DNA from: Anaerostipes hominis (ex Lee et al. 2021)
GTDB taxonomy: Bacteria > Bacillota > Clostridia > Lachnospirales > Lachnospiraceae
NCBI RefSeq assembly: GCF_002270485.1
Contig: NZ_NQOG01000006.1
Coordinates: 1-64,000, forward strand
Direction: 5' to 3'
Length of the DNA: 64,000 nt
Made by a program: the position numbers and the translations under genes. The notes beneath the pieces are model-generated. The model was not told the DNA's origin and searched no databases. It saw only the letters and a program-made list of their open reading frames with translations. Shown here in pieces: positions 1-64,000 of this stretch (position 1 is its first letter; each line of letters starts with the position of its first letter).

Positions 1-90
1 AGGGCAATCTCAAAAGAAAAGCTGAAACAGGCAGGGCTTGTGAGTTGCTACGATTATTACATGGAACGTCATGCTTTGAAGTTATGTTGA
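1..90 (+). CDS. ltrA: Group II intron reverse transcriptase/maturase, C-terminal end (cut by window edge)
   Basis: This is the last 29 codons of an open frame that enters from the left and stops at 88-90. The end reads CYDYYMERHALKLC, matching the usual C-terminal tail of group II intron-encoded proteins (a Tyr-rich stretch, then ERH). Such proteins reverse transcribe and splice their host intron. The identification rests on this tail and on the domain V RNA that follows at once. Nothing can be said about whether the rest of the protein is intact. Confidence 0.75.
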   Translation, partial: RAISKEKLKQAGLVSCYDYYMERHALKLC

Positions 91-155
91 ACCGCCGTAT
101 GCCGAACGGCATGTACGGTGGTGTGAGAGGGGAGATTTAATCTCCCCTACTCGAT
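1..155 (+). mobile_element. Group II intron, 3' end (domains V and VI)
   Basis: Right after the reverse transcriptase stop codon lies a typical domain V hairpin (GAACCGCCGTATGC ... GCATGTACGGTGG, about 90-124). It is followed by GTGTGAGAGGGG and a domain VI-like stem, GGGGAGATTTAATCTCCCC, which carries an unpaired A. The element ends with CTACTCGAT, a common 3' end of bacterial group II introns. I place the boundary near base 155 by analogy with known introns; the 5' part lies outside the window. The 3' end overlaps the last codons of the MATE gene on the other strand, so the intron appears to have inserted at the very end of that gene. Confidence 0.8.
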
Positions 156-1471
156 TGCTTCTGTGTTTTTGTAATAAACCTAAAAAGCAGGATCATTCCA
201 ATCAGACTGACAAGCAGTTCGGTCATGGGAAAGGCTGCCCAGACTCCTGTAATGCCTCCCAGGGCAGACAATATAAAAGCCATAGGAATGATAATGACAA
301 ATCCCCGGAGGATCGATATCATGTGTGCCGGCCGGGGGTATTCCGTTGAAGTGAAGTAAACGGCAGCCACAATATTGAAACCAGCAAATACAGAGGCTGT
401 AAAGTATATTTTCAGTCCTGCGGCTGCGATATCCTGAAGTGTCTTATTGTGATTGCTGTTAAAGATTCCGGTAATCGGTTCCGCACCGAAAAACATACAC
501 AGATAAACGCAGGCGGAGATTACAATAACCGCGGTGACAGCGTAACGTAAAATCGCAGTAACATTTTTATGGTTTCCGGCACCGTAATTGCTGCTTAAGA
601 CAGGCTGTATCCCCTGTGCGATGCCTGTATAGACTGCCATGACGACCAGTGACAGATTCGCGATGACACCATAGGCCGCAACGCCGATGTTCCCCGCAAT
701 GTGCAGCAGGATCACATTAAATACAATGATCACGATACCGGAAGAAACTTCTGTGATCAAAGACGGAAGTCCGCTTGAAAAAATATCAAGCAGAAGGTTT
801 GCCGAAAGTCTGCATTTCTTTAAATGAAACTGATTTCTTTTATTTATCAGATAAGGGGACAGAATCAAAATGCTGATTACCGGTGCCAGTCCGGTGGCAA
901 ACGCTGCCCCGAACAATCCCATTCCGAGCGGAAATATAAATATATAATCCAAAATAACATTAGACAGACTGCCGCAGATCATGGCTGTCATGGATAACTG
1001 GGGATTTCCGTCATTTCTTATGAAACACAGCAAAAGATTATTTGTCATAAAAATTGGGGCAAACAACAGAATAACCTGTAAATAAGTTTTTGTCATTTTG
1101 AACACAGATTCGTTGGCTCCCAACATACTGACCATAGGGCCGGAGCAGAAAATACCAAGCAGGAAGAAGATACCTGCGATGATTCCGGTCAAAACCACAG
1201 CATTTGTAAATACCTGATTCGCTTTGACTTTATTTTTCTGGCTTCTTAGAATTGAATATTTTGTTCCTCCTCCGATTCCGAGCATTAATCCGCTGCCGTT
1301 TATAAAGCTGTAAACCGGAATTGCAAGGTTTAAGGAGGTCAGTCCATCAGCGCCTAATGCCCTGGAGACAAAAAAGGTATCTGCCAGGATATAAAAGGAC
1401 AACCCTAACATACCCAGTACATTGAGCGAAGAATACTTCAAAAAAACTTTAAAACATGAGATCTCTTTCAT
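137..1471 (-). CDS. MATE family efflux transporter
   Basis: A 444-residue membrane protein with about twelve hydrophobic segments, typical of MATE exporters that expel cationic drugs or metabolites using a Na+ or H+ gradient. Early residues FYILADTFFVSRALG and the central HIAGNIGVAAYGV region match the two MATE repeats. I start it at the ATG at 1471 because AAGGAAGG lies about 10 bases upstream; an in-frame ATG 24 bases further up lacks such a site. The last codons (about five) and the stop lie inside the group II intron 3' end, so the native C-terminus may have been replaced. It is divergent from nothing and followed by the intron. The substrate cannot be read from sequence. Confidence 0.85.
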   Translation of the reverse strand: MKEISCFKVFLKYSSLNVLGMLGLSFYILADTFFVSRALGADGLTSLNLAIPVYSFINGSGLMLGIGGGTKYSILRSQKNKVKANQVFTNAVVLTGIIAGIFFLLGIFCSGPMVSMLGANESVFKMTKTYLQVILLFAPIFMTNNLLLCFIRNDGNPQLSMTAMICGSLSNVILDYIFIFPLGMGLFGAAFATGLAPVISILILSPYLINKRNQFHLKKCRLSANLLLDIFSSGLPSLITEVSSGIVIIVFNVILLHIAGNIGVAAYGVIANLSLVVMAVYTGIAQGIQPVLSSNYGAGNHKNVTAILRYAVTAVIVISACVYLCMFFGAEPITGIFNSNHNKTLQDIAAAGLKIYFTASVFAGFNIVAAVYFTSTEYPRPAHMISILRGFVIIIPMAFILSALGGITGVWAAFPMTELLVSLIGMILLFRFITKTQKQSSRGD

Positions 1472-1525
1472 ATGGTATATACCTTCCTTATGCATTTGTG
1501 TACATCTCCGCAGGACTTTCCTATG

Positions 1526-1582
1526 GCATAAAAAACGTCTTACTCATTCCAACAAAGGCCTACTGGAATGAATAAGACGTTA
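1526..1582 (-). terminator. Intrinsic terminator after cbiK
   Basis: An 18-bp inverted repeat (AACGTCTTACTCATTCCA, 1534-1551, paired with 1564-1581 with one G-U pair) is followed on the minus strand by a run of five T. It would end the cbiMNQO-cbiK transcript. A smaller hairpin, ATATTGACT/AGTCAATAT (about 1626-1647), lies between it and the cbiK stop. Just beyond the T run is CCATAGGAAAGT (1515-1526 on the minus strand), a motif that recurs at 47.35 and 47.53 kb. Confidence 0.75.
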
Positions 1583-1647
1583 CCCGGCGGTAATGAACAT
1601 TTATGCTATTTTTTATAGAATATCATATTGACTGAGAAAGTCAATAT

Positions 1648-2433
1648 CTAGGTACAGGATTTCGCGTGTTCTGCAAACAGCTCCCTGACCCCGTCATATT
1701 CCCCGAGTCCTTTCATTACACATTCTACTTGATATCCCGCCGACACAAACTGAGAGTACCAGGAATCCGGGTCGTCTCCCGCCATATCATGTCTTGCATG
1801 ATCTCCGGCCACGATCATAAAAGGCGCAAGAATGACTTTCTTCGGATGGAATTCTTTTACCATACGCATCAGGGAATGCATATTCGGGAAGGCTTCTACT
1901 GTACCCAGAAAGATATTTTTAAACCCCATATCCTTGAACCGGTAGTCAAGGGCAGCATAGACAGTATTGGCATAGTGAGTAGTGCCGTGTCCCATCAGAA
2001 CCAGGACATCTTTGTCAGAGATCCACGAAAACTCCGATGCCACCGCATTCACAACCGTTTCATTGTCGGATTCCGATGAGAGAAGAGGTGCCCCGAAGAC
2101 AATAGAATGAAAAGAGTCCCGGAAGGAAAGAGCGTCTGTTTTCATCTGATCGTTTTCCACGCCGTTGATCACATGGGTGGGCTGGATGATCACATCTGCA
2201 ATGCCGTCGGCTTTCATGCGCTCCATGGCTTCGGGAACAGAGTCAATATGGATTCCGTCTCTCTTTTTTATTTTTTCAAGGATCATCCGGCTGGTCCAGG
2301 CACGGTACATTTTGTGATCCGGAAAATGTTCTTTTAATGTATCTTCGATTGCTTCGATCGTTTTTTTTCGTGTATCTTCATAGCTGGTCCCAAAACTGAC
2401 CGCTAATATTGCTTTTTTTCTAGTATCGTTCAT
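1648..2433 (-). CDS. cbiK: Sirohydrochlorin cobaltochelatase CbiK
   Basis: A 261-residue class II chelatase that inserts Co2+ into sirohydrochlorin, the entry step of the anaerobic (cobalt-early) B12 pathway. The N-terminus AILAVSFGTSYEDTR and the two metal-binding histidines, H149 in MGHGTTHYANT and H212 in VAGDHARHDMAGDD, fit the CbiK family, where the matching histidines bind cobalt. Length matches the roughly 260-residue family norm. No signal peptide is visible, so it should act in the cytoplasm. It is the last gene of the minus-strand cobalt operon, 26 bases after cbiO, with a terminator behind it. The nearby CobA-HemD fusion makes precorrin-2, the precursor of its substrate. Confidence 0.95.
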   Translation of the reverse strand: MNDTRKKAILAVSFGTSYEDTRKKTIEAIEDTLKEHFPDHKMYRAWTSRMILEKIKKRDGIHIDSVPEAMERMKADGIADVIIQPTHVINGVENDQMKTDALSFRDSFHSIVFGAPLLSSESDNETVVNAVASEFSWISDKDVLVLMGHGTTHYANTVYAALDYRFKDMGFKNIFLGTVEAFPNMHSLMRMVKEFHPKKVILAPFMIVAGDHARHDMAGDDPDSWYSQFVSAGYQVECVMKGLGEYDGVRELFAEHAKSCT

Positions 2434-2459
2434 TATTCTCCTCCGCAGACAGGGAATCT

Positions 2460-3302
2460 TCAGATTCCTTCGATGAAATGTAAAAGCTCCATGAGACTTC
2501 TGGGAGCCGGAAATTTCTCATTGATCATCTTTTTCCGGCAAAGACTTTCATATATAGAGAGTACAGCCGGCTGAGACAAATTGGTGAGGTTAAGAGCCGG
2601 CCTGTCAGAAAATACTTCCAGGGGTGATCCGGCTTTGAGAACTTTGCCCTGATGAAACAAGATGATCTGATCTGCCCATGAAAAAGCATAGTCCGGATCA
2701 TGAGTTGAGATCAGAACCGTAATACCGGATTCTGTCATCTGATCGATGATTTTATTTAACATGTCTGTATGCTTCGGGTCAAGGGCCGCGGCAGGTTCAT
2801 CCAGAATCACAATATCAGGATGCATGACAAGGATATCGGCGACAGCCACCTGTTTTTTCTGTCCTCCGCTTAGGGCATGTGTAGGGCGGTCTTTTAATTC
2901 TGTAATATCCAGCGCATCCATGATTTTTTCCGTCTCTCTCAGGGCTGTCTCATTGTCTGCCCCAAGATTTAAAATGCCAAAAGAAATCTCCTGCCGGACA
3001 CTGGCTGAAAACAGCTGGTTATCGGGGTCCTGAAATACGATGCCGATCCTGCTTCTCAAATTTAACAGGCTTTTCTTATCATAGGAATAAGGGGCTCCGC
3101 AAAAAGACAGGGCGCCTTTCTGGGGACGCAAAATACCGTTCAGGCAGAGAAAAAACGTGGACTTTCCGGAACCGTTTGCTCCCATAACCGCAGTTTTGCT
3201 CCCCCTCTTAATATCCAGAGAAAGCCCCTGTAAGGCCGGGATATCCTCTCCGTCATAAGTAAACCACAGATTATCAGCTGTTATCATAGACTCTGTTTTC
3301 AT
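2460..3302 (-). CDS. cbiO: Cobalt ECF transporter ATPase CbiO
   Basis: A 280-residue ATPase of the energy-coupling factor cobalt importer. It shows the Walker A motif GANGSGKS (residues 41-48), a Q-loop, the signature LSGGQKKQ (about 148), Walker B DIVILDEPAAALD and an H-loop near STHDPDYA. It powers Co2+ entry through CbiM with CbiQ and CbiN. The start codon overlaps the cbiQ stop by 4 bases, so the two are translationally coupled. A single CbiO implies that the ATPase works as a homodimer. Confidence 0.95.
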   Translation of the reverse strand: MKTESMITADNLWFTYDGEDIPALQGLSLDIKRGSKTAVMGANGSGKSTFFLCLNGILRPQKGALSFCGAPYSYDKKSLLNLRSRIGIVFQDPDNQLFSASVRQEISFGILNLGADNETALRETEKIMDALDITELKDRPTHALSGGQKKQVAVADILVMHPDIVILDEPAAALDPKHTDMLNKIIDQMTESGITVLISTHDPDYAFSWADQIILFHQGKVLKAGSPLEVFSDRPALNLTNLSQPAVLSIYESLCRKKMINEKFPAPRSLMELLHFIEGI

Positions 3303-4075
3303 ATGTAAATATTCCTTCCTATCGTGATAGACAGCAGAAGAAGTTCAAACAATATCATGCAAATGATTTCTTTCTTCTTCGGCGGATATTCTTCCAAAAG
3401 GACCCGTATGGTCCCGTCGTAGCATCTGGATTCCATGGCATCGTATAATCTGCCGGAGCGCATCACTGCCCGAATGAACAGAGCAGAGGCCATACCTCCG
3501 AATGCACGGACTGCCGTCTTAAAATTCCGGCAGGAAAGCCTGGACTCCTGGGAAATCCTTACAGCAGAAGCCTCTGACATTAAGACAAAAATAAACCGGT
3601 AAATGAGCAGAAACAATTCTATGAGCAGTGCCGGACATCTAAGTTTCTTTAAAATGCCGATCAGATCGGTTACCGGGGTTGACAGGGACAAAAAATATAG
3701 GCAGGACACCGCGGAAAGGGATGACAGGATCAGTCTGAGACCAAAGATGACCGATTCGGTGCTTCCTGTTATATAGTAGGGACCTGCCGGCACTGCATAG
3801 GCATCCAGAGGAGTTTTGGAAATATTGACGAGGATCGCCAGCGTGCTCAAGAGCAGGAAGACTGCGGGGATACGCATTAGCTTTATATACCGGCGGACGG
3901 GGATACCTCCTTTTCTTATTGTCAGCCATCCAAGGCTTAAAAGAACCAGAATGGAAACAGAAAAAGATCTGCTCAGGATACAGAGCAGAAGCGTCGTCAC
4001 AGAAAAGCAGAACTTTTCCATGACGTTTACTTTTCTGAGCCCGGACCGGTAACCGTATTGATCAATCAGCATCAT
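3299..4075 (-). CDS. cbiQ: Cobalt ECF transporter transmembrane subunit CbiQ
   Basis: A 259-residue EcfT-type membrane protein that couples CbiO to CbiM. It has five or so hydrophobic segments and a cytoplasmic region with the EcfT-type coupling motif AVRAFGGMASALFIRA. I start at the tandem ATG ATG at 4075/4072 (MMLIDQYGYRSG), preceded by AGAGGCGG. A longer frame beginning upstream is unlikely because it would run deep into cbiN. The start overlaps the cbiN end by 14 bases, consistent with translational coupling in cbiMNQO order. Confidence 0.93.
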   Translation of the reverse strand: MMLIDQYGYRSGLRKVNVMEKFCFSVTTLLLCILSRSFSVSILVLLSLGWLTIRKGGIPVRRYIKLMRIPAVFLLLSTLAILVNISKTPLDAYAVPAGPYYITGSTESVIFGLRLILSSLSAVSCLYFLSLSTPVTDLIGILKKLRCPALLIELFLLIYRFIFVLMSEASAVRISQESRLSCRNFKTAVRAFGGMASALFIRAVMRSGRLYDAMESRCYDGTIRVLLEEYPPKKKEIICMILFELLLLSITIGRNIYI

Positions 4076-4394
4076 TTGCCGCCTCTGCCGAAGCAAGGAG
4101 ACGTTTCCGTTCCCTTAAACGTCCCAGGTTATAGGCAATGATCCCGACACCGATCCCGGTCTGTACACAGAACAGAAGGCTTTCCACTTCGCCCGGAAGC
4201 TCTCCGTCAATGAAAGTTTCCAGGACGGGAGTGAACCATGGCTGATATTCCCTTCCCTCTATCTTTGATATCATGACACTGCCCGCATCGTCAGAGCCTC
4301 CGAACTCGGCGCCCTTTAGGGTAAACAGAGGGACCACAGCAATAAAGGCGGCCACTAAAAGCAGGATGATGACTTTTTTCTTATCACTTTTCAT
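4062..4394 (-). CDS. cbiN: Cobalt transport accessory protein CbiN
   Basis: A 110-residue protein with two transmembrane helices, one at residues 7-24 and one near FCVQTGIGVGIIAYNLG. Between them is an extracytoplasmic loop with FGGSDDAG and the conserved EYQPWFTPV, a hallmark of CbiN, which loads Co2+ into CbiM. Start at the ATG at 4394 has AAGGAGGG eight bases upstream; the ATG two codons earlier sits too close to that site. It overlaps the end of cbiM by 11 bases. Confidence 0.93.
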   Translation of the reverse strand: MKSDKKKVIILLLVAAFIAVVPLFTLKGAEFGGSDDAGSVMISKIEGREYQPWFTPVLETFIDGELPGEVESLLFCVQTGIGVGIIAYNLGRLRERKRLLASAEAANDAD

Positions 4395-5145
4395 ATGCAT
4401 GTCCCTCCTTGATGAAGTCAAGAATCTTGAGTTCCGGGCGGGCATAGGACTCAAGCGAGATGATGATTACAACGGTCAGAATTCCTTCTACGATGGCGAG
4501 AGGGAGCTGGGTTGGAGCAAAAACTCCGAGAAATTTTGCCGCGGAGGCCAGAAAGCCACCCTGCTCTGATGGATACGCAAGTGCCAGCTGGACGCTGGTG
4601 ATGCAGTATGTAAAAATGTCTCCAAGCATTGCGGCCAAAAATACGCTGATCCGGCGGTTCAGCCGGCATTTTTGACAGACCTTATACACTGCGAAGGATA
4701 AAAATGGCCCTGCAATTGCCATAGAAAAAGTATTGGCGCCAAGGGTCGTCAATCCCCCGTGGGCCAAGAGGACTGCCTGGAAGATCAGCACAATGATGCC
4801 CAGAATGCTCACAGCCAAAGGGCCGAACAAAATGGCTCCGAGTCCGGTGCCGGTCATATGAGAACAGCTTCCTGTGACAGAGGGGATTTTTAAAGAAGAG
4901 ATAACGAAGATAAATGCTCCTGACATAGCCAGTATCGTCATCAGACGCCGGTCTTTGCTGACCGTCTTTTTGATGGAGAAAAATCCTGCGGCTAAAAACG
5001 GAAGGCTCAGAGCTCCCCAGGAGATACAGAGCTGTGGAGGAAGATACCCCTCCATGATGTGCATGGCGCTGGCTGTGCGGCCGAAGCCGAAGATGACAGC
5101 CGCCGCCAGTACAGCGGTTACAATGATTTTTTGATTGTTTTTCAT
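4384..5145 (-). CDS. cbiM: Cobalt ECF transporter substrate-binding subunit CbiM
   Basis: A 253-residue membrane protein that binds and translocates Co2+. It begins with a signal peptide ending TASA, followed by MHIMEGYLPP. In CbiM proteins the mature N-terminus Met-His forms the metal site, so cleavage after TASA fits. Conserved SHMTGTGLGAILFGP and about seven membrane segments follow. The start at 5145 has AAGGAGC nine bases upstream; the open frame extends further up but into the riboswitch region. First gene of the cbiMNQO-cbiK operon, controlled by the cobalamin riboswitch in its leader. Confidence 0.95.
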   Translation of the reverse strand: MKNNQKIIVTAVLAAAVIFGFGRTASAMHIMEGYLPPQLCISWGALSLPFLAAGFFSIKKTVSKDRRLMTILAMSGAFIFVISSLKIPSVTGSCSHMTGTGLGAILFGPLAVSILGIIVLIFQAVLLAHGGLTTLGANTFSMAIAGPFLSFAVYKVCQKCRLNRRISVFLAAMLGDIFTYCITSVQLALAYPSEQGGFLASAAKFLGVFAPTQLPLAIVEGILTVVIIISLESYARPELKILDFIKEGHAYEK

Positions 5146-5169
5146 GTTTGCTCCTTTCGATTCACTTAA

Positions 5170-5300
5170 CTGTGTTTCGGTGTAAAAACTGCAACACCAA
5201 AAGCGCCAGATATACTGGTGCATCGAATATAGGCGCAGAAGGGCGCGGCTCCTTCGACGGTATATTCTACACCGGCTGTCTTTCGCAGACCGGTGTAAAT
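5170..5300 (-). promoter_or_regulatory. Expression platform between B12 riboswitch and cbiM
   Basis: Read on the minus strand, this stretch has three related pieces: TACACCGG (5297-5290), its complement CCGGTGTA (5275-5268) and a second TACACCG (5184-5178). The middle piece can pair with either partner, which is the layout of a two-state switch. A further hairpin, GCACCAG/CTGGCGC (5221-5203), is followed by TTTT and, a little later, TTTTT, and could be the regulated terminator. I infer the mechanism; only the complementarity is seen. Confidence 0.55.
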
Positions 5301-5460
5301 CGCATGTTCACGGCAGGTCTTCTGACTCAGGCTTCACTGCCGCATTCCGCCTTCCCAGTTTCCCAGTGACATAATTGAAATGCGGCTCTTCCTATACAGC
5401 GGCGGGACCGTGCGGGAATCTCACCCGCTTTCCTATTCTCCTTTATCAAAGGCACCTGTA
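5300..5460 (-). promoter_or_regulatory. Cobalamin riboswitch (adenosylcobalamin type aptamer)
   Basis: The minus strand carries the known B12 riboswitch landmarks in order: AGGTGCC (5457-5451), GCGGGTGAGATTCCCGC, the GGTCCCGCCGCTGTA core, a TGTCACTGGG segment, and the B12 box AGTCAGAAGACCTGCCG (5327-5311). It lies in the leader of cbiM. When the cofactor is plentiful such aptamers usually stop transcription or translation of cobalt uptake and corrin genes. The aptamer edges are approximate. Confidence 0.92.
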
Positions 5461-5477
5461 AACATTCAATTTCTCCC

Positions 5478-5506
5478 ATTTTATCGAGTTGTTAGAACCT
5501 TGTCAA
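5478..5506 (-). promoter_or_regulatory. Promoter of the riboswitch-cbiMNQO-cbiK operon
   Basis: On the minus strand, TTGACA (5506-5501) and TAAAAT (5483-5478) are separated by exactly 17 bases. The -10 box is about 20 bases before the riboswitch aptamer. It overlaps the plus-strand cobA-hemD promoter. Confidence 0.7.
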
Positions 5507-5517
5507 TATGCTATGAT
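5489..5517 (+). promoter_or_regulatory. Promoter of cobA-hemD
   Basis: TTGTTA (5489-5494), 17 bases, TATGAT (5512-5517), with the gene starting 25 bases later. The -35 and -10 boxes interleave with those of the opposing cbiM promoter, so both cannot be occupied at once. Confidence 0.65.
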
Positions 5518-5541
5518 GGAAATAAAAAGGAGAAATTACCG

Positions 5542-7056
5542 ATGAAGACTGGAAAAGTATGGCTGGTGGGCGCAGGGCCCGGGTCCATCGGCCTTTTGAC
5601 GATAAAAGCAGCGGAAGTGCTGAAGAAGGCGGATGTGATCATTTACGACAACCTGATCGGCACCGAAATATTATCGGCACTTCCAAAACAGGCTGATTAC
5701 ATTTATGTCGGAAAACGTTCCGGACAGCACACGATGCCTCAGGAAGAAATCAATCTGCTGCTTCTTAATGAAGCTCAAAAAGGCCGTTTTGTCGTGCGGC
5801 TGAAGGGAGGAGATCCCTTCCTGTTCGGCAGAGGAGGAGAAGAACTGGAACTATTAAAAGAACACTATATTCCATTTGAGATCGTTCCGGGCATCACCTC
5901 ACCGGTTGCGGTGCCGGAATATAACGGTATCCCTGTGACTCACCGGGACTTTAGTTCTTCCGTGCATATCATAACCGGACACAAAAAAGCAGGAGCAGAA
6001 TATGATATCGACTTTGAAGCTCTCGTGAGGACAAAAGGTACTCTGGTGTTTTTGATGGGTATTTCATCACTTCCAGATATCGCAAACTCCCTGATCTCTG
6101 CGGGAATGAACCCTCAGATGCCGGCGGCAGTGCTTTCCAGGGGAACCACGGCAGGACAGAAAAGAGTTTCTGCGCCGCTTTGTGAACTTCCTGAGGCCGT
6201 GTGCAAAAGCCGGATAAAGACTCCTGCGGTCATTGTCGTCGGACAGGTGTGCAGACTTTCAAAAGATTTTGCCTGGTATGAAGATCTTCCTCTGGCGGGA
6301 TGCCGCATTTTACTGACCCGCCCGAAAGAGCTTATCTCAAAGACGGCTGCCATGTTCAGGGAACAAGGGGCCGAAGTCCTGGAAATGCCTTCTATCAGCA
6401 TAGAGCCGGCAAGAGACCAGAGGAAACTTTCCATGGCTCTTGAAAAGATCGATTTTTATGACTGGATCGTGTTCACAAGTATCAATGGAGTCAGGATTTT
6501 CTTCGAAGAAATGAAAAAGCAGAAAAAAGATATCAGGAGCCTTGGTTCCTGCAGGATTGCCGCCATCGGTGCGGGTACGAAAAAGACATTGGAAGAGAAA
6601 GGCCTGTTCTGTGATCTGGTACCCGAACATTATGACGGAGTTTCTCTTTCCAGGGCACTCGCGGACAGACTTTCAGGTACGGAGCATATCCTGATGCCGC
6701 GGGCAGCTTCGGGAAATCAGGAAATTGTACGGATTCTTCAGAAAAAGCCCGGGATTCAGACAGATGATATAGGAATCTATGAGACTCGATGTGAGAACTG
6801 GCAGCTGGTCCCTGTAAAAGAAATGATCGAATCGGGAGAGATCGATTGGGCAGTCTTTACAAGCGCCTCCACAGTTCGGGGATTTGCGGCCGCCCTGGCG
6901 GATACGTGCATCAAAGGGATGAAGGCAGCATGTATCGGAGAGCAGACCGCCCAGGCGGCGAAAGAATTTGAGATGAATGTATATACTGCAGAGCAGGCAT
7001 CGGTCGAAAGTCTCGTCCGCCTTATTTTAGAACATCAGACAGGAAGTAAATTATGA
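5542..7056 (+). CDS. cobA-hemD: Fused uroporphyrinogen-III C-methyltransferase / uroporphyrinogen-III synthase
   Basis: A 504-residue two-domain enzyme. Residues 1 to about 245 are CobA (SUMT): VGAGPGSIGLLTIKA, the SAM loop GGDPFLFGRGGEE, and PGITSPVAVPEYNGIPVTHR. It methylates uroporphyrinogen III twice to give precorrin-2. Residues from about 255 are HemD, which closes the tetrapyrrole ring to make uroporphyrinogen III (ILLTRP, then DWIVFTSINGVRIFFE and DWAVFTSASTVRGF). The fusion is common in Clostridia and couples substrate formation to its use. Start at the ATG at 5542 with AAAAAGGAGA upstream; the open frame reaches back through the promoter and riboswitch but that part is not coding. 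It supplies the substrate chain for CbiK. Confidence 0.95.
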   Translation: MKTGKVWLVGAGPGSIGLLTIKAAEVLKKADVIIYDNLIGTEILSALPKQADYIYVGKRSGQHTMPQEEINLLLLNEAQKGRFVVRLKGGDPFLFGRGGEELELLKEHYIPFEIVPGITSPVAVPEYNGIPVTHRDFSSSVHIITGHKKAGAEYDIDFEALVRTKGTLVFLMGISSLPDIANSLISAGMNPQMPAAVLSRGTTAGQKRVSAPLCELPEAVCKSRIKTPAVIVVGQVCRLSKDFAWYEDLPLAGCRILLTRPKELISKTAAMFREQGAEVLEMPSISIEPARDQRKLSMALEKIDFYDWIVFTSINGVRIFFEEMKKQKKDIRSLGSCRIAAIGAGTKKTLEEKGLFCDLVPEHYDGVSLSRALADRLSGTEHILMPRAASGNQEIVRILQKKPGIQTDDIGIYETRCENWQLVPVKEMIESGEIDWAVFTSASTVRGFAAALADTCIKGMKAACIGEQTAQAAKEFEMNVYTAEQASVESLVRLILEHQTGSKL

Positions 7057-7337
7057 AGAAAGAGAAAAAAAACTATCAATTTTTCCGGCACAGAGACTGT
7101 GAGTATTTCCCCTGCCATGAAACGGATGATATCGATAACTTTAATTGCCTTTTTTGTTACTGTCCGCTTTATATGCTTGGGGAGAACTGCGGCGGCAGCT
7201 TTAGATTAAAAAACGGCGTGAAAGACTGCAGTCAGTGCATGATCCCTCATAAAAGAAAAAATTATGGCTATATCACCGGAAAATTTTCTGAGATTGCCGC
7301 TGCAATGAGAGCTTCCGGAGATCAGCAGCAGAAATAA
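7053..7337 (+). CDS. Cysteine-rich small-domain protein next to cobalamin genes
   Basis: A 94-residue protein whose first 65 residues hold nine cysteines: DCEYFPCH, NCLFCYCPLY, NCGG and DCSQCM. This is the pattern of the cysteine-rich small domain family often found beside corrinoid genes; its role is unknown but metal binding is likely. The ATG overlaps the TGA of cobA-hemD by 4 bases (ATGA), so it is translated in step with it. No signal peptide or membrane segment. Confidence 0.8.
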   Translation: MKKEKKNYQFFRHRDCEYFPCHETDDIDNFNCLFCYCPLYMLGENCGGSFRLKNGVKDCSQCMIPHKRKNYGYITGKFSEIAAAMRASGDQQQK

Positions 7338-7758
7338 TCCTTCCTTTTCAGTTCCGCATTCATTGTTCCGATTTTCTCTTATGAAGCCGATATATCTGAC
7401 ATATCCTTCCGCATTAGTTCCATAATAGTGTCCTGCTCTGCAGCGATGGCTGCAAAAGCTGCACTCCCGATGACTCATAAATTTATTTTCATTTTGATAT
7501 CCTGTTCCTGTCACGTTTGAAAGACGGCTTTCTTATGAATCATATAAATAGAAAATGGATGACAAAATTCGACATAAAAGAAGAAGCATTTTCAAATCCA
7601 TCTTTTTGTGTGCAGAGAGATGACAATACATACGTCTACGCATCTAGTGAAACGGGAAACCTTTTGTATATAATGAAATACATGTATGTTAAAACCTTAT
7701 AGATAAGGCTGTGAAAGGATATGAGAGAGAGAAAATAATACCGATTGGAGCCATGCAC
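7338..7758 (+). other. Intergenic stretch before the XRE regulator
   Basis: About 420 bases without a convincing gene. It holds one TTCGACA (7568-7574), the reverse of TGTCGAA, and a TATAAT (7669-7674) without a good -35 box about 85 bases before the regulator start. Short frames on both strands cross it, but they lack ribosome sites and recognisable content. Confidence 0.4.
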
Positions 7759-8097
7759 ATGGAACGCAGATTGTTGGGTAAGAGGATTAACCAGATTCGG
7801 AAAGAAAGAGGGCTGACTTCCGAAGCTCTTTCAGAAATTTGTGATGTAAATGCCGGACACATCAGGCAGATAGAATCAGGGATCAGGCTTCCAAGTCTGC
7901 CTCTGTTCATCAGAATATGTCAGGCATTAAAAACAGCACCAAATGAAATATTAAAAGATCAATTTGATCCGGAAATAATTGAGAGTGAAAATAAACTTCT
8001 CCTGAAAGTAGAAAGTTTGACTCCCAAACAAAAACGTATATTATCAGATTTGCTGGATACTTTTCAGAAAAGTATGAACGGAGATTCTGTCGAATAG
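7759..8097 (+). CDS. XRE-family helix-turn-helix regulator
   Basis: A 112-residue DNA-binding protein. The N-terminal helix-turn-helix runs over residues 3-60 (LGKRINQIRKERGLTSEALSE, then VNAGHIRQIESGIRLPSL and LFIRICQALKTAPNEIL). The C-terminal part SLTPKQKRILSDLLDTF is a short helix often seen in small XRE regulators. I start at the ATG at 7759 (MERRLLGKR), with TTGGAG eight bases upstream; longer starts at 7753 (ATG) or 7711 (GTG) are possible. TGTCGAA motifs lie at its end (8088) and just behind it (8122). The target is unknown. Confidence 0.8.
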   Translation: MERRLLGKRINQIRKERGLTSEALSEICDVNAGHIRQIESGIRLPSLPLFIRICQALKTAPNEILKDQFDPEIIESENKLLLKVESLTPKQKRILSDLLDTFQKSMNGDSVE

Positions 8098-8207
8098 AGA
8101 CGGATTCCTTCATTTTATGTCTGTCGAAAAGAATAGACTTTTTCAGAATTTTGCTTTACTCTATAAGCATGAGCAGTGTTACTTTTAAGATAATAAAAGG
8201 AGCAAAT

Positions 8208-8462
8208 ATGAAATATATGTCTGAAGTTTTTTTAGAGTTGCTTGGAAATGATTTTAGTACAGAGAATGTGAGGCAGACCGCTGCCGCCGTAGGGAAATTA
8301 CTGAATGACCGTACAACCGAATTAAGCGGTCAGGAGGCAAGGGACTTATGGGATGTCATGAAAGAATTTTCCTATCTGATCGACGATTGTTCTGTAAAAC
8401 AGAAGGTCCTTGCCAAAGCAAATGCTACATACAGTTTTTCTGTAAATTTGTCGAATAACTAA
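8208..8462 (+). CDS. Small protein of unknown function
   Basis: An 84-residue soluble, mostly helical protein that I do not recognise. The ATG at 8208 has AAAAGGAGC six bases upstream. Sequence features: a helix-rich middle with RQTAAAVGKLLNDRTTELSGQEARDLW-type spacing, a Cys near the end (DDCSVKQK), and a Ser/Asn-rich tail. A TGTCGAA lies on its last codons (8449). The preceding regulator and this gene are separated by 110 bases holding another TGTCGAA, and a terminator follows, so it may be its own unit. Confidence 0.6.
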   Translation: MKYMSEVFLELLGNDFSTENVRQTAAAVGKLLNDRTTELSGQEARDLWDVMKEFSYLIDDCSVKQKVLAKANATYSFSVNLSNN

Positions 8463-8499
8463 AACTTCATCTTTTATCATTGAAATAGCGGCAATCAGG

Positions 8500-8534
8500 C
8501 AGGGGGTATCTGTACTTTCAGATACTTCCTGTTT
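8500..8534 (+). terminator. Intrinsic terminator
   Basis: A 13-bp stem (CAGGGGGTATCTG, 8500-8512, with CAGATACTTCCTG, 8519-8531, including two G-T pairs), a six-base loop and TTT. It ends the small gene upstream. A TATAAT (8539-8544) immediately behind it probably serves the RNase H gene. Confidence 0.65.
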
Positions 8535-8576
8535 CTGTTATAATAAAAAGCGGAAAAAATATGGAGGATTTACATC

Positions 8577-9236
8577 GTGGCAAACAAATTTTACGCAGTC
8601 AGACAAGGACGTAACCCGGGGATTTATCGCACATGGAAGGATTGTCAGGCACAGGTTTCCGGATTTCCGTGTGCTCAGTTTAAAAGCTTTCCTGCATTGT
8701 CCGAGGCCGAGGCATTTCTTAACTCTTCGGCCGGGCAGGATATGGAGATCGACGGCCAGACCCTGACAGCCTATGTAGACGGGAGCTATGACCATCGAAA
8801 AAAAGAATTTTCATATGGCATGGTCATCAGAAAAAAAGAGGGAGAATTGTATTTTGCCGAAAAATATGCAGATCCTGCGTTAGCCTCTATGAGAAATGTG
8901 GCCGGCGAGATCAAGGGCGCTCAAAAGGCAATGCAGTATGCTGTGGACAGAGGCTATCAAAAGCTGGCCATTTACTATGATTATGAGGGAATCGCAAAAT
9001 GGTGCACCGGGGAGTGGGCCGCAAAGAAAGAGGGGACGAAGGCCTACCGTTCCTTCTACAATGGTGTGAAGGATCGGCTTCAGGTACGGTTTGTAAAGGT
9101 AAAAGGCCATTCCAATGATGAGTACAATGACAGGGCAGATATGCTTGCAAAGTCTGCGCTTGGCATCGGTGACGGAAGCTTTGTCTCAGACGGATCAGAC
9201 CGGTGGATGCCGCAAAATAATCAAGAGAAAAAGTGA
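8577..9236 (+). CDS. Viroplasmin-domain ribonuclease H
   Basis: A 219-residue protein with a GTG start. Residues 1-48 are a viroplasmin domain (KFYAVRQGRNPGIYRTW ... GFPCAQFKSF), which in RNase H1 enzymes binds RNA-DNA hybrids. Residues about 62-205 are the nuclease, with the catalytic acids visible in TAYVDGSYD, AGEIKGAQKA, YYDYEGIAKW and DRADMLAK. It removes RNA from hybrids such as R-loops and primers in the cytoplasm. The GTG has TGGAGG upstream. Its end overlaps the region of the HAD gene start, so the two are co-transcribed. Confidence 0.92.
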   Translation: MANKFYAVRQGRNPGIYRTWKDCQAQVSGFPCAQFKSFPALSEAEAFLNSSAGQDMEIDGQTLTAYVDGSYDHRKKEFSYGMVIRKKEGELYFAEKYADPALASMRNVAGEIKGAQKAMQYAVDRGYQKLAIYYDYEGIAKWCTGEWAAKKEGTKAYRSFYNGVKDRLQVRFVKVKGHSNDEYNDRADMLAKSALGIGDGSFVSDGSDRWMPQNNQEKK

Positions 9237-9244
9237 GGTGGAGG

Positions 9245-9907
9245 ATGTTGGCTATACTGTTCGATGTGGATGATACACTCTATGATGTGTCCATACCTTT
9301 TTGCAGCGCATGCGAGAAGGTTTTTAAAGAGAGATATTCCATTCCTTCTATGGACCTGTTTCTGGCGGGAAGAATTCATGACGTCCCTGTTATTGAAAGA
9401 ATCCGCAAAGCTTTCAGGAAATTCGGGATTCAGATTACAGAGTCAGAGGTGATGGAATTTCATGAGGTATACCGGATAGAACAGACAAAGATCACGCTGA
9501 CAGAAGGAATGAAAAACATTCTGGAGTTTTGCAGACAAAAAGGAATTTTCACCGGAGTCATAACAAATGGGTTCTCCCGTGCTCAGTGGAACAAAGTAAA
9601 GAATCTTCACCTGGAAGCATGGATACCTGACAGCCGGATCATTGTATCCGGGGACGAGGGAGTCCGCAAGCCGGACCCCGGGATTTTCAAACTCGCGGAG
9701 CAGAGATTTGGACTTGACAGGAAGGATACATGGTTTATAGGGGATACATATGCCACAGATATAAGCGGAGCTATAAATGCCGGCTGGAATAGCATTTGGC
9801 TGAACCGGAGACAGGATATTCTGCCGGACGGCAAAGTATCTCCAGACTATACGGTGTCAGATGAAAAAGGTCTGTTTAACATCCTGCACTCAAAATGGTC
9901 CGACTGA
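9245..9907 (+). CDS. HAD-family hydrolase
   Basis: A 220-residue phosphatase-like enzyme of the haloacid dehalogenase superfamily. Motif I is FDVDDTLYD (residues 5-13), motif II is VITNGFSR, motif III the K of VRKPDPGIF and motif IV IGDTYATDISGA. Length and the C1-type cap between residues about 15 and 90 fit pyrimidine nucleotidase or YjjG-like members, but the substrate cannot be set. I use the ATG at 9245; GAGGTGG lies 3-9 bases upstream. An in-frame GTG at 9233 overlaps the RNase H stop. Confidence 0.88.
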   Translation: MLAILFDVDDTLYDVSIPFCSACEKVFKERYSIPSMDLFLAGRIHDVPVIERIRKAFRKFGIQITESEVMEFHEVYRIEQTKITLTEGMKNILEFCRQKGIFTGVITNGFSRAQWNKVKNLHLEAWIPDSRIIVSGDEGVRKPDPGIFKLAEQRFGLDRKDTWFIGDTYATDISGAINAGWNSIWLNRRQDILPDGKVSPDYTVSDEKGLFNILHSKWSD

Positions 9908-9912
9908 AATAT

Positions 9913-9960
9913 GCATCTGGAAACAGGGAAACATCTCTGGGTTTTCAGATGCTTTTTTTA
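9913..9960 (+). terminator. Intrinsic terminator after the HAD gene
   Basis: GCATCTGgAAAC (from 9913) pairs with GTTTTCAGATGC (ending near 9952) and is followed by seven T. It separates the RNase H/HAD unit from the V-ATPase operon. Confidence 0.8.
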
Positions 9961-10013
9961 TGCATTAGGTGTATAATGAAAAAAACATTTTGACTTCAGA
10001 AGGGGGTGTGAGG

Positions 10014-10177
10014 ATGGATGCGATTGTAAACAGGCTGGCTCTATCGCAAGCCTGACCGCATATCTCTTCTATAAGGAAGAGGAGATACAGAGACTGATCA
10101 CCATTATGGAACGCGTCCGTTACGGCCTGCCTCCTGAACAGACGGCAGGTTATATGAAAGGAGTTATCGGGGTATGA
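10014..10177 (+). pseudogene. V-type ATPase stalk remnant: start of a small G-like subunit joined to the end of subunit C
   Basis: The ATG at 10014 (after GGGGGTGTGAGG) begins MDAIVNRLAL and stops after 13 codons. These first residues look like the start of the small stalk subunit of clostridial V-ATPases. From about 10046 another frame reads SLTAYLFYKEEEIQRL and ends ...AGYMKGVIGV at 10177, which matches the C-terminal end of subunit C. The middle of both genes, well over 1 kb in a normal operon, is missing. So one deletion has fused two genes out of frame. The subunit assignments are from memory of the families. Confidence 0.7.
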
Positions 10178-10853
10178 TTGTTAAGATGAAGTTTATAACT
10201 CTCACGGGCCCAAAGCGCGACATCGACAGAGTCACCAACGATTATCTGTCAAAATACGAGATTCAGCTTGAAAATGCTTTGTCGGAATTAAAGACGGTTG
10301 ATAACCTGCAGCCGTTCACGGATACGAACCCTTATAAAAAGCCTCTGGAACGGGTCGATAAAGCCGCAGTATTCAGGCTCAAAAAGAAGCACTGGAGCTT
10401 GAGGAAAAGCATCTCACTGAACAAATAAAAATGATTGAACCATTCCGCCCCATGCAGTTTGTCCTGAGAGAAGTGTTCCACTTTCAATTCGTGAAATTCC
10501 GCTTCGGACGGGCACCTTTGGAATACTTTGAAAAGATGCTGGAGTTCATCGAACACAATCAGGATGTGATCTTTGTAGAGGGGGTACGAAATAACAGCTA
10601 CGGGTATGGGGTCTATTTTACGTCCAGGTCCAAATCGGAACAGATCGATGCCATTTTCAAGTCTCTTCACTTTGAAAGGATTTTCATCCCGGACGAGTTC
10701 ATCGGAACTCCGGAGGAGGCTTATGACGACCTTAACCGAAAACTTTCTATTCTCACAGAAAAAAAGAAGACTCTGGATAATAAGATGACACAGACACTGA
10801 ACGAAAATGCGGATAAGATTTATGCTGCCAGGGAAACCTTTTTGTCTGTCTGA
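10174..10853 (+). pseudogene. ntpI: V-type ATPase subunit I (membrane rotor-stator subunit), broken and truncated
   Basis: The start MIVKMKFITLTGPKRDIDRV is a good subunit I N-terminus, overlapping the subunit C stop by 4 bases. Near 10370 the frame shifts: the first frame ends at 10428, while the protein continues in another frame as QAQKEALELEEKHLTEQIKM and on to the stop at 10853. Subunit I is normally about 650 residues with a C-terminal membrane half. Only about 225 residues of the soluble N-terminal half are left and no transmembrane segment remains. The product cannot form a proton or Na+ channel. Confidence 0.85.
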
Positions 10854-10871
10854 TGGAAGGAGGTCTTCACT

Positions 10872-11005
10872 ATGAATACATTAACAAAGCTTGTGCTGAT
10901 TGCAGCCTTGATTTTAAGCGTTTTAATACCGTTCGGATACTATCGGCGGAAGGAATCTGCCTTTATGGGCTGGTCATCGCCTTTATGATCCTGGGAAAGC
11001 TGTGA
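10872..11005 (+). pseudogene. ntpK: V-type ATPase proteolipid subunit K, internal deletion
   Basis: The ATG at 10872, behind GGAAGGAGG, encodes NTLTKLVLIAALILSVLIPF, a proteolipid-type first helix. The other end, in a shifted frame from about 10946, reads AEGICLYGLVIAFMILGKL and stops at 11005, which is the last rotor helix with its ion-binding Glu. The 100 or so residues between are gone. Seen: two ends, wrong frames. Known: the family needs four membrane helices here. Confidence 0.8.
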
Positions 11006-11008
11006 GCC

Positions 11009-11167
11009 ATGAAAATGTTTTTGATCAGTGATAATGTCGACACTTGCACAGGAATGCGGCTTGCTGGCGTGGATGGAATCGTTGTCCACGAAAAAGAGGA
11101 ACTCTCCCGCGCACTTGAGAAGGAATACGCGGATTTTCTGTTCCGGGGAGGTGAGAAAAATGTCTGA
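11009..11167 (+). pseudogene. ntpF: V-type ATPase subunit F, truncated and joined to a foreign end
   Basis: The ATG at 11009 encodes MKMFLISDNVDTCTGMRLAG, a typical subunit F start, but the frame stops after 52 codons; the family norm is about 100. The last part, [14 protein letters not shown], does not look like F. It could be the C-terminal end of a neighbouring stalk gene such as subunit E joined by deletion. It overlaps the subunit A start by 8 bases. No complete subunit E gene is present in the window. Confidence 0.75.
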
Positions 11168-12812
11168 GGCAGGCCGTATATACGGAATCAACGGACCGGT
11201 GGTCTACGTGAAGGGGGATATCGGGTTTAAAATGTCCGAGATGGTCTATGTGGGACCGGAAAAACTGGTTGGAGAAGTGATCTCTCTGGACAAGAATGCG
11301 GCTACAGTACAGGTTTTTGAAGATACGACCGGCATCCGTCCCGGAGACCAGGCAGAGGCCTCCGGATATCCGTTTTCTGTGTCACTGGCACCGGGGATTC
11401 TCCACAATATTTTTGATGGAATTGAACGCCCTCTTGAACAGATCGCTGCTCAGTCAGGCAAATTTATCAGACGGGGAACCCAGGTGGATTCCCTGGATTT
11501 TCAAAAACGCTGGGAAACACATATTGCCGTAGCAGCGGGAGAGCAGATAAAACCGGGGGATGTGATAGCCAGGGTGCCGGAGACGGCCGCCATCACCCAC
11601 CGGTGCATGGTGCCTCCCGGTGTTCAGGGTGTCGTTGAAAAGACTGTCTGCGACGGAAGTTATACCATCGATGAACCGTTGGTCACAGTAAGGCAGGAAA
11701 ATGGTGATCTCAGGGAACTTTCTATGATGCAGCAGTGGCCCATCAGAGTTCCGAGACCGGTCAGTCTGCGCTATCCGGCCTCCAGGCCTCTTATCACCGG
11801 TCAGAGAATTCTGGATACGATGTTCCCCATTGCAAAAGGCGGTACGGCCTGCATCCCGGGCGGTTTTGGAACCGGCAAGACTATGACCCAGCACCAGATC
11901 GCCAAGTGGTCGGATGCCGACATTATCATTTATATCGGATGCGGAGAGCGCGGAAATGAGATGACACAGGTGTTGGAGGAGTTTTCAAAACTGGTGGACC
12001 CGAGGAACGGGAATCCTTTGATGTACCGCACAGTTCTGATCGCCAATACGTCCAATATGCCTGTTGCCGCCAGGGAAGCAAGCATTTACACCGGACTGAC
12101 CCTGGCCGAGTATTACAGAGATATGGGATATGACGTGGCAGTCATGGCAGATTCTACGTCCCGCTGGGCAGAAGCGCTGAGAGAACTTTCCGGGAGGCTG
12201 GAGGAGATGCCGGCGGAGGAAGGCTTTCCGGCCTATCTTGCCTCAAGACTGTCGGCCTTTTATGAGAGGGCGGGAACGATGATGAATTTAAACGGCACGG
12301 AAGGCTCCGTATCGATCATCGGCGCGGTATCGCCCCAGGGAGGCGACTTTTCAGAGCCGGTGACCCAGAATACAAAGAGGTTTGTGCGGTGCTTTTGGGG
12401 ACTGGACAAAAGTCTTGCATATTCCAGACATTTCCCCGCTATCCACTGGCTGACCAGTTACAGCGAATACTTAAAAGATCTGGCTCCCTGGTATGGCGAA
12501 CACGTCTCCATGGAGTTTGTGGACCACAGGAATCGCATCATGGCTCTCTTAAATCAGGAAAGCGGCCTGATGGAAATCGTCAAGCTGATCGGAAGCGATG
12601 TGCTCCCTGATGATCAGAAGCTGATCCTGGAGATCGCCAGAGTGATCCGTCTTGGATTTTTGCAGCAGAATGCCTTTCATAAAGACGATACAATCTTTGA
12701 AGCTGTGATATCCATGAAATATGATGTGCCCAATGACAGGCTGAAGATGTTTGATGAATATCGAAAAGCGGTGGATGATTTTTACCGGAAGATAATCGAG
12801 AAAAACGGTTAA
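11160..12812 (+). CDS. ntpA: V-type ATPase catalytic subunit A, with C-terminal in-frame deletion
   Basis: A 550-residue protein, about 40 shorter than usual. The N-terminal barrel ([15 protein letters not shown]), the P-loop [53 protein letters not shown] and the C-terminal [19 protein letters not shown] are all present. After [11 protein letters not shown] the sequence jumps straight to [15 protein letters not shown]; about 40 residues of the C-terminal helical domain that normally lie here are missing without a frame change. Start at the ATG at 11160 after GGAGGTGAGAAAA. Because every neighbour except D is broken, this gene is probably no longer part of a working enzyme, although it can still be translated. 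Confidence 0.85.
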
Positions 12813-12857
12813 ATTGTCTGCAGTGTAAAAGGATTGTACCTGAAAGGAGTGTTTAAC

Positions 12858-14006
12858 ATGCCGATTGAATATTTGGGACTTGACAGGATCAATGGTCCTT
12901 TAGTGGTACTGGAGGGCTGCAGAGATGCTTTTTATGAGGAAATAGTAGAGTTTGTCATAGAGGGAAACAGGAAAAAACTTGGTAAGATCATCGAGCTTTA
13001 TGAGGACAAGGCGATCATCCAGGTGTTTGACACGACAGATAATATGGGGCTTTCCAATACTCATACAAGGCTTACGGGACATCCCATGGAAATTTCTCTC
13101 TCCCCCGACATCCTTGGAAGGACATTAAACGGCCTTGGAAAACCTATCGATGGACTGGGGCCCATTGCGTCGAACGTAAAACGCAATGTCAACGGACTGC
13201 CTCTGAATCCGGTCCGCAGGGAGTATCCAAGGAATTTTATATGCACAGGGATTTCGGCAATCGACGGCCTGATGACACTGATCCGGGGACAGCATGGATA
13301 ACTTCGGCATCGTGTTTGCCGCCATGGGTGTCAAACACGACGACGCGGATTTTTTCCGCAGGACATTTGAGGAGAGCGGTGCCTTAAGCCATGTGGCGAT
13401 GTTTTTAAATATGGCTAACGACCCGGTAGCTGAGAGGCTGATCACGCCCAAGGTGGCGCTGACTGCGGCAGAATATCTGGCCTTTGAACATCATATGCAT
13501 ATTTTGGTCATTCTGACCGACATGACGGCCTTTGCGGAGGCCATGAGGGAAGTTTCCTCCTCCAAAGGAGAGATTCCAAGCAGAAAAGGATTTCCCGGTT
13601 ATTTATACAGTGAACTGGCAATGATCTATGAGAGGGCTATACAAGGGAAGATCATCAGGACCTGGCAAACCAGCTGTTCTCCGCATATGCAAAAGTGGGG
13701 AACGCCAGAAATCTGGCCTCTGTCATCGGGGAAGACGAGCTGTCTTTGATCGACAAAAAGTATTTAGAGTTTGGAAAAGAGTTTGAGGAACGGTATATCG
13801 AACAGGGAAGTGAGGAAAACCGCACGATGACAGAGACCCTCGATCTCGGCTGGGAACTTCTCACTATTCTTCCGAGAGAGGAACTGGACCGTGTTAATAC
13901 GAAACTTCTGGACCGTTATTATCGAAAGACCGGGGATAAGGATACTTATTCCAAAAAACCGGAGGACAGCAGGCCTCCGGCGGCAACAGATTCTTTGATG
14001 TTTTAG
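12858..14006 (+). pseudogene. ntpB: V-type ATPase subunit B, two internal deletions
   Basis: Three collinear pieces of subunit B lie in alternating frames. Piece 1 (12858 to about 13296) ends at GISAIDGLMTLIRGQ. Piece 2 (about 13296 to 13635) runs from DNFGIVFAAMGVKHDD to YSELAMIYERA. Piece 3 (about 13635 to 14006) runs from GYTREDHQDLANQLF to the end. A normal B is about 460 residues; roughly 35-40 residues are lost at the first junction and about 75 at the second, both with frame change. The start has AAAGGAG eight bases upstream. The lost parts include most of the nucleotide-binding loop region. Confidence 0.9.
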
Positions 14007-14034
14007 CCCAAGCTGAAAGAAAGGAGGGGGACGT

Positions 14035-14655
14035 ATGGATCCAAGGACTTTTCCGACTAAGGGTAATCTGATGATCGCTAAAAACTCTCTCGCCCTGGCT
14101 ATACAGGGATATGATCTGATGGACAAGAAACGAAACATTCTGATCAGAGAGCTTATGAACCTGATTGACCAGGCGAAGGATATTCAGAAACAGATCGATG
14201 TGACCTTTACTTACGCCTATCAATGTCTTCAGGCCGCAAATATCGAACACGGCATCAGCGAGACAGACCAGCTGGCCTATACGGTGCCCATCGAGGATTC
14301 TATTCAAATAAAAAGCCGCAGTATCATGGGAACAGAGATCCCTCTGGTGACTTATACACCGGATCAAAACATTCCGACCTATTCCTTCAGCACCACAGGG
14401 GAATCCATAGACAAAGCAAGAGAGGCTTTCCGGAAGGTCAAAGATCTGACCATCCGGCTTTCCATGGCCGAAAACTCTGCCTATCGGCTGGCGGCCAGCA
14501 TCAAAAAGACGCAGAAGCGTACAAATGCCTTAAAAAATATTACGATTCCTTCTTATAGGAGTCTTGTGACCGAGATATCCAATGCCCTGGAAGAGAAGGA
14601 GAGAGAGGAATTCACCAGGCTTAAAGTGATCAAACGGAGAAAAAATAAAGCTTAA
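14035..14655 (+). CDS. ntpD: V-type ATPase subunit D (central rotor shaft)
   Basis: A 206-residue, fully helical protein that looks complete: PTKGNLMIAKNSLALAIQGYDLMDKKRNIL at the start of the first long coiled-coil helix and a second long helix ending FTRLKVIKRRKNKA. Subunit D forms the central shaft of the V-ATPase. The ATG at 14035 follows AAAGGAGGGGGA. It is the only subunit of the operon with full length and an unbroken frame. With its partners broken, its continued integrity may simply reflect recent decay. Confidence 0.92.
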   Translation: MDPRTFPTKGNLMIAKNSLALAIQGYDLMDKKRNILIRELMNLIDQAKDIQKQIDVTFTYAYQCLQAANIEHGISETDQLAYTVPIEDSIQIKSRSIMGTEIPLVTYTPDQNIPTYSFSTTGESIDKAREAFRKVKDLTIRLSMAENSAYRLAASIKKTQKRTNALKNITIPSYRSLVTEISNALEEKEREEFTRLKVIKRRKNKA

Positions 14656-14671
14656 CGGACAGGAGAGTACT

Positions 14672-15280
14672 ATGTGCGGAAGATATTTTACAGACCCTTC
14701 AGTGGCAGAAGAACTCTATGATACATTCAGGATTCCCGGGACAGAAGATGTTGTCCCGGCGGCAGAGGACGTTCATCCCGCGGACACTGCGGATGTTCTG
14801 GTACGCACACCGGCAGGAATCGGACTTGAAAGGATGAGATGGGGATTTCCCGGTTTTGAAAAAAATCAGCTGATCTTCAATGCGAGGGCGGAGGGCGCAC
14901 TCGAAAAAAGGATGTTCCGGGACAGCGTCCGTACCAAAAGAATCCTCGTGCCTTCCCGCGGTTTTTATGAGTGGGACAGCAAAAAGACGAAATATACTTT
15001 TCAACGTACAGACAAAAAACCGCTCCTGATGGCAGGATGCTGGAATCAGTTTGGCGCCTGTCAGCGTTTCGTGATCCTTACCACAGAAGCAAATGAATCT
15101 GTGAAGAGTGTCCACCACAGAATGCCTCTCATCCTGGACCCGGAAGATGCATGGATATGGCTTATGGATGACAGACAGACCGAATTCATATTACAGAAAA
15201 TACCCGGCCCACTGGAAAAAAAGTCTGACTATGAACAGATGACTTTTTCTTTTTTATTCCATAAGGAGGAACCTTTATGA
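14672..15280 (+). CDS. SRAP family protein (HMCES/YedK-like abasic-site protein)
   Basis: A 202-residue SOS-response-associated protein. The catalytic Cys2 (MCGRY, exposed after Met removal), the FNARAEG motif, the Glu in SRGFYEW and the His in HHRMPLIL are in place. Family members form a thiazolidine DNA-protein crosslink with abasic sites in single-stranded DNA and so protect forks. The ATG has ACAGGAGAG upstream. Its TGA overlaps the start of the aldehyde dehydrogenase gene by 4 bases. Confidence 0.93.
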   Translation: MCGRYFTDPSVAEELYDTFRIPGTEDVVPAAEDVHPADTADVLVRTPAGIGLERMRWGFPGFEKNQLIFNARAEGALEKRMFRDSVRTKRILVPSRGFYEWDSKKTKYTFQRTDKKPLLMAGCWNQFGACQRFVILTTEANESVKSVHHRMPLILDPEDAWIWLMDDRQTEFILQKIPGPLEKKSDYEQMTFSFLFHKEEPL

Positions 15281-16647
15281 CCATTGACCGATTAGTAAAA
15301 CTTCAGAGAAATTTTTATTATACAGGTGCTTCACAATCATATACTTTTCGGATGGAAGCTCTGTGCCGTTTAGAACAGGCAGTAAAAAGCCATGAAAAAC
15401 AGCTGATACGTGCTTTGAAAAAAGATTTGAATAAATCCGGCTTTGAATCATATATGACAGAAGTCGGATTGTTTTACAGTGAAATAAACTATGCAAAAAA
15501 ACATTTAAAAGATTGGATGAAACCGCAGAGAAAGCCCACGCCGGTTAGCCAGTTTCACGCAAAAAGCTTTGAAATCTCCGAGCCTCTGGGTGTGGTTTTG
15601 ATCATGGCTCCGTGGAACTATCCTTTTTTGCTGACGTCTGCCCCTCTGATCGGAGCCGTGGCTGCCGGAAACTGCTGTATCTTAAAGCCGTCCAGGGACG
15701 CATCCAACACATCCGCTCTGATCCGGCACATCGTAGAAGAGACTTTTCCCGCAGGCTATATCGCTGTTGTGGAAGGCGGAAGAGAGGAGAACCAACAGCT
15801 TCTCAGCCAGAAGTTTGATCATATTTTCTTTACCGGCAGCAAGACAGTAGGAAAAATTGTCATGGAACATGCGGCCCGCCGTCTGACACCCGTAACCCTG
15901 GAGCTTGGCGGAAAGAGTCCCTGTATCGTTGACAAGACGGCAGATCTTTCTCTGGCTGCCAAGAGGATTGTGTTCGGAAAATTGTTAAACAGCGGCCAGA
16001 CTTGTGTGGCACCGGACTACATCCTCGTACATGCATCTGTAAAAGAGGCTTTGATAAAAGAACTGATCTACTGGACCTGCCGTATGCTCGGAAAGGAGCC
16101 TCTCTTAAACGGTGAATACCCAAAGATTATCAATGAAAAGCAATATCACAGGATTATGAAGCTGATCGAAGGAGAGACTGCCGCCTTCGGGGGGTACGGC
16201 TGTGAAGAAACACTGAAAATAGCACCGTCCATCCTTCCAGAGGTATCGTGGGATTCCCCCGTCATGCAGGAAGAGATCTTTGGTCCTGTGCTGCCTGTGA
16301 TTTCCTACCGAAGATTTTCAGATGCGGTACGGCATATCAGACAGATGGAGAAGCCTCTGGCTCTCTATCTGTTTACAAGAAATAAGAAAATGGAACAATG
16401 GACTCTTAACAATCTGGCTTTCGGAGGCGGATGTATCAATGATACCGTCATACATCTCGCCACATCACACCTGGGATTCGGAGGAGTCGGTGAGAGCGGC
16501 ATGGGGTCCTATCACGGCGAATATGGTTTTCGGACATTCAGTCACAGAAAGAGTATTGTAAAGAAATCAACATGGATGGATCTTCCCATCCGGTACCACC
16601 CATACCACGAGAGAAAAAACAGGCTGCTTCATCTGTTTTTGAGATAG
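15277..16647 (+). CDS. Aldehyde dehydrogenase (ALDH3-like)
   Basis: A 456-residue NAD(P)-dependent aldehyde dehydrogenase. Catalytic Glu in ELGGKSPC (about residue 208), catalytic Cys in NSGQTCVAPDY (about 245), and the coenzyme loop FTGSKTVGKIV are present. The lack of an extended N-terminus and the short C-terminus point to the ALDH3/YwdH-like class, which oxidises medium- or long-chain and aromatic aldehydes. Translationally coupled to the SRAP gene (ATGA overlap). The exact substrate is not clear from sequence. Confidence 0.9.
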   Translation: MTIDRLVKLQRNFYYTGASQSYTFRMEALCRLEQAVKSHEKQLIRALKKDLNKSGFESYMTEVGLFYSEINYAKKHLKDWMKPQRKPTPVSQFHAKSFEISEPLGVVLIMAPWNYPFLLTSAPLIGAVAAGNCCILKPSRDASNTSALIRHIVEETFPAGYIAVVEGGREENQQLLSQKFDHIFFTGSKTVGKIVMEHAARRLTPVTLELGGKSPCIVDKTADLSLAAKRIVFGKLLNSGQTCVAPDYILVHASVKEALIKELIYWTCRMLGKEPLLNGEYPKIINEKQYHRIMKLIEGETAAFGGYGCEETLKIAPSILPEVSWDSPVMQEEIFGPVLPVISYRRFSDAVRHIRQMEKPLALYLFTRNKKMEQWTLNNLAFGGGCINDTVIHLATSHLGFGGVGESGMGSYHGEYGFRTFSHRKSIVKKSTWMDLPIRYHPYHERKNRLLHLFLR

Positions 16648-16662
16648 AAAGGACACACAGTG

Positions 16663-17637
16663 ATGAAAGATATCTACGGACGCACAATTGATTACATGAG
16701 GATTTCCGTCACTGACTGTTGTAATTTAAGGTGCCGGTATTGTATGCCGGAAGATATTCAATCTGTGGAACATGCAGATATTTTAAGCTACGAAGAACTG
16801 TTAAGCATATGTGAGAGCGCCGCAGATCTGGGCATCTGTAAGTTTAAGATCACGGGAGGAGAGCCTCTGGTGAGGAAAGGATGTGTTGGCTTTATAGAAA
16901 GGCTGAAACAGCTTCCCGGAGTCAGGCAGGTCACCCTGACCAGCAACGGCCTCCTCCTAAAACCATATCTTGAACGGCTGAAAGAGGCAGGGATCGACGG
17001 CATTAACGTCAGCCTGGACACACTGGACGAGAAAAAGTATAAAGCTGTTACCGGGAAAACAGGAGTACAGACGGTTTTGTCGGCCGTCAGAAAATCCGCC
17101 TGCATGGGACTGAACACCAAAATAAATTGTGTGATTATGAAGGGTATCAACGACGGGGAAATCTTTGATCTGCTGGATATAGGCAGAAAAGATGCCGTTG
17201 ATATCCGTTTCATTGAGATAATGCCCATCGGCTTTGGAAAACAATTCACCGGAATGGATTCGGATGAGATCATGTCTCTGCTCCGTGAAAAATATCCCGG
17301 CATCAAAAAAGAAGAACAGGTCAGGGGAAACGGACCTGCCAGATATTTAAAAATCCCCGGTTTTTGCGGAGCCGTGGGGTTCATCGATGCGGTCCACTGT
17401 AAATTCTGCGGAAAGTGCAACAGAATCCGGCTCACCTCAGAAGGTTTCTTAAAGCCTTGTCTGTATTACAGCCGCGGCATACCTCTGAGAGAAAAATTAA
17501 GATCCGGAATATCAAGAGAAGAGCTTTCACAACTCATATGCCAGACTGTCCTGGATAAGCCTGAAGGACACCGATTTTCTGAGAGAGACCCGAACGGTAA
17601 AGCAGACAGCCGGAAAATGTCACAGATCGGAGGATAA
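16663..17637 (+). CDS. moaA: GTP 3',8-cyclase MoaA
   Basis: A 324-residue radical SAM enzyme that makes the first intermediate of molybdopterin. The N-terminal cluster CNLRCRYCMP, the C-terminal cluster CKFCGKCNRIRLTSEGFLKPC, and the C-terminal Gly-Gly (QIGG), needed for activity in MoaA, are all visible. I start at the ATG at 16663; a GTG at 16660 is equally near AAAGGA. No other molybdenum cofactor gene is in the window; MoaC, MoaE or MoeA would have to be elsewhere. It lies 15 bases after the aldehyde dehydrogenase gene and probably shares its transcript. Confidence 0.93.
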   Translation: MKDIYGRTIDYMRISVTDCCNLRCRYCMPEDIQSVEHADILSYEELLSICESAADLGICKFKITGGEPLVRKGCVGFIERLKQLPGVRQVTLTSNGLLLKPYLERLKEAGIDGINVSLDTLDEKKYKAVTGKTGVQTVLSAVRKSACMGLNTKINCVIMKGINDGEIFDLLDIGRKDAVDIRFIEIMPIGFGKQFTGMDSDEIMSLLREKYPGIKKEEQVRGNGPARYLKIPGFCGAVGFIDAVHCKFCGKCNRIRLTSEGFLKPCLYYSRGIPLREKLRSGISREELSQLICQTVLDKPEGHRFSERDPNGKADSRKMSQIGG

Positions 17638-17690
17638 AAAAGACGCTTTTAAATGGCCTATTGAGGTGGCCTTTAAAAGCGTCTTTTAGC
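17636..17690. terminator. Bidirectional intrinsic terminator between moaA and the flavodiiron gene
   Basis: GACGCTTTTAAATGGCC (17642-17658) pairs with GGCCTTTAAAAGCGTC (17668-17683) with one bulge, with A-rich sequence on the left and TTTT on the right. It can serve both convergent genes. Confidence 0.88.
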
Positions 17691-17701
17691 ATATATATTA
17701 T

Positions 17702-18898
17702 TTAGTTCATAGATTCCAAAATTGCATCAACCATTGCGTCGATTTCCTCTGACTGGCTGTCGTTCAGCGCAGATTTGATCGTTATGGTTGGTTCCAGGAC
17801 AGTCATTTCTTTCATACCTGACACCAACTCGTTCATCTGTCTGCCGGAAGTTGCCGCCCACGTTCCGTTCTGCATGAACGCTATGGTACGTTTCTGAAGA
17901 TTATGTGCTTTCAGATCAAGCAGCACGGTCTCCATATTCGGGAAAATACCGCCGTTGTATGTCGGAGACGCAAATACCAGATGGCTTGCGCGGAATGCTT
18001 CGGAAACAACCACAGACGGATGGGTTACAGACACATCGTACATGGCAATATTTTTAAGACCTTTGTCAGCAAGGCGGGAAGCCAGTACATTGGCTGCATT
18101 TTCCGTGTTGCCGTAAATAGATGCATAAGCGATCATGACACCCTGGTCTTCCGGCTCGTAAGTGCTCCATTTCTGATACTTTTCAATGAACCACTCAAGG
18201 TCTTTTCTCCACACCGGACCATGGAGCGGACATATCATTCCGATTTCCACATTGGAAGCCTTCTTTAACAGAGCCTGTACCTGAGCTCCGTATTTTCCTA
18301 CGATATTCGTATAATATCTTCTGGCATCATCCAGCCATTTGTGCTCAAATTCAATCTCATCGGCAAACAGATTTCCGTTGATCGCCCCGAAAGTTCCGAA
18401 GGCATCTGCAGAAAATAATATTTTGTCCGTCGTATCATATGTGACCATAACTTCCGGCCAATGTACCATAGGTGCCATAAGGAATGTGAAAGTATGTTTT
18501 CCGGTACAGAGGGTATCGTTTTCCTTCACGATGACAGCGTCTGTCTCGATCTTAAAGAACTGTTTGATAATGTCCGCCGTCTTTGCATTGCATACGATCT
18601 GAACATCCGGATATCGCATGATTACTTCTTTGAGCATGGCACAGTGATCAGGTTCCATGTGGTTGATAATCACATAATCCAGTGTGCGTTCTCCGAGCGC
18701 ATGGACAAGGTTTTCAAAAAACTGCTCGCTGACAGCCTTGTCCACCGTATCGAAAAGCACTGTCTTTTCATCTAACAGCACATAAGAATTGTAAGAAACA
18801 CCGTTTGGCACCGGAAAAATGTTTTCAAACAGGGCGAGTCTCCTGTCGTTTCCTCCGATCCAATATAAGTCGTCTGTAATATTTTTTGTACAATACAT
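17702..18898 (-). CDS. fprA: Flavodiiron protein (A-type flavoprotein, O2/NO reductase)
   Basis: A 398-residue cytoplasmic enzyme. Residues 1 to about 250 are a metallo-beta-lactamase-type diiron domain with ligands in HMEPDH (80-85), His in MVHWPE (146), Asp in SADAFG and His in CPLHGPVW. The rest is a flavodoxin domain (YASIYGNTENAA, then SPTYNGGIFPNM). It reduces O2 to water or NO to N2O and protects strict anaerobes. No C-terminal rubredoxin is attached. Start at 18898 after AAGGGG. Confidence 0.93.
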   Translation of the reverse strand: MYCTKNITDDLYWIGGNDRRLALFENIFPVPNGVSYNSYVLLDEKTVLFDTVDKAVSEQFFENLVHALGERTLDYVIINHMEPDHCAMLKEVIMRYPDVQIVCNAKTADIIKQFFKIETDAVIVKENDTLCTGKHTFTFLMAPMVHWPEVMVTYDTTDKILFSADAFGTFGAINGNLFADEIEFEHKWLDDARRYYTNIVGKYGAQVQALLKKASNVEIGMICPLHGPVWRKDLEWFIEKYQKWSTYEPEDQGVMIAYASIYGNTENAANVLASRLADKGLKNIAMYDVSVTHPSVVVSEAFRASHLVFASPTYNGGIFPNMETVLLDLKAHNLQKRTIAFMQNGTWAATSGRQMNELVSGMKEMTVLEPTITIKSALNDSQSEEIDAMVDAILESMN

Positions 18899-18952
18899 GT
18901 TTTCATCCCCTTAGCTTGTTTGATTATTTTTTGTCAATATTATATCAATACT

Positions 18953-18981
18953 AGTATAATGTCCCAAAATGCATTTTACAA
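18953..18981 (-). promoter_or_regulatory. Promoter of the flavodiiron gene
   Basis: On the minus strand, TTGTAA (18981-18976), 17 bases, TATACT (18958-18953), about 55 bases before the start codon. The long AT-rich leader could hold operator sites but none is clear. Confidence 0.55.
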
Positions 18982-19058
18982 GTCAAATATACCAACTGAA
19001 AAAGATTCTACATAATTTCCAGCATGTTTTTATTATATAAATTCTTTGTTAGTAAAAA

Positions 19059-19087
19059 TTGACACATTTCCATTCCTCTTTTATAAT
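19059..19087 (+). promoter_or_regulatory. Promoter of the Thr-rich protein operon
   Basis: A consensus promoter: TTGACA (19059-19064), 17 bases, TATAAT (19082-19087), 60 bases before the start codon. Confidence 0.8.
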
Positions 19088-19147
19088 GGAGACGGCATAG
19101 AGAAGGAAAATAAAACAAAAATTTATATAAGAACAGGAGATAAGACA

Positions 19148-19549
19148 ATGCAGATCAGTAAAAAAAATATGATCGCACTGATCTTCGGGACAGTTGCTGT
19201 GATCATTTGCATGGTCATTGTAGTAATGTTTTCCGGCGGATTTAAAAAGGATAAAGAAGACTCAGCAGTAACTGAGACATCCTCGGAAGAGACAACGTTG
19301 GAAGATACCGGATCTTCCGAAGATCATCAGACGCCGGAACGCGGCACAGAAAGCACCAGGTCCGGAAAACAGAGTACGACCGCAACCCACAGGAGTACGG
19401 CGACGCGCAGACAGAAGAGGACTACGGCCGAACGGCAGAAAACGACAACAGCCACACAACAAAAGACCGAGGCACCAAAACCTGCCACGACGGAACAGCC
19501 GGCCACAACGGAACAGCAGCAGGAACAAACTGAAGATAACGTTCAATAA
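19148..19549 (+). CDS. Membrane-anchored Thr/Gln-rich protein of unknown function
   Basis: A 133-residue protein: a short basic start, one transmembrane segment at about residues 7-29 (MIALIFGTVAVIICMVIVVMF), then a polar tail rich in Thr, Glu, Gln and Arg with repeats such as TEQPATTEQQ. The tail has low complexity and no folded domain. The orientation (basic residues before the helix) puts the tail outside. It may be a cell-envelope spacer or a target for glycosylation; that is inference. AGGAGA lies upstream of the ATG at 19148, while the longer open frame has no ribosome site. The next gene is a SanA-like envelope protein 13 bases later. Confidence 0.6.
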   Translation: MQISKKNMIALIFGTVAVIICMVIVVMFSGGFKKDKEDSAVTETSSEETTLEDTGSSEDHQTPERGTESTRSGKQSTTATHRSTATRRQKRTTAERQKTTTATQQKTEAPKPATTEQPATTEQQQEQTEDNVQ

Positions 19550-19562
19550 GGAGTTATGAGAG

Positions 19563-20165
19563 ATGAAAGGCAAAAAAAGACATATTTGGCTCTGGTTTCT
19601 TCCGGAAATCCTGGCCGCAGGTTTTTCTCTGTTTTCATATAGAAGGCTGCATGGAAAACAAAAGAGGGCAGTGCCGGATGTATTCTTCTGTGAGGCGCTC
19701 AAAAGGAGGGACGGCATTTTAGTTCCGGGCGCCCTCGTAAAAAACGGTGTCATAGGCGCACAGCTTAAGGACCGTCTGGACGGGGCGCTGAGGCTTTACC
19801 GGGCCGGTGTCTGCAGGTTTATTCTGATCTCAGGAACGAAAAAGGAAGTAAAGTTCATGCAAATGTACCTGCTTTTAAGAGGAATTCCAAAGGAAAATCT
19901 ATATGAAGACCGAGAAGGATTCGATACATTCCGCACAATGAAGAATACAAGTTCCGCGTTTCGCGGAAAATCATTTTATGTGTGCACGCAGAAGCTGTAC
20001 GTCCCAAGGACAGATTATCTGGCAGAAGCCGCAGGACTTAACGCCCATGCGGTTATCGCAGATACGATGATCTATCAAAGCAGACACAAAGACAGAGTAC
20101 GGGAATATTTTGCCGCATCCAAGGCACTGCTGGAGGGAGTGGTTTATCAGTGGATCAGGCGTTAG
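19563..20165 (+). CDS. SanA/YdcF-like DUF218 envelope protein
   Basis: A 200-residue protein with an N-terminal membrane segment (residues 6-22) and a DUF218 domain: DGILVPGALVKNGVIGAQLKDRLDGALRLYRAG, FILISG, then a C-terminal SRHKDRVREYFAASKALLEG. This matches the SanA branch, linked in enterobacteria to vancomycin exclusion and envelope integrity; the chemistry is unknown. AAGGAG upstream of the previous stop and GAGAG before the ATG support the start. Its end overlaps the next gene by 16 bases. Confidence 0.8.
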   Translation: MKGKKRHIWLWFLPEILAAGFSLFSYRRLHGKQKRAVPDVFFCEALKRRDGILVPGALVKNGVIGAQLKDRLDGALRLYRAGVCRFILISGTKKEVKFMQMYLLLRGIPKENLYEDREGFDTFRTMKNTSSAFRGKSFYVCTQKLYVPRTDYLAEAAGLNAHAVIADTMIYQSRHKDRVREYFAASKALLEGVVYQWIRR

Positions 20166-20713
20166 ACTATAGAGTGATTTACAGCAGCAGAAAAACTCTG
20201 GCCGTCACAGTGACTGCGGACGGACAGGTGATTATCAGAGCGCCCGAACGATTTCCAAAAAGTGAGATCCGCAGATTTATCGAAGATAAACAAGACTGGA
20301 TCAGACACCACGTGAAGCTTTCAGAGGAGAGAAAAAGTAATCAGAAAAATATCCGTATGACGGCCGAAGAACGGGAAGCCTATATACAGGAGGCGAAAAC
20401 TGTGATCACACGGCTCTGTCGGATATATGCAGGACAGATGGGAGTTGCTTACGGGAAAATAACGATCCGTGAACAGAAGACACGCTGGGGCAGCGCAAGC
20501 AGCAAAGGAAACTTAAATTTTAACTGGAAGCTGATACTGATGCCGCGAAAAGTTCTTGAATATGTGGTGGTACATGAACTTGCCCACTTAAAAGTCATGA
20601 ACCATTCCCCGGCATTTTATCAGGCAGTCGCACAGTATATGCCGGATTATGAACAGCCGAAAACATGGCTGTCGAAACATGGTGCAGAATATAAAGTTCA
20701 GTTGATTTCATAA
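20150..20713 (+). CDS. YgjP-like metallopeptidase (DUF45)
   Basis: A 187-residue protein with a GTG start. The zinc site is HELAH plus a third His in LKVMNHSPAFY (about residues 143-158). The N-terminal beta region and TRWGSASSKGNLNFNW are typical of the YgjP/DUF45 family, thought to be M48-like zinc peptidases. No signal peptide. It overlaps the SanA-like gene, so both are probably made together. Substrate unknown. Confidence 0.85.
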   Translation: MDQALDYRVIYSSRKTLAVTVTADGQVIIRAPERFPKSEIRRFIEDKQDWIRHHVKLSEERKSNQKNIRMTAEEREAYIQEAKTVITRLCRIYAGQMGVAYGKITIREQKTRWGSASSKGNLNFNWKLILMPRKVLEYVVVHELAHLKVMNHSPAFYQAVAQYMPDYEQPKTWLSKHGAEYKVQLIS

Positions 20714-20726
20714 AGGAGGGACCGTA

Positions 20727-21560
20727 ATGAATGCGGTTTATGAAAAATTACAGATATGCTATGAGAGCATGCAGGAAAAAACAGATTTTAAGCCGCTGAT
20801 AGCCATTGTACTTGGATCAGGACTCGGCGATTTTGCAGAGGATATTCAGATCGAGACAACCGTAGACTATAAGGATCTGCCGGATTTTCCGGTGTCCACA
20901 GTGGAAGGCCATAAAGGAAGATTTATCTTTGGTTATGTAGAAAAGGTACCCGTGGTGATCATGCAGGGAAGAGTCCATTACTATGAAGGTTATGACATGA
21001 CAGATGTGGTCCTGCCAATCCGTCTGATGAAAATGATGGGTGCCAAAGCCCTGATCCTTACCAATGCGGCAGGAGGCGTCAACGACGAATTTGACGCCGG
21101 TGATCTCATGATGATCACTGACCAGATTTCTACCTTCGTTCCTTCTCCGCTGATCGGACCGAACCTGGAAAAGCTGGGAGAACGTTTCTGTGATATGACA
21201 GGCATTTATAATGACAGATTCCAGGACATTTTTCGCAGAATCGCCAGGACACTTGAAATCGATTTGAAGGAAGGCGTCTATGTGCAGCTCAGCGGACCGA
21301 ATTTTGAATCTCCACAGGAGATCAAAATGTGCAGAATACTGGGTGCAGATGCGGTCGGCATGAGTACGGCCTGCGAAGCCGTAGCCGCAAAGCATATGGG
21401 AATGAAGACCTGCGGTATTTCCTGCATCACCAATCCGGGCGCAGGCATCACAATGAAGCCGTTAAGCCATGCAGAAGTTCAGGAGACCGCAGATAAAGCC
21501 GCTCCTGTGTTTAAGGCATTGCTCAAAGAAGGGATCATAAAGATAGCGGAGCTGCTCTGA
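20727..21560 (+). CDS. punA: Purine nucleoside phosphorylase
   Basis: A 277-residue trimeric-type enzyme that splits purine nucleosides with phosphate. Signatures: LGSGLGDF near the N-terminus, VEGHKGRF, LTNAAGGVN, SGPNFESPQE and SCITNPGAG with the base-binding Asn. The ATG follows AAAGGAGGG. Next to an amidohydrolase that deaminates adenosine-type compounds, it suggests purine salvage. Confidence 0.95.
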   Translation: MNAVYEKLQICYESMQEKTDFKPLIAIVLGSGLGDFAEDIQIETTVDYKDLPDFPVSTVEGHKGRFIFGYVEKVPVVIMQGRVHYYEGYDMTDVVLPIRLMKMMGAKALILTNAAGGVNDEFDAGDLMMITDQISTFVPSPLIGPNLEKLGERFCDMTGIYNDRFQDIFRRIARTLEIDLKEGVYVQLSGPNFESPQEIKMCRILGADAVGMSTACEAVAAKHMGMKTCGISCITNPGAGITMKPLSHAEVQETADKAAPVFKALLKEGIIKIAELL

Positions 21561-21598
21561 GAAAAGCAGTTCCGGCAATATATTCAAAGGAGAGTCTC

Positions 21599-22882
21599 AT
21601 GATAAGGATCTATAATGCCAAAATTCTTACAATGGAAAACGGTATGCAGCCGTTTGACGGAGAAATCCAAATTGACGGGTCCCGGATTTCATATGTCGGT
21701 GAGAAAATCTCCGCTTTTTCCGGAGCAGACGGGCAGTTTGAAAGAGAGATTGACGCCCGGGGTGGTCTTTTAATGCCGGGTTTTAAAAATGCCCACACTC
21801 ATTCTGGCATGACCTTTTTAAGGTCCCATGCAGATGACCTGCCGCTGCTTGAATGGCTGAACCGGCAGGTTTTTCCATGGGAGGCAAGGCTCACTCCCGA
21901 CGATATCTATCATCTCTCCAAGCTTGCGGTTATGGAATATCTGACAAGCGGGATGACGGCCAATTTTGATATGTACTTAACACCTGATACGATCGCTCAG
22001 GCATCCGAAGACTGCGGATTCAGGACGGTGCTTTGCGGTGCCCTGAACGATTTTTCACAGTCTGTCGAACAGTTGGACGAATGGTATCAAAAATATAACA
22101 AAAAAGACAGTCTGATCAGCTTTCGGCTTGGCTTTCATGCAGAGTATACCACATCCGAGGAGAAACTTCGCGCTCTAAAAGAGCTGGCGGATCAGTATCA
22201 TGCTCCGGTTTATACCCACAGTTCAGAGGGCCTCCCGGAAGTCATTTCCTGCAAAGAACGCACCGGGCTGACGCCGACGGCTTACATGGACCGACTGGGC
22301 CTGTTCGAGAATGGAGGCGGGTGTTTTCACTGTGTTCATATGGAACCAAAAGATCTCCGGATTTTGAAAAAACGGCGGGTGTCTGTGATTACAAATCCGG
22401 CATCTAATTTGAAGCTGGCAAGCGGCATTGCGCCGATAAAGCAGATGATGGATATGGGGATCAATCTGGCCATCGGGACCGACGGCCCAGCGAGCAACAA
22501 CTGTCTGGACATGTTCCGTGAAATGTTTTTGGTCACAGGGCTCTCCAAGTACCGGGAAAACGACGCCTCGGCCACAGATGCGGACGCTGTGCTCAAAATG
22601 GCTGCGTTGGGCGGCGCAGCGGCAATGGGACTCTCTGACTGTGATATTCTCGCAGAAGGGAAGCAGGCAGACCTGATCCTGATCGACCTGAATCAGCCAA
22701 ACATGCGGCCGCTCCATAATCTGACAAAGAATTTAGTTTACAGCGGAAGCAAACAAAATGTCCGGTTCACTATGGTTGCGGGGAAGATCCTCTATGAGGA
22801 TGGAGAATTCTTTATCGGAGAAGAACCTGATTACGTTTACAGGAAAGCGGAAGAGATCACGGGAAGAATTTTTGGATATTAA
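21599..22882 (+). CDS. mtaD: Amidohydrolase, 5'-methylthioadenosine/S-adenosylhomocysteine deaminase type
   Basis: A 427-residue TIM-barrel metal hydrolase. Metal ligands are in KNAHTHSGM, the middle FHAEYTTS and YTHSSEG, and [15 protein letters not shown] near the C-terminal end. The N-terminal ITMENG-like strand and C-terminal [12 protein letters not shown] form the small composite domain. The DLPLLEWL and PWEARLTP stretches are typical of the SAH/MTA deaminase branch. It follows punA, which fits nucleoside salvage. Related cytosine or guanine deaminases cannot be ruled out. Confidence 0.85.
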
Positions 22883-22898
22883 AAGAAAGAGAGAGCAT

Positions 22899-23345
22899 AT
22901 GAAATTTGTAATTCAAAGAGTCAGCCATGCCGAGGTGGATGCGGACCACAAAACGGTCGGGAGCATTGACCGGGGATTTTTAGTACTGATCGGTGTCGGT
23001 CAGAACGACACGAGAGAGACAGCGGATAAACTGATTAAAAAAATGGCAGGGTTAAGAATATTTGACGATGAAAATGGGAAGACGAATCTTGCACTGAAGG
23101 ATGTGGACGGCAGTCTCCTGCTCGTCTCCCAGTTTACCCTCTATGCAGACTGCAGAAAGGGCAACCGGCCTTCTTTCATCAATGCAGGAAAACCGGACCT
23201 GGCAGAAGAATTGTATGAATATATCATATCAGAGTGCAGAAAAAAAGTTCCGAAAGTCGAGACCGGAATCTTCGGTGCGGAGATGGAAGTGAGGCTTACA
23301 AACGACGGACCGTTCACGATCATACTGGACAGTGAGGACAGCTGA
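22899..23345 (+). CDS. dtd: D-aminoacyl-tRNA deacylase
   Basis: A 148-residue proofreading enzyme that frees D-amino acids from tRNA. The [17 protein letters not shown] motif and the cross-subunit Gly-Pro of TNDGPFT are both present. The ATG at 22899 follows AAAGAAAGAGAG; an open frame reaching further upstream is inside the amidohydrolase gene. Full family length. Confidence 0.95.
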
Positions 23346-23352
23346 ATTTCAG

Positions 23353-23381
23353 TTGTCCTTTGGTATGGTTTATGCTATAAT
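23353..23381 (+). promoter_or_regulatory. Promoter of the pyrH-to-polC run
   Basis: TTGTCC (23353-23358), 17 bases, TATAAT (23376-23381), 43 bases before pyrH. Confidence 0.6.
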
Positions 23382-23424
23382 TCATCAGAGAGAAACAGAA
23401 AAATACGATAGATGAGGTAAGTTC

Positions 23425-24141
23425 ATGAAAGATATAAAGGATATGAAAAGGATTCTTTTGAAGCTGAGCGGCGAAGCACTCGCGGGAGATAAAAAGACTG
23501 GTTTTGACGAAGCCACCTGTATGGATGTGGCAAGACAGGTCAAGGTTTTAGCCGACCGGGGACTCCAGATCTCCATTGTCATCGGAGGCGGTAATTTCTG
23601 GAGAGGACGCACAAGCGAGAATATGGAACGGACGAAAGCAGACCAGATCGGCATGCTGGCTACGGTAATGAACTGTATTTATGTTGCGGACGCTTTCCGC
23701 ACCGCAGGGCTTGAGACCGAAGTATTCACCCCATTTGTGTGCGGCTCGTTTACAGAACTGTTTTCCAAAGACAAGGCGGTAAAAGCCATGGAAGACGGAA
23801 AGATCGCTTTTTTTGCAGGCGGAACCGGACATCCGTATTTTTCTACCGATACGGCAACAGCTCTTCGCGCTGTGGAGATCGAGGCAGATGCTATTCTGCT
23901 CGCCAAGTCTATTGACGGTGTTTACGACAGCGATCCCGCGGTCAACCCCGATGCAAAGAAATACGATACTATCAGTTTAGATGATGTATTGGATCAAAAG
24001 CTTGCAGTCGTGGATTTGACAGCTACGATCATGTGTCTGGAAAACAAGATGCCCCTTGCAGTGTTCGGGCTTAATGAGCCGGACAGCATAGCCGATTTAT
24101 TAAAAGGAAAATTCAATGGTACATATGTTACCGTAAAATAG
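23425..24141 (+). CDS. pyrH: UMP kinase
   Basis: A 238-residue hexameric amino-acid-kinase-fold enzyme making UDP from UMP. RILLKLSGEALAG at the N-terminus, IVIGGGNFWRG, TDTATALRAVEIEAD and the C-terminal TATIMCLENKMPLAVF are family marks. Start at ATG 23425; an ATG six codons later (KRILLK) with AAAGGAT upstream is also possible. Followed 11 bases later by frr, the usual arrangement. Confidence 0.95.
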   Translation: MKDIKDMKRILLKLSGEALAGDKKTGFDEATCMDVARQVKVLADRGLQISIVIGGGNFWRGRTSENMERTKADQIGMLATVMNCIYVADAFRTAGLETEVFTPFVCGSFTELFSKDKAVKAMEDGKIAFFAGGTGHPYFSTDTATALRAVEIEADAILLAKSIDGVYDSDPAVNPDAKKYDTISLDDVLDQKLAVVDLTATIMCLENKMPLAVFGLNEPDSIADLLKGKFNGTYVTVK

Positions 24142-24152
24142 GAGGAAGAAAA

Positions 24153-24698
24153 ATGTTAAAGAAATTTGAAGATAAGATGCAGAAATCTTATGAGAACATG
24201 ACATCAGAATTTATGGCGATACGTGCAGGACGCGCCAATCCTCACGTTCTGGACAAAGTTACCGTAGACTATTACGGAGTGCCTACTCCGATCCAGCAGG
24301 TGGGAAATGTCTCTGTTCCCGAAGCCCGCACGATCCTGATCCAGCCGTGGGAGCCGAATCTGCTAGGAGAGATCGAGAAAGCGATCATGATGTCTGACAT
24401 CGGAATCACTCCCAACAATGACGGAACTGCGATCCGCTTGAATTTCCCGGAACTCACGGAAGAACGCAGAAAGGATCTGGCAAAGGATATCAAAAAAAGA
24501 GGAGAGACAACAAAAGTTGCAGTCCGGAATATCCGCCGGGATGCCAACGATGAACTGAAAAAGATGAACAAAGCCAATGAGCTGAACGACGACCAGTTAA
24601 AAGACCAGGAATCTGAAGTTCAAAAGCTTACGGATGCATATATCAAAAAAATTGATGATGCGGTGGAGGCAAAGTCAAAAGAGATCATGACAGTATAA
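24153..24698 (+). CDS. frr: Ribosome recycling factor
   Basis: A 181-residue two-domain protein that splits post-termination ribosomes with EF-G. RAGRANPHVLDKVTVDYYG, QPWEP and the C-terminal LTEERRKDLAKDIKKRGE helix are typical. GGAGGAAG lies before the ATG. A terminator follows, though the downstream genes are close enough for read-through. Confidence 0.97.
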   Translation: MLKKFEDKMQKSYENMTSEFMAIRAGRANPHVLDKVTVDYYGVPTPIQQVGNVSVPEARTILIQPWEPNLLGEIEKAIMMSDIGITPNNDGTAIRLNFPELTEERRKDLAKDIKKRGETTKVAVRNIRRDANDELKKMNKANELNDDQLKDQESEVQKLTDAYIKKIDDAVEAKSKEIMTV

Positions 24699-24714
24699 CA
24701 ATAAAGAAAAGCTG

Positions 24715-24744
24715 CAGGGCTGGTTTGAGTCAGCCCTGTTTTTT
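24715..24744 (+). terminator. Intrinsic terminator or attenuator after frr
   Basis: CAGGGCTG (24715-24722) and CAGCCCTG (24731-24738) form a stem followed by six T. uppS begins only 24 bases later, so it probably only lowers expression of the downstream genes. Confidence 0.85.
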
Positions 24745-24767
24745 CGATGATTTGACGGAGGTGTTCT

Positions 24768-25475
24768 ATGGAGTCAATGAGAGTGCCGGAGCATGTTGCG
24801 ATAATCTTGGACGGCAACGGCAGATGGGCAAAAAAAAGATTCCTTCCCAGGAATATGGGGCATGCACAGGGCAGCAAGACGGTGGAGAGAATCATTGAGG
24901 ATGCATTTGACATGGGCATCAAATACCTGACGGTATACGCATTTTCAACCGAAAACTGGAGACGTCCGAAGGATGAAGTGGATGCCTTGATGAAGCTTTT
25001 AAGGGACTACTTAAAGACATGCATCAAACGGGCAAATAAAAATAATATGCGAGTCCGCGTCATCGGAGATGTGACCGGGCTTTCAGAGGATCTCAGGGAA
25101 AAGATCGAACAGCTTGAAGAAGCATCCAAGGGCAACACAGGAATCAATTTTACTATCGCCCTGAATTACGGCAGCCGCGATGAAATGATCCGCGCCATGA
25201 AAAAAATGGCCGGTGATCTGCTGGCAGGCACTCTGAAAAAAGAGGAGATCACAGAAGATCTGTTTGCAGGATATCTGGATACAAAGGGACTTCCCGAGCC
25301 TGACCTGATGATCCGCACAAGCGGAGAACAGCGGCTGTCGAATTTCATGCTCTGGCAGCTGGCCTACACAGAATTTTATTTTACCGATGTGCTCTGGCCG
25401 GATTTCAACAAAAAAGAATTGAAAAAAGCTGTGGAGTACTATAACGGAAGAGAACGGAGATTTGGAGGAATATAG
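24768..25475 (+). CDS. uppS: Isoprenyl transferase (undecaprenyl diphosphate synthase)
   Basis: A 235-residue cis-prenyltransferase that builds the C55 carrier lipid for cell wall synthesis. The catalytic Asp is in ILDGNGRWAKKR; GSRDEMIRA and DLMIRTSGEQRLSNFMLWQ are substrate-binding motifs. ACGGAGGTG precedes the ATG. Confidence 0.95.
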   Translation: MESMRVPEHVAIILDGNGRWAKKRFLPRNMGHAQGSKTVERIIEDAFDMGIKYLTVYAFSTENWRRPKDEVDALMKLLRDYLKTCIKRANKNNMRVRVIGDVTGLSEDLREKIEQLEEASKGNTGINFTIALNYGSRDEMIRAMKKMAGDLLAGTLKKEEITEDLFAGYLDTKGLPEPDLMIRTSGEQRLSNFMLWQLAYTEFYFTDVLWPDFNKKELKKAVEYYNGRERRFGGI

Positions 25476-25479
25476 ACTT

Positions 25480-26295
25480 ATGTTTAAACAGAGACTTATC
25501 AGCGGGATTGCTTTAGTGGCAGTTACCGTCCTTGGCCTTTACCTGGGCGGTATCGTAACTTTACTCTTAACGGCGATCGTTGCCCTGATCGGATACAATG
25601 AAATACTGAAGATTTTCAAAATAGAGAAATCATCTCTGGCGGTCCTTGGATACACAGGAACGATTCTTTACTATGCCGCATTGTTTTTTGACCTGGGTCA
25701 GTGGTCCACATCGATCATTATTTTGTTTATGATCTTCCTGCTCGGATGTTATGTGATCCGCTTTCCAAAGTATCACATGAACCAGGTGATGGCTTGTTTT
25801 TTTGGATTTGTCTATGTGAGCGTCATGATTTCCTATATTTATCGGCTGAGGATCGCTCAGAACGGAGGCGAATTTATCGTGCTCCTGTTCCTGGCCGCAT
25901 GGGGCAATGATACACTGGCTTACTGCACCGGCATGTTGATTGGAAAGCACAAGATGACCCCGAAACTGAGTCCGAAAAAGAGCATAGAAGGCCTGATCGG
26001 CGGTATTATTGGGGCGGTGATCTTAGGAGCAGCATATGGTATCTATTTAAAGACAAGGATACGGTTTAATTTTAATCCAATGATGATGTTCGGGATTATC
26101 TGTGGAATCGGTGCGGCTATATCCGTGATCGGTGACCTGGCTGCTTCAGCGATCAAAAGAGATTCCAGGATTAAGGATTTCGGTACTCTGATCCCGGGAC
26201 ACGGCGGTATTCTAGACCGGTTTGACAGCATTATATTGATCGCTCCGGTTATTTATTATCTTACAATGATGATCTCAGGAGGCGCGATGCAGTGA
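25480..26295 (+). CDS. cdsA: Phosphatidate cytidylyltransferase
   Basis: A 271-residue membrane enzyme that makes CDP-diacylglycerol. About eight membrane segments; the C-terminal signature SVIGDLAASAIKRDSRIKDFG ... GHGGILDRFDSII is complete. Start at the ATG at 25480 with TTTGGAGGA upstream. The gene begins 4 bases after uppS. Confidence 0.95.
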   Translation: MFKQRLISGIALVAVTVLGLYLGGIVTLLLTAIVALIGYNEILKIFKIEKSSLAVLGYTGTILYYAALFFDLGQWSTSIIILFMIFLLGCYVIRFPKYHMNQVMACFFGFVYVSVMISYIYRLRIAQNGGEFIVLLFLAAWGNDTLAYCTGMLIGKHKMTPKLSPKKSIEGLIGGIIGAVILGAAYGIYLKTRIRFNFNPMMMFGIICGIGAAISVIGDLAASAIKRDSRIKDFGTLIPGHGGILDRFDSIILIAPVIYYLTMMISGGAMQ

Positions 26296-27431
26296 AGTAT
26301 ATTTCCATCATTGGCTCTACCGGTTCGATCGGAACCCAGACGCTGGAGCTTGTACGTGCAAATGAAGACCTTGCAGTGACGACTCTGGCAGCCGGAAGCA
26401 ATGTGGATCTTTTAGAACGGCAGATACGGGAATTTCATCCGCATACAGCAGTTCTCTATGACAAACAAAGAGCAGAGGAACTGCGGCTGCGTGTAAAGGA
26501 TCTTGAAGTGAAGGTGCTTTCCGGACCGGAAGGCCTCATCGAGGCGGCTTCTGAGCCATCCTGTTCGCTGGTCGTCACTGCAGTCGTCGGGATGATCGGC
26601 ATAAAGCCGACGATGGCTGCCATAAGGGCAAAGAAAGATATCGCTCTCGCAAATAAGGAGACGCTGGTGACCGCAGGCCATCTGATCATGCCCATGGCAA
26701 AAGAATACGGAGTTTCGATTTATCCGGTGGACAGCGAACACTCCGCAATTTTTCAGTGCCTTCAGGGAGAGGCTGAAAGAGATGTGGATTCCCTGATCAT
26801 CACGGCATCCGGCGGACCATTTCGTACCAGGACAAAAGAAGAACTCAAAACGGTCACATTAAAAGATGCTTTAAATCATCCAAACTGGTCTATGGGCAAA
26901 AAGATCACCATAGATTCCGCAACGCTGGTCAATAAGGGGCTGGAAGTGATCGAGGCACGCTGGCTCTTTGACATGGATTTTGACCGGATCAAGGTGGTCG
27001 TACAGCCTCAGAGCATCATTCATTCTATGGTGCAGTTCAAGGACGGCGGGGTAAAGGCCCAGCTGGGAACCCCGGATATGAAGCTTCCGATCCAATACGC
27101 CCTCTACTATCCGGAGCGCAGATTTCTTCCGGGTGATCGTTTAGATTTTGCTGCATTGGGAAGTATCTCTTTTGAAGAGCCGCCTGTTGATGTTCTAAAA
27201 GGTCTTTCATATGCATATGATGCAGGAAGGACCGGCGGATCCATGCCGGCCGTGCTGAACGCAGCCAACGAAAAAGCAGTGGCTCTGTTTTTGCAGGAGA
27301 AAATATCTTTTACAGAGATTTATGATCTGATTGAAGATGCAATGAATGCACATCATGTGATAGAGAATCCATCTCTTACGGAGGTACTGGAAACAGAACA
27401 GTGGGTATATGAATTCATAGAAAGCAGGTAA
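26292..27431 (+). CDS. dxr: 1-deoxy-D-xylulose 5-phosphate reductoisomerase
   Basis: A 379-residue NADPH enzyme of the MEP isoprenoid pathway. GSTGSIGTQTLELV binds NADPH; LANKETLVTAG, the metal-binding DSEHSAIFQ and SMGKKITIDSATLVNKGLEVIEA bind substrate. GTG start overlapping the cdsA stop (GTGA). Confidence 0.97.
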   Translation: MKYISIIGSTGSIGTQTLELVRANEDLAVTTLAAGSNVDLLERQIREFHPHTAVLYDKQRAEELRLRVKDLEVKVLSGPEGLIEAASEPSCSLVVTAVVGMIGIKPTMAAIRAKKDIALANKETLVTAGHLIMPMAKEYGVSIYPVDSEHSAIFQCLQGEAERDVDSLIITASGGPFRTRTKEELKTVTLKDALNHPNWSMGKKITIDSATLVNKGLEVIEARWLFDMDFDRIKVVVQPQSIIHSMVQFKDGGVKAQLGTPDMKLPIQYALYYPERRFLPGDRLDFAALGSISFEEPPVDVLKGLSYAYDAGRTGGSMPAVLNAANEKAVALFLQEKISFTEIYDLIEDAMNAHHVIENPSLTEVLETEQWVYEFIESR

Positions 27432-27435
27432 TTAC

Positions 27436-28467
27436 TTGAACATTATTATTGCAATCTTAATCTTTGGCATTATTATCATCGTACATGAATTGGGACATTT
27501 TTCAGTCGCCAAAAAGAACGGCATCCGTGTGGACGAATTCTGTATAGGGCTTGGTCCGACTCTGTTCGGAAAACAGGTGGGAGAAACTTATTATTCTGTA
27601 AAACTCCTTCCTTTCGGCGGAGCCTGTATGATGGGTGAAGACGAAGACCGGCCGGAGGCGGACGCTTTTGGAAATAAATCTGTCTGGGCCAGAATGGCAG
27701 TCATTTTTGCCGGACCGTTTTTCAATTTTATTTTTGCCCTGATCCTTGCCTTTATTATGATCGGTATATCAGGAGCTGACCTGCCCGATATCGCCAGAGT
27801 GGAGACAAAGTCTCCTGCTCAGGAAGCAGGATTGAAAGCCGGGGACCAGGTCTTGAAGATTGATGGAAAAAAGATCTACAATAACCGCGAACTGTCTTAT
27901 TATTTCCTTCTGGACTATAAAGGCGGAGAAGTGCCTATCGTGATAAAGCGGGACGGAATAGAGAAAAACCTCTCTGTGACCCCGAAGTTTAACAAGGAAG
28001 CCAAAAGATATATGATCGGCATAGGCTGGGAACCATATCAAAAATTAAATCCCCTCAGGACCATAGAATATGGATTTCATGAGGTAGGATTTCAAATTCG
28101 TGTGACGGTAAAGAGTGTCGTGAAACTGGCTACGGGACAGCTGACGCTGAATGATCTGTCAGGGCCTGTGGGCATTGTAAAACAGGTAGGGGATACGTAT
28201 AACCAGGCAGCCACTTACGGTTTCACAGTCCTTCTTTCCACGATGCTGAGTATTGCGGTCCTGATCAGCGCAAACCTAGGAGTCATGAATCTTCTGCCGC
28301 TTCCCGCACTGGACGGAGGCAGACTTTGCTTTCTCATCGTGGAAGCGGTCAGAAGAAAGCCTGTTTCCAAAAATGTGGAAGCCACCGTCCATACGGTCGG
28401 TCTGTTTTTGCTGCTGGGGCTTATGATCTTTGTCATGTTCCAGGATATCTATAAGATTATGTTGTAA
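27436..28467 (+). CDS. rseP: RIP metalloprotease RseP (site-2 protease)
   Basis: A 343-residue intramembrane zinc protease. HELGH at residues 17-21, a PDZ domain around residues 110-185 (SPAQEAGLKAGDQVLKI), and LPLPALDGGR with the third metal ligand. It cuts membrane anti-sigma factors or signal peptide remnants. The start is TTG at 27436, four bases after dxr; ribosome site weak (GCAGGTAA). Confidence 0.95.
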   Translation: MNIIIAILIFGIIIIVHELGHFSVAKKNGIRVDEFCIGLGPTLFGKQVGETYYSVKLLPFGGACMMGEDEDRPEADAFGNKSVWARMAVIFAGPFFNFIFALILAFIMIGISGADLPDIARVETKSPAQEAGLKAGDQVLKIDGKKIYNNRELSYYFLLDYKGGEVPIVIKRDGIEKNLSVTPKFNKEAKRYMIGIGWEPYQKLNPLRTIEYGFHEVGFQIRVTVKSVVKLATGQLTLNDLSGPVGIVKQVGDTYNQAATYGFTVLLSTMLSIAVLISANLGVMNLLPLPALDGGRLCFLIVEAVRRKPVSKNVEATVHTVGLFLLLGLMIFVMFQDIYKIML

Positions 28468-28479
28468 AGGAGTCTTAGT

Positions 28480-29556
28480 ATGGTTACAAGAAATAATACA
28501 AAAGTCATCCGGATCGGAGATAAAAAGATCGGCGGGGGCAACCCTGTGCTGATCCAGTCCATGACCAATACGAAGACAGAAGACGTGGAGTCTACCGTAT
28601 CACAGATATTAAGCCTTGAGAAAGCCGGATGCGACATCGTAAGATGTACGGTCCCGACTCCCGAAGCGGCGGACGCCCTGGGCGAGATCAAAAAAAGGAT
28701 ACACATTCCGCTGGTGGCAGATATACATTTCAACTATAAGCTCGCCATCGCGGCTATGGAGAACGGCGCGGATAAAATCCGCATCAATCCGGGCAATATC
28801 GGAGGAGAGGACCGTATCCGGGCAGTCATTGAAAATGCCAAAGAGTACGGCGTTCCGATCCGGGTAGGCGTCAACAGCGGTTCACTGGAAAAAGAGCTGG
28901 TGGAAAAGTATCACGGAGTGACGGCCGAGGGACTGGTGGAGAGTGCCGTTGACAAAGTCCGCATGATCGAGGCATTTGACTATGACAATCTGGCAGTCAG
29001 CATCAAATCCTCCGATGTTCTTATGTGTGCCAGAGCATATGAACTGGTAGCAAAGCAGATCGACTATCCGCTCCATGTCGGCATTACAGAGTCAGGAACC
29101 GTGTACAGCGGGAATATCAAGTCCGCAGTCGGACTTGGCATTATCCTTCATCAGGGGCTCGGAGACACGATTCGCGTCTCACTGACCGGAGATCCTGTTA
29201 ATGAAATCGCAAGTGCCAAACTGATTTTAAAGACTTTGGGGCTCAGAAGCGGCGGGATCGAAGTGGTTTCCTGTCCTACATGCGGAAGGACCAACATTGA
29301 TCTGATCAGTCTTGCCGGACAGGTAGAGACGATGGCCGCAGATTTCGAACATTTGAATATCAAGGTTGCCGTCATGGGCTGTGTCGTCAACGGCCCCGGT
29401 GAGGCAAAGGAAGCGGATATCGGGATCGCAGGCGGAATCGGTGAAGGCCTTCTGATGAAAAAAGGACAGGTCATACGGAAAGTTCCGGAGGAGGATCTTT
29501 TAAGTACTCTGCGTTATGAATTAGAACATTGGGGTGAATCAGATGCAGGCTGCTAA
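28480..29556 (+). CDS. ispG: 4-hydroxy-3-methylbut-2-enyl diphosphate synthase (IspG/GcpE)
   Basis: A 358-residue [4Fe-4S] enzyme of the MEP pathway. Cluster cysteines in SCPTCGRT and GCVVNGPGEAK with the following Glu are present; LVADIHFNYKLA is in the barrel. AAAGGAG precedes the ATG. Its end overlaps polC by 23 bases. Confidence 0.97.
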   Translation: MVTRNNTKVIRIGDKKIGGGNPVLIQSMTNTKTEDVESTVSQILSLEKAGCDIVRCTVPTPEAADALGEIKKRIHIPLVADIHFNYKLAIAAMENGADKIRINPGNIGGEDRIRAVIENAKEYGVPIRVGVNSGSLEKELVEKYHGVTAEGLVESAVDKVRMIEAFDYDNLAVSIKSSDVLMCARAYELVAKQIDYPLHVGITESGTVYSGNIKSAVGLGIILHQGLGDTIRVSLTGDPVNEIASAKLILKTLGLRSGGIEVVSCPTCGRTNIDLISLAGQVETMAADFEHLNIKVAVMGCVVNGPGEAKEADIGIAGGIGEGLLMKKGQVIRKVPEEDLLSTLRYELEHWGESDAGC

Positions 29557-32500
29557 AGAGCATACAAAAGAATTTTTTCAGGTGTTTCCTGACCTGAAAG
29601 TGTCTAGAGATGTAGAAGAACTGTTCCGGACTGTGTGTATCCGCCAGGTCGTATTCAAGAAATCAAAAAATACACTTTTCATTTCTTTTACAAGCGACCA
29701 TCTGATCCCAAGGATCGACACCTGGCGGATGGAACAGCAGATCAGAGAGCAGCTGTTTTCAAAACGTTATGTCAAAATACGTTTTCAGGAGTTTTTCCGT
29801 CTTTCTGCTCAGTATGATCTGGACTATTTATTTGAACACTATATGAAAAGCTTCCTCTTTGAGTTAAAAGGCAAAGGGGAGGTTATTTTTAATGTGGTCA
29901 GAAAAGGAGACTATGCCATTGACGGAGATGTCGTTACCTTTATCTTTGAAAATACTTTTGTCAACAAGAGCAAGTCAGAAGAGATCAAAGAGTATTTCGA
30001 GACAACGCTTAAAGACAAATTTGGTATGGAGATCAAGGTAGGCTTTGATTTTTCTAAGACGACAGACCGGTCTCTGAAAAAAGAAAGCCAGTATAAACTT
30101 CAAAAAGAGATTGAGGGAATTGTCGAACAGGCCGATCTTCTCTGTAAAGAACAGGCAGAAGAGAAAAAGGCGAGAAAAAAGAAAAAAGAATCCAATTTTT
30201 CCTACGATTTCAAGTTTAAAAGAAAGCCTAAATTCAAAGACGATCCGACCCTTCTTTACGGCCGCAACTGTGAAGGGGAGCTCATTGAGATCAAGGATAT
30301 TTTCGATGAGATCGGCGAAGTCGTGATCCACGGACAGGTTACAAGCCTTGATACGAGAGAAATTCGAAACGAAAAAACGATCATCATTTTTCATATCACT
30401 GACTTTACGGATACAATCTCCTGTAAAATATTTGTCAGAAATGAACAGCTCCCGGAGGTTCTCAGCGATCTGAAAAAAGGAGGCTTCTACCGGATTAAGG
30501 CGGTCGCCATGTATGATAAATTTGATCATGAGATATCTCTTGGTTCTGTCGTGGGCATCAAAGCAGTCTCTGATTTCAGGGAGAAACGCCAGGACACGTC
30601 CATGGATAAAAGGGTGGAACTCCATTTACATACGGTTATGAGCGACAACGACAGTGTTGTTCAGATCAATGACATCGTAAAACGCGCCTACGAGTGGGGA
30701 CATCCTGCCGTTGCCATCACGGATCACGGCGTGCTTCAGGCCTTTCCGATTGCAAGGCACGCCTATGAGGATTTAAGGCTTCCAAAAGACGATCCGTTTA
30801 AGATCATCTATGGGGTGGAGGCTTACTTTGTGGATGACCTGGGAGATTTGGCAATCCGCTCCAGAGGCCAGTCCCTCCGGGGAGACTTTGTGGTATTCGA
30901 CATTGAGACCACAGGGTTCAACAGCCATACAGACCGCATCATAGAAATCGGGGCCGTAAAGGTCATAGACGGTGAGATCACGGAAACCTTCAGTGAATTC
31001 ATCAATCCGCAGATCCCGATTCCATTTAAGATCACACAGCTTACTACGATTACAGATGAGATGGTCATGGACGCAGATACGATCGAGGCCGTTCTGCCAA
31101 GATTTCTTGAGTTCTGCGGGGATTCTGTCTTAGTGGCCCACAATGCCGGGTTCGACACCGGATTTATCCATGAAAATACGAAACGCCTGGGGCTTGATTT
31201 TCATCCTACCATTGTGGATACGCTCGGTCTCTCAAGGAGCCTGATGACCCACCTGGCAAAATTTACACTGGATAATCTGTGCAAAAATTTAAACATCAAA
31301 CTGGAGACTCACCACCGGGCAGTGGATGACGCCACAGCTACGGGGAAAATCTTCATAAAATTTGTTCAGATTCTGGAGGAAAAAGAAATCTTTGACCTGG
31401 ATCAGGTAAACGAGTTTGTCGCAGGCTCCGAAGACTTCATTAAAAAAGGCCGCACCTATCACGGTATCATTCTCGTCAAAAACAACACCGGAAGAGTCAA
31501 CTTAAACCGTCTGGTGTCGGAATCCCACGTCCGGTACTTTAACCGGCGCCCGAGAATGCCCAAATCCCTGATCAATAAGTACCGGGAAGGACTGATCATC
31601 GGATCTGCATGTGAAGCCGGCGAACTGTACAGCGCCATCGTGGACCAGCGGTCTGAGGAAGAGATCGCAAAGATTGTTGAATTTTATGATTACCTGGAAA
31701 TTCAGCCGGAGGGCAATAACCAGTTTATGATCGAATCCGCGCGCCATGAGAATGTCAATTCTTTTGAAGATATCAGAAATTTTAACCGGAAGATCGTGGA
31801 ACTGGGTGAAACCTTCCACAAACCTGTGGCCGCTACCTGCGATGTGCATTTTTTAGATCCGGATGACTCCATTTACCGGGCGATTCTGATGGCCGGAAAG
31901 GGATTTAAAGATGCGGACAGCCAGCCGCCTCTCTACTTCCGGACGACGGAGGAAATGCTCCATGAATTTGAATATCTGGGAAGCGATAAAGCCAGAGAAG
32001 TTGTCATAACAAATCCAAATATGATCAATGACCAGATTGAAAATATTTCCCCGATTCATCCGGATAAATGCCCGCCGGTCATCGAGAACTCGGACCGGGA
32101 TCTTCGGGATATTTGTTACAAGAAAGCACACGATATCTACGGTCCGAATCTGCCGGACATCGTAACCACCAGACTTGACAAAGAGCTGAATTCCATCATC
32201 GGAAACGGCTATGCGGTTATGTATATCATCGCACAGAAGCTGGTATGGGATTCCCTGGACCACGGTTATCTGGTAGGATCAAGGGGGTCTGTGGGGTCGT
32301 CTTTTGCGGCGACCATGTCCGGGATCACGGAAGTAAATCCTCTGCCCGCCCACTACATCTGTCCTGAGTGTTATTATGTGGATTTTGACTCTCCTGAAGT
32401 AAAAAAATATGCCAGGATGGGTATGTCCGGATGTGATATGCCGGATGCGGTGTGTCCGAAATGCGGTGCAAAAATGAACAAAGAAGGCCACGATATCCCG

Positions 32501-33970
32501 TTCGAGACATTCCTCGGATTTAAGGGGGACAAGGAACCTGATATTGACCTTAATTTTTCAGGAGAATATCAAAGTAAGGCCCACGCATATGTGGAAGTGA
32601 TCTTTGGCAAAGGAAAGGCCTACCGTGCAGGTACGATCGGTACACTGGCGGAGAAGACTGCCTATGGATATGTTCTAAAATATCTGGAGGAGAGAGAAAT
32701 ATCTAAAAGAAAATGTGAGATCGAACGGCTGGCGAAAGGGTGCACCGGAGTTAAGAGAACGACCGGCCAGCACCCAGGAGGCATCATCGTTGTGCCTCAT
32801 GACAAAGAGATCTACGACTTTACTGCCGTCCAGCGGCCGGCCAATGACGTAAGATCACCGATCATCACAACCCATTATGAGTACCATTCTATCGATTCCA
32901 ACCTGTTAAAGCTGGATATCCTGGGACACGATGATCCCTCCATGATCCGCAGGCTGGAAGATCTGACCGGCGTCAACGCTCAGAATATACCTCTGGACGA
33001 TGAATCCGTCATGTCTTTGTTTCACGGAACAGAGGTTCTGGGAATTACTCCGGAACAGATCGGAGGCACGAAGCTTGGGTCTCTCGGGATACCGGAATTC
33101 GGAACCGATTTCGTTATTCAGATGCTTCTGGACACAAATCCTCAGAGTTTTTCCGATTTGGTCCGCATTTCAGGCCTGTCCCACGGTACGGACGTCTGGC
33201 TCGGCAATGCCCAGAAACTGATCGAGGAGGGGGATGCCACGATTTCGACTTCCATCTGTACGAGAGATGATATTATGGTCTATCTGATCAATCAGGGTCT
33301 GGATGAGGCCTTGTCCTTTACGATCATGGAGAGCGTCCGGAAGGGAAAAGGGCTGAAACCGGAACAGGAAGAGGCAATGAGGGAAAAAGATGTGCCGGAA
33401 TGGTATATCTGGTCCTGTAAACAGATTAAATACATGTTCCCGAAAGCACATGCAGTAGCCTATGTCATGATGGCATGGAGGATCGCCTGGTTTAAGGTTT
33501 TTCACCCCCTTGCCTACTATGCCGCCTATTTCAGTATCCGCGCCAAGTCATTTTCCTATGAAGACATGTGCATGGGAAAAGAAAAACTGAACAACCGGAT
33601 GAGGGAGATACAAAACACGCCGAAGTTTGAGGTGAAAAATGCAGACCTGGATCTTCTGCGGGAAATGAAGATTGCAGACGAGATGTATGCCCGTGGATTT
33701 GAGTTCATGCCCCTTGATATCTACCGGGCAAAGGCAAAGGATTTTCAGATCATCGACGGAAAGATCATGCCTCCTTACTCCGCGATCGACGGCATGGGAG
33801 ATAAAGCTGCCAAGGAAGCCGCAGAGGCGTCCAAGGGAGAACCTTTTACTTCCATGGAAAATTTCCGTGACCGGACAAAGGCGCCTAAATCTGTCGTAGA
33901 TAAGATGAAAGAATTGGGGTTGATGGGAGATCTGGAAGAAAGCGACCAGCTCAGTTTCAATTTCTTTTGA
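29534..33970 (+). CDS. polC: DNA polymerase III PolC
   Basis: A 1478-residue replicative polymerase of the low-GC Gram-positive type. Order: N-terminal domain, a Lys-rich linker near residue 215 (KARKKKKES), OB fold, PHP (VELHLHTVMSDNDS, about 361), an inserted DnaQ-type 3'-5' exonuclease (VVFDIETTGFNSHTDRIIEIGAV, about 452), then the palm (GSRGSVGSSFAAT, KEPDIDLNFS), a zinc-binding stretch CPECYYVDF ... CPKCG and the C-terminal fingers. Start GTG at 29534 or ATG at 29543; both lie inside ispG. Confidence 0.97.
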   Translation: MNQMQAAKEHTKEFFQVFPDLKVSRDVEELFRTVCIRQVVFKKSKNTLFISFTSDHLIPRIDTWRMEQQIREQLFSKRYVKIRFQEFFRLSAQYDLDYLFEHYMKSFLFELKGKGEVIFNVVRKGDYAIDGDVVTFIFENTFVNKSKSEEIKEYFETTLKDKFGMEIKVGFDFSKTTDRSLKKESQYKLQKEIEGIVEQADLLCKEQAEEKKARKKKKESNFSYDFKFKRKPKFKDDPTLLYGRNCEGELIEIKDIFDEIGEVVIHGQVTSLDTREIRNEKTIIIFHITDFTDTISCKIFVRNEQLPEVLSDLKKGGFYRIKAVAMYDKFDHEISLGSVVGIKAVSDFREKRQDTSMDKRVELHLHTVMSDNDSVVQINDIVKRAYEWGHPAVAITDHGVLQAFPIARHAYEDLRLPKDDPFKIIYGVEAYFVDDLGDLAIRSRGQSLRGDFVVFDIETTGFNSHTDRIIEIGAVKVIDGEITETFSEFINPQIPIPFKITQLTTITDEMVMDADTIEAVLPRFLEFCGDSVLVAHNAGFDTGFIHENTKRLGLDFHPTIVDTLGLSRSLMTHLAKFTLDNLCKNLNIKLETHHRAVDDATATGKIFIKFVQILEEKEIFDLDQVNEFVAGSEDFIKKGRTYHGIILVKNNTGRVNLNRLVSESHVRYFNRRPRMPKSLINKYREGLIIGSACEAGELYSAIVDQRSEEEIAKIVEFYDYLEIQPEGNNQFMIESARHENVNSFEDIRNFNRKIVELGETFHKPVAATCDVHFLDPDDSIYRAILMAGKGFKDADSQPPLYFRTTEEMLHEFEYLGSDKAREVVITNPNMINDQIENISPIHPDKCPPVIENSDRDLRDICYKKAHDIYGPNLPDIVTTRLDKELNSIIGNGYAVMYIIAQKLVWDSLDHGYLVGSRGSVGSSFAATMSGITEVNPLPAHYICPECYYVDFDSPEVKKYARMGMSGCDMPDAVCPKCGAKMNKEGHDIPFETFLGFKGDKEPDIDLNFSGEYQSKAHAYVEVIFGKGKAYRAGTIGTLAEKTAYGYVLKYLEEREISKRKCEIERLAKGCTGVKRTTGQHPGGIIVVPHDKEIYDFTAVQRPANDVRSPIITTHYEYHSIDSNLLKLDILGHDDPSMIRRLEDLTGVNAQNIPLDDESVMSLFHGTEVLGITPEQIGGTKLGSLGIPEFGTDFVIQMLLDTNPQSFSDLVRISGLSHGTDVWLGNAQKLIEEGDATISTSICTRDDIMVYLINQGLDEALSFTIMESVRKGKGLKPEQEEAMREKDVPEWYIWSCKQIKYMFPKAHAVAYVMMAWRIAWFKVFHPLAYYAAYFSIRAKSFSYEDMCMGKEKLNNRMREIQNTPKFEVKNADLDLLREMKIADEMYARGFEFMPLDIYRAKAKDFQIIDGKIMPPYSAIDGMGDKAAKEAAEASKGEPFTSMENFRDRTKAPKSVVDKMKELGLMGDLEESDQLSFNFF

Positions 33971-34054
33971 TACCCCGAAATAATAGAACCGCTCATATAA
34001 TAATTTCATGTCTGCCAGAAGGCATCGGCAGACTGCGGGGAGTTTTTGTTTTAA

Positions 34055-34204
34055 CAACGCCGTAAAAAAATCCGGGACATTAGATGTGATCCTCAATGCT
34101 ATGACCGGATGAAATATGCACTATTCGGAAGGTACCGCCTTTCTGAAAAAGAAATCATAAAGGAATTAAATCGCTGGTCAGGAAGACAGTTTGACCCCTT
34201 TTAA
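34055..34204 (+). pseudogene. Remnant of an HD-GYP domain gene (C-terminal end)
   Basis: After polC one frame reads CYDRMKYALFGRYRLSEKEII and KELNRWSGRQFDPF before a stop at 34204. The order YDRM ... RYR(L)SEKEIIKEL ... SG.QFDP matches the end of HD-GYP cyclic-di-GMP phosphodiesterase domains (typically DRPYR ... SGTQFDP). There is no start codon and no upstream part. It is a leftover; the rest of this 350-base gap holds only a short hairpin (GTCTGCC/GGCAGAC at 34012-34034) and a terminator. Confidence 0.55.
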
Positions 34205-34229
34205 CAAAAAAATTCATCGAATGGATGGA

Positions 34230-34270
34230 AGGCAGAAAAAAGCAGAAATAAGCTGCTTTTTCTGCCTTTC
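34230..34270. terminator. Terminator-like hairpin before the copper promoter
   Basis: AGGCAGAAAAAAGCAG pairs with CTGCTTTTTCTGCCT (one bulged A) around a short AAATAAG loop; the plus strand continues TTTCTCT. It insulates copA from the upstream region. Confidence 0.6.
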
Positions 34271-34327
34271 TCTGTCTGCGGCGATATTATAAGCGGATTG
34301 GGAAATACTATTTGAGAAATGTTATCG

Positions 34328-34356
34328 TTGACAGAAATTAAGGTGAGACATATAAT
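34328..34356 (+). promoter_or_regulatory. copA-csoR promoter
   Basis: TTGACA (34328-34333), 17 bases, TATAAT (34351-34356): a perfect sigma-A promoter 38 bases upstream of copA. Confidence 0.85.
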
Positions 34357-34361
34357 AGACC

Positions 34362-34380
34362 CATACCCCCTGGGGGTGGT
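34362..34380 (+). promoter_or_regulatory. CsoR operator
   Basis: CATACCCCCTGGGGGTGGT sits just behind the -10 box, between promoter and ribosome site. G/C blocks facing each other around the centre are the known form of CsoR binding sites. Apo-CsoR would block transcription here and Cu(I) would release it. A csoR gene at the end of the same operon supports this. Confidence 0.8.
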
Positions 34381-34393
34381 AAGGAGGCGTATT

Positions 34394-36925
34394 ATGAAAC
34401 AAAAATTTGATGTGACAGGCATGACATGCAGCGCATGCAGTGCCCATGTAGATAAAAGTGTCCGAAAATTAGATGGTGTCGCTGAAGTTAATGTAAATCT
34501 GCTCCAAAACACCATGACCGTGGAGTATGATGAGTCAGAAGTAAACGATGATCAGATTATCCGAGCTGTCATCGATGGAGGCTACGGTGCCTTTGTCCAT
34601 GATAAGCAAGAGGAAGCAGGCAGGAACCGGGATATTGGCGTAGACGATGAGATCACCGGCATGAAGAGAAGACTTTGGGTATCTATCCTGTTTATGATAC
34701 CGCTCATGTACATTTCCATGGGACATATGGTGAATCTTCCGCTTCCATTTTTTCTGAGCGGAACCCACAATGCGGTTTCTTTCGGGCTGACCCAGATGCT
34801 GCTGGTTCTCCCGGTCATGTACATTAACCGGAAGTTTTATCAGGTGGGATTTAAGACCTTATTTAAGGGCTCTCCGAATATGGATTCCCTGATCGCCATC
34901 GGGTCCGGCGCCGCCTTTGTCTATGGAGTATTTGCCATTTACCGCATGGGATACGGCCTCGGTGTGCAGAATCTTCAGCTGGTACATCAGTACCACATGG
35001 ATTTATATTTTGAATCTGCATCGATGATCCTGACACTGATCACGGTCGGAAAATATCTGGAGGCCAGGTCCAAAGGGAAGACTTCTGAGGCTATCAGCAA
35101 ACTCTTAGATCTGGCTCCGAAGACCGCCACCGTAGAACGGGGCGGGGAAGAGATTGAGATCCCTGTGGAGGAGCTGAATGAGGGAGATACGGTGATAGTG
35201 CGCCCCGGAGCCAGCATTCCGGTTGACGGAGTCATCCTTGAAGGCATGACTTCCGTGGATGAGAGCGCTCTGACCGGGGAAAGCATCCCTGTGGAGAAAT
35301 CCTCCGGAGATAAAGTCATCAGCGCATCCATTAATAAAGGGGGATTTATTAAATTCAGGGCTACAAAGGTAGGGGATGATACGACGCTTGCCCAGATCAT
35401 ACAGCTGGTGGAAGATGCATCCGGTTCCAAAGCCCCGATCGCAAAGCTTGCAGATAAAATTGCCGGCATTTTCGTTCCCGTTGTTATTGTCATTGCCCTG
35501 GCTTCCGGGATAGTATGGCTCCTTTCCGGGCAGACATTTGAGTTCGCACTGTCCACGGCTATTGCCGTCCTGGTCATTTCCTGCCCGTGTGCACTTGGTC
35601 TTGCCACACCGACGGCAATCATGGTCGGAACTGGAAAAGGCGCGGAAAACGGCATCCTGATCAAGTCTGCGGAGAGTCTTGAGACGGCACATGAGATAAA
35701 AACCGTCGTTTTGGACAAGACCGGAACTGTCACGGAAGGACGGCCACAGGTGACGGACATCGTAACCTCCGGCGGCATTGAAGAAAAAGAACTGGTCAAG
35801 CTTGCCGCCAGTATGGAGAAACCTTCGGAGCATCCTCTGGCGGATGCCATTGTCTTCTATGGCGAAGAGATCAATGCCGGCTTCTGTGAGGTATCCGGAT
35901 TTGAGTCTGTGCCAGGAGAAGGGATCGAGGGTTCCATAGAAGGTGATAGGGTATATGCCGGCAACCTCAAAATGATGGAACGGATTGGAGTTTCTCTTGG
36001 AGACCTGGAAGAAAAAAGTACTGTTTTTGCCTCACAGGGCAAGACACCTCTTTTCTTTGCAAAAGAGGGCAGACTGCTTGGGCTGATCTCTGTAGCCGAT
36101 GTGGTAAAACCGACCAGCAGACAGGCCATTCAGGAATTTGAGAAGATGGACATCGAAGTGGTCATGCTGACCGGAGATAACAAAAAAACAGCAGCGGCAA
36201 TCCAAAAACAGCTGGGCATCAGACGGGTGATCGCAGAAGTGCTTCCACAGGACAAAGAGGCCAAGATCCGGGAAATTCAGGAGGAAGGCAAGAAAGTGGC
36301 CATGATCGGGGACGGCATCAATGATGCTCCGGCCCTTGCCAGAGCCGATGTGGGAATTGCCATAGGAGCCGGCACCGATATTGCCATCGAATCCGCAGAT
36401 ATCGTCCTGATGAAGAGTGATCTGCTGGACGGAGTGGCGGCAGTCCAGCTCAGCAAAGCGGTGATCAAAAACATCAAAGAAAATCTCTTCTGGGCCTTTT
36501 TCTATAATGTGATCGGAATTCCCCTGGCCGCCGGGTGTCTGTATCCGTTTTTCGGATTAAAGCTTAATCCTATGTTCGGTGCCGCAGCCATGAGTTTAAG
36601 TTCTGTATTTGTCGTGAGCAATGCCCTGCGCCTGAAGTTTTTCCGGCCAGACTTTATAAGAAACAAAGAAACGCCGGTAAGAGTAAATGAGCCGGTCCAA
36701 AGAGAGGAGGAAACAAACATGAAAAAGACGATCTCGATTGAAGGAATGATGTGTAAGCACTGTGTAAAACACGTGACAGATGCACTCAATAAGCTGGACG
36801 GGGTGGCCGCAGAGGTCAGCCTTTCAAATAAAAGCGCCGTTGTGAACTTAGAAAAAGAGGTCAGCGACGAATCACTGAAACAGGCAGTAGAAGATGCAGG
36901 CTATCAAGTGACCGGTATTCAGTAA
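34394..36925 (+). CDS. copA: Copper-exporting P1B-type ATPase with a C-terminal CopZ-like domain
   Basis: An 843-residue membrane ATPase that pumps Cu(I) out of the cell. N-terminal HMA domain with GMTCSACS (CxxC at residues 12-15), membrane segments, the CPC metal site ISCPCALGLATPTA, phosphorylation motif DKTGTVTEG, and GDGINDAPALARADVGIA. After the last membrane helices it carries a second HMA domain, residues about 776-843, with EGMMCKHC. This C-terminal copy has its own AGAGGAGG and ATG in frame, so it may also be made as a free CopZ chaperone. Start at 34394 after AAGGAGG. Confidence 0.95.
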   Translation: MKQKFDVTGMTCSACSAHVDKSVRKLDGVAEVNVNLLQNTMTVEYDESEVNDDQIIRAVIDGGYGAFVHDKQEEAGRNRDIGVDDEITGMKRRLWVSILFMIPLMYISMGHMVNLPLPFFLSGTHNAVSFGLTQMLLVLPVMYINRKFYQVGFKTLFKGSPNMDSLIAIGSGAAFVYGVFAIYRMGYGLGVQNLQLVHQYHMDLYFESASMILTLITVGKYLEARSKGKTSEAISKLLDLAPKTATVERGGEEIEIPVEELNEGDTVIVRPGASIPVDGVILEGMTSVDESALTGESIPVEKSSGDKVISASINKGGFIKFRATKVGDDTTLAQIIQLVEDASGSKAPIAKLADKIAGIFVPVVIVIALASGIVWLLSGQTFEFALSTAIAVLVISCPCALGLATPTAIMVGTGKGAENGILIKSAESLETAHEIKTVVLDKTGTVTEGRPQVTDIVTSGGIEEKELVKLAASMEKPSEHPLADAIVFYGEEINAGFCEVSGFESVPGEGIEGSIEGDRVYAGNLKMMERIGVSLGDLEEKSTVFASQGKTPLFFAKEGRLLGLISVADVVKPTSRQAIQEFEKMDIEVVMLTGDNKKTAAAIQKQLGIRRVIAEVLPQDKEAKIREIQEEGKKVAMIGDGINDAPALARADVGIAIGAGTDIAIESADIVLMKSDLLDGVAAVQLSKAVIKNIKENLFWAFFYNVIGIPLAAGCLYPFFGLKLNPMFGAAAMSLSSVFVVSNALRLKFFRPDFIRNKETPVRVNEPVQREEETNMKKTISIEGMMCKHCVKHVTDALNKLDGVAAEVSLSNKSAVVNLEKEVSDESLKQAVEDAGYQVTGIQ
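36705..36925 (+). CDS. copZ: Nested CopZ-like copper chaperone frame (internal start within copA)
   Basis: AGGAGG (36705-36710) lies eight bases before an in-frame ATG at 36719. Starting there gives a 68-residue HMA protein: KKTISIEGMMCKHCVKHVTD with metal cysteines, ending at the copA stop. The length and fold equal a stand-alone CopZ. Seen: ribosome site, start and a complete domain. Inferred: that ribosomes use it and deliver both fused and free forms. The feature includes the ribosome site; the frame itself is 36719-36925. Confidence 0.55.
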
Positions 36926-36934
36926 GGAGGGGCC

Positions 36935-37198
36935 ATGCAGGCAGACAAGACTCAGATCACAAGACTTCTGAAGACCGCCAGGGGACAGATCGACGGGATC
37001 TTAAAAATGGTGGAAGACGACCGGTACTGTATGGATATCTCCAACCAGCTCATGTCTACGGAGGCCATTATACGAAAGACCAATAAAGAAATCTTACGGG
37101 CACATATGAAAGGCTGCATTGCCGATGCCCTGGCTGAAAACAAAGGCGATGAAAAAATTGATGAACTGGTAGAACTCATCGATAAGTTCGCCAAATAA
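36935..37198 (+). CDS. csoR: Copper-sensing repressor CsoR
   Basis: An 87-residue all-helical DUF156 repressor. The Cu(I) ligands Cys32, His57 and Cys61 (RYCMDI, RAHMKGC) have the exact spacing of CsoR, unlike FrmR- or RcnR-type relatives. It begins 9 bases after copA with AAGGAGG and should repress the whole operon through the operator at 34362. Confidence 0.95.
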   Translation: MQADKTQITRLLKTARGQIDGILKMVEDDRYCMDISNQLMSTEAIIRKTNKEILRAHMKGCIADALAENKGDEKIDELVELIDKFAK

Positions 37199-37273
37199 AA
37201 TAAGTTTTTCTTCATTGTCTTCAGTCGGCTCTGGAAAGGCCTCCTTCCGACAATTGAAAAAACTATCGTTGGA

Positions 37274-37480
37274 TCATTCCATTTGTTTGATGGGTATGAA
37301 ATACGGTGTGCCCTGTGGGTATACATTATCATTCCCCAACAGGCGTACTTTAAAATTTTCTTTTCCTAAATGCTCTTTCATCAAATTCATAGCCAATTCC
37401 ATTTGTGGGCTTATCCATTTATTTTTAGCTGAATATAAAAAGAATTCTATTTCATCAAGTTTCGTTTTAATTGGCAACAA
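37274..37480 (-). CDS. Possible small protein fragment reading into a repeat
   Basis: A 68-codon frame on the minus strand, starting MLPIKTKLDEIEFFLYSAKN. The first 50 residues look coding (balanced, amphipathic helices), while the last 15 come from a partial copy of the 61-bp repeat. I do not recognise the family. There is no good ribosome site in front of the ATG. It may be the end of a decayed gene whose original stop was replaced by the repeat. Confidence 0.3.
   Translation of the reverse strand: MLPIKTKLDEIEFFLYSAKNKWISPQMELAMNLMKEHLGKENFKVRLLGNDNVYPQGTPYFIPIKQME
37292..37324 (+). repeat. Partial copy (right half) of the 61-bp repeat
   Basis: 33 bases identical but for one change to the right half of the units at 37795 (GGGTATGAAATACGG then TGTGCCCTGTGGGTATAC). 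It contains the GGTGTGCCC/GGGTATACC hairpin of the repeat. Confidence 0.8.
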
Positions 37481-37509
37481 AGATTACAGATATAAAAGGG
37501 GTGTTTACA

Positions 37510-37538
37510 TTGACTTAAAAAAACAAATTTATTATAAT
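37510..37538 (+). promoter_or_regulatory. Promoter before the DUF1273 remnant
   Basis: TTGACT (37510-37515), 17 bases, TATAAT (37533-37538), about 45 bases before the TTG start of the broken YpsA-like gene. It has survived although the gene has not. Confidence 0.6.
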
Positions 37539-37581
37539 TAGATAATATAAAAAAATAAAACTATCGACTGGAGAAGTTAAA

Positions 37582-37765
37582 TTGGGAAGAAAGACCTGTT
37601 GTGTTACTGGTCACAGGGATATGCCAGGTGAAGGGATTAGTAGCATAAAGGGCTCTGCGTAAAGAAATGAACCAGTGTTTTCTGAATGCCTGTACCCGGA
37701 TGACAGTAATCCAGGAGGAAATTGACATCGTAACCGCTATATGGTCGAGGATTCAGACCGCGTAG
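37582..37765 (+). pseudogene. Truncated, frameshifted YpsA/DUF1273-like (SLOG fold) gene
   Basis: A TTG start behind CTGGAGAAG gives GRKTCCVTGHRDMPG, the conserved opening of DUF1273/YpsA proteins (CCVTGHR). The frame stops near 37660, but a second frame continues ALRKEMNQCFLNACTRM as in the next helix of the family, then ends at 37765. Normal members have about 180 residues. So only the first third remains, with one frameshift. Confidence 0.65.
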
Positions 37766-37794
37766 AGTGAAAGTGGAGTTGCAGGCAATTCTAT

Positions 37795-37976
37795 ACCTAA
37801 TCGCGCGGAGCGCGTCCACCCGAAGGGTATAAAATACGGTGTGCCCTGTGGGTATACCTAATCGCGCGGAGCGCGTCCACCCGAAGGGTATAAAATACGG
37901 TGTGCCCTGTGGGTATACCTTATCGTGCGAAGCACGTCCGCCCGAAGGGTATGAAACACAGGATGCCCTGCGGGTA
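37795..37976 (+). repeat. Three tandem copies of a 61-bp palindromic repeat
   Basis: Units begin at 37795, 37856 and 37917. The first two are identical; the third differs at several positions (for example GTGCGAAGCAC in place of CGCGGAGCGCG, a compensated change that keeps the hairpin). Each unit holds three small stem-loops: CGCG-gag-CGCG, ACCC-gaa-GGGT and GGTGTGCCC-tgt-GGGTATACC. Other copies are at 37292 (half), 38816 (full, inverted) and 58621 (degenerate half). No open frame is needed to explain it. Confidence 0.92.
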
Positions 37977-38046
37977 TGATATAATAAAACCTTTAAGAAT
38001 GAATATTATGTAAAAATGGCGAGGCGGAGTCATAGGCTGGAGGTCA

Positions 38047-38397
38047 ATGATGAAAAAATGGTATGACGAAGAATATGAATTTGAAATTGAGGTAACAGGG
38101 TTTCTTCGCGGCGATCACACAGAGCGATATTGCCGTAACGGAGAGGAAATCGGAGATAAATATACCTGTACATATGGTTGCCCTGTAAATGCAGACGGAC
38201 AAGGGATCTGTTCTAAAGTAATGACGATACTGTTCCCTGTTATGGAGGCAGTCAGAAGCGGCGGGGATTTAGAGAACATTGGCGGCAGCGGTAAGTACAG
38301 CAAGGATATCGTATGCCCGGACGGATGTGTGATGTTCCGACTGACAGCGAAAAAACTTGGAAATGAGAATTTCTTTAAGGGAAAGTTTTTTAATTAG
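38047..38397 (+). CDS. TIGR04076-like small protein
   Basis: A 116-residue soluble protein. The C-terminal half, MEAVRSGGDLENIGG ... CPDGCVMFRLTAKK, resembles the TIGR04076 family, and four to six Cys residues (CTYGCP, CSK, CPDGC) suggest metal binding. Two ATG codons stand in tandem at 38047 and 38050, with GGCTGGAGG a few bases upstream. It follows the tandem repeat array by about 70 bases. Function unknown. Confidence 0.65.
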   Translation: MMKKWYDEEYEFEIEVTGFLRGDHTERYCRNGEEIGDKYTCTYGCPVNADGQGICSKVMTILFPVMEAVRSGGDLENIGGSGKYSKDIVCPDGCVMFRLTAKKLGNENFFKGKFFN

Positions 38398-38496
38398 CTT
38401 TTCAGATTGGCAAAGCAAAGAGGTGAAGTGTTTCTGAAATGAATATGGAAACAAATTCTAAAATGCTTATGCTATTGAAAATGGTCCTGCTTATGG

Positions 38497-38960
38497 TTGT
38501 ATCCGAAAAGTAGAGATTCTGGTTTTTCCAACTCCTTTTTTAAAGGTGTATATTATTCTTACTATAATAGTTGCACTGTTGATGGCTTTGACCCCGGCTT
38601 TCGTTCATGGAACAATAAATATGTTTATGATGTAAATATTCAAATTGTAGGAGGTTCACTATGCTTGATAAAATACCGAAGAGGTGGAAAAACACTTTGC
38701 GCCCTATACGCAAGGGAGAACTGCATTGGCTTTATGGTAATCCTGGGAAAAGATGAGCGGGAAAAATTTGAAGCAGGCCGAAATGAGTATTCTGAGAGCG
38801 TCCGGAAAATCTATACCCACAGGGCACACCGTATTTTATACCCTTCGGGTGGACGCGCTCCGCGCGATAAGGTATGATGAAACAAAAACTTATCACGATG
38901 GGAAATGGCTGATATATGAACCTGTTGACACTTCATTGTTTGGGGATTTCATGCATTTTT
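38497..38960 (+). pseudogene. DUF3788-like gene split by a 61-bp repeat insertion
   Basis: Up to 38815 one frame reads GGSLCLIKYRRGGKTLCALY, CIGFMVILGKDEREKFEAGR and ESVRKIY. From 38877 a different frame goes on with DETKTYHDGKWLIYEPVD, which is the natural continuation of DUF3788 proteins. Between them lies exactly one 61-bp repeat unit; since 61 is not a multiple of three, it shifts the frame. The N-terminal part before about 38600 is poor, so the gene may have lost its start too. Confidence 0.7.
38816..38876 (-). repeat. Single full 61-bp repeat unit inserted in the DUF3788 gene
   Basis: Read on the minus strand this equals the unit at 37795-37855 except for one base (TTATCG for TAATCG, as in unit 3). 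It interrupts ...AAAATCTAT|GATGAAAC..., with TAT on both sides. The match of insert length to the tandem period is what shows the unit to be a discrete mobile piece. Confidence 0.88.
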
Positions 38961-39105
38961 TATATAAATATTGCCCCGGATGCGGTGGCGGTGAAGGAAA
39001 TCAGTCGTGTAAAATCGCATGGAGCATGATGGTGTAGAATACTGCTTCCAATGCGGAGCAGATGGAAAAGACAAAAATACTGGACATTCTTCTGTCCGGC
39101 TTTAA
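38961..39105 (+). pseudogene. DUF3795-like Cys-rich fragment
   Basis: The frame runs KYCPGCGGGEGNQSCKIA, then, after a frame change, MEHDGVEYCFQCG before it drifts into a short tail ending at 39105. CPGC ... SCKIA ... VEYCFQC is the cysteine pattern of DUF3795 proteins. It is directly fused to the DUF3788 remnant and cut short at the start of the next gene, so deletions have joined unrelated gene ends. Confidence 0.6.
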
Positions 39106-39307
39106 TGACGGGCGCAAAAAGCCCCTGTTTTGTACAGCAGTAACTCTTTTAGACTTGCAAGAGCTGCGGGAGGTACTTAGACAAATTGAGAACAGATCCG
39201 ATTTGGAAATGTTGACGCTCAAAGAAAAGAGTGCTTTTGCCGCGGGATTACTGCAGGCTGCGGCAGCAAAGAACAATATAAACTTGAAGCTACGCAAGAA
39301 GAAGTGA
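39062..39307 (+). CDS. 81-residue protein upstream of the IbrA-like gene
   Basis: A soluble, mostly helical protein: ILLSGFNDGRKKPLFCTAVT, LLDLQELREVLRQIENR, TLKEKSAFAAGLLQAAAAK and a very basic end KLRKKK. I do not recognise a named family, but the charge pattern suggests nucleic-acid or protein binding. GCGGAGCAG stands just before the ATG. It lies 110 bases before the IbrA-like gene in the same direction and has an intact frame in an area where most genes are broken, which suggests that it works with the next two genes. Confidence 0.6.
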   Translation: MEKTKILDILLSGFNDGRKKPLFCTAVTLLDLQELREVLRQIENRSDLEMLTLKEKSAFAAGLLQAAAAKNNINLKLRKKK

Positions 39308-39417
39308 TGATTTGAATACTGTAATCATTCAATAAAGCATTGAGAAAGGTAGAGAACCGAAGTGAGCTCCTGCAGAAAGAAATCTATCTTTAGAAGGAAC
39401 AGAAGAGAGGTGTCTTT

Positions 39418-40764
39418 TTGATAAGGGAGTATTTACATTTGAATGTTTATGATGCGTTTTTAGAACGAATGCATTTTCTTTTTGAAGAGTTTGGTAATAT
39501 CTATGTCTCTTTTTCCGGAGGCAAAGACAGTGGTTTGCTGCTCAATCTGGTTCTGGATTACCGGAATCAGCATTATCCGGAAAGAACCATTGGTGTATTT
39601 CATCAGGATTTTGAGGCGCAATATACGATGACGACAAAGTATGTAGAACGCACCTTTGAACGGATCAAGGACCAGGTGGAGTCTTATTGGGTTTGCCTGC
39701 CCATGGCAACCAGAACCGCGTTAAGCAGTTACGAGATGTATTGGTATCCATGGGATGACACAAAAAAGGATATCTGGATACGGGAGATGCCCCAAAAAGA
39801 ATACGTCATCAATCTGGAAAATAACATTATGACTACATACCGTTACCGGATGCATCAGGAAGATTTGGCAAAACAGTTCGGGCGATGGTACCGGAACGCC
39901 CATGACGGCGGAAAAACCGTATGCCTGCTTGGGATGCGGGCAGATGAATCTTTACAGCGGTATAGCGGATTTCTGAATAAAAAATACGGGTATAAAGATA
40001 CCTGCTGGATCAGCAAGCAATTTAAAGATGTCTGGTGTGCCTCCCCTTTATATGATTGGTCTACCAATGATGTCTGGCACGCCAACTATTTATTTGGTTA
40101 CGAGTATAACCGCCTGTATGATCTTTATTATATGGCTGGCCTGAAGCCCTCGCAAATGCGCGTGGCCTCCCCGTTCAACGACTATGCGAAGGACGCACTG
40201 AATCTATACCGCGTCATAGACCCGGAGATTTGGTGCAAGCTTGTGGGACGTGTACAGGGGGCAAATTTTGCTTCCATTTATGGAAAGACCAAAGCGATGG
40301 GCTACCGGAATATTTCTTTGCCGGAGGGATATACGTGGAAATCCTACACGAAGTTTTTATTGGAAACGTTGCCAAAAAGACTGCGGAATAACTATATAAA
40401 AAAATTCAATACATCTATCCAATTTTGGCATGAGACAGGAGGCGGGTTGGACGAGGAAGTGATTCAAGAGCTTCAGGAAAAGGGATATCAAATAAAACGA
40501 AACGGCGTCTCCAATTATACATTGAACAAAAAATCACGCATTGTATTTGTGGGGGAAATACCAGACCACACGGACGATATCAAATCCACAAAGGATATTC
40601 CCAGCTGGAAACGAATGTGTTACTGCATTTTGAAAAATGACCATATCTGCCGTTTCATGGGGTTTGGGATGACACGGCAGCAGCAGAAGCAGCTGGACAT
40701 TATACGCCGTAAATACAAAAGCATAGAGGAGTTTGAGTATGAAGTACAAAAGCCCAGTTTATAG
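39418..40764 (+). CDS. ibrA: IbrA-like PAPS-reductase-family protein (DUF3440)
   Basis: A 448-residue protein. The N-terminal PP-loop ATP-binding motif SFSGGKDSGLLLNLV (residues 30-45) belongs to the adenine-nucleotide alpha-hydrolase/PAPS reductase fold. The later RWYRNAHDGGKTVCLLGMRADES, CASPLYDWSTNDVW and the C-terminal DUF3440 part match IbrA, a protein that with IbrB controls immunoglobulin-binding genes in some E. coli. TTG start behind AGAGAGGTG. Similar PP-loop/ParB pairs occur on phages and islands. It overlaps the ParB-like gene by 26 bases. The molecular activity of IbrA is not established. Confidence 0.85.
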   Translation: MIREYLHLNVYDAFLERMHFLFEEFGNIYVSFSGGKDSGLLLNLVLDYRNQHYPERTIGVFHQDFEAQYTMTTKYVERTFERIKDQVESYWVCLPMATRTALSSYEMYWYPWDDTKKDIWIREMPQKEYVINLENNIMTTYRYRMHQEDLAKQFGRWYRNAHDGGKTVCLLGMRADESLQRYSGFLNKKYGYKDTCWISKQFKDVWCASPLYDWSTNDVWHANYLFGYEYNRLYDLYYMAGLKPSQMRVASPFNDYAKDALNLYRVIDPEIWCKLVGRVQGANFASIYGKTKAMGYRNISLPEGYTWKSYTKFLLETLPKRLRNNYIKKFNTSIQFWHETGGGLDEEVIQELQEKGYQIKRNGVSNYTLNKKSRIVFVGEIPDHTDDIKSTKDIPSWKRMCYCILKNDHICRFMGFGMTRQQQKQLDIIRRKYKSIEEFEYEVQKPSL

Positions 40765-41296
40765 TATCATTGCTGTTCCGATAGAGAAGGTACGGCCGAA
40801 TAACTATAACCCGAATAAAGTTGCACCGCCTGAAATGAAGCTGTTATATGAAAGCATTAAAGAGGACGGATATACGATGCCAGTCGTATGTTACTACTCA
40901 AAAGCGCAGGATTTTTATCTGATTGTTGATGGGTTCCATCGGTACCAGGTCATGATGGACCACCCGGATATCTATGAAAGAGAACAGGGGTTGCTGCCGG
41001 TTTCTGTCATTGAGAAACCGATTGACAAACGTATGGCCAGCACCGTGCGCCATAACAGGGCACGAGGCTCTCACGATGTGGACTTGATGAGTAACATCGT
41101 AAAAGAACTTCATGAATTTGGGAGATCAGACGCATGGATTTCAAAGCATTTGGGAATGGATAGAGATGAAATTTTACGTCTCAAGCAGATTACCGGTCTT
41201 GCCGCATTATTTAAGGATATAAAGTTTGGAGAGGCATGGCGTCCTGTAGAGGAAGAGACGGCAAAAGATAATAAAGACCCCTTGGCAGAAAAATAA
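40739..41296 (+). CDS. ibrB: IbrB-like ParB-domain protein
   Basis: A 185-residue protein. The ParB/sulfiredoxin-type fold shows in VRPNNYNPNKVAPPEM, YLIVDGFHRYQVM and the basic motif VRHNRARGSHDVD, which in ParB folds binds a nucleotide. The C-terminal half has a helix-turn-helix-like stretch (SDAWISKHLGMDRDEILRLKQ). Start ATG at 40739 with GAGGAG upstream. Partner of the IbrA-like gene just before it. Confidence 0.85.
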   Translation: MKYKSPVYSIIAVPIEKVRPNNYNPNKVAPPEMKLLYESIKEDGYTMPVVCYYSKAQDFYLIVDGFHRYQVMMDHPDIYEREQGLLPVSVIEKPIDKRMASTVRHNRARGSHDVDLMSNIVKELHEFGRSDAWISKHLGMDRDEILRLKQITGLAALFKDIKFGEAWRPVEEETAKDNKDPLAEK

Positions 41297-41324
41297 GCGA
41301 TATTTTATGGAGGTATAATTTGCA

Positions 41325-42206
41325 ATGGATCATATGAAAACCAATCCACACCTGATTGAATTCGTGTGCTTGAATCGTGAATTGATAAATTACCTGAAAG
41401 AAGAGCCGCCCGTTTATCATGAAAGCTCTAAAGCGTTTTGGGATGATGAGCATATTTCTAAAAGTATGTTAGAAGCTCATTTAAACACGGAAAACGATGG
41501 AGCATCAAGAAGGCTTAGCACCATTCAAAATTCCGTCGAATGGATTGTCAGCTATTGTAAAAACGGTCAGGGTAAACAGCTTTTGGATTTGGGGTGTGGA
41601 CCTGGTATTTATTCCGAATTGTTATATGATAAGGGATTTTCAGTTACAGGAATTGATTTCTCCAAACGTTCCATAGAATATGCCCAAAATCATGCGAAAG
41701 AAACATGTCGTAAAATCCGGTATTACTATCAGAACTACCTGGAAATGGATTATGAAAACGAGTTTGATGTTATTATCCTGATTTATTGTGACTTTGGTGT
41801 ACTTCCTCCGCAAGACAGAAGTGCTTTGCTGAAAAAAATCCAGAAAGCACTGAAGAAAGATGGAATTCTGATATTAGATGCATTTAACAGGCCATACTTG
41901 GATTCGTTTCAGCCAATACAAAGCATACGGTACGAAAACGGTGGATTTTGGTCTGCGGAGCCTTATGTAATTATTCAAAGAAATAAGTATTTTGAAGAAA
42001 CCGCTAATACATTAGAGCAGTATTTGATATTAACGGATGATAATTGTGAATGTTTCAATATATGGAATCAAATTTATTCCAAAGAAACATTCATTGATGA
42101 ACTTAGAAGCGGTGGATTTTCAGAAATTGGTGTTTTTGATGATGTGACAGGAGCAGATTTTACAGGAAAATCAGAAACTATCTGCGGCATTTTTAAAGCA
42201 GTATAA
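41325..42206 (+). CDS. Class I SAM-dependent methyltransferase
   Basis: A 293-residue enzyme. Motif I is LLDLGCGPGIYSELLYDKGF (SAM binding), followed by VTGIDFSKRSIEYA, and DVIILIYCDFGVLPPQDR as motif II/III. The N-terminal 80 residues are a helical cap, including HLNTENDGASRR. It has TATGGAGG upstream. It is more AT-rich than the core genes and lies 28 bases after the IbrB-like gene, so it may have arrived with the accessory region. Substrate unknown. Confidence 0.85.
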   Translation: MDHMKTNPHLIEFVCLNRELINYLKEEPPVYHESSKAFWDDEHISKSMLEAHLNTENDGASRRLSTIQNSVEWIVSYCKNGQGKQLLDLGCGPGIYSELLYDKGFSVTGIDFSKRSIEYAQNHAKETCRKIRYYYQNYLEMDYENEFDVIILIYCDFGVLPPQDRSALLKKIQKALKKDGILILDAFNRPYLDSFQPIQSIRYENGGFWSAEPYVIIQRNKYFEETANTLEQYLILTDDNCECFNIWNQIYSKETFIDELRSGGFSEIGVFDDVTGADFTGKSETICGIFKAV

Positions 42207-42284
42207 TATCATTTAGTTGTGTGCTATACAAAAGGCTTTATCAGAAATAAAGAACAGCTAAAGAGGATTGAATGGAGTATTTAT

Positions 42285-42749
42285 ATGAAGTATGTATGTG
42301 TGGTTATTTCGGTAGCGGATATCAACGCCGCAAGAAAGTTTTATGAGGATCTATTCGGGTTAGAGGTCTATCAGGATTACGGAAGGAACATCGCTTTTAC
42401 CTGCGGTCTGGCATTACAGCAGGATTTTGACTGGCTGGTAAACATACCAAAAGAAAAGGTATTGAAGAAATCCAACAATGCAGAAGTCGTTTTTGAGGAA
42501 CAGAATTTTGACGGTTTCCTGAATAAGCTGAAAGAGTACCCGGACATTGAATATCTGGGAGAAGTCATCGAGCATAGCTGGGGACAGCGTGTGATCCGGT
42601 TCTACGACTTAGACGGGCATCTCATAGAGGTCGGCGAGGATATGAAAATGGTGATCAAGCGTTTTCTGAATACCGGAATGTCTATGGAAGAAGTGTCCGA
42701 AAGAATGGACGTTTCCATCGGGGATATGGAAAAGCTGCTAAATAGCTGA
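42285..42749 (+). CDS. VOC (glyoxalase/bleomycin-resistance fold) protein
   Basis: A 154-residue protein. ISVADINAARKFYEDLFGLEVYQDYG at the start and RFYDLDGHLIEVGEDM near the middle are a typical vicinal-oxygen-chelate module, with a C-terminal helix-turn-helix-like end (SMEEVSERMDVSIGDMEKLL). The family includes antibiotic-binding proteins and isomerases. Start at ATG 42285 after GGAG. The metal ligand set seems incomplete, so catalysis is uncertain. Confidence 0.8.
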   Translation: MKYVCVVISVADINAARKFYEDLFGLEVYQDYGRNIAFTCGLALQQDFDWLVNIPKEKVLKKSNNAEVVFEEQNFDGFLNKLKEYPDIEYLGEVIEHSWGQRVIRFYDLDGHLIEVGEDMKMVIKRFLNTGMSMEEVSERMDVSIGDMEKLLNS

Positions 42750-42786
42750 GCAGGAAAGAAAATAAGGGTTTGTTGAGGTGAATAAT

Positions 42787-42897
42787 ATGGCTTTCAAATT
42801 AGTCAATGTCGTGCCATGGGACAGAAATATAGATGAATATCGGAATATGTTTATGCTGACTGATGATAATGCAAATTTGGTTTGCCCGTTTGAGTGA
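42787..42897 (+). pseudogene. N-terminal fragment of a SAM-dependent methyltransferase
   Basis: MAFKLVNVVPWDRNIDEYRN and MFMLTDDN are the usual first residues of a family of small methyltransferases (NVVPWGRNLDEY). The frame stops after 36 codons and nothing downstream continues it. GTTGAGGTG is in front of the ATG. A cut-off gene start. Confidence 0.6.
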
Positions 42898-42934
42898 ATG
42901 AATTGAAGATATAAGGAGGACAAATGGGGTTTGT

Positions 42935-43492
42935 ATGGAAGAATCAACGAATATGAAAAGATATGTTGCGCTTTTGCGTGGTATCAATATAAGCGGAAAA
43001 AATAAGGTGCCAATGGCAGAATTAAAGAAAGTTTTTGAAGAACTTGGGTTTACAGAGGTAAAGACATATCTGAACAGTGGAAATGTGATTTTTTCAAGTG
43101 AGAAAAATAATATAGGGAGTCTTACAGGCCAGATTGAAACAATGATAAAAAATCAGTTTGGTTTGGATATTCCGGTTTTCGTCACATCAAAAGAAGATCT
43201 CAAAGACATTTTGCATCATGCACCTGACTGGTGGGGAACCGAAAATAAGGAAATCTATGATAATTTGATTTTTATTATGCCTCCAGCTACATTTGCTGAA
43301 GTATGGGACGAGATCGGAGAACCGAGGGAAGAATTAGAGAAGATAAAGGAATATAAGGAAGCGGTATTCTGGTCTTTCAATCGAAAAGATTATCAAAAGA
43401 CAAACTGGTGGCCAAAGACGGCAAGTGCGGGCATCAGCGGCAAATTGACAATAAGAACGGCAAACACCGTCAGGAAGATAGTCGGAATGTAA
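42935..43492 (+). CDS. DUF1697 family protein
   Basis: A 185-residue protein with the strong DUF1697 opening YVALLRGINISGKNKVPMAEL, LGFTEVKTYLNSGNVIFSS and PDWWGTENK. The family is widespread and uncharacterised. The ATG at 42935 is 15 bases after AAGGAGG; a second ATG at 42953 (KRYVALLRGIN) is the common family start. The C-terminal end, SGKLTIRTANTVRKI, is complete for the family. Confidence 0.85.
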   Translation: MEESTNMKRYVALLRGINISGKNKVPMAELKKVFEELGFTEVKTYLNSGNVIFSSEKNNIGSLTGQIETMIKNQFGLDIPVFVTSKEDLKDILHHAPDWWGTENKEIYDNLIFIMPPATFAEVWDEIGEPREELEKIKEYKEAVFWSFNRKDYQKTNWWPKTASAGISGKLTIRTANTVRKIVGM

Positions 43493-43586
43493 TTGCTTTC
43501 CTAAATCGGAGTTTGAAAAGAGAGGGCTTGCTGTCTTTGTTATCGTTTCGCTGAGTATAGGATGCGTTTTGGGATTAGTCGTAAAA

Positions 43587-43715
43587 TCAGGTAAAGCTGA
43601 CAATGATTGCATAGATTATATATTTACCGTCTATCATGCTTTTGACAATGGGCCAATGGAAGGTTTTTGGGGAATCATGAAAAGTGAACGCTATTATGGG
43701 AAAAGATTTACCAGC
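43587..43715 (+). mobile_element. IS3-type transposase fragment
   Basis: The frame holds FDNGPMEGFWGIMKSERYYGKRF, close to the conserved DNGPMEGFWGILKSE block of IS3/IS150-type OrfB integrases. Both sides are cut. No terminal repeats are seen. The rest of the gap up to 43808 holds a weak GGGAA/TTCCC hairpin followed by TTTTT near 43798. Confidence 0.65.
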
Positions 43716-43808
43716 AGGTATTACCTACTGGCAGAAAAAGTATTATTATTTTAATTATCTACCTGACGGGAAGCAGTTCATGTTCCCTGTCCTTTTTATA
43801 GTGATCTT

Positions 43809-44237
43809 TTATCTCAAAAAACATTTCCTCTTTATAAAATAAGCTGCAACCACAAGCATTCCCAGCACGGAACAGATTAAAAAGAATCCATTGCTGGATA
43901 TTGATTCTGTGATGAGAAAGAAACTGTCTTTGCTGAAAAATATGAGATATGCCTGACTGACAAAGGCTGCCAGGCTCCCGATGCCAACGGCTCCGGCCAA
44001 CACAGTCCAGACCGGATCGCTCAGATCGAAGGCCCCTTTTATGATCATTTCCAAAAAAATCAAAGTAAAAGCAGCGACAATAATAAAGATATTATTCCAT
44101 ATTCCATCAATCAGAATATAGCTCCTGGTTCTTAAATAAGTGTCCGCAAGCAAAAGCACAGACATTAAGAGAATCCCGTGCAACAACGCATTTTCACGCG
44201 CTTTCAGCTGTTTTTTTGTAGACGTATACTGACTCAT
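43809..44237 (-). CDS. Four-helix membrane protein of unknown function
   Basis: A 142-residue protein with four hydrophobic segments (ALLHGILLMSVLLLADTYL; IFIIVAAFTLIFLEMII; TVLAGAVGIGSLAAFVSQAYLIFF; GFFLICSVLGMLVVAAYFI) and basic ends. N-terminal TSTKKQLKARENA is cytoplasmic. I start at 44237 where GGGGAATGAG precedes the ATG. It faces the znu operon and has its own promoter at 44269-44297. Family not recognised. Confidence 0.6.
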   Translation of the reverse strand: MSQYTSTKKQLKARENALLHGILLMSVLLLADTYLRTRSYILIDGIWNNIFIIVAAFTLIFLEMIIKGAFDLSDPVWTVLAGAVGIGSLAAFVSQAYLIFFSKDSFFLITESISSNGFFLICSVLGMLVVAAYFIKRKCFLR

Positions 44238-44268
44238 AAACTCATTCCCCTTTCTCCTATGAAGTATA

Positions 44269-44297
44269 AGTATATGATAATTCGACAAAATATTCAA
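44269..44297 (-). promoter_or_regulatory. Promoter of the four-helix membrane protein gene
   Basis: On the minus strand TTGAAT (44297-44292), 17 bases, TATACT (44274-44269). Confidence 0.55.
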
Positions 44298-44317
44298 CCA
44301 CAAGAAAATTTCCATAT

Positions 44318-44346
44318 TTGCAATTCAAATTTTTTCCTGCTATTAT
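44318..44346 (+). promoter_or_regulatory. Promoter of the metal-uptake operon
   Basis: TTGCAA (44318-44323), 17 bases, TATTAT (44341-44346), 30 bases before the first gene. AATTAGATAATATAC just behind the -10 box is AT-rich and partly symmetrical, and could be a Fur-family operator, though it is not a convincing match. Confidence 0.5.
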
Positions 44347-44375
44347 ATTCAATTAGATAATATACAGAAAGGAAA

Positions 44376-45329
44376 ATGCCTGTGAAACGATGGATTGTCT
44401 TTCTGCTGTGCCTTACTGTCTGCCTGTCCGCATTATCCGGATGCGGCACCGGTAAATATTCCGACAGCAGTTCAAAAAAACTAAATGTTGTTACCACTAT
44501 TTTCCCTTACTATGATTTTGTGCGTCAAATTGGGAAAGATAAAGTAAAACTCAAAATGATCGTCACCGCGGGCAAAGACAGCCATACATTTGAACCGACT
44601 CCGGCCGATCTGATCAGCATACAGAAGGCAGATATTTTTTTCTATAACGGCGGAGCGATGGAATATTGGGTCCAAAAAATACAAAAATCCCAGGAAAACA
44701 GCGGACAGGTTTCTTATGCCTTCATGGATTCGGTCAATCCAGTGGAAGAAGAGGTGACAGAGGGGATGAGCCTTCCTAAGGAAGAAGAAGGGGAAACAGA
44801 ATATGACGAACATATTTGGACATCTCCTGTGAATGCGCAGAAAGTCGTGAAAAAAATCTGCGCCGTCTTATCAAAGGAAGATCCCGGCAACGCCCATTTT
44901 TATGAAAAGAATACAATGAATTATTTGAAAAAGCTCAAAAAATTGGACCAGGAGTTCAGAGAAACAGTAAAACACGGAAAACGCAAGCTCATAGTTTTCG
45001 GAGATAAATTCCCCATGCGCTATTTTACCGAGGAATACGGCCTCTCTTACAGGGCGGCATTCCCGGGATGCAGCGAGGAATCGGAGCCCAGCTCCCGGAC
45101 GCTTTCCTATCTGATTGACTTAGTAAAGAAAGAAGAAATACCGGTCATCTATCATATGGACTTTGGAAGCAGTAAGATCGCGGATGTGATCTGTGAAGCA
45201 TCCGGTGCCGAAAATATGACGTTTTATTCCTGCCACACCGTGACAAAACGTCAGTTTGACCAGGGCGTCACATACCTGGATCTGATGGAGAAAAATGTGA
45301 AAAATCTGGAGAAAGGACTGAGAGAATGA
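44376..45329 (+). CDS. znuA: Zinc/manganese ABC transporter substrate-binding lipoprotein
   Basis: A 317-residue lipoprotein. The signal ends in the lipobox LSGC (Cys near residue 26), so it is anchored outside the membrane. Metal-site residues: His in DSHTFEPTP, His in YDEHIWTSP, and later Asp/His in IYHMDFGSSK. An acidic loop (EEEVTEGMSLPKEEEGETE) stands where zinc proteins often have a His-rich loop, so Zn or Mn cannot be decided. ATG at 44376 is three bases from AAAGG; the GTG at 44382 has better spacing. It overlaps znuC by 4 bases. Confidence 0.9.
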   Translation: MPVKRWIVFLLCLTVCLSALSGCGTGKYSDSSSKKLNVVTTIFPYYDFVRQIGKDKVKLKMIVTAGKDSHTFEPTPADLISIQKADIFFYNGGAMEYWVQKIQKSQENSGQVSYAFMDSVNPVEEEVTEGMSLPKEEEGETEYDEHIWTSPVNAQKVVKKICAVLSKEDPGNAHFYEKNTMNYLKKLKKLDQEFRETVKHGKRKLIVFGDKFPMRYFTEEYGLSYRAAFPGCSEESEPSSRTLSYLIDLVKKEEIPVIYHMDFGSSKIADVICEASGAENMTFYSCHTVTKRQFDQGVTYLDLMEKNVKNLEKGLRE

Positions 45330-46039
45330 CATCCATTATTTCATGCAGTCATGTGGATCTTGGATATGACGGACATGTCATCGTAAAAGACTTAAATATG
45401 GAAATAGAACAGGGGGCTTATATTTCTGTCATCGGACAAAATGGCTCCGGTAAGAGCACGTTTATCAAGACGATGTTAGGTCTTGTGCGCCCTGTCTCCG
45501 GGAAAATCCGGCGCAGTCTTTCTGGAAAGGGCATCGGATATCTCCCCCAGCAGACGGAAATGCAGAAAAACTTTCCTGCAACTGCCCTGGAAGTGGTTCT
45601 GTCAGGTTTTTTAAGCCGAAAACAGCGCAGGCCTTTTTATATGAGAAAAGAAAAATTTACCGCCATGGAACAGCTAAAGAAGCTTGGAATCCCGGAGCTT
45701 TCAAAAACATGCTACCGGGAGCTTTCCGGCGGCCAGCAGCAGAGAGTCCTGCTGGCAAGAGCCTTATGCGCAACCGATCAGCTGCTGGTCCTGGACGAGC
45801 CGGTGACAGGTCTGGACCCTGGTGCCGCAAAAGAACTCTATGTCTTGCTGAAGGAACTCAACAAAAATGAGGGCATCGCAATTTTGATGGTTTCACACGA
45901 TTTGTCCAACGCCTTAAAGGATGCAGATGAGATCCTTCACATCCGGCATGAGGATTACTTTTTCGGCAGTGTCTCAGATTACCGCAGTTCTGAACATTTC
46001 CATGAAATGAATGGAGGTGCTGTCCATGGAACTATTTAA
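45326..46039 (+). CDS. znuC: Metal ABC transporter ATPase
   Basis: A 237-residue ATPase. Walker A GQNGSGKS (about residue 37), signature LSGGQQQRV, Walker B LLVLDEPVTGLDP and the switch His in VSHDLSN. It drives metal import through the permease encoded next. Starts with ATGA overlap to the lipoprotein gene. Confidence 0.95.
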   Translation: MTSIISCSHVDLGYDGHVIVKDLNMEIEQGAYISVIGQNGSGKSTFIKTMLGLVRPVSGKIRRSLSGKGIGYLPQQTEMQKNFPATALEVVLSGFLSRKQRRPFYMRKEKFTAMEQLKKLGIPELSKTCYRELSGGQQQRVLLARALCATDQLLVLDEPVTGLDPGAAKELYVLLKELNKNEGIAILMVSHDLSNALKDADEILHIRHEDYFFGSVSDYRSSEHFHEMNGGAVHGTI

Positions 46040-46847
46040 AGAAATGGTATCATATCCTTTTATTATCCGTGCTTTTATCGTGGGAATTTTGATTTCCCTC
46101 TGTGCAGCCCTGCTCGGTGTGAGTCTTGTGCTGAAAAAATTTTCCATGATCGGGGACGGACTGTCCCATGTGTCCTTCGGAGCACTTTCCATTGCAATAG
46201 CCTTCGGGATCGCTCCTTTGAAACTCTCGATTCCGGTCGTTGTCATTGCGGCATTTTTTCTCCTGAAGCTTACTGAGAGCAGCCGGATCAGCAGCGATGC
46301 GGCCATTGCTGTCATGTCGGCATCGGCTTTGGCTGCCGGGGTCTTGGTGACTTCCTTTACTACCGGTATGAATATGGATGTATACAGCTATATGTTTGGA
46401 AGCATCCTGGCCATGAGCAGAGAAGATGTACGCCTGAGTGTTTTGCTGAGTGCCGCAGTCCTTATTTTGTTTCTCTTTTGTTATCATAAAATTTTTGCTG
46501 TCACCTTTGATGAAAGCTTTGCGCGGGCATCGGGAGTAGATGTTTCCTTTTACAATTCGCTTCTTGCGATCCTGACCGCTGTCACGATTGTTATCGGCAT
46601 GAGAATGATGGGGGCCATGCTCATTTCCAGCCTGGTCATCTTTCCGGCGCTGACGGCCATGCAGATGTTTAAAAGCTTCCGGGGAGTCGTGATCTGTTCC
46701 GGCTTCCTCTCCGTCATATGTTTTTGTATCGGCCTGTCGGGGTCTTATCTCTTTTCTGCACCGGCCGGTGCAAGCATCGTCATTGCGAACCTTATAGGAT
46801 TTCTCGTATTTCGTTTGCTGAGAATGGTTGTCAGACAGAATGTTTGA
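46026..46847 (+). CDS. znuB: Metal ABC transporter permease
   Basis: A 273-residue ABC-3 family permease with eight or nine membrane segments. LGVSLVLKKFSMIGDGLSHVSFGA near residue 30 and TFDESFARASGV later are typical. Start at ATG 46026 with GGAGGTG seven bases upstream, inside the end of the ATPase gene. Confidence 0.94.
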   Translation: MELFKEMVSYPFIIRAFIVGILISLCAALLGVSLVLKKFSMIGDGLSHVSFGALSIAIAFGIAPLKLSIPVVVIAAFFLLKLTESSRISSDAAIAVMSASALAAGVLVTSFTTGMNMDVYSYMFGSILAMSREDVRLSVLLSAAVLILFLFCYHKIFAVTFDESFARASGVDVSFYNSLLAILTAVTIVIGMRMMGAMLISSLVIFPALTAMQMFKSFRGVVICSGFLSVICFCIGLSGSYLFSAPAGASIVIANLIGFLVFRLLRMVVRQNV

Positions 46848-46872
46848 TTTTCAAAACATTCTGTGATAGAAT
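46844..46872 (+). promoter_or_regulatory. Promoter overlapping the end of znuB
   Basis: TTGATT (46844-46849), 17 bases, TAGAAT (46867-46872), 31 bases before the next gene. It would let that gene be expressed apart from the metal operon. Confidence 0.5.
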
Positions 46873-46902
46873 AATTTCATTATTACAAGTTAGGAGAAAC
46901 AT

Positions 46903-47298
46903 ATGAACAAAAAGAGGAATGTGATGCTGACGATCATGAGCATCATTCTGTTATTAGCCGGGATCTTAAACCTTTTGACCAATGTCACTCTGATGACAAG
47001 CCGCAATCTGATGAAGATGGCCATGGAGCAGGTCAGGCTGAGCGGTGCGATCTTAACCGTGTACCTTGTAGTCTGCATTATCTTCGGGATGCTTGAAATA
47101 GTGTGCGGAGTTTACGGCTTAAAAGCAGCCAAACATTTTGAATTTGGAGAAACCTGCTTCCAGCTTGCCATCGCACTGGTAGCCGCCGCTGTATTCATAT
47201 TTATTTTTAATCTCTTTGTAAATGAATTTACGGCTACAAACCTGGGAGGCTTTGTTTTCCCGCTGCTTTATCTTTATTCCATCAGATTCTGCAAATAA
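46903..47298 (+). CDS. Four-helix membrane protein of unknown function
   Basis: A 131-residue protein: MLTIMSIILLLAGILNLLT, ILTVYLVVCIIFGMLEIVC, FQLAIALVAAAVFIFIFNLF and a last segment GFVFPLLYLYSI. N-terminus NKKRN is basic. TTAGGAGAAACAT precedes the ATG. It resembles small DUF-type membrane proteins of Clostridia but I cannot name the family. No catalytic motif. Confidence 0.65.
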   Translation: MNKKRNVMLTIMSIILLLAGILNLLTNVTLMTSRNLMKMAMEQVRLSGAILTVYLVVCIIFGMLEIVCGVYGLKAAKHFEFGETCFQLAIALVAAAVFIFIFNLFVNEFTATNLGGFVFPLLYLYSIRFCK

Positions 47299-47317
47299 TT
47301 TCATAAGCAGTCACTAA

Positions 47318-47347
47318 AAACAGATGATCAGCAGATTATCTGTTTTG
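47318..47347 (+). terminator. Intrinsic terminator
   Basis: AAAACAGAT and ATCTGTTTT form the stem of a hairpin ending in TTTTGTTCTT. It ends the preceding membrane-protein gene. Confidence 0.65.
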
Positions 47348-47350
47348 TTC

Positions 47351-47543
47351 TTATTCCATAGGAAAGTTCTTCGAACCTCCCTATGGAATAAAAAAGCCCT
47401 GCGGGCAAGTATGCACACAAATGCGTAAGGAAATCATTTGACTGCGTCAAATCGCATTTGGCGCACAAAGCGGAACGAGTCCCTCATGATTGAGGGATTT
47501 AGGGAGTTGAAGCGGACTTGTCCGCTTTGTTCCATAGGAAAGT
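47351..47543. ncRNA. Highly structured non-coding segment before the EndoQ-UvrD gene
   Basis: In 190 bases I see: a perfect 12-bp inverted repeat TTATTCCATAGG/CCTATGGAATAA (47351-47362, 47380-47391); CAAATGCG/CGCATTTG (47418-47425, 47453-47460) enclosing TTTGAC-tgc-GTCAAA; TCCCTCA/TGAGGGA (47480-47497); and ACAAAGCGGA/TCCGCTTTGT (47465-47474, 47521-47530), which competes with a local hairpin AAGCGGAC-tt-GTCCGCTT. CCTATGGAA at 47380 can also pair with TTCCATAGG at 47530. TTCCATAGGAAAGT occurs at both ends as a 14-base direct repeat. It could be a structured leader RNA or a small non-autonomous mobile element. No known riboswitch class is recognised. Confidence 0.5.
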
Positions 47544-47587
47544 GCGTTCTATGTAAGAATAAAACACTACGAAAGAAGGAGAATACG

Positions 47588-50500
47588 ATGTACATTGCAG
47601 ATTTACATATCCACTCCAGATATTCCAGGGCTACAAGCAAAGAGTGTGATCCGGAACATCTGGATCTCTGGGCCAGAAGAAAAGGGATTCATATTGTAGG
47701 AACCGGTGATTTTACTCATCAGGCATGGAGGGACGAGTTACAGGAAAAATTGGTGCCTGCGGAAGAAGGCCTGTATATCCTGAAAGATGAATTCCGGATA
47801 AAAGACGGGATCGCTCCGGACGGCCAGAATCCGCGCTTTGTCATCACCGGAGAGATCAGCTCTATCTATAAAAAGAACGGAAAGACAAGAAAGGTCCATA
47901 ATCTGATCCTTCTTCCGGGACTTGAAGCCGCAGATAAAATTTCCGCAAAGCTCGAGACCATCGGCAACATTCATTCCGACGGCAGGCCGATCCTCGGTCT
48001 GGACAGCCGGGATCTCCTGGAGATTCTTCTGGACATTTCTCCGGATGCGGTACTGGTGCCTGCCCATATATGGACTCCTCATTTTTCACTGTTCGGAGCC
48101 TTTTCAGGGTTTGATACGATCGAGGAGTGTTTTGAAGACTTAACGCCTCATATCCATGCGTTAGAGACAGGTCTGTCCTCCGATCCTCCTATGAACTGGA
48201 GGCTTTCGGCACTGGACTCCTTCCAGCTGATCTCAAACTCAGACGCCCACTCTCCGGCAAAACTCGGCCGGGAAGCCAATCTCCTGAACATTGAACTTTC
48301 CTATTCGGACCTCACGAGAGCCATCCAGACCGGACAGGGGCTGTACGGAACGATCGAGTTTTTCCCGGAAGAAGGAAAATATCACTTTGACGGACACCGG
48401 AAATGCGGTCTTGTGCTGACTCCGTCAGAGACAAAGGAATATGGCGGGATCTGTCCGGTCTGCAAAAAAAAGATCACCATCGGAGTCCAGCACCGGGTAG
48501 AGCAGCTGGCGGACAGGCCGGAAGATTATCTCCGGCCTGATGCGAAGCCCTTTGAGAGCCTTGTACCACTTCCGGAAGTCATTGCGGCATCTACGGGAAT
48601 GTCAGCCGGCGGAAAAAAAGTGAATGCCCAGTTTGAAAAAATGCTCTCGGAGCTTGGCCCGGAGTTTTCTATTTTAAGAGAAGTACCGCTTGAGGATATC
48701 CGGCACAGTGCGGGAGCCTGTGTAGAGGAAGGAATCCGACGTTTAAGACGGGGAGAAGTCCGTCGCGACCCCGGATATGACGGAGAATACGGAAAAATCC
48801 ATCTCATCGAAAAGGGCGAGATGGACATCATTAACGGCCAGATGACGTTTTTTGATTCTCTGGGAATTACCGCTGCAGCCGAGCATGAGAAAAAGAAGAA
48901 AAAAATCAGGCCTATGAAAAAAGAACCAGTCATGGATGCAGACGTCCTTAACGTCAGAGATACAGGGATCAACGAAGAACAGCAGGAGGCGGTCGCTGCT
49001 GAAAACAGGCCTGTTGCGGTCATCGCAGGACCGGGAACAGGAAAAACGAAAACCCTGGTAGACAAAATAGCTTATCTTGTGAAGGAGCGGAACGTGTCTC
49101 CGGCTCAGATTACAGCTGTCACATTTACAAACCAGGCGGCAGCAGAGATGAGAGAGCGGCTTGCCAAGAGGCTTGGAGGAAAACGTGCTGTCAAAGACAT
49201 GACCATCGGAACCTTTCATTCTATCTGTCTTCAGCTGCTGAAACAGCAGGGTGAGGACATTATTCTTGCCGATGAAGCAGAACTCCTCGAAGCCGCCAAA
49301 GAAACACTGACCCGTTTAGATTCAGACAAAAAGCCAAAGGACTTTTTAAAACAGATATCCAATTTTAAGAACAATGTACAAATGGAAGAATGCCTGACGA
49401 AAGAGGAGGCAGTCTGTTTTCAGGAAATTATGAGTGAGATGGGTCTTACAGATTTTGACGACCTGCTCCTGAATGTGCTTTCACAGACAGAATCACCGGT
49501 TTTACAAAACTCACAGTTTTCTTATCTTCTCGTAGATGAATTTCAGGATATTAACGACATTCAATTCCGTCTGGTGCTTTCCTGGAACCAAAACGGAAAA
49601 GAATTATTTGTCATCGGAGATCCGGACCAGTCTATCTATGGCTTCCGGGGTTCTGATTCCAGATGTTTTGCACGGCTGAAAGAAGAAGTTCCGGACCTGT
49701 ATGAAATTTATCTTAAGAAAAACTACCGGTCAACACCTGAGATCGTGGAATCTGCTCTTCAGGTGATTAGCCGGAATCCGGGAAACAAACGCTGTCTTTC
49801 GGCCGTCCGTGAACCCGGGAAACCAGTCCGTCTGGTCACTGTCTCAAATGACTGGTCCGAGGCCATTTTTATTGCAAAGGAAATTAACAGGCTCACCGGC
49901 GGCATGGATATGATGGATGCCCAGAATTATGCCGTAAAAACGGAACATCCCAGAGGCTTTGGAGAAATTGCCGTATTATACAGAACCCACCATCAGGCCA
50001 GAGCCATAGAAAAATGTCTCAGACAGGAGAGTATTCCATGCGTCATCACAGGGCGGGACAGTTTTCTTGAGGAGGACAAGGTAAAAGGTACGACTTCATT
50101 CTTTCGGTTTCTTCTCGATGAAAAGGACACGAAGGCTCTCCAGATCGCACTGAGCGCTTTTCCTGACTGTGGAAGCCTGGAAAAAGAATTCAAACAGCTT
50201 CTAAAAAAGGAGTCCCCCGGAAAGATTTTAAAGCTCTGGATGGAAAAGAACGGTCTTTTGGAAGATGAATCCCTTCTCTGCCTGTACAAGATGACTCTGT
50301 TTTATAACGATATGGCATCCTTTTTGTCTAATCTTTTGCTGGGAACAGAAGGAGACTTAAAAAGAAGCGGTGAAAAGGAATATACGTCGGATGCCGTCAC
50401 CCTGATGACTCTCCACGGGTCCAAAGGACTGGAATTTCCGGTCGTGTTCATCGCCGGCGCAAAACAGAGCAGCATACCGCTGGAATCACCTGTTTATCCT

Positions 50501-50686
50501 GCGGATAAGGAAGAGGAGAGGCGTCTGTTCTATGTAGGGATGACCAGGGCAGAAGAAGAACTGATCCTGCTCACGAGAAAAGAATCTTCTGAATTTCTTG
50601 CGGACCTGCCGCAAAAGTATACGGCAAAAGAAACCGCAGGAAAAGAACAGCCTGAGGCTACCCAGCTGTCGCTGTTTGATCTGTGA
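47588..50686 (+). CDS. Endonuclease Q-like PHP domain fused to a UvrD/Rep-type helicase
   Basis: A 1032-residue protein. Residues 1 to about 420 match Endonuclease Q: ADLHIHSRYSRATSKECDPE, GTGDFTH, PAHIWTPHFSLFG, SNSDAHSPAKLGREAN and a zinc site CGLVLTPSE ... CPVCKKK (about 272-295). EndoQ cuts DNA 5' to deaminated bases. From about residue 460 it is a superfamily 1 helicase: AGPGTGKTKTLVDK (about 480), TFTNQAAAEMRERL, DEFQDIN, GDPDQSIYGFRG and VTLMTLHGSKGLEFPVVF. The two parts suggest a repair enzyme that both nicks and unwinds. Start ATG 47588 with GAAGGAGAA upstream; the longer open frame lies in the structured region. Confidence 0.88.
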   Translation: MYIADLHIHSRYSRATSKECDPEHLDLWARRKGIHIVGTGDFTHQAWRDELQEKLVPAEEGLYILKDEFRIKDGIAPDGQNPRFVITGEISSIYKKNGKTRKVHNLILLPGLEAADKISAKLETIGNIHSDGRPILGLDSRDLLEILLDISPDAVLVPAHIWTPHFSLFGAFSGFDTIEECFEDLTPHIHALETGLSSDPPMNWRLSALDSFQLISNSDAHSPAKLGREANLLNIELSYSDLTRAIQTGQGLYGTIEFFPEEGKYHFDGHRKCGLVLTPSETKEYGGICPVCKKKITIGVQHRVEQLADRPEDYLRPDAKPFESLVPLPEVIAASTGMSAGGKKVNAQFEKMLSELGPEFSILREVPLEDIRHSAGACVEEGIRRLRRGEVRRDPGYDGEYGKIHLIEKGEMDIINGQMTFFDSLGITAAAEHEKKKKKIRPMKKEPVMDADVLNVRDTGINEEQQEAVAAENRPVAVIAGPGTGKTKTLVDKIAYLVKERNVSPAQITAVTFTNQAAAEMRERLAKRLGGKRAVKDMTIGTFHSICLQLLKQQGEDIILADEAELLEAAKETLTRLDSDKKPKDFLKQISNFKNNVQMEECLTKEEAVCFQEIMSEMGLTDFDDLLLNVLSQTESPVLQNSQFSYLLVDEFQDINDIQFRLVLSWNQNGKELFVIGDPDQSIYGFRGSDSRCFARLKEEVPDLYEIYLKKNYRSTPEIVESALQVISRNPGNKRCLSAVREPGKPVRLVTVSNDWSEAIFIAKEINRLTGGMDMMDAQNYAVKTEHPRGFGEIAVLYRTHHQARAIEKCLRQESIPCVITGRDSFLEEDKVKGTTSFFRFLLDEKDTKALQIALSAFPDCGSLEKEFKQLLKKESPGKILKLWMEKNGLLEDESLLCLYKMTLFYNDMASFLSNLLLGTEGDLKRSGEKEYTSDAVTLMTLHGSKGLEFPVVFIAGAKQSSIPLESPVYPADKEEERRLFYVGMTRAEEELILLTRKESSEFLADLPQKYTAKETAGKEQPEATQLSLFDL

Positions 50687-50731
50687 TTTCATTCAAGATT
50701 CAAGATAAAAACAAGATTCCGACACAAACCC

Positions 50732-50760
50732 TTGTATTCTGTAAACGAAAGTGTTATAAT
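50732..50760 (+). promoter_or_regulatory. Promoter of the rimP-nusA-infB operon
   Basis: TTGTAT (50732-50737), 17 bases, TATAAT (50755-50760). Confidence 0.7.
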
Positions 50761-50787
50761 TATCAATAACATAAAGCTTAACTTAAA

Positions 50788-50815
50788 GAGTGGACGTAAG
50801 TCCACTCTTATTGTT
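50788..50815 (+). terminator. Leader terminator/attenuator before rimP
   Basis: GAGTGGAC (50788-50795), GTAA loop, GTCCACTC (50800-50807), then TTATTGTTT. It lies between promoter and rimP and is suited to attenuation, possibly by NusA itself. Confidence 0.7.
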
Positions 50816-50840
50816 TGCGCAGAAAAGGAGGCAGGGCAAC

Positions 50841-51305
50841 TTGGCAGGAAAAGCAGAGATTGAACAGAAAACAGAAGAACTTGTGACACCGATCATCGAT
50901 GAAAACCACTTTGAACTTGTTGATGTGGAGTATGTAAAAGAAGGTGCCAACTGGTATCTGCGGATTTACGCGGATAAAGAGGGAGGCATCAGTATCGATG
51001 ACTGTGTGCTGATCAGCCGGGCACTGGAGGCCAAATTGGACGCCGATGATTTCATCAAAGACGCATATATTCTGGAAGTCAGCTCCCCGGGACTCGGAAG
51101 ACCTTTAAAAAAGGGAAAAGACTTTCAGAGAAGTATCGGGCAGTCTGTGGACATTAAATTATATAAGGCCATCGACAAACAGAAAGAGTTTACCGGTATT
51201 TTAAAAGAATATTCAAAGGAAAGAATAATTCTCTGGATCGACGGCACCGATCAGGAATTTGAAACAAAAAGTGTGGCATCCGCCCGTTTATCATTAGATT
51301 TTTAA
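50841..51305 (+). CDS. rimP: Ribosome maturation factor RimP
   Basis: A 154-residue factor for 30S assembly: FELVDVEYVKEGANWYLRIYAD, the conserved EVSSPGLGRPLKK and a C-terminal SH3-like part. The start is TTG at 50841 (AGKAEIEQK), ten bases after AAAGGAGG; the longer frame would include the leader hairpin. First gene of the nusA-infB operon. Confidence 0.93.
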   Translation: MAGKAEIEQKTEELVTPIIDENHFELVDVEYVKEGANWYLRIYADKEGGISIDDCVLISRALEAKLDADDFIKDAYILEVSSPGLGRPLKKGKDFQRSIGQSVDIKLYKAIDKQKEFTGILKEYSKERIILWIDGTDQEFETKSVASARLSLDF

Positions 51306-51323
51306 AGGAGGACAACAGAAAAA

Positions 51324-52499
51324 ATGAGTGAATTAATTGATGCATTAAACCAGTTAGAAAAAGAAAAGCATATTGATAAAGACGTCATTATGGAAGCGAT
51401 TGAAAATTCCCTGGTTGCTGCATGCAAAAGAGACTTTGGAAATGCAGACAATGTGGTGGTCAATATGGACCGAGAGACCGGAGATATTGTCGTATATGCA
51501 GAAAAAGAAGTCGTGGAAACCGCAGACGGGGAAGATTTTGACCCGGCGCTCCAGATCAGTCTTGCCAAAGCAAAAGCAATGGACCCTAAATATGAGCTGG
51601 GTGATATCGTCCGCGTGGAGATTACTCCGAAAGATTTTGGAAGAATTGCTGCTATGCACGCCAGAAGCGTCATTGTACAGAAGATCAAAGAAGAAGAGAG
51701 AAGAGTTGTTTTTGACCATTTTTACTGCAAAGAAAAAGACATTGTCACAGGCGTGGTACAGCGCTATGTCGGCGAGAATGTCAGCGTCAGCTTAGATGAC
51801 AAGACAGATGCACTCCTGATGAAGTCCGAGCAGATCAGAGGCGAAGTATTCCAGCCCACGGAACGGATCAAACTTTATATCGTAGAAGTAAAAGATACCA
51901 ACCGCGGACCCCGGATCTTAGTGTCCCGTACACATCCGGATCTTGTAAAGCGCCTTTTTGAAAAAGAGGTAGCCGAGATCCAGGACGGCATCGTAGAGAT
52001 TAAGAACATCGTCCGCGAAGCCGGTTCCAGAACAAAGCTTGCCGTCTGGTCCAATGATCAAAACGTAGATCCTGTCGGCGCCTGCGTCGGTATGAACGGT
52101 GCCAGAGTCAACGCGATTGTTAATGACTTAAAGGGCGAAAAGATTGATATCATCAACTGGAATGAAGATCCTTGTGTCTACATCGAAAATGCGCTGAGTC
52201 CGTCTAAGGTTGTATCTGTATCGGTAGACATGGAAGAAAAAAGCGCTCAGGTTGTCGTTCCGGATTACCAGTTATCACTGGCTATCGGAAAAGAGGGTCA
52301 GAACGCAAGGCTCGCGGCAAGGCTGACCGGCTATAAAATCGATATCAAGAGCGAATCTCAGGCTGAGGAGGAAGAGGAACTCCGCGGTTACGAAGAGTAC
52401 GAATCCGAGGAAATGGCAGATGAGTCCATGGCTTATGATGATGAAAATGCTGTGGAGGAAGAACTCCTTTCAGAAGAATCTGAATATATTGACGAATAA
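51324..52499 (+). CDS. nusA: Transcription termination/antitermination factor NusA
   Basis: A 391-residue protein: N-terminal RNA polymerase-binding domain, S1 domain (IVTGVVQRYVGENVSVSL), two KH domains (GACVGMNGARVNAI and AIGKEGQNARLAARL) and an acidic C-terminal tail (EEEEELRGYEEYESEEM), which is common in Firmicutes. AAAGGAGGAC upstream. Confidence 0.96.
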   Translation: MSELIDALNQLEKEKHIDKDVIMEAIENSLVAACKRDFGNADNVVVNMDRETGDIVVYAEKEVVETADGEDFDPALQISLAKAKAMDPKYELGDIVRVEITPKDFGRIAAMHARSVIVQKIKEEERRVVFDHFYCKEKDIVTGVVQRYVGENVSVSLDDKTDALLMKSEQIRGEVFQPTERIKLYIVEVKDTNRGPRILVSRTHPDLVKRLFEKEVAEIQDGIVEIKNIVREAGSRTKLAVWSNDQNVDPVGACVGMNGARVNAIVNDLKGEKIDIINWNEDPCVYIENALSPSKVVSVSVDMEEKSAQVVVPDYQLSLAIGKEGQNARLAARLTGYKIDIKSESQAEEEEELRGYEEYESEEMADESMAYDDENAVEEELLSEESEYIDE

Positions 52500-52517
52500 A
52501 ATTTAGGATGTGATCGT

Positions 52518-52787
52518 ATGAACAAGAAAATTCCGATGAGAAAATGCATTGGATGTCAGGAATCAAAAGCGAAAAAAGACCTTGTGAGAATGGTGAAGCC
52601 CAAGGATGGAGATATCTTCATCGATCCCACCGGAAAGTCCAACGGACGCGGCGCTTATATCTGCCGTTCTCTCTCCTGCCTGAAAAAAGCGAGAAAGTCA
52701 AAGGGTCTTGACCGTTCTTTTAAGACGTCGATTTCCGAGGAAGTCTATGACGCGCTGGAAAAGGAGATGATGGATCTTGACTCATAA
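52518..52787 (+). CDS. ylxR: YlxR family RNA-binding protein (RnpM)
   Basis: An 89-residue protein with RKCIGCQESKAKKDLVRMV and GRGAYICRSLSCLKKA, the YlxR marks; in Bacillus it has been linked to RNase P regulation. AGGATGTG upstream. Its end overlaps the next gene by 11 bases. Confidence 0.93.
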   Translation: MNKKIPMRKCIGCQESKAKKDLVRMVKPKDGDIFIDPTGKSNGRGAYICRSLSCLKKARKSKGLDRSFKTSISEEVYDALEKEMMDLDS

Positions 52788-53091
52788 AATTCTGTCTCTT
52801 CTCGGATTGGCAGCCCGATCGAGAAATCTGGTAAGCGGAGAATTTGCGGTAGAAAAATCTGTGAAATCCGGCCATGCATATCTGGTCCTTGCGGCCAAAG
52901 ATGCTTCCGAAAATACGAAAAAGATGTACCAGAATATGTGCGAATACTATCATGTGCCGCTGTATTTTTTCAGTGACAGAAGCGAACTGGGCCACGCCAT
53001 CGGAAAAGAATTCCGTGCGGCGGTAGCTGTAGAAGATCAGGGATTTGCAAAGGCCATTCGCGGGAAACTCGAAAATAGTAAAATTGAATAA
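52777..53091 (+). CDS. ylxQ: L7Ae-like RNA-binding protein YlxQ
   Basis: A 104-residue protein with the L7Ae/L30e fold: [48 protein letters not shown]. It is expected to bind kink-turn RNA. The start is TTG at 52777 within ylxR, with GGAGATGATGG upstream. Classic nusA-ylxR-ylxQ-infB order. Confidence 0.9.
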
Positions 53092-53105
53092 TGGAGGTGC
53101 AATCT

Positions 53106-55442
53106 ATGGCAAAAACTAGAATCCATGAGATAGCAAAGAAATATAAAAAACAAAGCAAAGAAATCATAGAAATTTTGAAAAAAAATAATGTCGAAGTAAA
53201 AAACCATATGAGTACGGTAGAAGATTCCCAGATCGCGGTCATTGAAAAGGCTCTTGGAGTAAAAAAGGAAGAAAAAACGACGAAAAAAGAGAATAAACCA
53301 GAGAACCGCCAGGAAAAGCCAAGGAATCAGCAGGGGAGAGACCAGCAGCGCGGCAACAGGGGGCAGCAGAGACCTCAGAATACTCAGAATCAGAACCGTG
53401 CCGGTAAAAAACCGGAAAGGCAGCCGAAGGAAAAAGAAGTGGGTCAGAATCAGGGAACTCATAAGAAAGTCCTGAAAAAAGAGAATCCTCAGAATTCTCA
53501 GAAATTCTCCAATAATAATAACGGACAGAATGGGAAGAATAAAAACAATAAGTTTAACAAAAAGAACAGAAAGAACAGAAACAACAAATTCAATAATAAA
53601 AACCAAAATACACAGAAGAAGAAAAAGACAGGACCAGGTGCTTTCATCAAGCCGGATCCAGTAAAGAAACCAGAATATGATCCAAATGAGCCAGTAAAGA
53701 TTCCTGAGCTCCTCACTTTAAAGGAGTTTGCGGAAGCGATCCATATTCCTGCAAACGATATCATTAAAAAGCTTCTGATCTCCGGAGGCGGCCTTGTGAA
53801 CCTTAACACGGAATTGGATTTTGAGCGTGCAGAAGAGATCGCTTTAGAGTATGACCGCATTGTGGAATTAGAAGAAACTGTGGATGTCATTGAAGAGCTG
53901 CTTAAGGATGATGACGAAGAAGATACAAAAAATCTTGTGACCAGACCTCCGGTTGTGTGCGTTATGGGACACGTTGACCACGGTAAAACATCCCTTTTGG
54001 ATGCCATCCGTTCTGCCCGTGTCACCGCAGGTGAAGCCGGCGGGATCACACAGCATATCGGTGCTTATACCGTACAGACGGACAATGGGACCATCACCTT
54101 CCTGGATACACCGGGACATGAGGCTTTCACATCCATGCGTATGAGAGGTGCCCAGTCCACCGATATCGCGATCCTTGTTGTAGCAGCAGATGACGGTGTC
54201 ATGCCACAGACAATTGAAGCGATCAATCATGCCAAAGCCGCAGGTGTTGAAATCATCGTAGCCATCAACAAAATTGATAAAGAAAGCGCCAATATTGAGC
54301 GCGTAAAACAGGAACTTACAGAATATGAACTGATCCCTGAGGACTGGGGCGGAACAACGATCTTCTGTCCGGTATCCGCACATAGCAAAGAAGGAATCGA
54401 CGATCTCTTAGACATGATCTCCCTGACCGCGGAAGTGCTGGAGTTAAAAGCAAATCCAAACCGTAAAGCGAGAGGAATCGTCATCGAGGCAGAGCTTGAC
54501 AAAGGACGCGGCCCTGTGGCAACTGTGCTGGTACAGAAGGGTACCCTCCACGTTGGAGATGCCATTGCGGTAGGAAGCGCCCACGGAAAAGTCCGCGCCA
54601 TGATCGATGATAAGGGAAAACGTGTCAAAGTGGCAGGACCGTCAACTCCTGTGGAGATCCTTGGATTGAGTGAAGTGCCGTTTGCAGGGGAAGTCTGCAT
54701 GGCAATGGAAAATGAAAAAGAAGCCAGATCCACTGCAGAGAAGTTCATTGCCTACGGCCGTGAGAAAATGCTCTCTGAGACAAAATCACAGCTGTCACTG
54801 GATGATCTGTTTGACCAGATCCAGGCGGGAAGCGTAAAAGATCTGAATATCATTGTAAAAGCGGATGTTCAGGGATCTGTGGAGGCTGTAAAACAGAGCC
54901 TTTCCAAGCTTTCCAATGAGGAAGTCGCAGTCAAGGTCATCCACGGCGGAGTCGGTGCCATCACAGAATCTGACGTTATGCTTGCATCTGCATCCAACGC
55001 CATCATCATTGGATTCAACGTGCGTCCGGACCCTGCCGCAAAGGATGCCGCTGAGGGCGAAAAAGTAGATCTCAGGTTATACCGTGTCATCTACAATGCC
55101 ATCGAAGATATCGAGGCAGCCATGAAGGGTATGCTGGAGCCGGAATATGTAGAGAAGGTCATCGGCCATGCCGAGGTACGCCAGACATTCAAAGCATCCG
55201 GAGTTGGAACTATTGCAGGTTCTTATATCCTGGACGGTGTGATCCAGAGAGGAAGCACCGCAAGACTTATCCGTGACGGAGTCGTCCTCCATGAGGGTGA
55301 GTTTGCATCCATTAAGCGTTTTAACGACGACGTAAAAGAAGTCAAGACCGGATTTGAATGCGGACTTGTACTTGAAAATTATAATGATATCAAGGAAGGC
55401 GATCAGATTGAAGCCTATATTATGGAAGAGATCCCTAGATAA
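53106..55442 (+). CDS. infB: Translation initiation factor IF-2
   Basis: A 778-residue GTPase that brings initiator tRNA to the ribosome. N-terminal IF2N ([13 protein letters not shown]) and a long Lys/Asn/Gln-rich linker (residues about 55-185), a second IF2N, then G domain: [14 protein letters not shown] (about 287), [19 protein letters not shown]-terminal domains complete. Start ATG 53106 with GGAGGTG upstream. The linker is low complexity; its composition, not its order, is conserved. Confidence 0.97.
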
Positions 55443-55465
55443 GCCTTCTTGACAGGAGGAAAACA

Positions 55466-55816
55466 ATGAGAAAGAACAGCATTAAGAATACTAGAATCAA
55501 TGGGGAAGTACAGCGGGAGTTAAGCCGCATCATCAGCCGGGAGATCAAAGATCCGCGCATCGCACCTATGACTTCCGTAGTGGATGCCGTGGTCACTTCC
55601 GACTTAAAACAGTGCAAAGCCTATATCAGTGTCCTCGGTGACCAAAAAGCAAAGGACGATACACTAGCAGGCCTTAACAGCGCTGTCGGCTATATCCGAA
55701 GAGAACTGGCTCATTCCATCAATCTCAGAAATACCCCGGAAATCACTTTTGTTTTGGATGATTCCATTGAATACGGAGTGGAAATGTCAAAAAAGATTGA
55801 CGAATTGAACAAATAG
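55466..55816 (+). CDS. rbfA: Ribosome-binding factor A
   Basis: A 116-residue KH-fold factor for 30S assembly: RINGEVQRELSRIISREIKDPRI, DLKQCKAYISVLGD, RNTPEITFVLDDSIEYG. ACAGGAGGA upstream. Standard position after infB. Confidence 0.96.
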   Translation: MRKNSIKNTRINGEVQRELSRIISREIKDPRIAPMTSVVDAVVTSDLKQCKAYISVLGDQKAKDDTLAGLNSAVGYIRRELAHSINLRNTPEITFVLDDSIEYGVEMSKKIDELNK

Positions 55817-55827
55817 GAGAAGCGATC

Positions 55828-56772
55828 ATGAATGAATTCATATCATCCATCGAAGCTGCAGATTCCATTGCCATCACCGGCCATATACACCCGGACGGTG
55901 ACTGCATTGGGAGCTGTCTGGGGCTTCGGCAGTACATTTTAGATAATTTCCGCGGGAAATCTGTGACTGTTTATCTTGAATCACCGGCACCGGAATTCCG
56001 GTTTCTTTCCGGCGCCGGTTCTGTCAGACACGAGGCAGAAGTGGTCCGCTATGATTTGTTCTTTGTTTTAGACTGCAGTTCGCTGGATCGGATCGAACCG
56101 TTTATCTCCATGTATGAAAATGCAACAAAAACGTTTTGTATTGATCATCACATCAGCAGCAAAGGCATAGGACAGGAATATATCTTAAAACCCCAGGCCA
56201 GCGCCACCTGCGAAGTGCTGTATGAATTGTTTGACCCTGAACACATCTCACTGGACTGTGCTTACTGTCTGTATACGGGCATTGTACATGACACCGGTGT
56301 ATTCAAACATTCCAATACGACAAAACAGACGATGGAGTATGCGGGAGATCTGATCTCCAGGGGGATCGACACTTCCAAAGTGATCGACGAGACCTTTTAC
56401 CAAAAGACATTTACCCAAAACAGGGTTCTTGGACAGGCTTTATTAAACAGCTGTCTGTATGAAGACGGACAGGTCATCCTTTCCTATCTTACGGGCGAAG
56501 AGATGAAGCAGCTGGAAGCTGATTCCGGAGATACCAACGGTATCATCGACCAGCTCAGAGTCACAAAAGGCGTGGAGGCCGCAGTTTTTTTATATGCACT
56601 GGATGCTGACACATATAAAGTCAGCATGCGTTCCAACGGAAAGGTAAACGTGGCTGCTATCTCCGAAGAATTTAAGGGCGGAGGACATGTCCGTGCCGCC
56701 GGCTTCAGCATGAAAGCGGATCTGGCTGAAGTGACCGATACCGTTCTTTCAAGAATCCAAAAACAATTATAG
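55828..56772 (+). CDS. nrnA: Bifunctional oligoribonuclease/PAP phosphatase NrnA
   Basis: A 314-residue DHH/DHHA1 phosphoesterase that degrades nanoRNA and pAp. ITGHIHPDGDCIGSCLGL, VLDCSS, CIDHHIS and TGIVHDTGVF hold the manganese ligands; the C-terminal FKGGGHVRAAGF is the DHHA1 motif. AGGAGAAGCG upstream. Confidence 0.95.
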   Translation: MNEFISSIEAADSIAITGHIHPDGDCIGSCLGLRQYILDNFRGKSVTVYLESPAPEFRFLSGAGSVRHEAEVVRYDLFFVLDCSSLDRIEPFISMYENATKTFCIDHHISSKGIGQEYILKPQASATCEVLYELFDPEHISLDCAYCLYTGIVHDTGVFKHSNTTKQTMEYAGDLISRGIDTSKVIDETFYQKTFTQNRVLGQALLNSCLYEDGQVILSYLTGEEMKQLEADSGDTNGIIDQLRVTKGVEAAVFLYALDADTYKVSMRSNGKVNVAAISEEFKGGGHVRAAGFSMKADLAEVTDTVLSRIQKQL

Positions 56773-56780
56773 AGGTGCTT

Positions 56781-57671
56781 ATGATAAATGGTATCTTAAA
56801 TGTATACAAAGAGCCCGGCTTTACCTCCCACGATGTGGTGGCCAAGCTCAGAGGCATCATAAAACAAAAGAAAATAGGACACACCGGTACCCTGGATCCG
56901 CAGGCCACCGGTGTGCTTCCCGTCTGTCTGGGCAAAGCAACCAGGCTCTGCGACATGCTCACCGACACAAAAAAAGAGTACCGGGCGTCGTTCCGCCTCG
57001 GATTAAAAACAGACACCGAAGACATATGGGGGACGGTCACCGAAGAGTCAGAGGCCGATGTTTCCGAAAAACAGGTTGAGGACGCCGTATTCTCGTTTGT
57101 GGGAGACTATGAGCAGGTGCCGCCTATGTATTCTGCCCTGAAAGTGGGCGGTAAAAAGCTGTATGAGCTTGCCAGAGAAGGCAAGGTGATCGAGCGGAAG
57201 ACACGCCCTGTCACCATTTTTGAGATCAACGATTTAAGGCTCGATCTTCCGGACATCCACATGACTGTGGTCTGCAGCAAAGGCACCTATATCCGCAGTC
57301 TCGGACGCGATATAGGGGAAAAGCTTGAATGCGGAGCCTGCATGACTGCACTGGAGCGCACAGCAGCCAGCGGTTTTTATAAATCAGGCAGCCATACACT
57401 GGAAGAGATCGAAGAACTCATGAGGGAGGACAGGATCATGGAGGTGGTCATTCCTCCGGACCAGATATTTTCAGATCTTCCTGAACGCACAGTGAAAAAA
57501 CAGTATGCCAAGATTTTGTATAATGGAAATCCGCTGAAAAAGGATTGCTTTACACTGCCTGTAAGCACAGAACAGCGTCTTAAAATCTATGATGAGGACG
57601 GCCATTTCATCGGGATTTATGACTGGAAAGACCAAAAGAGCATGTACTTTCCGGATAAAATATTTTACTGA
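56781..57671 (+). CDS. truB: tRNA pseudouridine(55) synthase
   Basis: A 296-residue enzyme. The catalytic Asp lies in HTGTLDPQATGVLP; YRASFRLGLKTDTEDIWG and KGTYIRSLGRDIGEKL are conserved. Start ATG 56781 with AGAGGTG upstream; a GTG two codons before is possible. Confidence 0.96.
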   Translation: MINGILNVYKEPGFTSHDVVAKLRGIIKQKKIGHTGTLDPQATGVLPVCLGKATRLCDMLTDTKKEYRASFRLGLKTDTEDIWGTVTEESEADVSEKQVEDAVFSFVGDYEQVPPMYSALKVGGKKLYELAREGKVIERKTRPVTIFEINDLRLDLPDIHMTVVCSKGTYIRSLGRDIGEKLECGACMTALERTAASGFYKSGSHTLEEIEELMREDRIMEVVIPPDQIFSDLPERTVKKQYAKILYNGNPLKKDCFTLPVSTEQRLKIYDEDGHFIGIYDWKDQKSMYFPDKIFY

Positions 57672-57681
57672 AAGGAGCACT

Positions 57682-58614
57682 ATGGAATACATACATCAAA
57701 CGGAGAACTTTCAATTTCATAACTCTGTGGTAGCGCTTGGAAAATTTGACGGACTGCACAAAGGACATCAGCTTATTTTTGACGAGCTGCTGAAATACAA
57801 AAAACAGGGATATCAAACGGTTGTCTTTTCTTTTGACCGTCCCCCGGTCAATACCCTGAAGTCAGAAAACTATCATATGATCTATTCCAAAGAGGAAAAA
57901 GAGCGTTTACTTGCAAAAAAAGGACTGGATGTTCTGATCGAACATCCTTTTACCAAAGAATTCTCCAAGCTCTCCCCGAGGGATTTTGTCACTGAAATAC
58001 TGATCAAAAAGGTCGGAATGAAGATTCTTGTGGTAGGGGATGACTGCGGCTTTGGTTATAAACGACAGGGCAACGTGGAGCTCTTAAAGGAAATGCAGAG
58101 AGAGTATGATTTTAAACTGATCGTGATTCCAAAGCTTGAATTAAACGGCGGCATTGTCTCCAGCAGCCGTGTCCGCAGTCTGCTCAAAGAAGCCAGGATT
58201 GAAGAAGCCAACCGCCTTCTTACCTCCCCGTTCCTCGTCTACGGTCCTGTTGTAAAGGGAAACCATATGGGCAAGGATGTTCTGGGAATTCCCACTGCCA
58301 ATCAGATCCCGAATCCTGAAAAGCTGCTTCCGCCCAACGGAGTCTATGTTTCCAGGATCACCATCAAGGATCAGGTCTATTACGGGATCAGCAATATCGG
58401 AGTAAAACCGACCATTGAAGGTAAGAAACATATGGGCGTGGAAACCTATATCCTGGATTTTGATAAAAATATTTATCACAAACCTATTTCTGTGGAGCTT
58501 CTCTGCTTTAAGCGTCCGGAAATGAAGTTTGATTCATTGGAGCGTCTGTCAAAACAGATGAAGGAAGATGCTGATTTTGCCAGAGAATGGGTAAAAAAAG
58601 AAGGGCTTATGTAG
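57682..58614 (+). CDS. ribF: Bifunctional riboflavin kinase/FAD synthetase
   Basis: A 310-residue enzyme making FMN and FAD. FAD synthetase: ALGKFDGLHKGHQLIF and VVGDDCGFGYKRQGN, then SSSRVRSLLKEARIEEA. Riboflavin kinase: GNHMGKDVLGIPTANQIP and VYVSRITI. Start ATG 57682 after AAAGGAG. Last gene of the operon; the rpsO gene often found next is absent here. Confidence 0.96.
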   Translation: MEYIHQTENFQFHNSVVALGKFDGLHKGHQLIFDELLKYKKQGYQTVVFSFDRPPVNTLKSENYHMIYSKEEKERLLAKKGLDVLIEHPFTKEFSKLSPRDFVTEILIKKVGMKILVVGDDCGFGYKRQGNVELLKEMQREYDFKLIVIPKLELNGGIVSSSRVRSLLKEARIEEANRLLTSPFLVYGPVVKGNHMGKDVLGIPTANQIPNPEKLLPPNGVYVSRITIKDQVYYGISNIGVKPTIEGKKHMGVETYILDFDKNIYHKPISVELLCFKRPEMKFDSLERLSKQMKEDADFAREWVKKEGLM

Positions 58615-58620
58615 TAGAAA

Positions 58621-58652
58621 CGGTATAAAATACGGTATGCCCCTGGGTGTAC
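58621..58652 (+). repeat. Degenerate half copy of the 61-bp repeat
   Basis: CGGTATAAAATACGG then TATGCCCCTGGGTGTAC resembles the right half of the units at 37.8 kb (GGGTATAAAATACGG, TGTGCCCTGTGGGTATAC) with a few changes. It sits 6 bases after ribF. Confidence 0.7.
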
Positions 58653-58658
58653 TTTTTT
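58635..58658 (+). terminator. Terminator formed by the repeat copy after ribF
   Basis: GTATGCCC (58635-58642) and GGGTGTAC (58645-58652) pair with two G-T pairs and are followed by six T. The stem is the third hairpin of the 61-bp repeat. A TATAAT for the next gene lies at 58671-58676. Confidence 0.65.
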
Positions 58659-58721
58659 CCAAAGATGCGGTATAATGGATGTAACTTAAATGAAGTTACT
58701 GAAAAGAAGGGAGCGGTTCAT

Positions 58722-59342
58722 ATGGCTACAAAAACGATTATTACGATTGAAAGACAGTACGGAAGCGGCGGACATTTGATAGGGAAAAAGCTTGCAGAGG
58801 ATCTGAATATTCCTTTTTATGACGGGGAGTTATTAAAAGTTGCGGCAAAGGAAAGCGGAATCTGTGAGGAGATTTTTGAAAGCTTTGATGAGAAGCCGAC
58901 CACGAGCTTTTTATATTCCCTTGTCATGGACCCATATTCTTTAGGATATAACGCCAATTCCTTTGACCTTCCGCTGAACCACAAAGTATTTCTGGCCGCA
59001 TTTGACACCATCAAGGACATAGCCAGCAAAGGTCCATGTGTTTTTGTCGGAAGATGTGCCGACTATGCACTGGAGGATTTTGATAACTGCCTGAGTATTT
59101 TTATCCACGCTCCTTTTGAAGACAGGATCAAACGGATCGAAGAAGTATACGAGATCCCGAAAGCCAAAAGCAAGGAAGCTCTTCTAAAGAAGGATAAACA
59201 GAGGGCCAGCTATTATAATTACTACAGCTCAAACAAATGGGGCGATGCCAAAGCCTACGATTTTTGTATCAACAGCAGTCTTCTAGGCATTGACCAGACC
59301 GTGGATCTGCTCGAACAGGTCATCGCAGAAAAAGAGAAGTGA
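58722..59342 (+). CDS. Cytidylate kinase-like family protein
   Basis: A 206-residue P-loop kinase: TIERQYGSGGHLIGKKLAEDLNIPFYDGE, then CVFVGRCADY and DKQRASYYNYYSSNKWGDAKAYDFCINSS. This is the cytidylate-kinase-like (AAA/PF13189) group common in Clostridia, often with unclear substrate. Start ATG 58722, nine bases after GGGAG; the longer open frame begins in the promoter. Confidence 0.88.
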   Translation: MATKTIITIERQYGSGGHLIGKKLAEDLNIPFYDGELLKVAAKESGICEEIFESFDEKPTTSFLYSLVMDPYSLGYNANSFDLPLNHKVFLAAFDTIKDIASKGPCVFVGRCADYALEDFDNCLSIFIHAPFEDRIKRIEEVYEIPKAKSKEALLKKDKQRASYYNYYSSNKWGDAKAYDFCINSSLLGIDQTVDLLEQVIAEKEK

Positions 59343-59396
59343 TCAGAAATATTTTATGATTGCTCTGTACATTTTCCAATCATTTATTATCTAAGA

Positions 59397-59428
59397 AAGT
59401 CCGTGGGATATTCTCACGGACTTTTTTT
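59397..59428 (+). terminator. Intrinsic terminator
   Basis: AAGTCCGTG (59397-59405) pairs with CACGGACTT (59415-59423), followed by seven T. Confidence 0.88.
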
Positions 59429-59803
59429 GTCTAGTGCATCATATATTATAAAATTTTGAATTATATGTCATTTTAGTATAAAAACGCAATACAAATCTGA
59501 TTATCCGCTAAAACACAGTATCTATCAGCATTTTCAAGGAAACAAAAACATTAATTTACTACCAATGAATGAGCCTTGATACGCAAGTTTTCTGGATATG
59601 TAAAGATATGGTACGGCACATCAGTATTGAAATAAGAAAAAAATTGAATATTTCATAGACTATGGAACGCCTAAAATGACGTTCCTTTTCTTCAACAGTA
59701 TTTTGCATAGAGAAATGTATGTAGGAAATATGGTGCAAGGCACAAAGCACCAGCGATTGAGAAATCAACCTATGAACCAAAGGCACACTACATTTTATAT
59801 TAC
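59429..59803. other. AT-rich gap between the kinase-like gene and the TetR regulator
   Basis: About 375 bases. I see no gene with a ribosome site. Several stop-broken stretches on both strands and a short GGAACG(C) ... GACGTTCC hairpin (59662-59684) are present. This is where the base composition falls and the foreign right end begins. It may be decayed coding sequence. Confidence 0.4.
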
Positions 59804-59860
59804 TTGACAAGTAAACGAGTGTTTACTATAATGGTTTACAGAAGTAAACGTTCGTTTACT
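59804..59860 (+). promoter_or_regulatory. TetR promoter with two operators
   Basis: TTGACA (59804-59809), 17 bases, TATAAT (59827-59832). The spacer is part of palindrome 1, AGTAAACGAGTGTTTACT (59810-59827), and palindrome 2, AGTAAACGTTCGTTTACT (59843-59860), covers the early transcript. Centre-to-centre distance is 33 bases, three helical turns. The regulator downstream probably represses itself by binding both. Confidence 0.88.
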
Positions 59861-59877
59861 AAAGAAGGAGGTTGTAA

Positions 59878-60504
59878 ATGTCTGACACAAAAGAAAATAT
59901 ATTAAAAATTGCACTACACTTATTTGCAGTGAATGGTTATGAGGCTGTTTCTGTTAGTATGATTGCGGAAGCCTTGGGAATGACAAAAGGAGCATTATAT
60001 AAACATTATAAAAATAAGCAAGATATTTTTGACTGTATCGTAGAACGTATGTATCAAATTGATAATAAGCGAGCTAAGGATTATCAAGTACCAGAAAGCA
60101 CAATAGAGGTAACCCCTAATGCATACAGAAATACAACTATTGAAAGTCTAATAACATTTACTCTTGCACAATACGATTTTTGGGTGACTGATGAATTTGC
60201 GTCTAATTTTCGCAAAATGTTAATACTAGAGCAATATAGAAATTTAAAAATGAATATGCTTTATCAAAAATGTCTTGTAAATGGTCCTATCAGTTATATA
60301 GAAGATATATTTAATGAAATGATTGAAAAAGGTGTTCTTCAAGAGTGTGATACAAAACAGCTTGCTATTGAATATTATGCGCCATTATTTCTATGGATAA
60401 GTGTAGCAGATGCAGTTGAAAATTGTTGGGATTTAAAAACTCAATTAACTACACACGTTAAACAATTTGTCAAGAAATATATTATAAATGAGAAAGTAAA
60501 ATAA
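59878..60504 (+). CDS. TetR/AcrR family regulator
   Basis: A 208-residue regulator. The N-terminal helix-turn-helix covers residues 5-50 (ILKIALHLFAVNGYEAVSVS, MIAEALGMTKGALYKHYKNKQDIF). The C-terminal ligand domain has TDEFASNFRKMLILEQYRN, as in the group that includes PF14278-like regulators. AAGGAGG precedes the ATG. Low GC, unlike the core genes. It lies upstream of a methyltransferase, its possible target. Confidence 0.9.
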   Translation: MSDTKENILKIALHLFAVNGYEAVSVSMIAEALGMTKGALYKHYKNKQDIFDCIVERMYQIDNKRAKDYQVPESTIEVTPNAYRNTTIESLITFTLAQYDFWVTDEFASNFRKMLILEQYRNLKMNMLYQKCLVNGPISYIEDIFNEMIEKGVLQECDTKQLAIEYYAPLFLWISVADAVENCWDLKTQLTTHVKQFVKKYIINEKVK

Positions 60505-60505
60505 T

Positions 60506-60592
60506 CCTTTATTCTGTCCTAAATGCAAATATAACTTTTTAATTTCAGCAGAGAAACTCAAAATGAATATTGTTATAAGTCACAAATATTAA
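60506..60592 (+). pseudogene. Fragment of a Cys-rich KTR protein of integrative elements
   Basis: Directly after the TetR stop a frame reads PLFCPKCKYNFLISAEKLKM and ends at 60592. FPLFCPKCK.E.LI.....LK matches the end of the small Cys-rich KTR proteins that accompany conjugative transposons. No start codon; N-terminal half missing. Confidence 0.5.
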
Positions 60593-60625
60593 CTATTAAA
60601 ATATTACAATAACGGAGATGAGAAA

Positions 60626-61342
60626 ATGGAATATATTCGCAGTAAAAAATATTTTACACCCGACTTACAGACAAAAATTATGGGACCGAATCCTATAAAA
60701 TTACAAGAGGAACTATTACAAAATCATAAAATCCCGTCTGGTAGCTTTGTCTGTGACCTTGGAAGTGGACAAGGTTTAACTTCTGTATTTCTTGCAAAAG
60801 AATATGGATTTGTTGTTTTTGCAGTTGACTTATGGAGTGAGCCAAAAGAAAATGAAGAATTTTTCAAAAAAATGGGATTATCTTCTGCACAAATTAAATC
60901 TGTAAAAGCTGACGCCAATGAACTTAAATTTGAGAAAGAGTTTTTTGATGCTGTAGTAAGTACAGATTCATATAATTATTTTGGACGTGACCCTATATAT
61001 TTAGATGAAAAATTGCTTCCATTTGTTAAGAAAGGTGGGTTTGTTTATATCACAGTTCCTGGCATGAAGAAAGATTGCCATGACAAACTTCCAGAAGAGT
61101 TATTGTTATCATGGACACCAGAAGAACTTGATTATATACATGATATAACATATTGGTCTAACATAATTAGTCATTGTAAAAAGGCAGATTTAATTTCAAT
61201 ATATGAAATGGAAAGTAATTCGGAAGTTTGGTCGGATTGGATAAAGCAAAATAATGAATATGCAATAAATGACCGTAAAGCAATAGAAGCTGGCGGTGGA
61301 GATTATCTGAATTTTATTGCTATAATTCTACAAAAAAGATAA
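60626..61342 (+). CDS. SAM-dependent methyltransferase
   Basis: A 238-residue enzyme. SAM motif I FVCDLGSGQGLTSVFLAKEYGF, VFAVDLWSEPKEN as motif II, and the post-I stretch DAVVSTDSYNYFGRDPIYLD; the C-terminal half has LLLSWTPEELDYIHD. Length and the N-terminal KYFTPDLQTKIMGPNPIKLQEEL fit small-molecule methyltransferases often found beside TetR or on conjugative transposons. AACGGAGATG precedes the ATG. Substrate unknown. Confidence 0.85.
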   Translation: MEYIRSKKYFTPDLQTKIMGPNPIKLQEELLQNHKIPSGSFVCDLGSGQGLTSVFLAKEYGFVVFAVDLWSEPKENEEFFKKMGLSSAQIKSVKADANELKFEKEFFDAVVSTDSYNYFGRDPIYLDEKLLPFVKKGGFVYITVPGMKKDCHDKLPEELLLSWTPEELDYIHDITYWSNIISHCKKADLISIYEMESNSEVWSDWIKQNNEYAINDRKAIEAGGGDYLNFIAIILQKR

Positions 61343-61475
61343 ATTCTTTAGAACCAGACACTATAATTTGCGTTCTAATATGTTTATCGATTGACATCAA
61401 TAATTTTATCTTTGAGGGTAATGATTTGAAAACAGAAAATCGCTATGTCACAGCCTTGGTAGGCCATCGCGCAGC

Positions 61476-61675
61476 GATTTTGTTCAATCCCAGTTTGTAA
61501 AAGTCAATAAATCCAAAGATAAATTTGTATTTGAAAGCAGTGACCATAGCTACAGTTCTTATGAACCTTATTGTAACATCTGGGGCCATGACTATAAAGT
61601 AACTTATTAACCAATAGACAGAGAATGGATGAGCCAGCATTATGGAAGAAGAATCTTCGGAAAGGATGTTTAGAA
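61476..61675 (+). pseudogene. Decayed reading frame of unknown family
   Basis: One frame reads FVKVNKSKDKFVFESSDHSY, SSYEPYCNIWGHDYKVTY, an in-frame TAA, then DREWMSQHYGRRIFGKDV and a stop. Codon use is even and residues look like real protein, but there is no start codon and an internal stop. I do not recognise the family. Confidence 0.35.
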
Positions 61676-61700
61676 TTATCCTTCTGTCTAACAAAAAAAG

Positions 61701-61740
61701 AATAAGTCTGTAAGCTGTTTTTCTTGCTTACAAACTTATT
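61701..61740. repeat. 15-bp inverted repeat before the DUF4177 gene
   Basis: AATAAGTCTGTAAGC (61701-61715) and GCTTACAAACTTATT (61726-61740) pair over 15 bases with one G-T pair and a 10-base T-rich loop. There is no T run on either side, so it is not a standard terminator. It lies 20 bases before the next start codon. Confidence 0.6.
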
Positions 61741-61759
61741 ATACGAGGAGTTTTGAAGA

Positions 61760-61951
61760 ATGAAAAAATATGAGTATGTAGAAATTAACTATAATGCGAA
61801 AGGAGTTGTATTCCTTTGTACTGATAAACACAAAGAAATTATTGACAGTTACGCAAAAACGGGGTATCACTACGCAGGGTTTGTACCCACAGAAATTGAC
61901 GCAAAAGGCTGTATGCGAAAGATAGATTTAATTTTTGAAAAAGAAGATTAA
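61760..61951 (+). CDS. DUF4177 family small protein
   Basis: A 63-residue protein: KYEYVEINYNAKGVVF, EIIDSYAKTGYHYAGFVPTEID and IDLIFEKED match the DUF4177 pattern (a small alpha-beta fold of unknown role). ACGAGGAG stands 9 bases before the ATG. Confidence 0.75.
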   Translation: MKKYEYVEINYNAKGVVFLCTDKHKEIIDSYAKTGYHYAGFVPTEIDAKGCMRKIDLIFEKED

Positions 61952-61962
61952 CTTTATTTTAG

Positions 61963-62196
61963 GGAGTTGGTTCTAATGATAGGATTGAAAAACGAGATAT
62001 TAAAAAAGCATTGAAAGCTGGTGCAAAAGCTGGCGGTTTATCGTATGCTGATGTACGAGCTGATATTGAAGCAACGATTGATGAAGCTATGAACAGCACA
62101 GATCCGGAGGTGCAGGCAAATTTTAAAAAGATCTTCGGGAATAAACGCCCTATACCAGAAGAATATATTTATAAGATTACGAAGAAAAAAGTTTAA
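61963..62196 (+). CDS. Small open frame without a clear start
   Basis: The frame reads [59 protein letters not shown] and stops at 62196. It looks like real protein, but the only in-frame starts are TTG at 62011 or non-standard codons near 61975. Similar short proteins with a DPEVQA ... RP(T/I)PEE pattern are, as far as I recall, found with conjugative elements. Probably the tail of a truncated gene. Confidence 0.4.
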
Positions 62197-62228
62197 TTTC
62201 TTTAATTAGTTTTGTAATAGAAAAGAAC

Positions 62229-62660
62229 TCAACTTATCGCTTTAGGTGTTTGTCGTAGTTTTGTTGCCAAAATGACAGCGGAGAATAGGGACATCAAGCT
62301 GCCGTATACAAAAGGCTCATAAGCCCCGATTCCATCCCACAGAAGCCCAGCAATTACCCTTGCAGGCAGCAAGGCAATCCCGGCAAGGGTGGAGTGCAGC
62401 CCCAGCATCGTCCCCTTTAACTGCGGCGGAGCAATTTCCGCGATGAATGCCCGTTCCACACCTGCTGTCATGGCAGTAAACACGCCATAAATTACAAAAA
62501 TCAGAAAGACAGGTTTGCACAAGGAATCGCCAAAAGAGAAGCCGTCAGGTTATAGATGAAGTAAAGCGGGATGGTATTGCTGCTGTCAAATCCGATATCT
62601 GCGGCACGGAGCAGTAGAAAACTGTTTGAAGAATTATTGCACCAAATGGTCTGCAAGCTG
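62229..62660 (-). pseudogene. MFS transporter, C-terminal part with internal deletion
   Basis: On the minus strand a frame reads LLLRAADIGFDSSNTIPLYF, IYNLTASLLAIP, then after a deletion FLIFVIYGVFTAMTAGVERAF, IAEIAPPQLKGTMLGLHST and a final membrane segment, ending at 62229. This is the order of helices 7-12 of an MFS transporter, with about 40 residues missing and the N-terminal half gone. Confidence 0.75.
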
Positions 62661-62733
62661 GAAAATCACCATTTATTGTTACAATAAAAAAGCAACCACA
62701 ATCTTTTATAAATTCATATTCCTTACTCATCAT
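62630..62733 (-). pseudogene. N-terminal fragment of a pyridoxamine 5'-phosphate oxidase-like gene
   Basis: From the ATG at 62733 the frame reads MSKEYEFIKDCGCFFIVTIN, GDFPACRPFGAI, the typical first strands of the flavin-binding split-barrel family. It then runs out of family into the MFS remnant in another frame. A deletion has joined the two genes. Confidence 0.7.
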
Positions 62734-62756
62734 TGATTATGTATAATCCAATCATA

Positions 62757-63020
62757 TCAGCAGTTCACCTTGCGGAAAGCCCGGCTGAAGGGCTCTGTGG
62801 AACTATATCCGTATTTCATTGCTAACTCTGCCACAGAAGCAGTTCCAGAAAGCAATTCTTCCGCAGCAAGTGTCATTTTTCTCTTGGTAATATGCTCGTT
62901 GACACTATGGTCGAAGACATACCGGAACAGCTTTTGTAGAGAAGAAAGAGAAACGCTGGAAGCTTTGGCGATATTCTCTTGCGTACAATTGTCCGAAATA
63001 TGAAGCGTACTACACGTCAA
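62757..63020 (-). pseudogene. AraC-type regulator fragment (DNA-binding part only)
   Basis: An 87-codon frame: CTQENIAKASSVSLSSLQKLFRYVF, NEHITKRKMTLAAEELLSG, VAELAMKYGYSSTEPFSRAFRKV. These are the two helix-turn-helix units of AraC regulators. The usual 200 residues after it are missing and the likely start is only a TTG without ribosome site. It points at the PNPOx/MFS remnants, which it may once have regulated. Confidence 0.65.
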
Positions 63021-63123
63021 ACCGCCTAAATATAGGCGTGGCAGGAGAAAATCTATGCTCCTGCCGATACATATCTATTTTTATCCTTATCGAGTGTAAA
63101 TCAAGAGCCAGACGCAAAGACGC

Positions 63124-63174
63124 AGAGCCGATAATTTATAGGTTAATGTAACTTGTAGATTGTCGGCTCTTATT
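63124..63174. repeat. Hairpin with terminator-like features
   Basis: AGAGCCGA (63124-63131) and TCGGCTCT (63163-63170) form an 8-bp stem with a 31-base loop, followed by TATTTG. From 63021 to 63250 I see no gene. Confidence 0.4.
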
Positions 63175-63252
63175 TGTTTCCTGCAAAGCACATTAACAAA
63201 TAATTCTTAAAGAAACATCGCTAAAAGGAAAATAGGGAAAATAAGAAGCTGA

Positions 63253-63438
63253 TTACTTCTTATTCTCCCTGCTGTTCAAGATACCGTCAATCGTACCTTG
63301 AATAATTTTTAATTCGTTATCACTCAATAAATCAAGTGATGTTTCTATCTGACGGCGAGCTGTGCTTTTGCCAACTTTCTCTGGCGGATAGAAATATTCA
63401 TCAACCGATATATTGAACATGGTAACTAAATCATGGAA
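63253..63438 (-). pseudogene. C-terminal fragment of an XRE regulator from a conjugative element
   Basis: The minus strand reads DLVTMFNISVDEYFYPPEKV, GKSTARRQIETSLDLLSDNE, LKIIQGTIDGIL and stops at 63253. DTLVxMFNISVDE(Y/F)FF is the end of the helix-turn-helix of small XRE regulators on Tn916-like elements, followed by their usual tail. The helix-turn-helix itself is gone; a stop follows upstream at 63439. Confidence 0.6.
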
Positions 63439-63678
63439 TCAACTGAAGAAATATTTCAGTCCAGTATTACAATCATTATACCCTTTACAAGAATTTAAAA
63501 TTCATATCAATAACATTTACAAAGCAGTCTGTTTGTGTACTTACATTCACACGGGCTGTTTTCATTTTATTAAAAAGTTTTTTCGATTTTTTCTGGTTTC
63601 AACTTAACAAATCATACCTGCCATTCCCTATATGGTGCGGAAAGAGGGATAAACACTTTTCACGTCATAACGGAAAGG

Positions 63679-63830
63679 CGGTAATGATATTCGTATTTGT
63701 GATGATGAATTGGCAGAAGCCTTGAAAAAGCTGTCCGAACGTAACTGTGAAAATTTACTGATGTACTATTTCTTGGACATGAGTGACACCGAGATTGCAA
63801 AAAAACAGAATATTTTCAGAAGTGGAGTTT
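63679..63830 (+). pseudogene. Sigma factor-like fragment of a conjugative element
   Basis: The frame reads NDIRICDDELAEALKKLSER, NCENLLMYYFLDMSDTEIAK and then drifts. LAEAL..L.ER....LL.YFLDMSD.EIA is region 4 of the small sigma-70-like factor found on Tn916-type elements. The upstream regions and the end of the helix-turn-helix are missing. Confidence 0.6.
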
Positions 63831-63842
63831 TTCAAAACCGAC

Positions 63843-63996
63843 ACAATTCATATCAAAGTGCTGTTTGCGTCCACTCTATGATGAATACGGTAATGTTTAT
63901 ATTGTTGTAGATATGGAGTTAAAAGGACTTATCCGAGAAGCACTTATCAAAATGATTTTAGGGTTTGATATTGCCTTAGAAATTGAAGAAGAATAA
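63843..63996 (+). pseudogene. Fragment of a small conjugative-element protein
   Basis: In one frame after the sigma-like piece: CCLRPLYDEYGNVYIVVDME, LKGLIREALIKMILGFDIAL, EIEEE, stop at 63996. No start codon is visible in frame. I do not know the family name, but small acidic proteins of this kind are typical neighbours of the sigma-like gene in such elements. Confidence 0.35.
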
Positions 63997-64000
63997 CAAG

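Follow-up and report, generated by a model that had tools for sequence, protein, structure and literature searches.

A mobile 61-bp repeat in Anaerostipes hominis, probably a non-autonomous, MITE-like element that inserts at Y-AT-R

How does one short palindromic repeat come to lie both as a head-to-tail array and, a little further on, as a single reversed copy inside a gene, and what carries it there? The question is raised by the window analysed here (the whole 64,000-nucleotide stretch of the Anaerostipes hominis genome, G000; 3.33 Mb in 85 contigs). The explanation that we favour, and consider probable, is that the repeat (family A) belongs to the non-autonomous, MITE-like elements, comprises 59 bp (ACC...GGGT) and a repeated AT, inserts at Y-AT-R and is moved in trans.

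Copies in the window and across the family

The features of the window that bear on this question are as follows.

37203..37262, + strand: repeat family D, end module; 26 bp ahead of the A fragment
37289..37323, + strand: A fragment, right half only
37792..37852, + strand: A unit 1 (TATACC...GTGGG), from the sequence and pairwise comparison
37802..37814, + strand: hairpin 1 of unit 1, CGCGC-GGA-GCGCG
37813..37818, - strand: -35-like TGGACG on the opposite strand of unit 1, a putative function
37818..37828, + strand: hairpin 2 of unit 1, ACCC-GAA-GGGT
37843..37853, + strand: hairpin 3 of unit 1, GCCC-TGT-GGGT
37853..37913, + strand: A unit 2, identical to unit 1 (Tandem Repeats Finder, pairwise comparison)
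37914..37977, + strand: A unit 3 with terminal TAT, 82% identity to unit 1
38662..38814, + strand: DUF3788, part ahead of the insert, matching PF12663 positions 50-95 (E 3.7e-10)
38812..38875, - strand: single reversed A unit in DUF3788 (61-bp insert plus shared end bases)
38873..38959, + strand: DUF3788, part beyond the insert, matching PF12663 positions 95-122 (E 1.8e-4; 21.9 bits, under the Pfam cut-off of 25)

The array that an earlier note on this DNA had placed at 37795 is the same array in a different phase; Tandem Repeats Finder puts it at 37792-37977, with 3.0 copies and 91% matches, and confirms the period of 61. Units 2 and 3 belong to different subfamilies, and the nearest copy of unit 3 is a unit at another locus, L018 (0.92). 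The reversed unit at 38812-38875 is 98% complementary to unit 1 and has TAT at either side. It does interrupt a DUF3788 gene, as the earlier note had proposed: both flanks match PF12663 and the two pieces meet at profile position 95, which places the insert between adjacent positions of a single gene. Profile positions 1-49 are unmatched in the split gene, and the matches listed when the genus was searched include no orthologue without the insert; the gene may thus have been a remnant even before the insertion. A weak match at 58619-58651 (E 0.061) was excluded from the A copies. A metal-sensitive repressor gene (PF02583) lies at 36935-37198, just upstream of the D and A fragments.

A lack of further copies, which the earlier note had named as refuting its reading, was not what we found. 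BLAST gave at least 33 matches in G000 (several of them inside one array; 40 of 48 candidates scored), which excludes a chance repeat, and a profile search of the window and 27 G000 loci yielded 53 unit hits, counting weak ones. The two complete congeners G009 and G008 hold at least 90 and at least 41 model matches, respectively (150 candidates scored in each). In a BLAST screen 8 of 61 genomes matched, G000 included; the ten congeners in it were divided into G009 with 16 matches, G008 with 14, three with one each and five with none. The model detected A in 27 of 250 family genomes, again including G000, and in 26 of 249 genera; it found two copies in G007, which was absent from the BLAST results. 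A strict-pattern scan of named genomes, which may omit the window's own or closely similar records, returned Sporofaciens musculi (Lachnospiraceae) alone, and the array was unmatched in phage and plasmid collections. A is a small mobile repeat found across many genera of one bacterial family, probably Lachnospiraceae. In the one viral-contig record that matched (L235, IMGVR_UViG_2910845507_000003), the A copy has the flank of the chromosomal site L016, and this part of the record is therefore likely to come from a bacterium.

Insertion sites, arrays and neighbouring repeat families

We took 18 of the 27 G000 loci and sought the neighbour gene of each in G008 and G009. A match was obtained for 16 of the 18 (L017 and L018 gave none), and at 8 of the 16 aligned loci a relative has an empty site (L010, L020, L023, L024, L025, L026, L027 and L033); the remaining eight were occupied, rearranged or not alignable. 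The insert measures 366 bp, or 6 x 61, at L010, 61 bp each at L020, L024 and L026, 60 at L025 and 63 at L027, while those at L023 (57 bp) and L033 (39 bp) are truncated. One AT is kept and the flanks are colinear with the relative at L010 (G009), L024 (G008), L025 and L026 (both G009) and, with both relatives, at L027; the joint is less exact at L020, L023 and L033. The 61-bp unit inserts as a whole at Y-AT-R, with AT left on both sides and mostly between genes, and the tandem and single inserted forms that had been described from the window are both present.

The junctions follow the pattern Y-AT-[ACC...GGGT]-AT-R. T or C precedes the AT in 58 of 59 left ends (ATA at the left end having been a search requirement), and at the right ends GG[GA]TA is followed by T in 34 of 36 and then by A or G in all 36. 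Of the 36 right ends, about 11 adjoin a B, C or D module, and L011 and L038 seem to represent a single site in two genomes. A palindromic Y-AT-R within A+T-rich flanks is thus the target. Because AT was a search requirement on the left and the T is missing from two right ends, strictly the base A alone is common to all the counted junctions, and an AT duplication therefore falls short of proof; the AT on both sides is either a 2-bp duplication or a 2-bp recombination core. The repeated TAT reported for the reversed copy does not hold as a target duplication, since the copies at L020, L024, L028 and window position 38812 have CA to the left but TA to the right and so share AT alone, within Y-AT-R. 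The terminal inverted repeat of A is 3-7 bp long; TATACC/GGTATA pairs in 89.7% of cells, with covariation no higher than in shuffles.

Under the favoured explanation, an enzyme acting in trans would cut with a 2-bp stagger, and arrays would lengthen mainly through local duplication, by slippage or unequal exchange, with a second copy sometimes entering the GGT-AT-ACC joint of a resident unit. In six of the eight G000 arrays with at least two full units, neighbours are at least 0.94 identical. The exceptions are L015 and window units 2 and 3, where adjacent units match each other at 0.82 and resemble units at other places more closely; at L010, too, one end unit is slightly nearer to a unit elsewhere (0.97 vs 0.95). 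Where flanks match by eye, unit number differs (three at L011 vs two at L038; six full units plus a part at L012, one plus a part at L063). From these comparisons, most arrays appear to have grown mostly by local duplication.

Hairpin modules of three further families, B, C and D, lie directly against A at these AT joints. In many cases two modules make up the ends of one element; of 12 such pairs in the G009 stretches, 7 are 183-185 bp long. An 800-kb portion of G009 contains 29 A, 11 B, 17 C and 15 D hits. At the L028 site, A is present in G000, and a B element occupies the same AT of the orthologous site in the G008 relative (L119). Together, these observations suggest that A, B, C and D share a target rule and perhaps an enzyme. 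The target rule, together with a junction common to other repeat families, makes the search for that enzyme concrete.

Two-hairpin elements of about 184 bp with mixed B/C/D ends (e.g., L051:1318-1501) were also observed in G008, G009 and G000; counting partial matches, and with 40 candidates scored in each genome, a B-C element gave at least 69 matches in G009, at least 60 in G008 and at least 42 in G000. In the loci searched, Rfam gave nothing at gathering score on these elements. No autonomous element with B/C/D ends was seen in the parts examined, and the one D...D pair, with 434 bp between its ends, contains no long ORF by eye.

In the searches that follow, no mobilising enzyme was found. 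When 329 ORFs near copies in G000, G008 and other genera were clustered (the G009 stretches being omitted), five clusters extended to three genomes, with no transposase by eye; nor was one recognised by eye when 800 kb of G009, the window and the G000 loci were examined for repeated ORFs (identity above 85%). No autonomous partner with the ends of A was seen in the parts examined. IS30 makes a 2-bp duplication, and its HTH_38 domain is over cut-off in 9 of 16 bearers, G008 not among them; a signal was also present in 14 of 14 controls, six of them over cut-off. It may be that the mobilising enzyme has been lost from some bearer genomes.

Copies beside gene starts

The left neighbour gene reads away from A at 65 of 90 arrays and at 23 of 32 held-out junctions. 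Within this genus, we compared left ends that face a gene start within 150 nt with the other left ends, the 150-nt limit having been chosen after the data were seen and the genes being simple ORF calls. In the discovery set (72 arrays, less 13 without an intact left end or left gene and 7 duplicates), TANNNT occurs on the gene strand in 23/30 vs 8/22 (p=0.005), TATAAT in 14/30 vs 0/22 (p=9e-5) and a -35-like hexamer (at least 4/6, at exactly 17 bp) in 28/30 vs 12/22 (p=0.002); as a background, 5% of Y-AT-R sites lying upstream of genes have the ATT triplet. In 40 further, held-out loci (49 arrays, less 11 without an intact left end or left gene and 6 duplicates), TANNNT was found in 12/15 vs 7/17 (p=0.036) and the -35-like hexamer in 10/15 vs 7/17 (p=0.18). 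The exact TATAAT rule was discarded, having failed in the held-out loci (3/15 vs 3/17). As 26 of the 40 held-out loci have at least 250 bp in common with a discovery locus (orthologous sites or repeats), the held-out test is not independent; the 10 independent held-out junctions give TANNNT in 4/5 vs 2/5 (p=0.52), and pooled with the discovery set 27/35 vs 10/27 (p=0.002).

A similar trend is seen at the right end (6/10 vs 7/30 in discovery, 4/6 vs 5/19 held out; combined 10/16 vs 12/49, p=0.013). The link may therefore stem from a preference for -10-like sites of any kind and not from a gain through the element's -35. At 5 of 10 promoter-side loci an element-free relative has a -10-like box in place (c219893, c193576 (TATAGT), c56540, L061 (TATAAA) and L060; at L060 the bases ahead of the box resemble an element end, maybe a remnant), three of the others being occupied and two not alignable. 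L026 provides a further element-free relative with a -10-like box, and the empty relatives at L027 have no clear -10. In other genera, TATAAT was found in 1 of 10. The window itself has no such arrangement, as neither copy faces a gene start: the TGGACG on the minus strand of unit 1 lies 17 bp from a half -10 (TAT) at the unit's left end, and the nearest gene on the left, 867 nt off, reads toward the array.

Taken as sequence patterns, these counts are suggestive of many genus copies meeting a -10-like box at a nearby gene start. A share of the genus copies would then have entered promoter -10 boxes, where the element's terminal TAT would restore the -10 with the -35-like TGGACG 17 bp inside, the promoter being either kept or changed. 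A bolder version, which we regard as speculative and rather unlikely, would make A a promoter-splitting element that enters the -10 hexamer, rebuilds the box with its own end and swaps in its own -35, with array length tuning the region and one undescribed enzyme with a 2-bp AT core serving the unrelated families A, B, C and D within the same genomes. If this were so, an insertion would rewire a promoter without silencing the gene. Should the promoter link prove real, many rewired promoters would have been overlooked by gene-centred annotation.

In its working, the closest known system is the Correia element (CREE) of Neisseria, which like A is short, gene-free and present in many copies. According to the available text of PMC2649163, CREE insert at TA (in two cases CA) by a mobilising mechanism that had not been determined, and contain a -35 together with part of a -10, the rest of which is supplied by the target (the "Black promoter"); a promoter role for A may be proposed by analogy, although A shares none of the Correia sequence. 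The two differ in length (61 vs 69-157 bp) and in phylum, and A has head-to-tail arrays and three mini-hairpins. The ends of A also differ from the TATAG[CT]GGATTAA... search patterns for Correia elements given in that text.

Hairpins, other explanations and known repeat families

Of the alternatives to transposition in trans, the one that survives best, although we still think it unlikely, is that A moves as small circles by site-specific recombination. A serine or tyrosine recombinase would then use AT as its 2-bp core, and re-entry at GGT-AT-ACC would build the arrays. The presence of AT at both ends, in the target and at the tandem joint would suit such a recombinase, as would the modules B, C and D adjoining A at the same AT joints. 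However, the targets have little in common past Y-AT-R, and a double-stranded DNA circle of 61 bp is strained.

The hairpins bear on two further explanations. Hairpin 1 reads CGCGC-GGA-GCGCG in window units 1-2 and CGTGC-GAA-GCACG in unit 3, so that one stem pair is altered on both sides. The earlier observation that the stem varies by compensated changes is clear over 50 aligned units, in which hairpin 1 is paired in 99.2% of cells and four of its five pairs have changes on both sides, and it extends across genera: among 51 matches, all but one from other genera, such changes are seen in 11 of 13 pairs, in an alignment that was fitted to the model. The covariation score of the three-hairpin structure lies above all 500 shuffles, a control inflated by relatedness. 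GNA triloops are present in 60/101 (hairpin 1), 77/101 (hairpin 2) and 2/101 (hairpin 3) unit rows. Selection on this structure, as the earlier note had it, is plausible; template-switch correction of short palindromes also yields compensated changes, and both accounts fit.

GNA triloops are very stable in single-stranded DNA, and 61 bp is a short substrate for a double-strand transposase. These properties, together with the three small hairpins, would suit an element of the REP/REPIN type that a Y1 (RAYT) transposase moves in single-stranded form, a partner that the earlier note had suggested looking for. Such an origin now appears very unlikely and is largely refuted by absence: Y1_Tnp (PF01797) is present in 9 of 16 bearers and was not found in the other seven, which include G000 and the complete G008. 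The targets of Y1 enzymes lie on one side, whereas that of A is symmetric. Lagging-strand insertion was likewise rejected, as G009 has a weak replication-strand bias (p=0.018) and G008 has none (p=1). REP and A are alike as small palindromic repeats of high copy number, but REP, in the available text of PMC3733652, is a palindrome of 20-40 bp with a GTAG or CGTC tag at one end, and A is a 61-bp unit with ends ACC...GGGT and neither tag.

It seems equally improbable that A is a selected regulatory RNA or operator whose empty sites are losses. The changes on both sides in 11 of 13 pairs (in the model-fitted alignment of 51 matches) would be expected of a conserved structure, and A is often placed before genes. 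Against this, one copy sits within a gene, both relatives are empty at L027 and L033, and at six of the eight empty sites the insert is 60-63 bp or 6 x 61 bp. Rfam gave no match at E<=1 in window positions 36800-39500 and 12 matches in 20 loci, none of them on an A unit. In G009, three CRISPR direct repeats (RF01316) lie downstream of an A array (L060:2107-2269). As for a mere minisatellite expanding by slippage, the near-identity of most array units and a unit number that varies at apparently the same sites (three at L011, two at L038) would suit it, but it is refuted as a full account by the dispersed single copies and empty sites that it leaves unexplained.

MITEs, in the available text of PMC2229807, are under 200 bp, encode no proteins and have many dispersed copies; A is 61 bp long, encodes no proteins, is dispersed in many copies and has empty sites at 8 of 16 aligned loci. 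Unlike MITEs it is not A+T-rich, its units being mostly 45-56% G+C (window and G009) vs 42-45% in the G009 stretches. A is best read as a new MITE-like family, analogous to the Correia elements and moved in trans, and marked by tandem whole units, the Y-AT-R target, three mini-hairpins and a composition that is not A+T-rich, and the suspicion that it might be undescribed stands, as we found no description in the open-access literature searched. RUP is linked to IS630-Spn1 and TA in the available text of PMC2229807. A comparable IS630-mobilised origin for A was rejected, with an IS630-type DDE_3 domain in just 1 of 16 bearers and Y-AT-R as the target. In Streptococcus pneumoniae, BOX, RUP and SPRITE cluster and insert into one another, and boxB number varies (available text of PMC3049150); BOX repeats its middle module, whereas A repeats the whole mobile unit.
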